Shown here in pieces: positions 1 through 37,248 of a stretch of 37,248 nt of DNA (position 1 is its first letter; the number at the start of each line of letters is the position of its first letter). A program made the position numbers and the translations under genes. Origin of the DNA: Gammaproteobacteria bacterium (GTDB taxonomy: Bacteria > Pseudomonadota > Gammaproteobacteria > Pseudomonadales > Azotimanducaceae); the NCBI GenBank assembly GCA_002731575.1, contig PCCE01000004.1, forward strand, positions 18,013 to 55,260. The letters run 5' to 3'. The notes beneath the pieces are model-generated. The model did not search any database. It was not told where the DNA came from and saw only the letters and a program-made list of their open reading frames with translations.

Positions 1-1394
1 GTCAGATTGAGCACCACGTCGTCAGATTCCACTGCGCCAAAGTCAGGATTTACAGACCCAGATGTCTGTAGCAGCGGCGAAGGCTGCCATGCGAAGTCAG
101 CACCCACGCGCAGGCTATTGTCGTCATACACTGCGTCATGAGTTGCTGCAGCAAAGGGAATAAACGACAGTTTTTTCACCGGCTGCACCCCATTCATTTG
201 AATACGGTTGAAGGCCGAAACGAATCGTTTACTGGAAACACCATAGCCCGGCCACTGATAACGCTGGTTCTGGTGAGACACCAAACGGCTCGCTGCAAAT
301 CCCATGTTACGCAGCCCGTCAATCGCGGGCATATCCAACATCGACCAGGGTAGGAACATTTCGACACTCCAACCTGTTGCAGTGCGCGCTGACTTGCCGA
401 TCCATGGCCCATCCCAATCACGCTGCCAGCGCCTTTCCGGTAGCACCTTACCGTCACTCACGCTGTCACCCAGCGCCACCCAGAACCAATAACCCAACTT
501 GGCTTCGCCGGAGGGGTCGAGGGTGACACCAAAGGTATCTCTGTCTACCCAATCGTCGCGCCGGGTAATTCTTTCGACAATGGTGTCAGCTGGCTGCTCC
601 ATATCGGAACTAACGTACAGGCCTTTTTCCGTCGCAAAAAAGCGCATCTTGGTAGCGTACTTCGCGGGCTCGCCCAGGGCTGGTATCGAAACCCGCATAT
701 TGTCGAAATAAGGAATACCACGCCAAGCAGCTTCCTCTATAACTCCGTCGATGGTGATGTTGGCTGCATCATGATCCAAGGTTTGAATTTGCAGTTCGTT
801 CAGATCAATACCAGCCTCGGAGCCGTATACGGTTTGAGCCCCACGTCCGGCGAATTCCGCTAGCAGGTCTGGCTGTGCAGCTCGTTGAGATTGCGTTGAT
901 ACGGGCTTTTCATTGTCCGCTTGCAGTTGGGCCTGCACATTGGTTTGCACATTGGATAAAACGCTAGGCTGCGCGGGTCTGCGGTTTTCGGCTAGTAACA
1001 CCGGGCTCGGCAAACTGGCGCTGCGAATATGCCAGGCGTCCGCAAAGCCGTTGTTACGCAGCATGTTTAACAGCTGCCGGCTTTGCATGGCGCTACTCTG
1101 GGCGACAACCCGAAACAGCGGCCGACCTGCACTCTCGTTGGGTAGCACAGATAGGCTTATGCCCTGTGCAGTGGCCTGATTTTGCAGTTCGCTGACGCGA
1201 CGCATGGCGTTGGCCCGCTCGCTGAAACTGGCGACAACGACGCCGCTACCTAGGTTGGCAGTTTGAGCACTGGCCGGCTGTGCCAACAAAACGCTGGTCA
1301 GCGCCAGAAATAGCAGCACAAAACTGACGCTGGGCAGGAACAGACGCCCAAGCAGGCCACCGCGCAGAATCCAAGGCAGTACGGATTGCGGCAT
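1..1394 (-). CDS. SPOR + CBM9-like + DUF5916 outer-membrane protein (5' part)
   Basis: The start ATG is at 1394 (GGAGG about 6 bases upstream) and the reading frame stays open to base 1, so only the first 464 codons are in the window. Residues about 1-42 are a long basic-hydrophobic signal peptide ending ASAQT. Next comes a SPOR-like stretch (VVVASFSERANAMRRV through LRNNGFADAW), then a family-9 carbohydrate-binding-like domain (ITIDGVIEEAAW, FGVTLDPSGEAKLGYWF, RWQRDWDGPW). The last visible residues, NPDFGAVESDDVVLNL, match the junction where DUF5916 proteins enter their C-terminal beta-barrel. DUF5916 proteins are outer-membrane proteins of unknown role, sometimes linked to hydrolases. The SPOR segment is unusual for the family and could bind denuded peptidoglycan or be a spurious resemblance. 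Family call good; function unknown. Confidence 0.85.
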   Translation of the reverse strand, partial: MPQSVLPWILRGGLLGRLFLPSVSFVLLFLALTSVLLAQPASAQTANLGSGVVVASFSERANAMRRVSELQNQATAQGISLSVLPNESAGRPLFRVVAQSSAMQSRQLLNMLRNNGFADAWHIRSASLPSPVLLAENRRPAQPSVLSNVQTNVQAQLQADNEKPVSTQSQRAAQPDLLAEFAGRGAQTVYGSEAGIDLNELQIQTLDHDAANITIDGVIEEAAWRGIPYFDNMRVSIPALGEPAKYATKMRFFATEKGLYVSSDMEQPADTIVERITRRDDWVDRDTFGVTLDPSGEAKLGYWFWVALGDSVSDGKVLPERRWQRDWDGPWIGKSARTATGWSVEMFLPWSMLDMPAIDGLRNMGFAASRLVSHQNQRYQWPGYGVSSKRFVSAFNRIQMNGVQPVKKLSFIPFAAATHDAVYDDNSLRVGADFAWQPSPLLQTSGSVNPDFGAVESDDVVLNL

Positions 1395-1607
1395 TAACAC
1401 CTCCAACACTGATAAAACACCGCAGCCAGCTTGCTTGAACTGTGGCAAGAACTTAATGAAGCCAACAAGTCTGCGACATTTCACTATTGAAAGATAGGCT
1501 AGACGCTGGTTCAGAGATGGGTTAACGCCTTGACCCAAGCAGCCGATCACGCGATTGTTCGGCCCGTTTAAATACATAAGTTGTCGCACACACATAGGGA
1601 GAAGGTT

Positions 1608-2438
1608 ATGAGCATCACGCAGTCGACTACTGACGAACTGATTTTGGAGCAACACGATCGGGTACTGCTGATCAAACTTAATCGGCCGGACCGCCTCAAC
1701 GCCATCAGCCGTGACATGCTCGACGAGCTGTCGGCGAAAGTCGTCGCGGCAGACAAAGATCCAGAGATTCGCTGCATCGTACTCACCGGTGAGGGTAAGG
1801 GGTTTTGCGCCGGACTTGACTTGGTAGATACCAATAAACGCCGCTCCGACGAGCAGGGTGACGGTGGCACCAGTGAGCACAACAGGCCACCGCGCAAGCT
1901 ATTTGATCTGCGCGATGCGCCCATTAACGTTATGTGGCACTGCGATACGCCGATAATTTGTGCGGTCAACGGAGCCGCTGCGGGTTATGGCATGGACCTA
2001 AGCCTACTCTGCGATATGCGCATCATGTCCGAGCACGGCAAGATGGCTGCGATAACCGCCAAGCGTAATGTGGTGCCAGAAAGTGGCGGTACTTGGCTGT
2101 TGCCACGCTTGATAGGCTGGGCGAAGTCTGCGGAACTTTACTATCGCGGTCGCACAGTACTTGCGGCTGAATGTTTGGAGCTGGGGTTGGTCAACGCCGT
2201 TGTACCCCACGAGGAACTTCTACCCACTGCCATGGCGTGGGCGCAAGAGGTAGCAGACAATGCACCCATGGCAGTGCAGACCACTAAGCGCATGATGCGG
2301 ATGGGCCTCGAAGAATCCTATGACACCGCTGTCGACCACCTCATGGTGCACCTGTCCGGCATGTTCGCCAGCGAGGACTTTGAAGAAGGCCTCAAGGCAT
2401 TTTTAGAAAAGCGTAAACCCAACTTCACCGGACGCTAG
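1608..2438 (+). CDS. Enoyl-CoA hydratase/isomerase family protein
   Basis: A 276-residue crotonase-fold protein, normal length for the family. The start chosen is ATG 1608, behind a clear AGGGAGAAGG; a TTG at 1581 in the same frame has no such site. The CoA-binding oxyanion-hole loop is GEGKGFCAGLDL, the second oxyanion segment is NGAAAGYGMDLSLLCDMR, and PESGGTW keeps a glutamate at the second catalytic position of hydratases. The first usual glutamate position is occupied by a basic stretch (ITAKRNV), so hydration itself is not certain; isomerase or hydrolase activity is possible. It ends with the typical KRKPNFTGR tail. The stop overlaps the convergent crotonase stop by four bases on a shared CTAG (2435-2438). 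Confidence 0.92.
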   Translation: MSITQSTTDELILEQHDRVLLIKLNRPDRLNAISRDMLDELSAKVVAADKDPEIRCIVLTGEGKGFCAGLDLVDTNKRRSDEQGDGGTSEHNRPPRKLFDLRDAPINVMWHCDTPIICAVNGAAAGYGMDLSLLCDMRIMSEHGKMAAITAKRNVVPESGGTWLLPRLIGWAKSAELYYRGRTVLAAECLELGLVNAVVPHEELLPTAMAWAQEVADNAPMAVQTTKRMMRMGLEESYDTAVDHLMVHLSGMFASEDFEEGLKAFLEKRKPNFTGR

Positions 2439-3268
2439 CGTTTAGCGTCGTCGCGAATCACGCTTGCGCCGGCAGGATCCACCAACCGGCCATGGACAAT
2501 CTGATTGTTGGCGTGACCAAGCTGCTGCAATGACATGGCGCCCTGTAAGGCTGTCCAAAAGCCTTGGGCGTCTTGAGCTTGGTTAACGCTTTGTTTCGCC
2601 AGCCGTAGACCCATGCTTGGCCGACTGGCAATCCGCTCAGCCATGGTCTGAGTGAATTGCGGCAGCTCTTCGGCTGCCACCACATGATTGACCATGCCCA
2701 GCGCCTTGGCTTCATCAGCGCTAATTTTATCGCCAGTGAACAGTAACTCCTTAGCCTTGCGCGGCCCCATTTCCCAAGGATGCGCAAAGTACTCAACACC
2801 GTTCACTCCGAAAGCGACGACCGGATCGGAAAAGGTCGCATCCGTCGACGCAATAATCAGATCACACACCCAAATCAGCATCAGCCCGCCAGCAATCACC
2901 TTGCCATGTACCTGGGCGATAGTTGGCTTGGGCAAGTTGCGCCAGCGCCAACACAGTCCCAGATAAATCTCCTCCTCCTGAGATTGATAGCCCTCTGCAC
3001 CCGGCTTGGCATAACCGCCCCAGTTGGATACCGGCGTGAAGTCTGCCATTGAGGTTTGATCGGCCAAATCATGCCCCGAGGAAAAGTGCGGACCATTGGC
3101 GTCGAGCACGATCACCTTAACCTCATCGTCTTGGGCCGCTCGATCGAAGGCATCGTTCAGCTCGTAGAGCATGGTTTTGTCCTGCGCGTTGCGCACATCG
3201 ACACGGTTTAGGGTAATACGCGCAACTTGATTGGTTACGTCGTAAAGAATAGTGGAAAACTCTGACAT
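2435..3268 (-). CDS. Enoyl-CoA hydratase/isomerase family protein
   Basis: The true start is most likely ATG 3268 (MSEFSTILYD), preceded by GAGGCAGGG; the frame extends to 3370 without a better site. The 277-residue protein has the crotonase oxyanion loop (ANGPHFSSGHDLADQ) and the second helix dipole region (GKVIAGGLMLIWVCDL). The usual catalytic glutamates are not obvious: the active-site stretch reads VAFGVNGVEYFAHPWEMG, a sub-group pattern unlike FadB-type hydratases. It probably acts on a CoA thioester in beta-oxidation-like catabolism, but as which enzyme cannot be told. It is convergent with the crotonase at 1608 and divergent from the RCK-domain gene at 3385. Confidence 0.88.
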   Translation of the reverse strand: MSEFSTILYDVTNQVARITLNRVDVRNAQDKTMLYELNDAFDRAAQDDEVKVIVLDANGPHFSSGHDLADQTSMADFTPVSNWGGYAKPGAEGYQSQEEEIYLGLCWRWRNLPKPTIAQVHGKVIAGGLMLIWVCDLIIASTDATFSDPVVAFGVNGVEYFAHPWEMGPRKAKELLFTGDKISADEAKALGMVNHVVAAEELPQFTQTMAERIASRPSMGLRLAKQSVNQAQDAQGFWTALQGAMSLQQLGHANNQIVHGRLVDPAGASVIRDDAKR

Positions 3269-3384
3269 CCCTGCCTCCTCGGAATACAATGTCCGCATAA
3301 TAGCAAGACCGCTCTTTGCTGCCCCGCAAAACTGAAAAACCACAAAACACGAACTAAAAACGTTAACCACCGAGGATACTCACC

Positions 3385-4683
3385 GTGGCCGAACAGACGC
3401 CACAACCGCCGTCATCTGAATCCTTCAATCCGCAAACCGACACCAGACTGAAGCGTCTTGCCGGCGCGAATTTAGGCTGGCGCTGGATAGCGGTTGGGCT
3501 GATTTTCGCCTTGGGTCTAATAGCGTTTGCTGGCGGCACCGCCTTAACTGAGCGTCCCGCAGTCATGCAGGCGGGCCTGTTTGTACAGACGTATTACATT
3601 CTCGGCCTATTTGTCGTTGGCGGCCTCGACCTTGGCGTACCTACCGGCGGGCCAATGTGGGCGCAAGCAATGCTCTGGGTCGCTTTCTTTGGTGCCCCCT
3701 TACTCACAGCTTCCACAGTGGTTGAAGCCGTTTTGCGGGTTATCAATCCGCAGCGCTGGCTGCTGCGTAATCTGCAGGACCATGTGGTGATTTTCGGATC
3801 TGGCGAACTCACCATCAGTTACCTGCGCCTACTGCGGCGCGAAAACCGCAATTGCCGAGTCATTGTCGTAGACACAGAATTTGAATCCATCCGCGAACAA
3901 GAGCTGCAGCAAAAATACGGTGTCGCCACCGTGGTCGGAGATTTGACCCTAGGCTTCCTGCGTAAGCAGCTGAAGCTCACTCGTGCCAAACGGGTATTGC
4001 TGCTCGGCAACAACGACTTTCAAGCCTTTGAGGCTGCCACTCGGGTGCTTGAAACTGCGCCGAACCTGAAATTCCGTGTGATCATTCACTGCCAGAATTT
4101 ACGCTTCATGCGCACTCTGCTGCAAACCTCGTTGGGCCGTCACTGCGTCATCTTCAACCGCTATAACATGGCCGGTATGGCCTTTGTGCGGCGCAGTTTA
4201 CGCCCGCAGTTTGCGCGCACCGAGGGTTTGGACAATGTGGTTATTGCCGGTTTTGGGCGCTTTGGGCAATCTGTAGTCGAACAACTCAGACGTATTCAGC
4301 AACAGGAACTGGCTCATGTGGTCATTATCGACCAAGACGCAGAGCGTCGTATGCTCGTGGTCGAAGAACAACAGCAGCTGCAGTCCAACTACGAGCGTTC
4401 CATTTTGCGCGGTGATATTTCCAATCCGGACGTCTGGCGGCGAGTCGCCAGCAAGGTCGATTTAGAGAATGACAATACCGTATTCATACTCGGCACCGGC
4501 AGCGGCCGCGACAACTTGCGCACAGCACTCTGGCTGAAGCAAAAGTACCCCAAGTCAATTGTGTTTGCCCGGTCTAACGACCAGTCGCGTTTCGCCAGTT
4601 CAGTTGCTGACGAGAAAAATATCAGCGCATTCAGCATTAACGGTTTGCTGGAAGGCATGATCCCGGTGCGCTGGACTCGCTAG
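3385..4683 (+). CDS. Membrane protein with tandem RCK/TrkA-N NAD-binding domains
   Basis: A 432-residue protein starting at GTG 3385 (GAGGA lies about 10 bases upstream). A hydrophobic segment at about residues 33-54 and another at about 94-115 flank a short loop, a two-helix-plus-pore layout like a potassium channel. The loop reads [17 protein letters not shown] at 70-86, where a channel would have a TVGYGD-type filter, so the filter is degenerate. Two Rossmann folds follow: [16 protein letters not shown] (from 133) and [18 protein letters not shown] (from 284), both in the TrkA-N/RCK style. The family governs potassium flux in response to NAD(H) or ligands. Whether this one conducts ions is unclear. 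It is monocistronic and not visibly linked to the neighbouring catabolic genes. Confidence 0.82.
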
Positions 4684-4777
4684 CGGACAGGCTCTGTTCG
4701 CGTCAACTTTTGAAAACACCCATGCGCAACTGAATGAGGAATCTGGCAAACTGGTGTTGGTTTTTGGAGGGGAACCC

Positions 4778-5770
4778 ATGCCTACATTGTCTGTACTGGA
4801 TCTTTCGCCCATTTGCGAAGGCGGTAATGCTACCGACGCGCTGAACAATTCCCGCGCCCTTGCGCAGCACTGTGAGCGCACCGGCTACCACCGCTACTGG
4901 GTTGCCGAACATCACAACATGCGAGGTATCGCCAGTGCGGCGACATCGGTGGTAATAGCCCATATCGCAGCCGGTACTCGCTCAATCCGCGTCGGGTCAG
5001 GGGGTATTATGCTGCCTAATCACGCACCACTAATGGTGGCCGAGCAGTTCGGCACCTTGGAAGCCCTCTATCCGGGCCGCATCGACTTGGGTCTCGGGCG
5101 CGCGCCGGGCACCGATGGCGTCACTGCCCATGCGCTGAGGCGCACACTGCATAGTGATCCAAATCAATTTCCCCAGGACGTAGTGGAGCTTAAGGGTTAT
5201 TTGGGCAACACCTGCCACCCCAAGCAGCGCGTTACTGCGGTGCCGGGATTCGGTTCCAAGGTGCCGCTATACATCTTAGGTTCGAGCCTGTTCGGCGCCC
5301 AGCTTGCGGCAATTCTCGGTCTGCCCTTCGCCTTCGCCTCGCACTTCGCGCCAGATGCAATGATGCGGGCCATTGACCTATACCGGACGGAATTTGAGCC
5401 ATCAGAGCAGTTGGCAAAACCGCATGTGATTTTGGGCTACAACGTCTGCGCCGCGGCGACCGAGGAAGAAGCCACACTGCTGCGCTCCTCGGGCCTGCAG
5501 GCATTTCTGAATTTGCGGCAGGGCAAGCCCGGACCGTTACCCAAACCTGACCCGCATTTTGATGAGAAGCTCACGCCAACCGATCACGCCTTGCTGCAGC
5601 AGGTTAGCCCCGCCTCGGCGGTGGGCACCGTAGCTACAGTACGCGCTCAAGTGCTGGAGTTTCTGCAGCGCACCGAAGCCGACGAACTCATCGTGGTGTC
5701 GCAGATTCACGACCACGAAGCACGCTGCAAGAGCTACGATATTGCTTTTGAGGCCTGTGCCGGGCTTTAG
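4778..5770 (+). CDS. Luciferase-like (LLM) flavin-dependent oxidoreductase, MsnO8-like
   Basis: ATG 4778 sits six bases after GGAGGGG; the frame opens at GTG 4754 but that start lacks a site. The 330-residue protein begins with the beta-strand [13 protein letters not shown] and has the family features [39 protein letters not shown] and [17 protein letters not shown], which are characteristic of the MsnO8-type branch of bacterial luciferase-like proteins. Members are FMNH2-dependent monooxygenases or reductases of mostly unknown substrates. It points toward the MDR gene at 5827 with the stops 57 bases apart. A role in oxidising a catabolic intermediate is an inference from context only. Confidence 0.9.
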
Positions 5771-5796
5771 GCCCGCCAGACCCCAAAAGACAGGCC
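5752..5796. terminator. Nested inverted repeats between convergent genes (weak terminator candidate)
   Basis: A 5-base stem CGGGC/GCCCG with a TTTAG loop spans the LLM stop codon (5761-5775). It sits inside a wider GGCCTGT/ACAGGCC pair (5752-5758 and 5790-5796). No T-tract follows on either strand, so intrinsic termination is uncertain. Confidence 0.25.
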
Positions 5797-5826
5797 CTCG
5801 TTACAAACTCTCTTTACCGACTTTCT

Positions 5827-6954
5827 TTACAAACTTGGGTTGACCAAGAATTTCTGCCCCGTGGCCTGCAGCGCATAGGTTTTCAATACATCCAACTCTA
5901 AGGCCTGATCGAGGGATATTTCCTGCGCGTAGCTGCTGGCAAATGTGGTTTTGATCTCATCCGCCACACGCTGCCGCAATTCACCGGCACGTTCCCGCCC
6001 GACCTTTTGTAGGAACGGTGTTAGCAGCCAGCCGCCGACCCCCCACTGCATGCCATAGCTACGGGTCAGCGTAGTGGTGCGTCGCTCCAAGCCACCATAA
6101 ATGTAGACCTGCTTGTCTTGGGTTGAACCGTAGCGGCTGTACTCGGTTGCGGTTTCATTGGCCGCAGCTTCCATAGCAACCAAAATTTGGTTCGCCAGCT
6201 CACCGCCACCAGTGGCATCGAAGGCCAGATACGCGCCAGTGGCGACCACAGCATTTTTCAGGTCCTCGGCGAAGGTTGGCTGGCTAGAGTCACACACATG
6301 GGTTGCACCCAAATCGCGCAGCAGTTGGGCCTGTTCTGGCTTGCGCACGATGTTGACCAGATCAACGCCATCGGCGATGCATATTTTTTGCAGCATTTGA
6401 CCCAAATTGGATGCCGCGGCCGTGTGAATCAGCGCGGTAAAACCCTCGCGGCGCATAGTTTCCACCATGCCCAACGCAGTCAGCGGGTTAACGAAGCAAG
6501 AGGCACTCTCGCGCGGGCTGACGCCGTCGTTCATTACCAGACACTGACTCAAATGCAGGGTTCGATACGCCGAGTACATGGCACCACCGAGCACACCTAC
6601 CGTCTTACCGAGCAGCGCCTGAGCCTCGGCGCTGGCGCCAGCGGCGACCACAACTCCAGCCCCTTCGTTACCGACGGGCATGGCCTCGTCGAAACGGGCT
6701 TTAAGCATGGGCAGAATATTTTCTGGCACGTCTGCTTCAACATGATTGACACCTACCGTTTGCGCATTAGCAATATCTGCCATCCCCAGCAGCAGGCCTA
6801 GGTCGGAGGGATTGATGGGGGATGCCTCGATGCGCACTAGGACTTCGGCATCGCCAGGCGCGGCAATGGGCGTTTCGCCAATGGTCAGTTGCAGCTTACC
6901 GCTAGAAGTAACGCAGGACAGCAGTTGTCGGCTTGTTGCGGGCAGTTCACTCAT
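5827..6954 (-). CDS. Zinc-independent medium-chain dehydrogenase/reductase (quinone-oxidoreductase-like)
   Basis: The protein begins with adjacent ATGs at 6957 and 6954. The second is preferred because GGAGAG then has a normal spacing. About 375 residues. The N-terminal GroES-like half shows EVLVRIEASPINPSDLGLLLG and GNEGAGVVVAAG, where zinc alcohol dehydrogenases have GHE; no catalytic or structural zinc cysteine cluster is seen. The cofactor half has ALIHTAAASNLGQMLQKIC and then LVNIVRKPEQAQLLRDLGA, typical of NAD(P)H-binding MDR reductases. Probable activity is reduction of an enone, quinone or enoyl compound. A divergent FBP-domain gene starts 116 bases away. Confidence 0.86.
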   Translation of the reverse strand: MSELPATSRQLLSCVTSSGKLQLTIGETPIAAPGDAEVLVRIEASPINPSDLGLLLGMADIANAQTVGVNHVEADVPENILPMLKARFDEAMPVGNEGAGVVVAAGASAEAQALLGKTVGVLGGAMYSAYRTLHLSQCLVMNDGVSPRESASCFVNPLTALGMVETMRREGFTALIHTAAASNLGQMLQKICIADGVDLVNIVRKPEQAQLLRDLGATHVCDSSQPTFAEDLKNAVVATGAYLAFDATGGGELANQILVAMEAAANETATEYSRYGSTQDKQVYIYGGLERRTTTLTRSYGMQWGVGGWLLTPFLQKVGRERAGELRQRVADEIKTTFASSYAQEISLDQALELDVLKTYALQATGQKFLVNPSL

Positions 6955-7072
6955 CATCTCTCTCCGTTGAATGGGCGAAGAAGCATAAAAGATCTGCTCG
7001 CACCTGTCTGCTAAAGGTCAAACTCTCGCGTGCGGCACCTGTACCAATCAGGGCTGAGCACATAGACTTTCG

Positions 7073-7552
7073 TTGGTGGACGCTATAACCAATAAAGACA
7101 TCAAGGCTCTGTTTCGCCAAGCCAGCAGTGCGCAGTTGGCGCTACCCGATCTTGCGCCAGTAGACTGGGGCATACTCGACTACCTTGGTTGGATTCATCC
7201 GTCTGGTAGCACGGCTTTCGTCGTGATGCCGGCAGCCGGGGAACTGCGCGGCCTGCGCCTGCGCCGTGCGCACAATACCAGCGCCCGGCCACGCACCCGC
7301 ATGTGCTCTTGGTGCCATCATGTGTATCGCAGCCGAGGCACTGCTTTGTTCAGTGTCTATGTGGCCGGCTCAGACGGTCGGCGCAGTATTGGCAATCATA
7401 TTTGCCGTAACCTTGATTGCAGCCTGCGCATCCGTAATTTGGTCTCCGACCCACCCACTTACTTGCCCGAGACCCTACACATTGGAGCCAAAGTGCGGCG
7501 ACTGGAAAATTCGGTACTGGCCTTTATGTCGAGGGCCAATGTACTGGTCTGA
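7073..7552 (+). CDS. FBP-domain protein with treble-clef zinc finger (EF-G-binding type)
   Basis: About 159 residues. The start is either TTG 7073 or GTG 7076; a stop at 7055 bounds it and no strong ribosome site is visible. The C-terminal half has paired cysteines CSWC (78-81) and CRNLDC (111-116) with the flanking pattern ALFSVYVAGSDGRRSIGNHI, which matches FBP_C, the zinc-binding domain of FusB/FusC-like elongation-factor-G-binding proteins. In staphylococci such proteins release EF-G from fusidic-acid-stalled ribosomes; chromosomal proteobacterial members are uncharacterised. It stands alone between the MDR gene and the acyl-CoA dehydrogenase. Any link to antibiotic tolerance is only by family. 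Confidence 0.78.
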   Translation: MVDAITNKDIKALFRQASSAQLALPDLAPVDWGILDYLGWIHPSGSTAFVVMPAAGELRGLRLRRAHNTSARPRTRMCSWCHHVYRSRGTALFSVYVAGSDGRRSIGNHICRNLDCSLRIRNLVSDPPTYLPETLHIGAKVRRLENSVLAFMSRANVLV

Positions 7553-7723
7553 GCGGCAAAAACAGCGTCCTCGACATTTCGTAGACCTGCGTGGCAATGT
7601 CACATCAATCACGCTGAAATAGCCACTGTTGGCAGGGCCTCTAGCAGCCAGCATACTTGCGTCCTAACCTTGCATGGGATCTGCACCAACCCGGCACGCT
7701 GCAACAACGAGAGAAAGCATATT

Positions 7724-8911
7724 ATGGAACTTGATACATTCCGCGAAGAAACGCGAGATTGGCTGGAAACAAACTGCCCTCAGGAGATGCGTCTCGGCGC
7801 CATTCACTTCGAGGACGCCTATGAACTTTATCAAACGGATACGGCCATTGAATGGCGCGACCGCGCGGTAACCCGAGGCTGGACGGCTCCTACATGGCCA
7901 ACCCAATACGGTGGCGGTGGTCTCAATGCTGCGGAACAAAAAGTGCTGGCCGAGGAGATGGCGCGCATTAAGGCACTGCCAGCCGCAACAGGCATGGGCT
8001 TAGCCATGATTGGCCCGACCCTCCTTGAGCTGGGCACGGAAGAACAACGTCAACGTCATATTCCAAAGATCATCACTGGCGAAGCCCAGTGGTGTCAGGG
8101 TTATTCGGAGCCGGGTGCTGGGTCTGACCTAGCCGGCCTGCAAACCAAGGCGGTCTTGGATGGCGACCAGTTCATTATCAATGGTCAGAAGATTTGGACC
8201 AGTGGCGCACAATACGCCAACTGGATGTTCGCCTTGGTGCGAACCGATCCGAGTGCGCCCAAGCACGAAGGCATCAGTTTTGTCGTACTGCCAATGGACC
8301 AGCCCGGCGTCACGGTAAAACCCATCAAGCTCATTTCAGGCAGCTCGCCGTTCTGCGAAACCTTCTTTGACAATGCCATTGCCAAGCGCGAAGACCTGAT
8401 TGGCGAAATGAACAAAGGCTGGAGCGTGGGCAAACGCCTGCTTCAGTACGAGCGCAATGCCACCACTCGCGCTAAGCCGAAGAAAAAGCCTGCGGCCAAA
8501 CCGGTGCTCAACGTCTATGCCAGCACTGCCAAGCAATATGCTGGCGAAGACGGCCAAGGCCGCATCGCCGATGCAGATTTGCGCGGCGACGTACTGGAAC
8601 AGGTAATGAGCGAGCGCGCGCTGGCACTGACTACTGCGCGCGTGGTTGAAGAAAGCCGCTCCTCCGGCGCACCCGGCGCGGCCACTTCGATCTTCAAAAT
8701 GGTCGGCTCATCGCTGTCGAAATCAGGTTCAGAACTGAAGTCCAGACTGCGCGGCACTGCAGGCCTAGTCTGGGAAAGCAATGAATTTTCGGCTGAAGAG
8801 TTGGAATCTACCCGCAGTTGGCTGCGCGATAGAGCAGTCACCATTTATGGCGGCACCAACGAGGTTCAACAGAACATCATCGCCAAGCGCGTACTCGGCC
8901 TGCCCGACTAA
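7724..8911 (+). CDS. Acyl-CoA dehydrogenase
   Basis: The start is ATG 7724 (MELDTFREE), after ACGAGAGAAAG; the frame is open from 7670 but without a better start. 395 residues, normal for the family. The N-terminal helices lead to YSEPGAGSDLAGLQTKA (the FAD/acyl-CoA-binding signature) and GQKIWTSGAQYANWMF. The end reads AVTIYGGTNEVQQNIIAKRVLGLPD, the conserved C-terminal FAD-binding element. A lysine- and alanine-rich insert (AKPKKKPAAKP, about residues 252-262) breaks the middle of the C-terminal helical domain, which is a little unusual. It should introduce a double bond alpha,beta to a CoA thioester and pass electrons to ETF. It is convergent with the amidohydrolase at 8915; the gap is three bases. 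Confidence 0.94.
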   Translation: MELDTFREETRDWLETNCPQEMRLGAIHFEDAYELYQTDTAIEWRDRAVTRGWTAPTWPTQYGGGGLNAAEQKVLAEEMARIKALPAATGMGLAMIGPTLLELGTEEQRQRHIPKIITGEAQWCQGYSEPGAGSDLAGLQTKAVLDGDQFIINGQKIWTSGAQYANWMFALVRTDPSAPKHEGISFVVLPMDQPGVTVKPIKLISGSSPFCETFFDNAIAKREDLIGEMNKGWSVGKRLLQYERNATTRAKPKKKPAAKPVLNVYASTAKQYAGEDGQGRIADADLRGDVLEQVMSERALALTTARVVEESRSSGAPGAATSIFKMVGSSLSKSGSELKSRLRGTAGLVWESNEFSAEELESTRSWLRDRAVTIYGGTNEVQQNIIAKRVLGLPD

Positions 8912-8914
8912 ACC

Positions 8915-10321
8915 TTAGTCAGCGCCGTCGAAGGCCACAGAGCCGCCAATTAGGGTGGCTCTAACGCCTACTGTTTCTGGTCGATCCCTGCCCTGCTCCC
9001 AGCGTTTTTGCAAAATACATAAATCCCCCCGCATCCCCGAGCAGACTTCCTGCGCTTGTGCCAGCGTGAGTGGCTGGTCAAGCAGAGCCGACGGGGTGAG
9101 GTATCCGGTCAGAGCCTGATCGGAACTCACACACTCGTCAGCACCCAGCGAAAGTCCCCCAGCGCTGCGGCGACATGCTGCGGTAGCGATATTTTGCCAA
9201 GGACTCACCGGCCCATAGGGTGCATCGCTGCTCGGGACAACTTTAACCCCACGAGCGCGTAAACCGGCATAACGATACAGGCACTCCAGCTCCTGCTGCG
9301 GTAAATCGGCCCGATACTGATCGCCCTTGCTGTAAAGAAATCCGGGCTGGGTAATCACCGGTAGATTTCTCGCCGCCAGTTCGTCCGCCATTGCATCGTC
9401 GATCACCGCGCCATGCTCGATACGATCAAAGCCTTGCTCAATAGGCGTGGCATCCGCCAAGGCCGCCAGCGCAAAGACCAGCTCTAAGTGTGTAACGCAG
9501 TGAAAGGCAATGTTGCGCCCGCGACTGCGGGCCGCGTTGATGCGCGCTACCAATGTTTGCAGCGCTGGCAGTCGGTCCTCGTCTAGCAGTACTTTCAAGT
9601 ACCCATGGTCTAGGGTGTCGTCGCCCATGAGGCTAACCTGCTGCAACAGCGCGCCGTCTGCGCGCAGCCGCTGCAGGTCTACTGCGCTTTTCTGGGTATT
9701 CGTTGCCGATGTATCAGTAACGCTGACAATGCCGAAGCTTGCGAGCTGACGCGAAAAGGCAGCGATATCAGGCATCGAGCTGGCACCAATTGCATCTAAC
9801 TGCTGGGCCATCAGTTCATCGTTGCGGACAACACAGCCTGTCAGTTGGCCGGAGGCATCGCACTGCACACCATTTAAGTGAGTAAACGCGCCAAGGTCTA
9901 GCGCCTGCACCGCGATGGAATTGCATACCCACAGCTTGCCGCTGCGATGCTGAATACGCAGGGGACGATGCGAACACAGCTCGTCGAGCCGCCAGCGATC
10001 TAGCTCGCCAAGCTGTTGTTCGTGATAATCCACACCGCGAATCCAGCCGCTACCCGGAGCGTTTGCCAAACGCTCAGCCAAGACCTCACGGCACCTCGCC
10101 AACGATCCCCCGCCCACATTGCAGCTTACCGAGCCTTGGGCCGCTGCCGCTGCAAACAGGTGAATATGATGGTCATGCAGCCCGGGCAGTATTTCACCGC
10201 CACCCGCATCGAGGACGCTTTCATTACGCATCGCGTTTAGCTGCGGGGCTATGGCCTCCACGGTTGCAGCAACGCGAACGTCTACTGGTCTGCCCTGCAG
10301 CCATGCATTTTTGATCAACAT
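8915..10321 (-). CDS. Metal-dependent amidohydrolase (family 3, YtcJ-like)
   Basis: 468 residues. The metal motif DHHIH is at 50-54 in ILPGLHDHHIHLF. HCVTHLE and FDRIEHGAVIDD supply later histidines, and VVPSSDAPYGPVSPW holds the late aspartate typical of amidohydrolase family 3. Such enzymes hydrolyse amide, ester or related bonds; the substrate is not predictable. It lies four bases downstream of the permuted CoA-transferase (stop TAG, then ACCG, then ATG), so the two are almost certainly translated from one message. The tight pairing suggests that hydrolysis and CoA transfer act on the same compound. Confidence 0.88.
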   Translation of the reverse strand: MLIKNAWLQGRPVDVRVAATVEAIAPQLNAMRNESVLDAGGGEILPGLHDHHIHLFAAAAAQGSVSCNVGGGSLARCREVLAERLANAPGSGWIRGVDYHEQQLGELDRWRLDELCSHRPLRIQHRSGKLWVCNSIAVQALDLGAFTHLNGVQCDASGQLTGCVVRNDELMAQQLDAIGASSMPDIAAFSRQLASFGIVSVTDTSATNTQKSAVDLQRLRADGALLQQVSLMGDDTLDHGYLKVLLDEDRLPALQTLVARINAARSRGRNIAFHCVTHLELVFALAALADATPIEQGFDRIEHGAVIDDAMADELAARNLPVITQPGFLYSKGDQYRADLPQQELECLYRYAGLRARGVKVVPSSDAPYGPVSPWQNIATAACRRSAGGLSLGADECVSSDQALTGYLTPSALLDQPLTLAQAQEVCSGMRGDLCILQKRWEQGRDRPETVGVRATLIGGSVAFDGAD

Positions 10322-10325
10322 CGGT

Positions 10326-11420
10326 CTACTGTCGCCTTAGATCGTGGTTCCCAGCAATAGGGCAGGCAAGGGCTTGGCCAGCTTGCTGGATTTTGTATCG
10401 GCAAGCCGCCGCCACACTATGCATTGACAGATCCAGCCTGCCACTGCGGCCCCGGGCGAGAGCGTCGGCTACTGCCAGTGCCGCAAATGTACCGGTGAGC
10501 GGATCAGCAACTGCATCACCAACAAAGCTCGGCTGGTACAGCTCATCCCATTGCAGTAGCTGGGCAGCGGCAGCTACATCGTCACCAAAGCCAACCCAAT
10601 GCCCGGCAGGCTCAGCCCGCCCATAGGCCGTAATGCCAAGCCAAATTTGCGGCCGGGTAACCGCGAGCGCCTCGCGATTCAAACCCAATCCCAGCAAAGC
10701 CCGTGGCCGCGAGGCTTCAATCACTACGTCAGCATTGGTAAGCAGAAGAGCCAGTTGCTGGCACTGCTGGGCATCCTCAAAATCTAGAACCAGATGCTCA
10801 TGGCCCGCATGCAGTTGGTCATACAAAAGCGGACTGCCCTGACGTGCACCGTCGGGCCGTTGGGTGCTGCTTACCACAGTCACAGCCGCGCCACAGGCCT
10901 GCAGCAAGTGGGCGCACAGTGGACCTGCCCACAGTGCCGATAGATCAACTACCCTTGCACCCGCCAGCGAACGCGCAGCCGTGGTTTGCGGGTCGGTAGT
11001 ACATTGGTGATCGAGTCTGAGACTGCTGACCTCTACCAGCCCGGGGCCGTCAACAAAGGCCAGCGGCAGGCCCATCTCCCGGCCACGGGCCTGCAGCAGT
11101 TGGCCCGACTGCTGATTGAGAGCCATTTGCAGAGTGTCCCAGTCACCCGGCGGTGTGTCGGTTTGCAGCCAAGCGCCAAGCAGTTGCCAATCGCTATCCC
11201 GGGCCAGATTCAGCGCCAGCCAGCCATCGGCGCAGCGCAGCAGTTGGCAGCTCGCGTTGGCCGATTGCTGCCCAACTGGTGCGATGCCAAGCTCTTCGGC
11301 TCTGGCACCCAAGACCCAGTTTGCCGTTGGTAAGGACGCTTGCGGATAGAAATGCGACAGGCCATTTAGGCCCTGATCGACACAAGCAGACAGGTCACGG
11401 GCAGGTATACTTATGGCCAT
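10326..11420 (-). CDS. Family III (CaiB/BaiF-like) CoA-transferase with inverted domain order
   Basis: The start chosen is ATG 11420 (MAISIPARDL), 364 residues; upstream in-frame ATGs lie inside the divergent gene. Normal family III enzymes begin with the Rossmann-like large domain and finish with a small domain. Here the small-domain signatures come first: LLRCADGWLALNLARDSDW at 60-78 and REMGLPLAFVDGPGLVEVSS at 114-133. The large domain follows: LAGARVVDLSALWAGPLCAH at 152-171, ADVVIEASRPRALLGLGL at 230-247 and GFGDDVAAAAQL at 277-288, with the probable catalytic Asp280 or Asp281. The protein ends just after GRLDLSMHSVAAA, where the small domain would normally begin. The normal-order enzyme at 33515 is an internal comparison. 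It probably moves CoA onto a carboxylic acid. Confidence 0.85.
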   Translation of the reverse strand: MAISIPARDLSACVDQGLNGLSHFYPQASLPTANWVLGARAEELGIAPVGQQSANASCQLLRCADGWLALNLARDSDWQLLGAWLQTDTPPGDWDTLQMALNQQSGQLLQARGREMGLPLAFVDGPGLVEVSSLRLDHQCTTDPQTTAARSLAGARVVDLSALWAGPLCAHLLQACGAAVTVVSSTQRPDGARQGSPLLYDQLHAGHEHLVLDFEDAQQCQQLALLLTNADVVIEASRPRALLGLGLNREALAVTRPQIWLGITAYGRAEPAGHWVGFGDDVAAAAQLLQWDELYQPSFVGDAVADPLTGTFAALAVADALARGRSGRLDLSMHSVAAACRYKIQQAGQALACPIAGNHDLRRQ

Positions 11421-12501
11421 GTCAAACCCACGCAAATTTGCCACTGGAAAGGTCATAACGCTAGAACAGTACTGCCGCTTGTTGCACAGCCCCATGTTGG
11501 CTGAAGAGCACAGCGTTGTCAGCGCTTGTCCTTACTTGGCAGTGGAGCTAGATAGCGGCACCAAGGTTGCTCATCCACCGACCCTAGCGACAGCTTGGCG
11601 ACCAACCACCGTAGTCATCGGCTTTGCCAGCCAGCCCGCGACCACACTGCCAGCACCAATCCAAGAGCTGTTGCCACTGTTCGACATGATCGCCGATACC
11701 ACGCTGCCAGCGCACTTAATCGACGGCGCGCTATACAACATTGACAGTCAGCCAATGGCCAGCGCAGCCTTGGTCCAGCTGCTGCGCCAAGGTGACAACA
11801 TGTCTGTTGAACACGCGTTGCAGATGGAGTCATTGACCTATTCAACGCTGCAGCACGGGACTGAATTCGAGGCGTGGCTGAGCCAGCAAGGCACCAAGAA
11901 CAGTGCTATGCGAATAAGCCAGTCTGCCGATATCAATGATACCTATGCAGCCGAGCAGCCTGTGGTGCTTTGTCATCGAAACGACGCCCAACACCTAGAG
12001 GTAACGCTTAATCGGCCAGCAAAACACAATGCCTTGTCTGCCGCCATGCGCGATGAATTGCATACCGCGCTGCTGTTAGCCGAGGCTGACGCTTCTATTG
12101 AGCGGGTTATCCTAGCGGGTAGCGGCTCCTCTTTTTGCGCCGGCGGCGATCTCGACGAGTTCGGCCTAGCGCGAGATGCGGCCCAAGCTCACCTTACCCG
12201 CACCACTCGTTCGCCTGCACTTTTGATCCATAGCATTCGCCATCGAGTCAGCGCTCAGCTGCATGGGGCTTGCATTGGTGCTGGCATCGAAATGACGGCT
12301 TTCGCCACGCAGGTTGTCGCAACCCCAGAGGCTTTTTTTGCCCTACCCGAGGTGGGCTTTGGGTTAGTGCCGGGGGCTGGAGGTACGGTGAGCGTACCCC
12401 GTCGGATTGGTCGACACCGAGCGGCGGCCCTAGCCCTTAGCGGTCAGCGCATCGATGCGCCTACGGCCTTGGATTGGGGCTTAATCGACGCCATTGCGTA
12501 G
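11413..12501 (+). CDS. Crotonase-family protein with permuted or extended N-terminus
   Basis: 362 residues starting at ATG 11413 (a weak AGG about 7 bases upstream). Residues about 185-362 form a crotonase core: VTLNRPAKHNALSAAMRD, the oxyanion loop GSGSSFCAGGDLDEFG (236-251), HGACIGAGIEM and LPEVGFGLVPGAGGTVS (311-327). The protein stops at LDWGLIDAIA, lacking the roughly 70 C-terminal residues that crotonases use for trimer packing. An equivalent-looking helical segment, LVQLLRQGDNMSVEHAL then MESLTYSTLQHGTEFEAW, is instead at residues 120-155. This suggests circular permutation, or a degenerate first crotonase copy fused to a C-terminally trimmed second. It is divergent from the permuted CoA-transferase, sharing its start bases. 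CoA-thioester hydratase or isomerase activity is likely. Confidence 0.85.
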   Translation: MAMSNPRKFATGKVITLEQYCRLLHSPMLAEEHSVVSACPYLAVELDSGTKVAHPPTLATAWRPTTVVIGFASQPATTLPAPIQELLPLFDMIADTTLPAHLIDGALYNIDSQPMASAALVQLLRQGDNMSVEHALQMESLTYSTLQHGTEFEAWLSQQGTKNSAMRISQSADINDTYAAEQPVVLCHRNDAQHLEVTLNRPAKHNALSAAMRDELHTALLLAEADASIERVILAGSGSSFCAGGDLDEFGLARDAAQAHLTRTTRSPALLIHSIRHRVSAQLHGACIGAGIEMTAFATQVVATPEAFFALPEVGFGLVPGAGGTVSVPRRIGRHRAAALALSGQRIDAPTALDWGLIDAIA

Positions 12502-12520
12502 CGCGGACGACTCAGTAGCC

Positions 12521-14038
12521 TTACTGCAACTGCTCCACAAAAGCGGCCTTAACCACCCGGCGTAGCAGCTTGCCGGTTTCGTTGTAGGGAAGCTCATCCC
12601 AGACTTTCATATGCGCGGGCACCCGGGAACTGCGCAGTTGGGACTGCACCAGATCTTTCAGTTGCTGCTCATCAATGCTAGCCCCGGCCTTTGCCACTAC
12701 TGCTGCGGCTACCGCTTCACCCCACTGCTCATCTGGTACACCGACAACGGCAACATCTGCAACCGCCGGATGCGTGAGCAAGACATCTTCGATTTCTCCC
12801 GGCGAGAGGTTTTCACCGCCACGCACGATCACATCATCAGCGCGACCCTCTAAAAATAGATACCCCTCATCATCCATGCTGCCGGCGTCCCGGGTCGGGA
12901 ACCAGCCGTCGGCGTCTACTACCGAGCCCTTGCCTTCGTACTCGCCGGATACCTGTTCACCGCGCACATAAATTTCGCCACGCTCACCGGCACTCAGTAC
13001 CCGACCCTCATCGTCACGAATTTCGATTTCTACACCGGGCAGCGCTTGGCCCACCGACACTAAGCGTCGCCGACCGGCTTCAGTAGTACTCGCCACCGCC
13101 TCACGATGGGCATCTGGACCGAGCACGCAAATGGTGGAGCTGGTTTCGGTCAGGCCGTAAGCGTTAGAAAAATCTGTTGTAGGGAACAGTGTCATCGCCT
13201 TTTCAATTACGCTGAGCGGCATTTTACCGCCACCGTAGGCAAGACTATTCAAATACGGCATATCTGCCTGAGCCACACCTTGAGCTTCTAGGGTTTCAAC
13301 AATGCGCGCCAGCATGGTGGGTACGACAAATGCCGTGGTCACTTTGTGCTGCCGCGCCAGTTCGATCCAGCGCTCGGCATTAAAGTTCGGCAGCTGAATC
13401 ACATGACGACCTGAGTAAACCGAACTCATAATCGCCGCAATGCCGGCTATATGGTAAGGCGGCACGCAGACTAGAGAAGCGTCGTCCTCTGGCGCACTGG
13501 CAAATTCTACCGAACCAAGAATGTAGCTCACCAAGTGCTTATGCCGAAGTACTGCCGCCTTGGGTTCGCCAGTAGTGCCGCTCGTGAAAAGAAGTACGGC
13601 GATCTCGTCTGGGTCCATGGCCCATTCGCCGGCGACCGGCGCTGGGTTCTGGGCAGGGTCGAGGAACGCATCGGTACTTACCGCGTGCACGCCATCTAGC
13701 CCGCCAAAGGCATCAACTCGGTCTGACGAGGTAACTAGATAGGCAGGGGTCACCCGCTTCAACAGCGCTGCTATCTCCTCATCGGTGAGGCGATAGTTCA
13801 GCGGCACATAAGGCACTCCGGCCCATGCGCTGGCAAACAAACCTAGGGGTGTACCCAGATTGCTGACATCGAGCTTAGCCATGCGGCTTGAACCTTGGTC
13901 CGCAATAGAACCAGCGCGCAGCCGGGCGGCTTCAAACAGTTCGCTGTAGGTGTAGGTCAAACCGCGTTCACCGTCGGTAAACGCCGGGCGATCGGGAAAG
14001 GCTCCACTGGCCATTTCCAGCAGCATCATGACATTCAT
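12521..14038 (-). CDS. AMP-forming acyl-CoA synthetase (class I adenylate-forming)
   Basis: 505 residues, normal length. The ATP-binding loop LLFTSGTTGEPKAAVLRH spans about 149-166. YGLTETSS is the acyl-adenylate motif A5, and FPTRDAG then GRADDVIVRGGENLSPGEIE are the ribose-binding and hinge motifs. The C-terminal catalytic lysine is Lys490 in NETGKLLRR. The enzyme converts a carboxylic acid, ATP and CoA to acyl-CoA, AMP and pyrophosphate; it is shorter and more soluble-looking than long-chain FadD. Chain specificity is not readable. It starts nine bases after the small three-cysteine gene at 14048 and is presumably cotranscribed from the promoter at 14389-14417. Confidence 0.95.
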   Translation of the reverse strand: MNVMMLLEMASGAFPDRPAFTDGERGLTYTYSELFEAARLRAGSIADQGSSRMAKLDVSNLGTPLGLFASAWAGVPYVPLNYRLTDEEIAALLKRVTPAYLVTSSDRVDAFGGLDGVHAVSTDAFLDPAQNPAPVAGEWAMDPDEIAVLLFTSGTTGEPKAAVLRHKHLVSYILGSVEFASAPEDDASLVCVPPYHIAGIAAIMSSVYSGRHVIQLPNFNAERWIELARQHKVTTAFVVPTMLARIVETLEAQGVAQADMPYLNSLAYGGGKMPLSVIEKAMTLFPTTDFSNAYGLTETSSTICVLGPDAHREAVASTTEAGRRRLVSVGQALPGVEIEIRDDEGRVLSAGERGEIYVRGEQVSGEYEGKGSVVDADGWFPTRDAGSMDDEGYLFLEGRADDVIVRGGENLSPGEIEDVLLTHPAVADVAVVGVPDEQWGEAVAAAVVAKAGASIDEQQLKDLVQSQLRSSRVPAHMKVWDELPYNETGKLLRRVVKAAFVEQLQ

Positions 14039-14047
14039 TGCTGGCGC

Positions 14048-14359
14048 CTAGTCTGTTTTCGGTAGCTGCTTGGTATCTTTTTGCAGCATCAGTGCACCGT
14101 TAACGGCCAAGCTGCCATCGCCTGCTTTGACGCAAAGTACTTCGAGAGATTCGTCCTCAGTGATGTAGCGTTTGCCCATGGCAATACCAACCGCATGTTC
14201 CGGATGCACTTCTGCGCCAGCTTCGCCTGCGCCGTTTGGATCGATCATGGCAACTCCGCCACAGGTAAGTTCCACATCAGCATCAGACGCCGATACCACC
14301 ATAATTTCACCGGCGCATACTGCGCTCTTTAGACGACCACCGGTTTTTAGCGTAGGCAT
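14048..14359 (-). CDS. Conserved-looking small three-cysteine protein, unknown function
   Basis: 103 residues, ATG 14359 behind GGGGAGAAATC. I do not recognise a named domain. The sequence is soluble, acidic in the middle, and carries three cysteines, each in a glycine- or charge-flanked setting: SAVCAGE (Cys15), LTCGGVAM (Cys33) and VLCVKAGDGSL (Cys76). GKRYITEDE precedes the last. It is the first gene of the transcript that continues into the acyl-CoA synthetase, with nine bases between them, so it probably assists or regulates activation of the acid. I have the impression that similar small genes sit beside fadD-type genes in mycobacteria, but this is memory and not checked. Base use resembles its neighbours. 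Confidence 0.8.
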   Translation of the reverse strand: MPTLKTGGRLKSAVCAGEIMVVSASDADVELTCGGVAMIDPNGAGEAGAEVHPEHAVGIAMGKRYITEDESLEVLCVKAGDGSLAVNGALMLQKDTKQLPKTD

Positions 14360-14388
14360 GATTTCTCCCCAATATTTTTAGATGCCTG

Positions 14389-14417
14389 ATTCTAGGACTT
14401 GTCGGGTTCCTTGACAA
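14389..14417 (-). promoter_or_regulatory. Sigma70-type promoter for the 103-aa gene and acyl-CoA synthetase
   Basis: On the minus strand TTGTCA (14417-14412) and TAGAAT (14394-14389) are separated by exactly 17 bases, five of six matches in each hexamer. The predicted start is about 22 bases before the ATG at 14359. On the plus strand the same bases read TTGACA (14411-14416), a perfect -35 toward the LLM gene, but no good -10 follows at 16-18 bases. Confidence 0.6.
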
Positions 14418-14478
14418 AGTGTCTCGGTCATACGAACTTGCGATTCAGCAACAAAGGTATATGCAAGGGAGAGAGAAC

Positions 14479-15534
14479 ATGCGCATTTCTATATCCATCG
14501 GCTCGGCTTATTACAACGGTGAAGAGTGGGATAGCTTAGTGGACTACACCATGGCCGCAGATCGCATGGGCGTTAACGAAGCCTGGTCCGCAGAAGCTTG
14601 GGGCATGGACGCCATTGTCCCCTTAGCCTATTTGGCAGCAAAGACCGAGAACATTCGCCTAGGCACTGGCATTATGCAAATCAGTTCCCGAGTGCCTTCC
14701 ATGATGGCAATGACAGCGCAAAGCCTTGATACGGTATCCAATGGCCGCTTTAACATGGGTCTTGGTGTCAGTGGTCCGCAGGTAGTAGAAGGGCTGCATG
14801 GTGCTTCATTCGCCAAACCCCTCTCCCGACTTCGAGAGTGCATGGCGATTTTGCGTCTGGCCCTGAACGGCGAGAAGCTGCAGTACGATGGCGAACACTA
14901 TGTGTTGCCGCGGCCCGGCGGTGAAGGCAAGCCGATTCGACTATCGCAACCACCACGACCCAACCTGCCAATATATCTGGCCACACTGGGCCCGAAGTCA
15001 CTGCAAATGACTGGCGAGCTGGCCGACGGCTGGCTGGGCACCTGTTTTTTACCGGAGCAGGGACACGTGTTCTTAGATGACTTGCGTGCAGGCGCGGCTG
15101 CGGCAGGCCGCAGTCTGGCAGACATTGATATTCAAACCGGCGGCTACTTTGAAATCAGCGACGACGTGGAGCGTTTAATCGCCGCACGTAAACCTGCCAT
15201 GGCCTTTACCTTGGGCGGCATGGGTTCTGCGAAAACTAATTTCTATAACGACGCCTATTGCCGTGCGGGTTACGAAGACGACGCCAAAGCCGTACAAAGC
15301 CTATGGATCGACGGCAAGCGCGATCAGGCCGTGGCTCGGGTACCCGATGAAATGGTCTTGCTGACCAATCTGATTGGTACTGAGGACATGATCCGTGAGC
15401 GTCTGCGTGCCTTCCGCGATGCCGGTGTGAACACGTTCCGGTTAGCTACCGGTGGCGAGAGCTGGAAGGATAGAACCTCTGCCTTAGAGGAAGCAACTGA
15501 TCTAATACAGCGCGAAGCCAAGGCGTGGGCTTAA
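14479..15534 (+). CDS. LLM-class oxidoreductase of the F420-dependent type
   Basis: ATG 14479 follows GGGAGAGAGAAC; another ATG at 14461 in frame is less well placed. 351 residues. The protein has the TIM-barrel luciferase fold with GVNEAWSAEAWGMDAIVPLA, RLGTGIMQISSRVP, and especially GLGVSGPQVVEGLHG, LSRLRECMAILR and PIYLATLGPKSLQMTGELAD. Those last patterns resemble the F420-binding LLM branch common in mycobacteria rather than FMN luciferases. Whether the host makes F420 cannot be seen here; FMN use is the alternative. It starts a plus-strand run with the DJ-1/PfpI protein (64 bases on) and an SDR (96 bases further). It probably performs a hydride transfer on a catabolic intermediate. Confidence 0.88.
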   Translation: MRISISIGSAYYNGEEWDSLVDYTMAADRMGVNEAWSAEAWGMDAIVPLAYLAAKTENIRLGTGIMQISSRVPSMMAMTAQSLDTVSNGRFNMGLGVSGPQVVEGLHGASFAKPLSRLRECMAILRLALNGEKLQYDGEHYVLPRPGGEGKPIRLSQPPRPNLPIYLATLGPKSLQMTGELADGWLGTCFLPEQGHVFLDDLRAGAAAAGRSLADIDIQTGGYFEISDDVERLIAARKPAMAFTLGGMGSAKTNFYNDAYCRAGYEDDAKAVQSLWIDGKRDQAVARVPDEMVLLTNLIGTEDMIRERLRAFRDAGVNTFRLATGGESWKDRTSALEEATDLIQREAKAWA

Positions 15535-15598
15535 TACAGGCAACGCGCTAAGCCAAACTCAGTAACCAACCTCAAAAACCGGGCAAGGGATCATCAAT

Positions 15599-16216
15599 AT
15601 GCGATTAGGAACCATCTTCTATAACGACTTTGAAATGCTCGATGCCTATGGACCATTGGAAATGTTCGGCGCTCTCGGTGACAAAATCGAACTGGTTACC
15701 ATTGCCGAGATGGCCGGCAATGTGGCGTCTTCGGCGGGTCCGAAAACCGTCGCGGACTATGGCTATGCTGACGCGCCAGAGCTGGATCTCATTTTGCTAC
15801 CCGGCGGCATCGGCACCATTGCCGAACTGCAAAACGAGGCTCTGTTGGACTTCCTCAAGCAGCGCTGTCCGCAGAGTCAGGTAACCATGAGTGTGTGTAC
15901 CGGATCGGCGCTACTGGCCAAAGCCGGTTTACTGGACGGTATGGCCGCTACTACCAACAAGATGTTCTTTGAACTGGCACGCAGCCAAGGTGACCTTGTG
16001 CAATGGCAGGAAGCAGCGCGTTGGGTCGATGCAGGCCAATACGTAACGTCTTCGGGAGTTTCTGCGGGCACCGATATGGCGCTGGCGGTTATTCAGAGGA
16101 TCTTTGGCAGTGAGCTGGCCGAGCAGGTGATGAACTACACCGAATATCAATGGCACCGCGACGCGGCTAGCGATCCTTTCGCAGCGCTGCTTAATCAGGG
16201 CGTCGTACCAGAATAA
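15599..16216 (+). CDS. DJ-1/PfpI family protein (isonitrile-hydratase-like)
   Basis: 205 residues, ATG 15599 with GCAAGGGA upstream. The nucleophile-elbow cysteine is Cys100 in MSVCTGSALLAKAGLLDG, and the partnering acid is probably Glu21 in YGPLEMFGAL. LPGGIGT and TSSGVSAGTDMALAVI are other family hallmarks. The GxxT and AGxDM pattern is that of GlxA/InhA-like members, which include Pseudomonas isocyanide hydratase, but no regulatory AraC domain follows. Possible roles are hydration of an isonitrile-like compound, glyoxalase III-type deglycation or thiol chemistry. It lies between the LLM oxidoreductase and the SDR in what looks like one transcript. Confidence 0.88.
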   Translation: MRLGTIFYNDFEMLDAYGPLEMFGALGDKIELVTIAEMAGNVASSAGPKTVADYGYADAPELDLILLPGGIGTIAELQNEALLDFLKQRCPQSQVTMSVCTGSALLAKAGLLDGMAATTNKMFFELARSQGDLVQWQEAARWVDAGQYVTSSGVSAGTDMALAVIQRIFGSELAEQVMNYTEYQWHRDAASDPFAALLNQGVVPE

Positions 16217-16312
16217 AGGCGCACAGCCAGACAAAAATTTCTTAAGCGTCTTGCCAACTAGCGCTGGCATGGCGTAACGGTTTCGTAATTTTCATTTGCT
16301 TTGGGAGGGACT

Positions 16313-17113
16313 ATGTCTGATCGACTAAAGGGTAAGGTGGCGTTAATTACTGGCGGCACCAGTGGCATTGGCGCGGCAACCGCCGAGCTTTTTATCAAAG
16401 AGGGAGCGACCGTCGTGATCACCGGACGGTCCGTGGAGAAAGGCCAAGCCTTGGCCACAGCGCTGGGTGAACGTGCCAGTTACTTTGAGGCAGACATTAC
16501 TCAAGAAGATGCCATTCGCGAGTCTATTGAACAAACTGCTGGCACCTACGGCAGACTAGATGTGCTGTTCAACAACGCGGGAGGGCCTGTGGGAGCGCCG
16601 CTGGATCAGCTGAGCCAAGAACATATCGACTACGGTGTAAAACTGCTGCTATCCAGTGCAATTTTAGGCACTAAGTACGCCGTAGAGCCCATGACGGCCA
16701 GTGGTGGCGGCTGCATTATCAACAATTCAAGTATTGCCGGTTTGCGCTACCGCCAAGGAGATTTACTTTACTCTGCGCTCAAAGCCGCACTCACCCATTA
16801 CACCCGCATGGCGGGAATTGAACTCGGGGAGCACAACATTCGCGTCAACTCGATTTCTCCCGGCGCCATCGCCACGCCAATTTTTTGGGGTGGCTCGGCC
16901 CGAGCGAACACCCTCAGCGACGAAGAGAACGAGCGCAAAATGAACAAACTGCAACAGAGTTTGGCGCGCTCCGTGCCGCTACAAAAGACCGGCGTCGCCG
17001 ACGACATCGCCGAGGCTGCACTGTATCTGGCCAGCGATGCTGGCCGCTTTGTTACCTGTCACGATCTGGTAGTAGACGGTGGCCGCACGTCAATGTTCCA
17101 CGAACCTAGCTAG
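16313..17113 (+). CDS. Short-chain dehydrogenase/reductase (SDR)
   Basis: ATG 16313 follows GGGAGGGA; 266 residues, classical SDR length. The cofactor loop is TGGTSGIG (13-20), the structural motif is NNAGG (87-91), and the catalytic set is Ser139/Ser140 with Tyr153 and Lys157 in YSALK. The C-terminal RFVTCHDLVVDGGRTS is the family ending. GRS at 38-40 after the second strand suggests NADP preference, an inference. It oxidises a secondary alcohol or reduces a ketone, likely on a CoA thioester or ring intermediate handled by the neighbouring genes. Last gene of the plus-strand trio with LLM and PfpI. Confidence 0.94.
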   Translation: MSDRLKGKVALITGGTSGIGAATAELFIKEGATVVITGRSVEKGQALATALGERASYFEADITQEDAIRESIEQTAGTYGRLDVLFNNAGGPVGAPLDQLSQEHIDYGVKLLLSSAILGTKYAVEPMTASGGGCIINNSSIAGLRYRQGDLLYSALKAALTHYTRMAGIELGEHNIRVNSISPGAIATPIFWGGSARANTLSDEENERKMNKLQQSLARSVPLQKTGVADDIAEAALYLASDAGRFVTCHDLVVDGGRTSMFHEPS

Positions 17114-17143
17114 GCCTATCTGTGACTCTAGCGGCCGCCTGTG

Positions 17144-17644
17144 CTAGCGACTGGTTGCAGCAAAAGACCACCAATGCTCTGGGCGCGGCTGGTCCACGCC
17201 CATACCGGTCTTCGCCGCACGGGCATACCAAGCACGATCAAGGGTTTCAGGCTGTAGCACCCGAGAGAGGCGCACAGGGTATATGTCGCTCCCAATGCGA
17301 ATTCTGGCGTCCGCATTGACCAGCGCCCGGCCGGACCAGTACTTGCCGTCGCAGCGCGCGCAGCTTAGGTACATGGCCCCGGCTGCATCCGCCATGCAGT
17401 TCAGATTCACCGACCAAGGGATAATCCCCTGCACCTCAATTTGGCAGAGCCGTTCGTCGTTCGCAAAAGCCCAGTCGCTAACCGCTGCCGTCACCGTATT
17501 GCCGGACAATACCGTGCCGGGAATTCGCTCGCAGGGACAACGCACCACAAAGGTCATCAGCACAGCCAGCAGGGCAATGGCAAACATCGCGCCGAATAGC
17601 GATTTTACGTTCACCGACCCAGCTTGACTCACGGACTCATGCAT
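17144..17644 (-). CDS. Membrane-anchored hypothetical, possible FMN-binding split-barrel-like domain
   Basis: 166 residues. An N-terminal hydrophobic helix (FGAMFAIALLAVLMTFVV, about 17-34) anchors it. The rest is a small beta-rich domain with CQIEVQGIIPWSVNLNC, CARCDGKYWSGRALVN and DARIRIGSDIYPVRLSRV. The order of a 'transport' strand, a substrate-exposed strand, then an ARIRIG strand resembles the split barrel of nitroreductase/pyridoxamine-oxidase-like and DUF2255-type proteins, but this is a weak resemblance and no ligand residues can be assigned. It starts three bases after the stop of the amidohydrolase at 17648, so they are coupled. Confidence 0.7.
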   Translation of the reverse strand: MHESVSQAGSVNVKSLFGAMFAIALLAVLMTFVVRCPCERIPGTVLSGNTVTAAVSDWAFANDERLCQIEVQGIIPWSVNLNCMADAAGAMYLSCARCDGKYWSGRALVNADARIRIGSDIYPVRLSRVLQPETLDRAWYARAAKTGMGVDQPRPEHWWSFAATSR

Positions 17645-17647
17645 AGC

Positions 17648-18823
17648 TCAGACTCGTGCCTCAGGCCACAGGCGCAGGAAGTTTTCGCTATAAAACGCAT
17701 CCCGAACGGCAGGCTCGGAGTTGGCCAAAAACCGTTCAAAGCGACCGATGGGATCCTTGGTGCCCTCAAGGTGCGGGTAGTCGCTAGAGAAAAGATACAG
17801 GTCAGGGTGCGAGTCCTGCATCAAATAGGCGACATCTTCATGAGAGAAAGGAGTGAACGCCATTTGCTCAATGAGCTGTTGCGATGGTGCGCGCTCAAAG
17901 CGTACCGACTCATCTAAGCGACCGTAAATTCGCGTCACCCAATCAAGCCGCCGACACAACTCTGGAACCCACCCGGCACCCAGTTCTACGGCAGCGCCGC
18001 GCAGACCCGGATGACGCTCAAATACCCCATCGAGCAGCAGTACGCTCAAAAACATTTCCGGGGTCTGGTGCAGTACGGCCGCATCCTTGGTGCGCACATT
18101 TTCACCACCGCCAAGCCAGTCCTTCACCGGCGCGCGGCCATTGTTGCCCCAAGTTTTCGATACCTGCAGCGGCGCACCGCCAACATGCAAGACGAAGGGC
18201 ACACCGGCTTCAGCCAGCCGGGCCCAAAAACCCTCAAGCTCTACATGACCCGGCGAGCGATCTAGTGGTGCACGGTGAGGAACCCAAATAGCCTGCAGGC
18301 CCTGTTTAATCGCCCAATCAACCTCTTCGATGGCCCGAGCCGGATCATCCAGCGGTACAATCCCTACCCCCATCAACCGATCATCGGCAGCGCAGAAATC
18401 CAGCATATGCCGGTTATGCGCCCGGGTGGCCCCGTAACGCAGCAGCGGATCTTTCTTGCTGCTGGGATGGAAAGGCAAGGCAACCGAATGAGTGGCGAAC
18501 ACCAGTTGTTTTTTGAAACCCAACAGGTCCATGGCAGCAGAGCGGTCCTCGCCGTTGAATGCACCAAGCGCCTGAATCTCTTTCGAGTTCTCAATTAACG
18601 CATCGCCCATGGCCACTTGGGCAGCCACATGCTCTTGGGAATGGCGGCCACCTTGATCCATGATCTGGTCGACTTCTGCGTCGGTAACCACCGAGGCCGA
18701 GTAACTGACATTGGGAATGTCATCGCGCAGTGCCGGATCGGCATAGGCCTTCAAAAAATCCGGCAGCTCCATAATATGACTGTCGGCGTCGTAGTACGCC
18801 CGATCTGCTGATGCGTAAGCCAT
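17648..18823 (-). CDS. Amidohydrolase 2 family protein (ACMSD-like)
   Basis: 391 residues, ATG 18823 with GGGGGAGC upstream. The N-terminal metal motif is DADSH (12-16), the DxDSH variant typical of amidohydrolase 2 proteins. FVLHVGG supplies the barrel histidine and LYLFSSDYPHLEG the late aspartate. RHPGLRGAAVELGAGWVPEL is another recognisable stretch of the family. Members include decarboxylases acting on ring-cleavage acids and hydrolases of unknown substrate, frequent in aromatic and steroid catabolism clusters. It forms a two-gene unit with the membrane-anchored protein downstream. The exact reaction, decarboxylation or hydrolysis, cannot be decided. Confidence 0.9.
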   Translation of the reverse strand: MAYASADRAYYDADSHIMELPDFLKAYADPALRDDIPNVSYSASVVTDAEVDQIMDQGGRHSQEHVAAQVAMGDALIENSKEIQALGAFNGEDRSAAMDLLGFKKQLVFATHSVALPFHPSSKKDPLLRYGATRAHNRHMLDFCAADDRLMGVGIVPLDDPARAIEEVDWAIKQGLQAIWVPHRAPLDRSPGHVELEGFWARLAEAGVPFVLHVGGAPLQVSKTWGNNGRAPVKDWLGGGENVRTKDAAVLHQTPEMFLSVLLLDGVFERHPGLRGAAVELGAGWVPELCRRLDWVTRIYGRLDESVRFERAPSQQLIEQMAFTPFSHEDVAYLMQDSHPDLYLFSSDYPHLEGTKDPIGRFERFLANSEPAVRDAFYSENFLRLWPEARV

Positions 18824-19017
18824 GATGCTCCCCCTAATAAGTAGACGCTAAACATACCTCAATCGTCAGCCCGGCTAAACAGTTGAAAACGCCCTGCTCT
18901 CGCAGATTACTGACGGACAACTTATAGTCTGAGCAACACTATTCACTCGGCAACCTAGGCTGTCTAGCATCGCCCACTACACGCCTTACAACACTCTCAC
19001 CGAAACAAGGTTTTACC

Positions 19018-19794
19018 ATGCCCACACTACTGGACATTCTTTGGCAGCTTCATCAGCAACCCGACAGCGACCCCAGCGCACTGTTACAGCACGAGATCAG
19101 CGCTGACGAGGGTCAGACGCTGCAATTTCAGTTGCTGGAGCGGTGGCTCAATGAGGGTGAGGAACTGGGCGGCTGGAAAATCGGCATGACATCGGGCGAA
19201 TCCAGAGACGCGCTGGGGGTAGGTGTACGACCTTCAGGCTTTGTGCTGAAAAGCCGCATGTACGGCAGCGGCGCCAAGGTGCCACGGGCAGGCTTATTCA
19301 CTGGCGGCGTCGAGAACGAACTGTGCTTTGTTGTTGGCAGCAGGCTTGGCGAGGGTGCCACAACAGCCAGCGCCAAGGCCGCTATGGCTGGCTTGGCCCC
19401 GGGTTTCGAGATCAATCAAAAGCGGCTGCCTCCCGGCTCACCAGCCGGTCTGCGTATTGCTGACAATTTATCGAATTGGGGCATCGTTTCAGGAACGCCG
19501 GTACCTGACGAACAACTCAGCGCCGATCTGTCCGAGCTGGTTGTGACGTTGACCGAGCAGACCGCAACCGGCGACAGCATTATCGAACAGGTCAGCAGCG
19601 CGGGCCACATGGACCCACACTATGACTCCTTGGCTATTTTGGCCCGACGGCTCGCCGCCTATGGCCACGCGTTAGAACCGGGCCAACAAGTGATTACCGG
19701 CGCCTACGGCAAAACGCCGTTTACAGCAGGCATTTTTGCAGGCGAATTCAGCCTCGGCATCGGGCGGGTCGAAATGCAGCTCACTGCAGACTGA
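19018..19794 (+). CDS. 2-keto-4-pentenoate hydratase / oxalocrotonate decarboxylase family
   Basis: 258 residues, the usual length of MhpD-type enzymes. The motifs are GGWKIGMTSGESRDALGVG, then FTGGVENELCFVVGSRLG, where the ENE supplies metal-binding glutamates, and ADNLSNWGIVSG. These belong to the FAH-fold hydratases that add water to 2-hydroxypenta-2,4-dienoate or decarboxylate 4-oxalocrotonate. The step usually follows meta-cleavage of an aromatic or steroid A-ring; no ring-cleavage dioxygenase is in the window, so the feeding reaction is unknown. ATG 19018 follows AAGG, with a 194-base spacer from the divergent amidohydrolase. Confidence 0.9.
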   Translation: MPTLLDILWQLHQQPDSDPSALLQHEISADEGQTLQFQLLERWLNEGEELGGWKIGMTSGESRDALGVGVRPSGFVLKSRMYGSGAKVPRAGLFTGGVENELCFVVGSRLGEGATTASAKAAMAGLAPGFEINQKRLPPGSPAGLRIADNLSNWGIVSGTPVPDEQLSADLSELVVTLTEQTATGDSIIEQVSSAGHMDPHYDSLAILARRLAAYGHALEPGQQVITGAYGKTPFTAGIFAGEFSLGIGRVEMQLTAD

Positions 19795-19893
19795 CGGCTC
19801 TGTAAAGGCCATGATCGTATTCAACCTTTGACGGTTGAGCTATCATCAATGCCAACCTGGGCACCAGGAAAATACATTACAAGAGGCGGACTC

Positions 19894-20484
19894 GTGGCAG
19901 AGCAAAGCACCAAACCAGAACCCACACTGTTTTCACTATTGGCCAGAGATGCAGCACTGGCGGCAGCGGCCATCTCGCTCTGGGCTGCAGCGGATACTTG
20001 GTATCTCATCTCGGGTATCGGGCTTGCGCTGGCCGTGAGCGTTATCGACGCCGTTTTTGTCGGCTATGTGCTAGGCGCACTTTTCCATGAGTGGGGCCAT
20101 TACACCGGCGCCAAGGTTTCGGGAGCCAGCGCCCCCCGGGTCAAGCCCAAGGGCACATCACTGTTTCGCTTCAATTTTGATATGGCGACGAATACCCAGC
20201 GCCAGTTCCACTGGATGAGCTTTGGTGGCTGGCTCTTCCACTGGGGACTGCTGGCCATTTTGATTCTCACGCTGCCCTTCGACACCATCAGTCAAGTTGC
20301 ACTGGCGGCTTCGGTATTTGGCTTCGTAATCTATGCCACGGTCATTGAAACCGGTATTTTGCGGCAGACTATGGGCGGAGCCGACCCCGCTGAAACCTTG
20401 AGCCAACTGTCGGCTAAAACCTTTCGCCAAGCGGGCATTGCCGGCTCGGTGAGCGGTTTATTCGTGCTGGCTACACTTAGCTAA
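19894..20484 (+). CDS. Multi-pass membrane protein with HEWGH (HExxH) motif
   Basis: The start is set at GTG 19894 (AAGAGGCGG just upstream); the frame is open from 19828. 196 residues. Hydrophobic segments lie at about 20-33, 37-63, 110-125 and 131-150. The motif HEWGH is at 65-69 (ALFHEWGHYTGAK), on the end of the second membrane helix, as in site-2-protease-type M50 metallopeptidases. The second M50 motif (an LDG or NPDG-like aspartate) is not found, and YATVIETGILRQ offers only a glutamate. It could be an atypical intramembrane protease or a non-proteolytic membrane protein. The small NrtS gene follows. Confidence 0.78.
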   Translation: MAEQSTKPEPTLFSLLARDAALAAAAISLWAAADTWYLISGIGLALAVSVIDAVFVGYVLGALFHEWGHYTGAKVSGASAPRVKPKGTSLFRFNFDMATNTQRQFHWMSFGGWLFHWGLLAILILTLPFDTISQVALAASVFGFVIYATVIETGILRQTMGGADPAETLSQLSAKTFRQAGIAGSVSGLFVLATLS

Positions 20485-20542
20485 GAATAGGAGCTAACAA
20501 AAGGGGCTAAAGCATAAGCCGTGCCACCAAATCCATATCGCC

Positions 20543-20749
20543 TTGACGGACTTATACGTGTTTAGTTCGGAAATTCATTTCAGGGCTGTCAAAATCGCAG
20601 CCCTAGTCGGCTGCATATTGGCTGCGATCAATCACGGCGACAGCATTGCAGCCAATCAGATGAGCACCAGTGCTTGGCTCAAGGTAGCGCTGACTTTTTG
20701 TGTCCCTTACTGTGTTTCTTGGTATTCATCGGTTAAGGCCAAGGGCTGA
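20543..20749 (+). CDS. nrtS: NrtS-like small nitrate/nitrite transporter
   Basis: At most 68 residues from TTG 20543; GTG 20558, seven bases after GACGGA, is an equally reasonable start (63 residues). Two membrane helices are seen: AVKIAALVGCILAAI and WLKVALTFCVPYCVSWY. The INHGD loop signature and VPYCVS match the NrtS family, small proteins reported to support nitrate/nitrite transport. No nitrate reductase or regulator is nearby, so it looks like a stray gene. Start uncertain; family call fairly good. Confidence 0.75.
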   Translation: MTDLYVFSSEIHFRAVKIAALVGCILAAINHGDSIAANQMSTSAWLKVALTFCVPYCVSWYSSVKAKG

Positions 20750-20808
20750 CGAACCGCGTCCGCCCTCCTCTGATACCACCTTTTTTTGCGCCATAAGGCC
20801 GCACACAT

Positions 20809-21660
20809 TTAGGCATTCACTCCCGCCTCAGTGCGCGGGTCTCCGGCAACCCTAACGTGCCGCATAATGCGCGGTAGCGAGTAATCGTACGGCCGCGCCC
20901 GGTGCAGTACGCAGCGATTATCCCAAAGCACCAAATCACCCGGCTGCCAGGTATGCGCAAAAACCCTTGGCGACTGGCAGGCGAACTCCACTAGGCGACT
21001 GAGCAGGGCTTCTGAATCTTCCTCGCTCATACCCGGAATACCATAGGCGTGGCGACCAATGAACAGCGCCGCACGACCGGTTACCGGATGCACTTTTACC
21101 AGCGGTCGCAGAGGGATTTGCTGATTACCTAGGCCATAAGACGCGCCGCTGTTAACGCTATGACCGACCTTTGACTGGCTGTAAAAAAGCGAGTGATAAG
21201 CAGCAAGGTTGGCGATTTGCTCCCGGGTGGCCTGATCTAAGGCGTCATAGGCCGCACGCATATCGGCCCATTCGGTCTGGCCGCCCTGATCTGGTACTAC
21301 TTGGGCCGCCAAAATGGAGGCACGAGCGGATAGGGGCATATAGGTACTGTCCGTATGCCATCCTTCGTTACCTTTGAGAATTTGAAAATGGTCGCTGGCT
21401 TCATCCACCTTGGCGCCATCGGCTTTGCGATTGCTGATAGGAACAGACTTTTTGTCCGCAACAAGTTGCTCTAGATCACCAACCCGCTCGCCCATGGCGA
21501 TATGCGCGGCTTCTTCGATATGCTGCCCCGGAAACACCAGCACCGCGTACTCGTACCACGCAGCTTCTATGTCGCGCCACTGCGCATCGTTAAGGGTATT
21601 GAGATTCACTCCGGTGACTTTGGCCCCGAAATGACTTTCTGTTATCGCCTCTACTTTCAC
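20809..21660 (-). CDS. TauD/TfdA family Fe(II)/2-oxoglutarate dioxygenase
   Basis: 283 residues from GTG 21660, eight bases after AGGGGG. The iron ligands are His102 and Asp104 (WHTDSTYMP) and His253 (VLHRARPYD), with the 2-oxoglutarate-binding arginine about 11 residues on (LPRIMRH). Other marks are LWDNRCVLH and QVVPDQGGQTEWADM. The family hydroxylates small acids such as taurine, 2,4-D, alpha-ketoglutarate-dependent herbicides or alkyl sulfates. No sulfonate transporter adjoins, so use in catabolism of a carboxylic or ether compound is more likely, an inference. The aldo/keto reductase gene ends 65 bases upstream on the same strand. Confidence 0.94.
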   Translation of the reverse strand: MKVEAITESHFGAKVTGVNLNTLNDAQWRDIEAAWYEYAVLVFPGQHIEEAAHIAMGERVGDLEQLVADKKSVPISNRKADGAKVDEASDHFQILKGNEGWHTDSTYMPLSARASILAAQVVPDQGGQTEWADMRAAYDALDQATREQIANLAAYHSLFYSQSKVGHSVNSGASYGLGNQQIPLRPLVKVHPVTGRAALFIGRHAYGIPGMSEEDSEALLSRLVEFACQSPRVFAHTWQPGDLVLWDNRCVLHRARPYDYSLPRIMRHVRVAGDPRTEAGVNA

Positions 21661-21725
21661 CGCATCCCCCTGAGCCTAGGCTCTATTCTTTACTCTGATC
21701 GCTGCCTGTTAGCGTTAGCTTGTGA

Positions 21726-22754
21726 TTAGCTCGTACCAATTGACAACAAATTTTCCACTGGCTGGTACAGTTCCTCAAGATAGGTCACATCTTCTGCTGC
21801 TAAATCGATTGCTGCAGCGGCCACTAGGTTATCCAACTGACTGACCTTGGAGACACCCACAATAGGCGCAGTCACTTCCGGCTTGTTCATCAACCATGCC
21901 ACCGCAATCTGCGCAGGCGTGCACTCGTATTTACTCGCCACTTCGATAACCCGTTCAGCAATGGGAAACACGTGATCGCCATGGTAAAGGCTTTCCGTGC
22001 GCGCTCGGTCCTTGCCCTGGGAACGATTGGTGCTGCCGCCACTGAACCCGCCCTGATAGGAACCTGCAAGAATACCCCGGGCCAGTGGTGACCAAGGCGT
22101 AAGCGCCACCCCGGTGCTCGCACAATAGGGGTTCATTTCGCGCTCTTCTTCGCGATAGACCAAATTATGGTGATTCTGCATAGAGACAAACTGGGTCCAG
22201 TTGTTCATCTTGGCTGTTAGCTGCAGCTCGGCAAACTGCCAAGAAAACATAGATGAACCACCCAAATACAGCACCTTGCCCGCCTTTACCGCATCGTGCA
22301 GGGCTTCCAGAGTTTCTTCGATAGGCGCTTGGGCGGAGCCTGGAATGCCGTGGGGATGCCGGTGAATCACTAGGTGATCGATATAGTCATGGCCTGTGCG
22401 TTGCAGGCAAGCATCAATGCCTTCGCGAACATGCTTGCGTGACAGTCCGCCCTGATTGGCGCCACGACCCATGGGCATGGCGATTTTCGTTGCCAGCACA
22501 TATTCGTCACGCGGCAACAGCTCCTGCAGCAGCGCCCCTACCACCTCTTCTGAGGCACCAAGGCCGTAAATATCGGCACAGTCGAAATAAAACAAACCAT
22601 GGTCAATGGCGGCCTTAACAATGGGCCGGGCTTCATCTTGCGTCAGCGTCCAATCGCCTTGGTGACCGCGCCCGGGAATACCAAAATTCATTGTGCCCAA
22701 GCACAGCTGCGATACCCGCAGCCCGCTTTTACCTAGCTGTACCGCCTTCAACAT
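21726..22754 (-). CDS. Aldo/keto reductase
   Basis: 342 residues, ATG 22754 after AGAGGGGAAAACA. The catalytic tetrad is Asp58, Tyr63 (CADIYGLGASEE), Lys90 (LATKIAMPMG) and His131 (HLVIHRHPHG). The N-terminal LRVSQLCLGTMNFG and the C-terminal VAWLMNKPEVTAPIVGVSKV are typical of the AKR12/13-like YajO/YghZ group. It is an NADPH-dependent carbonyl reductase of unknown substrate. It is followed on the same strand by the TauD gene and probably shares its message; an extended -10 element lies about 40 bases upstream. Confidence 0.94.
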   Translation of the reverse strand: MLKAVQLGKSGLRVSQLCLGTMNFGIPGRGHQGDWTLTQDEARPIVKAAIDHGLFYFDCADIYGLGASEEVVGALLQELLPRDEYVLATKIAMPMGRGANQGGLSRKHVREGIDACLQRTGHDYIDHLVIHRHPHGIPGSAQAPIEETLEALHDAVKAGKVLYLGGSSMFSWQFAELQLTAKMNNWTQFVSMQNHHNLVYREEEREMNPYCASTGVALTPWSPLARGILAGSYQGGFSGGSTNRSQGKDRARTESLYHGDHVFPIAERVIEVASKYECTPAQIAVAWLMNKPEVTAPIVGVSKVSQLDNLVAAAAIDLAAEDVTYLEELYQPVENLLSIGTS

Positions 22755-22793
22755 TGTTTTCCCCTCTGCCTATGAATCACTACATCACTGCCT

Positions 22794-22802
22794 TTTATAG
22801 CA
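22794..22802 (-). promoter_or_regulatory. Extended -10 promoter element upstream of the aldo/keto reductase
   Basis: On the minus strand the bases read TGCTATAAA, an extended -10 (TGn plus TATAAA), about 40 bases before the ATG at 22754. No recognisable -35 stands 16-18 bases away, as is allowed for extended -10 promoters. Confidence 0.4.
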
Positions 22803-22988
22803 GAAAATCCCTTCGAAGCGCGGCTGCAGATTTGGTAAGAGACGCTGCAAAAAAATCCGCAGTAGGTCGGACCCGACTAAACCGCCACCTTGCGTCCATC
22901 TCTGTGTCGCAAAGAGAGTGCAGGAGTCTATTCCCAGCAGCCCTCTAGCTTTGTTAACGTATCTGGCTGAAGAAAAACGAGAATTGTC

Positions 22989-24494
22989 ATGAGTCAATCA
23001 ATCGCCGTGGTCGGCGCCGGTATCTGCGGCCTTTTTACTGGCCTGTCCCTCGCCCGCAAAGGCTTCGATGTCACATTATTCGAGCGTGATGTGCCACCAC
23101 CCGAAGGCGATGCCGAGGAGGCTTTTTTCAATTGGCAACGGCGCGGCGCAGCTCAGTTTCGTCACCCCCACGCCTTTTTGGGCCTTATGTGCAGTGTCCT
23201 TGGCGAGAACTACCCAGATCTGCTGGAGGAATTGCTAGAAGCCGGGGCGCGCAAAATGACCTTTGCGGATATGGTGCCAAAGCATATGGCTGATCAGTAC
23301 CAGCCAGAGGCCGGTGACGAAAAGCTGTGGATGCTGTTGTGTCGACGCGCCACCATCGAAACCGTGCTGCGCCGCTATGTTGCGCGAGAAGCCAATCTAC
23401 GCATTCACAGCCAAACCTTTGTCACCGATGTGATCGTTGAGGAAGAAGCGACCTTGACTGGCGAGACCACGTTAACGGTCACTGGCCTTGAACTTACCGA
23501 CCGACAAAACCAGAACCGTGAATCGATACACAGCACTGATGTTATCGTTAACGCCTCTGGCCGGGCCGACAAATTTTATCAGTGGCTGCAAAACAAGGGC
23601 GCTCACATCGACGAACAGCGCGACGACGCCGAGATCGTCTACTACACCAGGCACTATGAGTTACGCGAGGGCGTCAGCGAACCGGAACGCGACAGCGACA
23701 ATCCGTCTGCAGGCGATTTGGGCTATCTTAAGTACGGCGTATTTCCCGGCGACAACGGCCACTTCGCCATTATCGTCTGCTTGCCTAACGAGGAGAGTGA
23801 ACTGCGGACGGCAGTAAAAGACGGCGACAAATTTGACCAAATTTGCATGAACATCCCTGGCTTGGTGCCGTGGATCAGCCCAGAACAGGCAAAGCCCACC
23901 ACCAGCCCCTTTGGCATCGGCGAGATCCATGCAGTTTGGCGAGACTACATTCCCAGCGCCAGCGCGCCTCGCTTGCTTAACTACTTTGCTGTTGGCGACG
24001 CCGCTGCCCGCACTAACCCGCTGTACGGACGCGGCTGCAGCACCGGTACTGTGCACGCCCATTTGCTCAGCGAGGTGCTCAGCAGCGAAGCGGATCCATG
24101 GCAGCGGGCAAACGCCTTCAAAGCACAAACCGAGGCGGAAATTCGCCCGATCTTTAGCGCTAGCCTCAGTGAGGACAAACGGGGCATTAAAAAAGCTGCA
24201 GCCATCCGAGAAGGCCGCGGGGTCGAGACCGCCGGTTCGCTAAAGCAATGGTTTGCTCTGGCTTTTGGCGATGCACTGGTCGCTGCGGCGAAGTACCAGC
24301 TGCATGTGCACCGCGGCATCATGCGCACGGTTAACTTGGTTGAGAAACCGGGTATGTTTTTAGAAGACAAAAAAATCCGCAACACGGTACTGCGTTACAT
24401 GTTGCGAGGCCGTAAACGCAATGCAGCCGCACGCATTGAGCGCGCGGCTAGCCGCGAGGACATGATAAACAGCGTCTGCGATCCGTCCACATAA
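22989..24494 (+). CDS. FAD-dependent oxidoreductase / monooxygenase-like
   Basis: 501 residues. The N-terminal FAD-binding Rossmann motif is VVGAGICGLFTGLSLARKGF with the acidic strand end TLFERD. A second segment, RRGAAQFRHPHAFLGLM, is common in the halogenase and 2-polyprenyl-hydroxylase-like branch. NASGRADKF and FAVGDAAARTNPLYGRGCS are the DG and GD motifs of flavin hydroxylases. The C-terminal RGKRKNA-like basic region (about 468-490) is not recognised. It probably oxygenates or oxidises a hydrophobic substrate. The SDR at 24536 follows 41 bases later on the same strand. Signature tryptophan-halogenase WxWxIP is not seen. Confidence 0.87.
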   Translation: MSQSIAVVGAGICGLFTGLSLARKGFDVTLFERDVPPPEGDAEEAFFNWQRRGAAQFRHPHAFLGLMCSVLGENYPDLLEELLEAGARKMTFADMVPKHMADQYQPEAGDEKLWMLLCRRATIETVLRRYVAREANLRIHSQTFVTDVIVEEEATLTGETTLTVTGLELTDRQNQNRESIHSTDVIVNASGRADKFYQWLQNKGAHIDEQRDDAEIVYYTRHYELREGVSEPERDSDNPSAGDLGYLKYGVFPGDNGHFAIIVCLPNEESELRTAVKDGDKFDQICMNIPGLVPWISPEQAKPTTSPFGIGEIHAVWRDYIPSASAPRLLNYFAVGDAAARTNPLYGRGCSTGTVHAHLLSEVLSSEADPWQRANAFKAQTEAEIRPIFSASLSEDKRGIKKAAAIREGRGVETAGSLKQWFALAFGDALVAAAKYQLHVHRGIMRTVNLVEKPGMFLEDKKIRNTVLRYMLRGRKRNAAARIERAASREDMINSVCDPST

Positions 24495-24535
24495 GCAGAG
24501 TCGCAGCGATCATTTTTTCTAGGGAGGAAACCCAA

Positions 24536-25339
24536 GTGCAACAGATGCAGGACTTATTTTCGGTAAAGGATAAGGTCGTCGTGGTGACCGGCGGCTCACG
24601 CGGTATTGGCGAAATGATCGCGGCGGGTTATTTGGCCAACGGCGCCAAGGTTTATATTACCTCGCGCAAGGCGGCAGTTTGCGATGCCACCGCAGCCCGG
24701 CTGGCAGCTGATTACAGCGGCGAATGCATTTCCATTCCTGCGGATATGGCGAGCCTTGAAGGCATTGAGGGATTCGTTAGCACGCTGCGCGAGCATGAAA
24801 CTCATGTGGACGTATTGGTAAACAATGCCGGTGTTGCTTGGGGTGCACCCTTGGAAGAATTTCCCGAGATGGGCTGGGATAAGGTAATGGATACCAATGT
24901 TAAGGGCGTATTTTTTCTTACCCAGAAACTATTACCGCTACTGCAGGCTAACGCCGCTCACGACGCGCCGGCCCATGTGATTAACGTAGGTTCGATAGAT
25001 GGTATCAAGACACCAATTTTCGATAATTTTTCTTACGGCCCGTCGAAGGCGGCAGTTCATCATTTAACCCGGGTGTTGGCAGCGCACTTAATCAAGCGCC
25101 ACATAATCGTCAACGGCATCGCGCCGGGACCCTTCCCTACCTATATGCTCAGCGCCGGCGTCGGCGGGGGTGGCGATACAGCAAACACCGACTGGGATGC
25201 TTTGGGTCAATCTAACCCTCGTGGCCGCGTTGGTACCCCACAAGATATTGCGGGTTTGGCCATATTTCTCAGCTCGCGGGCGAGCGGTTTCACGGTAGGC
25301 GATGTAATTACCTGCGACGGCGGCTCGGTCGTTTCCTAG
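24536..25339 (+). CDS. Short-chain dehydrogenase/reductase (SDR)
   Basis: 267 residues from GTG 24536, eight bases after AGGGAGG (ATG 24545 is the alternative). Cofactor loop TGGSRGIG (18-25), NNAG (96-99), catalytic Ser153, Tyr167 and Lys171 in YGPSKAAVHH. ITSRK after the second strand suggests NADP. The loop PTYMLSAGVGGGGDTANTD gives a glycine-rich substrate lid. The C-terminal GDVITCDGGSVV is classical. It probably dehydrogenates an alcohol produced by the FAD oxidoreductase just upstream, an inference from the 41-base spacing. Confidence 0.93.
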   Translation: MQQMQDLFSVKDKVVVVTGGSRGIGEMIAAGYLANGAKVYITSRKAAVCDATAARLAADYSGECISIPADMASLEGIEGFVSTLREHETHVDVLVNNAGVAWGAPLEEFPEMGWDKVMDTNVKGVFFLTQKLLPLLQANAAHDAPAHVINVGSIDGIKTPIFDNFSYGPSKAAVHHLTRVLAAHLIKRHIIVNGIAPGPFPTYMLSAGVGGGGDTANTDWDALGQSNPRGRVGTPQDIAGLAIFLSSRASGFTVGDVITCDGGSVVS

Positions 25340-25370
25340 GCCGCACTCACAAGACCAAAACTGGGCCTAG
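25336..25370. terminator. Inverted repeat between convergent SDR and acyl-CoA-dehydrogenase-like genes
   Basis: CTAGGCC (25336-25342) and GGCCTAG (25364-25370) form a perfect 7-base stem with a 21-base loop, covering both stop codons. A run of five T follows at about 25379-25383 on the plus strand, a little far for a textbook terminator. Confidence 0.35.
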
Positions 25371-26176
25371 ACCTGACGTTTTTGTAACCCCGGCGAGTAC
25401 ATGCTGATGAGACGCTGGTCCTGCTGCCAGTTTGCCGTGGCAGTGCTAGGCACACTGGCGAGCAACGCCTGAACCCCATCATCTACGGCTCTGAGCTCCG
25501 CCAGCGCAGACTCGTCCGCTGGTGGTGTTTGCACCAATAGCCCGAGTCTGGTTATTAGCTCCTGACAATCTGCCGCAGATGATGCGTGCTTGCCTACCCA
25601 CGCACAGAACGCCATATATATGTAAAGCGTCTCGCGGATACCAAAGTACCCTACCTGCTGTGCATCAAGCGGATTCGGCACTGGGGTATTTTCAAGCTGG
25701 GCGACACCCTGACTCATCTCCGGCAAAAAACCGCCGTATTTATTCGTTAGGGTGAGGCCCGCAGTCTCGCGGGCAATACAGTAGTAGGCGGCTTGTGGGC
25801 CACGGTCGGACTTGATGACCAAATGCGCAAGGGTAGCGCTACAGGCAACCCAAGTTTTGTATCCGCTTACCTGTACGGTGCCGTAGGTTTCCACAGCGGT
25901 GACACCGGGCAAGGGCGGTTGTCCTTTGCGATCTTCTGATACTGCAAACGCCGCCAAGCCGTGAGTCGGCAGCTCACTGAAGGTATGCCGCAACGCAGAT
26001 TGATAGCCGGCGAGAAATACCCACGCCATGCGGTCAGCCAGAAGCCCGCCCCTTACCGCTTGTTCCGCCAGCGTAGGCAGGTGTGCTAGCTGATCTGACC
26101 ACAGCGCGCTAAAGGTTTGTTCGTCGGCCACCTGCGTAGCCCGATGCTCTGCCAGTGCTGCGGCATAACCCAACAT
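25367..26176 (-). CDS. Short acyl-CoA-dehydrogenase-like protein, probably non-classical
   Basis: 269 residues, about two thirds of a normal acyl-CoA dehydrogenase. The middle beta-domain is recognisable: GTVQVSGYKTWVACSATLAHLVIK and GGFLPEMSQGVAQLENTPVP. The N-terminal helical part is abbreviated, the FAD signature with GAGSD is absent, and no catalytic glutamate or C-terminal GGTNE element is seen. The end WQQDQRLISMYSPGLQKR is distinctive. Its ATG overlaps the TAA of the upstream TauD gene (TAATG), so the two proteins are translationally coupled and likely act together. It could be a degenerate dehydrogenase, a partner subunit or an acyl-binding protein. Family resemblance seen; activity unknown. 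Confidence 0.78.
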   Translation of the reverse strand: MLGYAAALAEHRATQVADEQTFSALWSDQLAHLPTLAEQAVRGGLLADRMAWVFLAGYQSALRHTFSELPTHGLAAFAVSEDRKGQPPLPGVTAVETYGTVQVSGYKTWVACSATLAHLVIKSDRGPQAAYYCIARETAGLTLTNKYGGFLPEMSQGVAQLENTPVPNPLDAQQVGYFGIRETLYIYMAFCAWVGKHASSAADCQELITRLGLLVQTPPADESALAELRAVDDGVQALLASVPSTATANWQQDQRLISMYSPGLQKRQV

Positions 26177-26961
26177 TAGCGCGGCGCTCCGCCGCGCACC
26201 TGCAGACGATGAATCAGCCGCTGGTTATCGCCATGATCGTGAACCGCATAGTGCAGCAAGCAGCGGTTGTCCCACATCACAAGATCCCCCGCCTGCCACT
26301 GATGCCGTGCCTGATACTCCGGGCGCACGCAGTGCTCGTAAAGATAGTCCAGTAACACCTTACTCTCCTGTCGAGACCAATTTTTAAACTCTCGGGTGAA
26401 GGCTTGGCATACATATAGCGCCCGCGCTCCGGTCTCGTCGTGGGTGCGCACTACCGGGTGCTCGGCTTCCGACGCCTGATCCGGATCTTGCCCATAAAGT
26501 CGGGCCAGATCCTTGGCCGAGTGTTTGGCCGTAAGTGAATCAACCAAGGCCTTCATCCCGTCGCTAAGCTCCTCATAGGCATGAATCTGATTGGCAAAGG
26601 CGGTCTCGCCGCCTAGCGCTGGGGCTTGCAGGGCATACAACATGGTGAGCTTGGGTGGATTCGGGTCGTAGGTCATATCCGAATGCCAATGTTGATTTAC
26701 ATCGCGTTTTTTACCCTTATTGCGCAGCTCGATGATGTTGGGCTGGCCCGGCAGACTGCCGTAAGGAAAGGGCACAAGTTCGCCCCAATGTTGGGCAAAG
26801 GTCACCTGCTCATCCGGAGTCAACTGCTGCTTGGGAAAAACCAAAACATGATGCTGACAGAACAGCATATTCAACTCGGCCACATCCGCTGCATCCACAT
26901 TACGGACATCTATGTCTTCGACAATCGCACCCAAGGGGGCAGACATTTGTCTTACTCGCAT
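26176..26961 (-). CDS. TauD/TfdA family Fe(II)/2-oxoglutarate dioxygenase
   Basis: 261 residues, ATG 26961 behind GAGGG. Iron ligands His93 and Asp95 (QHWHSDMTYDP) and His237 (CLLHYAVHDH), then the 2-oxoglutarate arginine in NQRLIHR. PLGAIVEDIDVRN and HHVLVFPKQQLTPDEQ are the conserved N-terminal strands. It is a different lineage from the enzyme at 20809 (HSD rather than HTD, and a distinct middle). The next gene begins on its own stop codon (TAATG), pairing it with a short acyl-CoA-dehydrogenase-like protein, an arrangement suggesting hydroxylation of an acid or acyl-CoA. Upstream is a divergent spacer of 161 bases to the MaoC-like gene. Confidence 0.94.
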   Translation of the reverse strand: MRVRQMSAPLGAIVEDIDVRNVDAADVAELNMLFCQHHVLVFPKQQLTPDEQVTFAQHWGELVPFPYGSLPGQPNIIELRNKGKKRDVNQHWHSDMTYDPNPPKLTMLYALQAPALGGETAFANQIHAYEELSDGMKALVDSLTAKHSAKDLARLYGQDPDQASEAEHPVVRTHDETGARALYVCQAFTREFKNWSRQESKVLLDYLYEHCVRPEYQARHQWQAGDLVMWDNRCLLHYAVHDHGDNQRLIHRLQVRGGAPR

Positions 26962-27122
26962 CGCTTACCCTCGCAAATCTAAGCGCTTTACTTAACCACA
27001 ACACGGCGCAATTTGCCCTGTTAAAGAAGGCCCACACTTGCCTGTGTCAGTGACATACATCGCTGCGCCAGAACCCTAAACATCCGGGTAGACTACTCGA
27101 ACATTTGTTCTTGGAGGTGAAC

Positions 27123-27992
27123 ATGCCGTTACGCACCAGCACCCAAGGTGTACAGACCGAAATGGTGGAACACACCGTCGACGCCCGTTGGCTGATGGCC
27201 TATGCGGCCAGCTTGAACGATCTAAACCCACGTTTTATGGACACCACCGGGTCCATTGTGGCTCACCCGGTTTTCCCAGTTTGCCTAGAATGGCCCGCTA
27301 TTTTGGCGACTCGGGAGGCGACGCGTCGCGCTGGCATGAGCGATGCCGAAAGCGCCAAGGGCGTGCACGCCACCCACGACCTACACATTTACCGGCCTAT
27401 TGAACCTGATGAACGTTTGCGCACACAGGCCACCATCATTGACGTGCAGGGTATTCGTCCAGGCGCGGCCTGTATTATGCGGATGGATACTTGGGATGAA
27501 CAAAACGAGCTGGTTTGCCAAACCTACCAGACCAGTATTTACCGTGGCGTCGCGGTTGAGGCTGATGTGCAACAAGGTAGTTGCATCTCTGAGCCTGCTC
27601 CCGCGATACCCGAACAAACCCAAAACTTAGCGGTTGATAAGACCCTGACTCTGCCTGTTCCGGGCCACCTAGCCCACACCTATACCGAGTGCGCACACAT
27701 CTATAACCCGATACATACCGACAGGCAGGTCGCCTTAGCTGCGGGTTTGCCGGATATTATTCTGCATGGTACTGCGACCCTTGCGCTTGCCGTTAGTGCG
27801 GTGGTGAACGAATATCTTGGCGGTGACGCCGCCCGCGTCACCCGACTCGGTGGCCGGTTCGCGGCCATGGTCTTAATGCCAAGCCAAATCGAACTGCGCG
27901 TCAGCAACCCAGTGAATGAGTGCATCGGCTATCGGGTATTGAACGCCGAGGGTCAAGAGGCGATCAGTCAGGGCTTTGTGGTGTATCAGTAG
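27123..27992 (+). CDS. Double-hotdog MaoC-like protein (hydratase 2 variant)
   Basis: ATG 27123 follows TTGGAGGTGAAC; 289 residues. Two hotdog repeats are visible: MAYAASLNDLNPRFMD in the first and CAHIYNPIHTDRQVALAAGL then LHGTATLALAVSAVV in the second. In ordinary R-specific enoyl-CoA hydratases the second motif has an aspartate three residues before the Pro (D-x-N-P-I-H); here that position is isoleucine. A D-x-N-P survives in the first repeat, without its histidine. The protein may be an altered hydratase, a thioesterase, or an acyl-CoA binding protein. It is in a catabolic context with SDR and TauD genes. Confidence 0.85.
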   Translation: MPLRTSTQGVQTEMVEHTVDARWLMAYAASLNDLNPRFMDTTGSIVAHPVFPVCLEWPAILATREATRRAGMSDAESAKGVHATHDLHIYRPIEPDERLRTQATIIDVQGIRPGAACIMRMDTWDEQNELVCQTYQTSIYRGVAVEADVQQGSCISEPAPAIPEQTQNLAVDKTLTLPVPGHLAHTYTECAHIYNPIHTDRQVALAAGLPDIILHGTATLALAVSAVVNEYLGGDAARVTRLGGRFAAMVLMPSQIELRVSNPVNECIGYRVLNAEGQEAISQGFVVYQ

Positions 27993-28003
27993 CCCTGACT
28001 GAT
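27963..28003. terminator. Perfect 13-base-pair hairpin across the MaoC-like stop codon
   Basis: ATCAGTCAGGGCT (27963-27975) and AGCCCTGACTGAT (27991-28003) are exact reverse complements with a 15-base loop. The right arm begins inside the stop codon TAG. No T-run follows on either strand. It lies between convergent genes, so it may block RNA exonuclease decay or end transcription in both directions. Confidence 0.5.
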
Positions 28004-28040
28004 GAATTGCTCGAGAGTGCCACGAGTTATTCAAGTTCGC

Positions 28041-29387
28041 CTAGGCAACCGAATCCAAGTCTTTAACGTGATTTTCCTTCAGCGCGTTAATCGACAACCA
28101 AGTCAGCACATTGGCCAGCGCGATATAGCCTGCAATCCACATAGAACTACCAAATGCCAGAAGCAGACTGGTAGCAATTATTGGTGCAAACCCGCCGCCC
28201 AGAATGGCACCTAGCTGATAGCCGAGCGACGCCCCAGAATATCTGACCTCTGTACTGAATAGCTCCGCCAACAGCGCCGCCTGGGGGCCGTACATCATCG
28301 ACAGACAGATATGACTTATGGCGAGACCTGCGGTAATCAGCCACCAGTTGCCGGTATCAATCATGGCGAACATGACAAAGCCCCATAGCCCGGTAAGAAT
28401 GGCCCCTAGCTTGTAGATGCCCCGGCGACCATGACGGTCGGACCAAGCGCCAAAAATAAAATTCGCGGGGACCGAAAACATGGTGCTAATCAGTACCGCA
28501 GTGAGCATATCGGAACGGGCGATATTCAATCCTTCGGGGTCAGTGCCGTAGCTAATAATCCAAGCGACACAGACATAGAAGGTAACCTGAACACCAAGGA
28601 AGGCACCTGCTGCTAAGGAAATTTCACGTGGGTAAGTTTTCAGAGCCTTTAGTACTGGAGAACGCGGCTTCGCTTCGGCAGGTTGGGAGGCGGCTGCAAG
28701 TTCTTTAAAGGCCTCGGTATCTTCGAGCTTGAGCTGCACGTAAAGACTCAGGCAAATAAGTAAGACACTGGAAATAAACGGTCCCCGCCAGCCCCAATCC
28801 ATAAAGGCCTCGTCAGACAGACTGCCGCTCACCGCGAGAAAGGCCAAATTCGCCAGTACTAAGCCAGCAGGGGCCCCCGCTTGGGCAAAAGCACCATAAA
28901 AGCCCCGTTGGTTCGCCGGGGCATTTTCCGTCACCAGCAGCATGGCACCACCCCACTGGCCACCTACCGCAAGGCCCTGCACGAAGCGCAGAAAGATCAG
29001 CAGCAAGGGTGCCAAGGGGCCGATTTGGGCATAACCCGGCAGCAAGCCGATGAGCGTGGTCGCCACACCCATCATCATCAGCGCGGTCACCAAGGCAGCC
29101 TTGCGGCCAACACGATCACCAAAGTGACCGAACAGCACCCCGCCAATGGGTCGCGCAAGGAAACCCACAGCAAATGTGCTGAAAGAGGCAATTAAACTGA
29201 CATAGCGCGGCATGTCTTCGGCAAAGAACAAAGTTGGAAATATCAACGCCGCAGCGGTGCCATAAATAAAGAAGTCGTACCACTCGATACTAGTGCCACC
29301 TAGAGCCGTCATGGCGACCGTGCGCATGGAGCGAGCCGTTGGTTCACCAGCAGCAGACTCTGGTTGATTATTTTGCTGATCAGTCAT
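28041..29387 (-). CDS. MFS transporter, metabolite:H+ symporter (MHS) family
   Basis: 448 residues, ATG 29387 with AAGGA 10 bases upstream. About twelve membrane helices. GVLFGHFGDRVGRKAALVTA is the loop 2-3 MFS motif, and FVQGLAVGGQWGGAMLL followed by GFYGAFAQAGAPAG are MHS-family hallmarks (shikimate, citrate, proline/betaine carriers). The sequence ends with a soluble acidic C-terminus. It is an inner-membrane importer of an organic acid, presumably the substrate of part of this region. Divergent from the ModA gene across 212 bases in which I see nothing clear. Confidence 0.94.
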   Translation of the reverse strand: MTDQQNNQPESAAGEPTARSMRTVAMTALGGTSIEWYDFFIYGTAAALIFPTLFFAEDMPRYVSLIASFSTFAVGFLARPIGGVLFGHFGDRVGRKAALVTALMMMGVATTLIGLLPGYAQIGPLAPLLLIFLRFVQGLAVGGQWGGAMLLVTENAPANQRGFYGAFAQAGAPAGLVLANLAFLAVSGSLSDEAFMDWGWRGPFISSVLLICLSLYVQLKLEDTEAFKELAAASQPAEAKPRSPVLKALKTYPREISLAAGAFLGVQVTFYVCVAWIISYGTDPEGLNIARSDMLTAVLISTMFSVPANFIFGAWSDRHGRRGIYKLGAILTGLWGFVMFAMIDTGNWWLITAGLAISHICLSMMYGPQAALLAELFSTEVRYSGASLGYQLGAILGGGFAPIIATSLLLAFGSSMWIAGYIALANVLTWLSINALKENHVKDLDSVA

Positions 29388-29599
29388 TTTGCATCAATCC
29401 TTAGATCGTCTTAAATGAGGTCTCGCGACCGTCTATTGCCAGTGATACGCCCACAACGCGTATCTGACGCGGGCGCATTGCTTTCGCACACCTCGGGACG
29501 CAAAGGTAATTGAGCAAATGGATTCCCCTCCGCCTTGCTCTTCGGCCATGATACCCCATTGCTCGCAGATGACGAGCCAAACCGAGAACATCCACGACC

Positions 29600-30325
29600 A
29601 TGGTAAGACTGAAATTTTTGCTGGCGACACTGCTGGGGCTGCTGCTGCCTGTTGCCGCAGCAGACACGCCCATGCGAATTGCAGTGGCCAGCAATTTTTT
29701 TATGCCTCTAAAACAGGCTGTCGCCGACTATCGCCGACAAAATCCAGAGGCCGCAGAAATTACGCTTAGCGTCGGCTCCACCGGCAAACTGTTTGCACAG
29801 ATCCGTCAGGGCGCACCCTTTGATTTGTTTTTTGCTGCCGACGAAGCGCGCCCACTACGGCTGCACACTGAAGGTCTGAGCATTGGCGCCAATCAACCCT
29901 ATACCTTGGGTGAGTTGGTTCTGTGGCATCCACAAAACCTTAACGCCGTTAGCTTGCCAGAGCGCCTGCATGGCGTAAGGCGTGTCGCCATGCCAAACCC
30001 GGCGCTGGCACCTTACGGACTGGCAGCCGAGCAAACCCTCAAGTACTTGGGCTTGAGCCAAGAGCTGGCAGCCCAAGTGGTGAAGGCTGAAAACGTCGGC
30101 CAGAGCTACGCCATGGTCGCCAGCGGCAATGCAGGCGTAGGCTTCGTGGCACTATCCCAAGTGCAACAAAACGCAAATGCTACGGCAGCCTACACACCCA
30201 TACCTGCTAGCATGCACGACCCCATTGCACAGCACGTGGTGGCACTGAAAAACGGCAGGCTGCCGGGGCAAGCCGAGGACTTTCTCGCTTTTTTTCTCGA
30301 CAAGCGCCCACTCGAACAGCGCTGA
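29600..30325 (+). CDS. modA: Molybdate-type ABC transporter substrate-binding protein, orphan
   Basis: 241 residues, ATG 29600. Residues 1-20 are a signal peptide (LKFLLATLLGLLLPVAAA). The mature protein starts with the oxyanion-binding ASNFFMPLKQAV, followed by LSVGSTGKLFAQIRQGAPFDLFFAADEARP and GVGFVALSQVQ, all typical of ModA/WtpA-type proteins. It would be a periplasmic binding protein for molybdate or tungstate. No modB or modC is present in the window; the permease may be elsewhere, or the protein may bind another anion. It ends 33 bases before the convergent crotonase stop. Confidence 0.88.
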   Translation: MVRLKFLLATLLGLLLPVAAADTPMRIAVASNFFMPLKQAVADYRRQNPEAAEITLSVGSTGKLFAQIRQGAPFDLFFAADEARPLRLHTEGLSIGANQPYTLGELVLWHPQNLNAVSLPERLHGVRRVAMPNPALAPYGLAAEQTLKYLGLSQELAAQVVKAENVGQSYAMVASGNAGVGFVALSQVQQNANATAAYTPIPASMHDPIAQHVVALKNGRLPGQAEDFLAFFLDKRPLEQR

Positions 30326-30357
30326 CTGCGAAGACAGCACTGCGGGATTTGGCCTGT

Positions 30358-31185
30358 CTAGCGACCGTTGAAAACCGGCTCGCGCTTCTCAACAAAGGCC
30401 TTTGTAGCGTTGCGGTGATCTTCAGTTTGACCGCAGTGCACATGGTGGGTGGCCTCCAGATCAAGGCAGTCGTTTACATCACCCGAAGACATGGCCCGAG
30501 CAAAATTCTCTTTCATATAGCGAAAAGCGACCGCTGGCCCTGCGGCCAGTTGGTCGGCAATTTCCCGGGTCTTGGTCGCCAGTTCATCCGCTTCACAAAC
30601 CCAGTTGGTCAGGCCCAGATCTAGTGCCTGTTCCGCGCTCAAACGCTCTGAAAGAAAATACAGCTGACGCGCTTTGGCCGTGCCGATGAGTTGGGACATA
30701 AAGAAGGTGCCGCCGTAATCGCCGGAAAAACCCACTCGCGCAAACGCGGTAGTCATAATGGCGTTACTGGCCATCACTCGCATGTCACAAGCCAAGGCCA
30801 GGGACAAACCTGCCCCTGCAGCCGCCCCGGGTAGTGCTGCAATCGTTGGCTTTGGCATGTTGTAAAGCCGCCCGGCGGTAGCGCGTTGATTGACCCGTTG
30901 CCGGTGAATGGCGGCATCAATTGTGTTGTTGCCTACCGTGCCATCGCCGCTAGCTGCCATGCCTTTAACGTCACCACCCGCACAAAAGCCCTTGCCTGCG
31001 CCGGTAAGCACGACACAGCGTACATCAGTGTTAAGCTCGGCTTCTGCCAACTGGGTGCTCAAGGCCGCGGTCATGTCGCCGCTCATCGCGTTGCGCGCCT
31101 CGGGTCGATTCAAAGTCAACGTGAGTACGCCGTCCTGCAAATCGGCCAGTAAGTCTTGGGTTCCGGTATCGATATTCGTATCCAT
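30358..31185 (-). CDS. Enoyl-CoA hydratase/isomerase family protein
   Basis: 275 residues, ATG 31185 directly behind TAGGAGGAGAGCACA. Oxyanion loop GAGKGFCAGGDVKGMA, second loop GAAAGAGLSLALACDMR. The catalytic region reads FARVGFSGDYGGTFF, with aspartate where hydratases carry their second glutamate, a common isomerase or hydrolase-like variant. It ends EKREPVFNGR. It acts on an enoyl-CoA of unknown structure. A TATAGG hexamer sits just before the ribosome site but is too close to be a convincing promoter. Confidence 0.93.
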   Translation of the reverse strand: MDTNIDTGTQDLLADLQDGVLTLTLNRPEARNAMSGDMTAALSTQLAEAELNTDVRCVVLTGAGKGFCAGGDVKGMAASGDGTVGNNTIDAAIHRQRVNQRATAGRLYNMPKPTIAALPGAAAGAGLSLALACDMRVMASNAIMTTAFARVGFSGDYGGTFFMSQLIGTAKARQLYFLSERLSAEQALDLGLTNWVCEADELATKTREIADQLAAGPAVAFRYMKENFARAMSSGDVNDCLDLEATHHVHCGQTEDHRNATKAFVEKREPVFNGR

Positions 31186-31331
31186 TGTGCTCTCCTCCTA
31201 TAGGTTACTCAGAGAGCTTACCAATACACGGAAAAATGCAAAGGCCACTAAACCGATCCAGCAACAGCCCTTTACCGCGAATAAAACTTGGGTAAAACTC
31301 CCGCTACCAATCCTGCCCAGAAAGAGCCGCT

Positions 31332-31721
31332 ATGCAGTCGTTGACCCTTACCATGACCTTGCACTTACTGACGGTAGCCCCTGCCGCAATGCTGTGAACT
31401 TTCCTAATGTCTCGCGGCAAAGGCACTCCCAGCCACCGCCTGCTTAGAAGGATTTATATGGCCCTAATGCTTACAACAGCAGTCATTAGTCTGTTTATAC
31501 CCGCCGCGGTTGGGCCACAGTTTATTGCCCATCTTGGTGCCATCCACCTGCTGTCGTTAGTCGTCATTTACTGCGTGCCCAGCGCCTATTTCGCCGCGCG
31601 AGCGCACAACATCAGGGCTCATAAGGCCGCGATGATGGGCGTCTATTTTGGGGGAATTTTAGTTGCTGGGGCCTTCACCCTAGCGCCGGGGCGATTCCTC
31701 AATGAGTTGTTGTTTAGCTGA
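31332..31721 (+). pseudogene. DUF2306-like membrane protein with an in-frame TGA
   Basis: From ATG 31332 the frame reads MQSLTLTMTLHLLTVAPAAML, then TGA at 31395-31397, then continues in the same frame with TFLMSRGKGTPSHRLLRRIY and on to 31721. Together this is a complete 130-codon DUF2306-type protein: a first helix, the KGTPxHRLL loop, helices at ALMLTTAVISLFIPA and IHLLSLVVIYCVPSAYF, then NIRAHKAAMMGVYFGG and FTLAPGR. The family would normally have glycine in the stop's place (TGA from GGA by one change). Either the gene is freshly broken, or a restart at 31407 (104 residues) or 31458 (87 residues) yields a shortened protein. Sequencing error or stop read-through are alternatives. DUF2306 function is unknown. 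Confidence 0.8.
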
Positions 31722-31747
31722 CCAAGGCTAGAGACTGGGCTTATACT
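31718..31747 (+). promoter_or_regulatory. Possible sigma70 promoter before the dienoyl-CoA isomerase gene
   Basis: CTGACC (31718-31723) and TATACT (31742-31747) are separated by 18 bases, matching the consensus at four and five positions. The ATG at 31783 is about 36 bases downstream. Confidence 0.35.
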
Positions 31748-31782
31748 CTTCGCCTTACTTTTATTTGCAGCGCGGGGAAGCG

Positions 31783-32646
31783 ATGAGCCAGCAACATTTT
31801 GAGACCTTTGACCTCACCATCGAAAACGACATTGCCCATATCTGTCTGAATCGTCCAGAAAAACGCAACAGTATGATTCCCTCATTCTGGGAGGACCTGC
31901 CAACGACGGTGCGCGATATCGACGACAACGCCAAGGCCCGGGTCATTGTTATATCTTCCAGCGGCCCGGTATTCACCGCCGGCATGGACCTGAACGCTTT
32001 CACACCTAAGGATCACAGCAGCGCAGACGAGGCCAAGCGCGAGCGCATTCGCCACGGCGCTGCGTTCTACGATACGGCACGCAAGACCCAAGAAGCCTTT
32101 AATGCATTGGAAGCTTGCCGAGTGCCGGTACTTGCCGCAATTCAAGGCGGGTGCGTTGGCGGTGGTTTGGATATGGTGACTGCCTGCGATATGCGCTACT
32201 GCACTCAAGATGCGTTTTTCACCATTTTCGAGGTCAACATTGGCATGACTGCGGATGTGGGCACCTTTCCTCGCTTGGTACAGCAAATGCCCGAAGGCCT
32301 GGTTCGTGAACTGGCCTATACCGGGCGACGCATGGCCGCTGACGAGGCACTTAGCACGGGCTTGGTCAATCGCGTTTTTGCCCGCCATGAAGAATTGCTT
32401 GCCGGCGTCATGGCAATTGCTGGAGAGATCGCAACCAAGGCGCCGCTGGCCGTGTACGGCTGCAAGCGTGTAATCAATTACTCCAAGGACCATTCAACGG
32501 CAGATACGCTGGACTACATTGCCATTTGGAACGCATCGTTTTTGCAAAGCCAAGAAATGCAGGAAGCCATGATGGCCAATGCCGAGAAGCGGCCTGCCGA
32601 CTTTGTTGCCCTGCCCACACGACAAGAAAGCTTCGGCTCAAACTAA
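31783..32646 (+). CDS. Delta(3,5)-delta(2,4)-dienoyl-CoA isomerase-like crotonase
   Basis: ATG 31783 follows GCGGGGAAGCG; 287 residues. Oxyanion loop SSGPVFTAGMDLNAF. Three acidic residues, Asp130 (GGGLDMV), Glu150 (FFTIFEVNIGM) and Asp158 (TADVGTFPRL), have the same spacing (20 and 8) as the catalytic Asp176, Glu196 and Asp204 of rat dienoyl-CoA isomerase. This strongly favours that activity over simple hydration, needed for substrates with odd-position double bonds. It is followed by a VOC protein 24 bases later in the same direction. Confidence 0.92.
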   Translation: MSQQHFETFDLTIENDIAHICLNRPEKRNSMIPSFWEDLPTTVRDIDDNAKARVIVISSSGPVFTAGMDLNAFTPKDHSSADEAKRERIRHGAAFYDTARKTQEAFNALEACRVPVLAAIQGGCVGGGLDMVTACDMRYCTQDAFFTIFEVNIGMTADVGTFPRLVQQMPEGLVRELAYTGRRMAADEALSTGLVNRVFARHEELLAGVMAIAGEIATKAPLAVYGCKRVINYSKDHSTADTLDYIAIWNASFLQSQEMQEAMMANAEKRPADFVALPTRQESFGSN

Positions 32647-32670
32647 GCCGCAAAGAGGGAGAGAGACCAA

Positions 32671-33450
32671 ATGACCATTCAGCTACGACAAATATGCCTT
32701 GTGGCCAAGGACATTGCACCGGTCGTCGACGATCTGTGCAGTATCCTAGGCGTGAACAGTTGTTACGTCGATCCCGGCGTGCAGAAATTTGGCCTGGAAA
32801 ATAATCTCATGGCGGTGGGCTGCAACTTCCTAGAAGTAGTCGCACCCATTCAAGAAAACACCGCCGGCGGCCGCTACCTAGAGCGCAGAAACGGCGATGG
32901 TGGCTATATGGTCATTACCCAAATTGACACCTTTGCCGAACACCAGCGGCTACGCCAAGGTGCCATAGATGCCGGTGTGCGCGTTGCCCACGAGCACTCT
33001 GGCGAACAGTGGACACTGACCCAATTGCATCCAGGCGACCTAAAGGCTGCCTTTTTGGAATTGGAATATGACAAACAAGAAGACTTTAACGGTCGTTGGT
33101 TCCCGGTGGGTGGCACCGGCTGGGAAGATAAGGTGAAACAAGATATCACCGTGGATTTTGCTGGCGTGGAGCTACAGGGCGATGACCCAGAGGCATTGGC
33201 CACCCTGTGGGGACGGTGCGCTGATTTACCCGTAACAGCCGATAGCGTTGGTCGACCGAGCATCGCGTTCAACAATGTAGTGCTCCGCTTCGTGCCCGTA
33301 ACCGACGGTCGTGGCCCCGGACTTGGCGGCCTAGACATTAAAGTAGCTGACCGTGAGCATGTGCTGCGTGAGGCCAAGGCACGCGATGCCTACGTTGACG
33401 ACAGTCAGGTGATGATATGCGGCACACGCTGGTACCTAAACGACGCCTAG
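32671..33450 (+). CDS. VOC-superfamily (glyoxalase-like) protein
   Basis: 259 residues, ATG 32671 with GGGAGAGAG upstream. The N-terminal half is a vicinal-oxygen-chelate module: LRQICLVAKDIAPVVDDLCS, LGVNSCYVDPGVQKFGLEN, GCNFLEVVAPI. The second half (about 145-259) is a second, more degenerate module with FAGVELQGDDPEALATLWG and IKVADREHVLREAKARDAY. Metal ligands are not certain, so it could be a glyoxalase, dioxygenase, epimerase or binding protein. The 24-base spacing from the dienoyl-CoA isomerase gene implies a shared message and an acyl-CoA context. Confidence 0.85.
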   Translation: MTIQLRQICLVAKDIAPVVDDLCSILGVNSCYVDPGVQKFGLENNLMAVGCNFLEVVAPIQENTAGGRYLERRNGDGGYMVITQIDTFAEHQRLRQGAIDAGVRVAHEHSGEQWTLTQLHPGDLKAAFLELEYDKQEDFNGRWFPVGGTGWEDKVKQDITVDFAGVELQGDDPEALATLWGRCADLPVTADSVGRPSIAFNNVVLRFVPVTDGRGPGLGGLDIKVADREHVLREAKARDAYVDDSQVMICGTRWYLNDA

Positions 33451-33514
33451 TCTGTCCGCGACCAATGCTGGCTGTCGGTTATCAAGCATCGACCAGCACG
33501 GGTGCAATCCGAAC

Positions 33515-34750
33515 CTAGTAGTCGCCGACCACCTGAGCGTCGATCAAAGATTGAATCGCTTGGGCCTCATAGCCTAACTCAGCAAGAATTTGCCGACCGT
33601 GCTCACCCAAGTGGGGGGCGCGGCGCGGTGCTGGGTCACTGGCCGTATCAGCATCCTTGCTGTCCGATCCGTCCGATCCGTTCGGGCCACCTGCAAAAAA
33701 GCCCGGCTGCAGGTAGCGCAACGTGCCCAAGTCCTCATCTTGCATGGTTTGTAGCGCGCCGCTAGCCGCAAGCTGGGGGTCGGCGAGAACGTCACCAAGT
33801 GCATTCACAACAGCGCAGGGTATGTCGTTAGTGCTGAGCTGCTGCTGCCACTGGGTGTTGCTGTGGCGCGGTGCGACTTGGGCGATCAATTGATATAGCT
33901 CGTCGATGCGATTCGAGCGGGCGGCTGCATCAAGAACCCAGTCCGCTCCCGCAAGTGACCGTTCACCGACCAGCTGCAGAAACTGAATCCACTGTTTGGT
34001 GCTATAGGGCATGATCGCCATATAGCCGTCGGCGGTTTTAAATGGCCTGCGGTTGGCGGTCATCATCCGCTCGTAACCCATCTCGCCTTGCGCGGGCTCC
34101 ATGGTATGGCCAGCAAGATGCTCGGCCAGCAAAAAGCTGGTCATATTCTCGAGCATTGGTACTTCGATACTTTGCCCTTCGCCAGTGCGCAGCCTGTGCA
34201 CTATGGCCGCAGCTATTGCCAGCGCCAAGTGCAGGCCCACGACTTTGTCGCAGACCACACTGCGCAGGAACTGTGGTGCATTGTCCGCATCGGCGTTTAA
34301 GGCTGCGACACCGGAGCGAGCCTGAATAATGTCGTCATAGGCGGGACTATTGGCGTCCGGACCATGGCTGGCAAATCCCGGCGACCAGCAGTAGACCAAG
34401 TCTGGCTTAAGCAACCGCAACTGCTCATAGGCAATACCCAGCGCCAAGGCAGACATACCACGCATGTTGTGCACGACGACGTCTGCGTCTTTGACCAAGT
34501 AGCCGAGCACTTCTTGACCCGCAGGCTGTTTTAGGTCGAGAACGATACTGCGCTTGTTGCGATTGAATGCCGCAAAACCTGCGCCAATATCCGCACTGGG
34601 GCCGGGACGCACGGCGCGAAAACCATCACCGGCAAATGGTTCAACCTTGATGACCTCGGCGCCAAAATCCCCGAGAAACTGTGTGGCGTAAGGCCCCAAC
34701 ACGATGGTAGTAAAGTCTACTACCTTGATGCCTTCGAGCAGTTTCAACAT
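33515..34750 (-). CDS. CaiB/BaiF family III CoA-transferase (normal domain order)
   Basis: 411 residues from ATG 34750; TTG 34762 is possible. It opens with LLEGIKVVDFTTIVLGPYAT and FGAEVIKVEPFAGDG, then ADVVVHNMRG and PAYDDIIQARSGVAAL, where the aspartate before the isoleucines is the probable catalytic residue. The small domain comes last (TADGYMAIMPYSTKQW, DIPCAVVNALGDVLADPQL), as in ordinary family members. Near the end is a low-complexity GSDGSDSKDADTASD insert, encoded by a tandem 9-base repeat at 33662-33679. It transfers CoA to a carboxylate. Same strand as the MFS gene 40 bases upstream. Confidence 0.94.
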   Translation of the reverse strand: MLKLLEGIKVVDFTTIVLGPYATQFLGDFGAEVIKVEPFAGDGFRAVRPGPSADIGAGFAAFNRNKRSIVLDLKQPAGQEVLGYLVKDADVVVHNMRGMSALALGIAYEQLRLLKPDLVYCWSPGFASHGPDANSPAYDDIIQARSGVAALNADADNAPQFLRSVVCDKVVGLHLALAIAAAIVHRLRTGEGQSIEVPMLENMTSFLLAEHLAGHTMEPAQGEMGYERMMTANRRPFKTADGYMAIMPYSTKQWIQFLQLVGERSLAGADWVLDAAARSNRIDELYQLIAQVAPRHSNTQWQQQLSTNDIPCAVVNALGDVLADPQLAASGALQTMQDEDLGTLRYLQPGFFAGGPNGSDGSDSKDADTASDPAPRRAPHLGEHGRQILAELGYEAQAIQSLIDAQVVGDY

Positions 34751-34790
34751 GGCGCTAGGCAATAGCCACCCATACCGATATCAGCAGCCA

Positions 34791-36080
34791 CTAGTCGAAC
34801 TCTTTTTCGCCGCTGGCGAACAGCAGATAAAAAACCATGCCAAACAAAGTTACCCCTGCGGTCACCTGAAAGACCAGATCCCAAGAGCCCGTGTACTGCA
34901 ATATAAGGCCGGTTACCGCCACACCGACAATGCCGGGAATGGTGCCTGCAGTGTTGGTAATTCCCATCAGCGTGCCCGCATGGCGTGGTGCAACATCCAT
35001 ATGGTTGACGTTGAAGCCACCAATGCCCGCAGCGCCAAACAGCTTACCAAGACACAAAATGCCAATCGCCGCCCACACCGTGTCTACCGTAGTGACCAAG
35101 AGCAGGCAAATGGCTAAGCCACCAAACGCTATGGTCTGCATGATCTTGCGCACCTTAGTAACGCTCATGCCGCTCACAATCATTCGGTCTGCGATATTGC
35201 CAGCAATGTTGAGACACAAAAACGAAGTGATATGCGGCAGCATGGCGATGTAACCAATGTCGCTAAAGGGTACGCCCAGGCCTTCATTCACATACTTGGG
35301 GAGCCAAGACAAAATGACGTAAAGCGTCCAATTGTTGCAAAAATGAGCGACCAGAATGGCCCAAACCGCCCTACTTTTTAAGAACTCGGAAATTGGTGGT
35401 GAAGGCTCGCCCTCTGCCGCTTCACTAAAGCGCGCGTTGCTTTGTATGTAGTCAAGTTCTGCAGCAGAAATGCGCGGATGATCTGCGGGCTTTGTGCTAA
35501 CAATGTATTGCCAAGCGGCAAACCACAGCACCCCAACCAAGCCAAACAGATAGAAGGCCCATTCCCAGCCTAAAAAGGTGACAATAATCGGCGTCACAAT
35601 TAACGCGAAGACCGTACCAATGGGAATGGCACTGGCATTAAAGGCAATGGCCTTGGCGGTCTCGCCTGCAGGAAACCAGCGCGTTACCAAGCTGTAGACC
35701 GATGGAAATGTCACCGCCTCGCCCAAGCCCATACCAATGCGGGCCAGATACAGCATCATCAGTCCGCCCATGGCCGCCCAAGGTGTGATCAAGGTGAACA
35801 GGGACCAAATCAGTACCCCAGCCCCCAACACCACCTTGCCACCAAAGGTATCGGCTAGACGGCCACCACCGATTTGCATCATCAGATAGCCGATGTAAAA
35901 CGAAGACAGGATGTAACCCTGCGTTTCTAAATTCCAGCCGTAGTCTTCGGCCATAGGAATAATCGCAACTGAGATATTGACGCGATCTATGTAGCAAACG
36001 AATGTCGCCGCAAAACACATGGCAATAATTGAGTAGCGGGTGCGCCAAAACCCTTCTTTGTTGGCATCAAGTTCAGCCAT
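34791..36080 (-). CDS. MFS transporter, anion:cation symporter (ACS) family
   Basis: 429 residues, ATG 36080 after GGGGGGACT. Roughly twelve helices. The motif CYIDRVNISVAIIPMAEDYGW at the first helix, LADTFGGKVVLGAGVL after helix 2, and RIGMGLGEAVTFPSVYSLVTRWFP in helix 4 are characteristic of the ACS branch (hexuronate, phthalate, tartrate, 4-hydroxyphenylacetate carriers). It imports an organic anion. It sits between the MDR oxidoreductase and the CoA-transferase on one strand, making a transport-activate-reduce unit plausible. Confidence 0.94.
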   Translation of the reverse strand: MAELDANKEGFWRTRYSIIAMCFAATFVCYIDRVNISVAIIPMAEDYGWNLETQGYILSSFYIGYLMMQIGGGRLADTFGGKVVLGAGVLIWSLFTLITPWAAMGGLMMLYLARIGMGLGEAVTFPSVYSLVTRWFPAGETAKAIAFNASAIPIGTVFALIVTPIIVTFLGWEWAFYLFGLVGVLWFAAWQYIVSTKPADHPRISAAELDYIQSNARFSEAAEGEPSPPISEFLKSRAVWAILVAHFCNNWTLYVILSWLPKYVNEGLGVPFSDIGYIAMLPHITSFLCLNIAGNIADRMIVSGMSVTKVRKIMQTIAFGGLAICLLLVTTVDTVWAAIGILCLGKLFGAAGIGGFNVNHMDVAPRHAGTLMGITNTAGTIPGIVGVAVTGLILQYTGSWDLVFQVTAGVTLFGMVFYLLFASGEKEFD

Positions 36081-36159
36081 AGTCCCCCCAGATTAGTCGG
36101 TGTGTCTCCTCACACCCAAAAGGTAACCCATGCTATGGCAACCTGTCGCCCGTTGTGCG

Positions 36160-37203
36160 TTAGTCCGTCAGGGTGGGATCATCGGAAACTGCAATCAGGG
36201 TTTTGCCGAAATTATCGCCCTGCAGCATTTGCGCAAAGACCTCGGGCGCCTGCTCTAGGCCCGCGCGTTTGTCCTCCAAATAGCACACTTCGCCCTCCCG
36301 CACATAGGCGCCCATCTCCTGCAAAAAGCGCTCTTGGTAGTCGGCGACAAAATTACCCACAAACAAATCATGCACCAGCACACCCTGACGCTGAAAAATC
36401 GCCTCCCCCTGCATCCGCCACTGACTGCGCGAATCTTCGCCGTCAACGTTGCCATATTGAGAGATGAGTCCGCACAGCGAAATACGCGCGCCTCGGTTGA
36501 GCAGCGGTAGCACCGCATCGAATACCCCACCACCAACGTTTTCAAAATAGATATCGCAGCCATCGGGGCAGGCGGCACGTAGCTCCTCGACAAAAAATTC
36601 CGAGCGATGAGAAACCACTGCATCCACACCAAGTGAGCGTAAGTAGTCGAGCTTTGCCGCAGACCCTGCGATGCCGACTACTCGGCAGCCATAGAGCCGA
36701 CCTAACTGGGCAACCACTTGGCCGACACCGCCAGACGCCGCAGAAACCACCAAGGTGTCACCACGGCTAGGTTGGCATTGCAAAATGAGGCCCGCATAAG
36801 CGGTAAGGCCCAACATGCCCATCACGCCGATAGCGGTTGAGATCGGTGCCAAAGTCGGCTCGATTTTACGCGGCAACATGTAGCCAAAAACGTCAATGCC
36901 ATCACCGCTTAAGCCACAGCTCTGCCAGCCATTGGTATTGAATACGAAGTCGCCTTCGGCATAGCCCGGCAGTCGGCTATGGGTAACCTGAGACACGGTG
37001 CGACCGTGACAGATGTCGCCGGGCTGTTCGCTACCACTGCGGCGGCGGCCCCATTGGTAGGGGTCCAGCGACAGATAAAGGGTGCGGGTTAGCATTTGGC
37101 CTGCAGCAGGTTCAGGCACAGCCTCCTCGCTCCACAGATAGTCCTCCGCTTGGGGCCAGCCCCCAGGCGGCTTTCGCGCCAATCGCCAAACTTGGTTTTG
37201 CAT
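36160..37203 (-). CDS. NADP-dependent MDR oxidoreductase (PTGR/2-alkenal reductase-like)
   Basis: ATG 37203 (MQNQVWRLAR) is preferred, with AGGGA about nine bases upstream; the frame extends to 37233. 347 residues. The nucleotide-binding motif is SAASGGVGQVVAQLGRLYGC; YLSLDPYQWGRR and CDIYFENVGGGVFDAVLPLL are marks of the leukotriene-B4 dehydrogenase/curcumin reductase group, and no zinc ligands are present. It reduces an activated carbon-carbon double bond with NADPH. Followed 79 bases later on the same strand by the ACS transporter. Confidence 0.94.
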   Translation of the reverse strand: MQNQVWRLARKPPGGWPQAEDYLWSEEAVPEPAAGQMLTRTLYLSLDPYQWGRRRSGSEQPGDICHGRTVSQVTHSRLPGYAEGDFVFNTNGWQSCGLSGDGIDVFGYMLPRKIEPTLAPISTAIGVMGMLGLTAYAGLILQCQPSRGDTLVVSAASGGVGQVVAQLGRLYGCRVVGIAGSAAKLDYLRSLGVDAVVSHRSEFFVEELRAACPDGCDIYFENVGGGVFDAVLPLLNRGARISLCGLISQYGNVDGEDSRSQWRMQGEAIFQRQGVLVHDLFVGNFVADYQERFLQEMGAYVREGEVCYLEDKRAGLEQAPEVFAQMLQGDNFGKTLIAVSDDPTLTD

Positions 37204-37248
37204 CTTCGGTGTCCCTGCGTTGTTGCTGTGCATTCGCCCTGTTGTTGG

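Follow-up and report, generated by a model that had tools for sequence, protein, structure and literature searches.

We describe here a family III CoA-transferase (CoAT) whose chain consists of the small domain followed by the Rossmann domain, which departs from the normal order in PF02515, where the Rossmann domain comes first, the small domain follows and the chain then returns to the large domain. The protein is encoded in a stretch of gammaproteobacterial DNA of 37,248 nucleotides (hereafter the window). Since the dimers of family III enzymes are threaded through one another, a natural version with swapped order makes it testable how such an interlocked fold evolves or simplifies, and the permuted CoAT raises the question of whether its site works in one chain. 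Also newly described here is that the divergently transcribed neighbour, an enoyl-CoA hydratase, looks permuted as well. These two neighbours are inherited together, which hints at a shared cause worth finding, and such a pair, one rearranged and the other apparently so, found together across three phyla amounts to a natural test of re-wiring interlocked enzymes.

Domain order of the permuted CoA-transferase

The longest open reading frame from its first ATG (10326-11495, minus strand) encodes 389 residues. The methionine at 11420, which aligns with the starts of relatives and was also chosen in the preliminary description of this DNA, gives the protein of 364 residues whose numbering is used throughout; the plus-strand reading of 10326-11420 is interrupted by stops. 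Profile positions 1-199 of 366 of PF02515 match residues 152-337 (177-362 of P0001, the 389-residue reading) with 114.4 bits, a whole-protein score that exceeds the curated cut-off of 23.3, and just 27 residues follow the end of this match. The segments CADGWLALNL and MGLPLAFVDG lie at about residues 63-72 and 116-125, respectively, ahead of ARVVDLSALWAGP, which starts at about 155. The WAGPL, RPD and GFGDD motifs of the Rossmann domain show no variation across the 10 sequences of an alignment (A1) of the window CoAT and nine relatives. The same genome holds, at 33515-34762 (minus strand), a paralogue in which residues 9-360 are collinear with PF02515 positions 1-345, so the contrast with a normal-order enzyme drawn in the preliminary description stands. 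The features discussed in this report are collected in Table 1.

Table 1. Features of the permuted CoA-transferase, its cassette and related proteins (positions are those of the window)
Feature	Position or locus	Strand	Length, evidence and remarks
Amidohydrolase (Amidohydro_3)	8915..10321	-	Pfam; frequent partner of both permuted genes
Permuted family III CoAT gene	10326..11420	-	364 aa
Rossmann large domain, CoAT residues 152-337	10410..10967	-	PF02515 1-199, A1 alignment, Foldseek
Small domain, CoAT residues ~33-123	11052..11324	-	Normally mid-chain, here N-terminal; PF02515 218-262, hhalign, collinearity, model
N-terminal stretch, CoAT residues 1-32	11325..11420	-	Short; A1 alignment
Enoyl-CoA hydratase (crotonase) gene	11413..12501	+	362 aa; divergent from CoAT; ECH_1 profile
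Four predicted helices, hydratase residues ~100-160	11710..11892	+	H100-112, H114-127, H132-147, H150-160 (model)
Crotonase core, hydratase residues ~184-361	11962..12495	+	Profile; both catalytic Glu positions kept
Acyl-CoA synthetase	12521..14038	-	Normal domain order
Conserved 103-aa protein	14048..14359	-	Often with the cassette
Two-copy family III CoATs	L024 (own genome, C68), L120, L131-L142		~800-870 aa

Evidence for the small domain

Scanned alone, the N-terminal fragment of the window CoAT matches PF02515 218-262 at 16.1 bits, which does not reach the cut-off of 23.3. The separate alignment of the two halves that the preliminary description had proposed as a check therefore succeeds for the C-terminal part and falls short of the cut-off for the N-terminal one. 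With such a weak single-sequence match, the small-domain half is carried by profile and position tests. When a profile of 45 permuted sequences (the 47 collected minus L010 and L056, both cut) was compared using hhalign with one of 13 normal paralogues, all from the window's own genome, the N-part aligned to normal positions 179-351 (P 2.3e-5, probability 76%, score 42.6), the C-part to positions 45-244 (P 1.4e-33) and the last stretch to positions 396-419 (P 0.0016). Among 300 column shuffles of the N-part, 299 scored at most 23.6, and one scored 134 over an 8-column alignment. High-scoring shuffles of this kind (one of 300 for the CoAT and two of 300 for the hydratase, with 8-18 columns and scores of 133-134) are in our view program artefacts, and once these short-alignment outliers are excluded the top shuffle scores 23.6 for the CoAT and 20.9 for the hydratase.

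The position test gives a concordant picture. The best local match of the N-part is collinear with this placement in 33 of 36 normal-order CoATs (37 were given, one of which had no match). In 40 column shuffles the share is 31.5% on average and 56% at most; these figures are to be read knowing that the range counted as collinear was chosen after the rows of a cruder count (28/36 versus 58% expected) were known. The four best matches of the N-part profile to single CoATs (12.7-20.2 bits) are all to member A of the normal-order gene pairs described below, the rest scoring 6.0 bits or less, and every match of a small-domain (S) profile to single permuted proteins is at most 3.9 bits. This weak small-domain match in single sequences counts against the explanation that we favour. 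An AlphaFold model built from A1 (mean pLDDT 76.1, pTM 0.83) agrees with the domain order. Among the 50 Foldseek matches listed for this model, the best are 5yit (Rv3272), 4ed9, 9zav and BbsEF, and family III structures align over some 200-230 columns with a query TM of 0.43-0.49, which is to be expected if just one domain can be aligned in order. The proposal of the preliminary description, small domain first and large domain second, is thus borne out by PF02515, the profile comparison, the position tests and the model.

A probable trimmed tandem rather than a clean circular permutation

While the swapped order is real and conserved, a clean circular permutation, in which each part is present once, the old ends are joined and new ends lie elsewhere, is not what the CoAT displays. 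The profile comparison covers normal positions 179-244 two times and leaves 351-396 without an equivalent, and the tail that closes normal enzymes (396-419) also comes last in permuted CoATs. At the N-terminus of longer relatives, PF02515 matches at 120-177 (L002) or 132-177 (L003 and L004), each time weakly (11.7-12.5 bits), so that these members carry a second, worn piece of the large domain's end before the small domain. The N-terminal fragments of L005 to L009 give no PF02515 match, and the window CoAT is short at both ends, with neither remnant clear there in A1. Trimming of a tandem copy is one of the usual routes to a permuted protein, and a duplicated piece of the large domain combined with a retained C-terminal tail is what one expects when a tandem copy has been cut back in both places. 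A trimmed half of a two-copy protein had been named beforehand as an outcome that would speak against the swapped order; the trimmed-tandem pattern is seen, yet the swapped order holds.

Distribution and selection

A scan of genome contigs returned 10 relatives: one that is 86% identical, from a proteobacterial bin (L001), and others from Novosphingobium (two), Sphingobium (one), Mycolicibacterium or Mycobacterium (four) and Myxococcota bins (two). A1, from which L010 was left out because it is cut by a contig end, has one common domain order in all its rows, eight of which are 34-42% identical to the window CoAT and one 86%. A plasmid search added 15 records matching at 1e-20 (10 from Rhodococcus, two from Sphingobium, two from Streptomyces and one from Sphingomonas). 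Altogether, we collected 47 CoAT sequences from Proteobacteria, Myxococcota and Actinomycetota (46 distinct including the window's own, L056 being a cut copy of it) and 28 hydratase sequences (27 distinct, L026 being a cut copy of the window hydratase). The CoAT set was picked by the A1 profile with a limit of 180 bits, so that normal-order proteins could not enter, and the hydratase set by its score with the profile A2; both sets therefore share their order by selection, and it is the wide existence of permuted CoATs that is informative. The similar actinobacterial proteins that the preliminary description had mentioned are among them, with the same domain order. In the six annotated relatives whose records were read, all six bear the plain name CoA transferase, an annotation that hides the swapped order.

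Compared with the L001 copy, the window CoAT has a dN of 0.079, a dS of 0.399 and a dN/dS of about 0.20 (0.37 for the N-part and 0.12 for the C-part), and the hydratase has a dN/dS of 0.17. Purifying selection seems to act on both genes.

The neighbouring enoyl-CoA hydratase

Residues 195-361 of the hydratase match positions 7-173 of 251 of the ECH_1 profile (PF00378) with 128 bits, and the protein ends there. The crotonase core with its oxyanion loops is present, with Glu in both key columns in 28 of 28 rows (one of which is a cut duplicate); we take these two conserved residues to correspond to the catalytic Glu of rat ECH. The C-terminal helices expected after the core of crotonases are absent, the chain stopping at profile position 173. 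Instead, four helices precede the core in an AlphaFold model (pLDDT 67.4, pTM 0.69, with residues 1-87 and 160-180 below 50), and the N-part profile (28 sequences) aligns by hhalign to crotonase positions 226-294, directly after the core (P 3.7e-4, probability 36%), two of 300 shuffles lying above the real score, both as short alignments. In the one alignment shown with PaaF (4fzw_A), A2 has two matches whose order is exchanged: positions 146-321 correspond to 7-180, and 77-124 to 191-238 with 5.1 bits.

Tests on single sequences do not discriminate clearly. Placement of the N-part is C-terminal to the core in 12 of 20 cases versus 38% under uniform placement, and in a narrower place in 10 of 20 versus 37.5% (maximum 67%) over 40 shuffles; the five matches with a positive score are all in place, the best having 13.1 bits versus at most 5.2 in shuffles. 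Counting against a permutation, a Pfam scan of eight hydratase N-terminal fragments gave no crotonase match. It is likely, albeit not proven, that this hydratase is also permuted, its C-terminal helices lying ahead of the core. A tentative extension, which we hold to be rather doubtful, is that both of these unrelated, oligomer-forming CoA enzymes were rebuilt by the same tandem-and-trim route in three phyla, with two-subunit sites each brought into one chain and the two enzymes possibly acting in one complex. The starts of the two divergent genes overlap by 8 bases (11413-11420), leaving no separate promoter region between them.

The cassette and its co-occurrence

At the 10 loci of the contig scan, within the flanks covered, the CoAT is accompanied by the amidohydrolase in nine (not L005), the hydratase in eight (not L002, and L010 is cut), the synthetase in six and the 103-residue protein in six. 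The latter, which has no Pfam or NCBIfam match at E 0.001, accompanies the cassette in proteobacterial and Myxococcota loci. On plasmids, hydratase, CoAT and amidohydrolase occur together in all six regions read (of the 15 records). Across genomes, at E <=1e-45, the CoAT is found in 12 of 296 Actinomycetota and the hydratase in exactly those 12; in Myxococcota the counts are 28 and 33 of 188, with both in 27; and among the window's relatives including its own genome they are 33 and 50 of 97, with all 33 shared. Fisher tests that ignore genome relatedness give 1.3e-21 (Actinomycetota), 9.2e-26 (Myxococcota) and 1.2e-13 (relatives) for this co-occurrence, absences being soft since the number of candidates scored in each genome is limited.

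The cassette neighbours an F420-type oxidoreductase and an acyl-CoA dehydrogenase in the window, parts of a ring-hydroxylating dioxygenase in Sphingobium and 3-hydroxyphenylpropionate-type genes in Rhodococcus DK17. From this company, we infer that it may catabolise ring-containing or branched acids. The oxidoreductase gene next to the window cassette (14419-15534, plus strand) encodes a luciferase-like protein that matches models of F420-dependent subfamilies, with 333.8 bits for TIGR03559 (cut-off 335), in a proteobacterial genome. On a Streptomyces plasmid (L077), the cassette adjoins a complete-looking mycofactocin set (mftA to mftG and mftR).

Normal-order CoA-transferases at the same cassette

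Seventeen relatives of the window have the hydratase without a permuted CoAT at E 1e-45, and 16 were inspected (G013, which has CoAT fragments, was omitted). An adjacent pair of normal CoATs is present in eight of these, one pair member lies at a contig end in two, and the rest have a single normal CoAT (two), a fragment at a contig end (one) or none (three). Among the six Myxococcota genomes with the hydratase and without the permuted CoAT, five have a normal CoAT nearby. The adjacent, often overlapping, pairs sit within the cassette (L105, L106, L107, L108, L110, L114, L115 and L116), one member being split between frames in L107 and L115. In six of the eight (not L110 or L114), the small-domain region of one member, called B, has diverged and shows up as a gap where the normal profile is aligned. 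Normal-order CoATs are also found inside the same 11-kb loci as the permuted one in L003, L004, L005 and L007, with two in a row in L007.

Origin of the swapped order

CoATs with two copies in one chain are present in some of the genomes that have the permuted CoAT (the window's own, G004 and G077). With the permuted Rossmann profile, the second copy outscores the first in all 16 chains with two Rossmann matches (18 chains were listed, two of which had one match and were left uncounted), but this preference is not specific, since the normal Rossmann profile likewise scores the second copy above the first in 15 of 16. A tree of 89 Rossmann domains places the permuted clade (bootstrap 100) on the side of 16 second copies, pair member A, ordinary paralogues and one first copy (bootstrap 100); a closer grouping with 15 second copies, member A and two others has a bootstrap of 74, and closer groupings all have 74 or less. 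An earlier tree of 64 Rossmann domains with fewer two-copy chains had joined the permuted clade to member B and first copies at 67. Once more two-copy chains were added, the clade moved to the second-copy side. We take the earlier placement to be long-branch attraction, and the point is weak.

For the small domain, a first tree had two first copies as neighbours (71), and a larger one (86 sequences, 87 columns) placed member B closest (88), then first copies (42-57), the permuted clade being apart from 15 of the second copies (86). The link to member B is contradicted by profile comparison of the small domain, in which member B has a P of 0.18. The other groups compared have P values of 3.7e-6 (member A), 4.7e-4 (ordinary paralogues) and 6.8e-7 (a mixed group with two-copy chains among its members). 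A tandem origin of the permuted CoAT is plausible as judged from these sequence comparisons.

In the scenario that we favour, two CoAT copies would most likely have been joined head to tail, after which the large domain of the first copy would have largely disappeared, as would the small domain of the second, so that the small domain of one copy and the Rossmann domain of the next could form one whole site in a single chain. The resulting protein would act with the rearranged enoyl-CoA hydratase and the amidohydrolase, often with an acyl-CoA ligase, in a cassette that would degrade ring-containing or branched acids. With moderate confidence, we consider this account as a whole – a working family III relative, trimmed from a tandem, that acts with the rearranged hydratase and the amidohydrolase in a catabolic cassette – to be the probable one. 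Of its elements, the domain order, the conservation, the low dN/dS and the co-occurrence are observed, whereas the trimmed-tandem origin, the site in one chain, CoA transfer and the pathway are inferences.

Active site and alternative explanations

Where solved relatives have the catalytic Asp, the permuted CoAT has a Gly in the alignment, and a pair of Asp follows one and two places later (GFGDD, residues 277-281, instead of the usual pattern around the catalytic Asp). All 47 sequences (one of which is a cut duplicate of the window's) keep GDD after [GA][FWL], and 30 have exactly GFGDD. With a Gly in place of the Asp and then two Asp, the covalent Asp mechanism may be altered, and CoA transfer by this protein is best regarded as presumptive. 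Two papers (PMC9196870 and PMC12246613) describe the site of normal family III dimers as formed across subunits. The normal site joins the Rossmann domain of one subunit to the small domain of the other, and the permuted chain may hold this pair in one polypeptide.

Several other readings have to be weighed against this. That the swapped order is an artefact (assembly error, frameshift or pseudogene) might be suspected of a genome as fragmented and incomplete as that of the window (71 contigs, 69% complete), but the identical order in named records of Novosphingobium, Mycolicibacterium, Rhodococcus and Streptomyces and the low dN/dS of the CoAT refute this, and we give it practically no credence. 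The hydratase-only relatives invite another idea, namely that the permuted gene is a fused remnant that replaced a pair of ordinary cassette CoAT genes encoding a heterodimer: eight of the 16 inspected have an adjacent normal pair and five more have at least one normal CoAT. We find this quite improbable, as three of the 16 have no normal CoAT in the region and permuted and normal-order CoATs lie near each other in L130 (G058), L003, L004, L005 and L007, the presence of both kinds there leading us to reject pair replacement as the whole story.

Two readings remain. The family III architecture might be kept by domain swapping, in a homodimer with cross-subunit contacts in which the change of order is neutral and no one-chain site exists. 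Normal enzymes are dimers with cross-subunit sites, swapped partners can absorb a swapped order and the single-chain AlphaFold model does not discriminate between cis and trans. Nothing speaks directly against this reading, which we regard as rather unlikely; the lack of a counterpart for normal positions 351-396 suggests that the old second linker is gone. It is a little more doubtful still that the protein is no longer a CoA-transferase, having kept the CoA-binding fold and lost the covalent Asp, and is instead a racemase, a hydrolase or a partner subunit of the hydratase. This would fit the Gly in the canonical Asp column of the profile alignments, the strict co-occurrence with the hydratase and the stretch SANASC in the window CoAT, which we take to be the probable counterpart of the glycine loop of Frc, and which is rich in Gly (SAGGGC, SAGGAT, APGGGC and the like) in seven of the 10 A1 rows. 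However, GDD is kept in 47 of 47 sequences, and a shift by one residue could bring an Asp to the site.

Comparison with known systems

The permuted CoAT shares its Rossmann domain and motifs, and by profile its small-domain signature, with family III CoA-transferases (PF02515; Frc, CaiB, YfdW, Rv3272, BbsEF and SUGCT). It differs from them in that the Rossmann domain comes first in the family and second here, in the lack of a counterpart for positions 351-396 and in GFGDD or a close variant of it. The permuted profile matches 35 PDB sequences, and in each of them the Rossmann match has begun by chain residue 48, too early for a small domain to fit ahead of it. Within the collection of papers searched, none came up on circular permutation together with family III CoA-transferase, CaiB or crotonase. 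Alpha-methylacyl-CoA racemases (MCR) have the same fold and, as described in PMC12246613, a cross-subunit active site, but their domain order differs; matched to the permuted profile, MCR reaches about 50 bits, less than most of the transferases and on a par with CaiB. The two-copy family III proteins, our proposed source, consist of head-to-tail copies whose second Rossmann domain reaches 56-116 bits against the permuted profile, and unlike the permuted CoAT they carry two Rossmann domains, one per copy. As for the neighbouring hydratase, its core has both Glu columns as in crotonases (PF00378; PaaF 4fzw, ECHS1 and EchA8), from which it differs in that the regions resembling their C-terminal helices precede the core, at whose end the chain stops.
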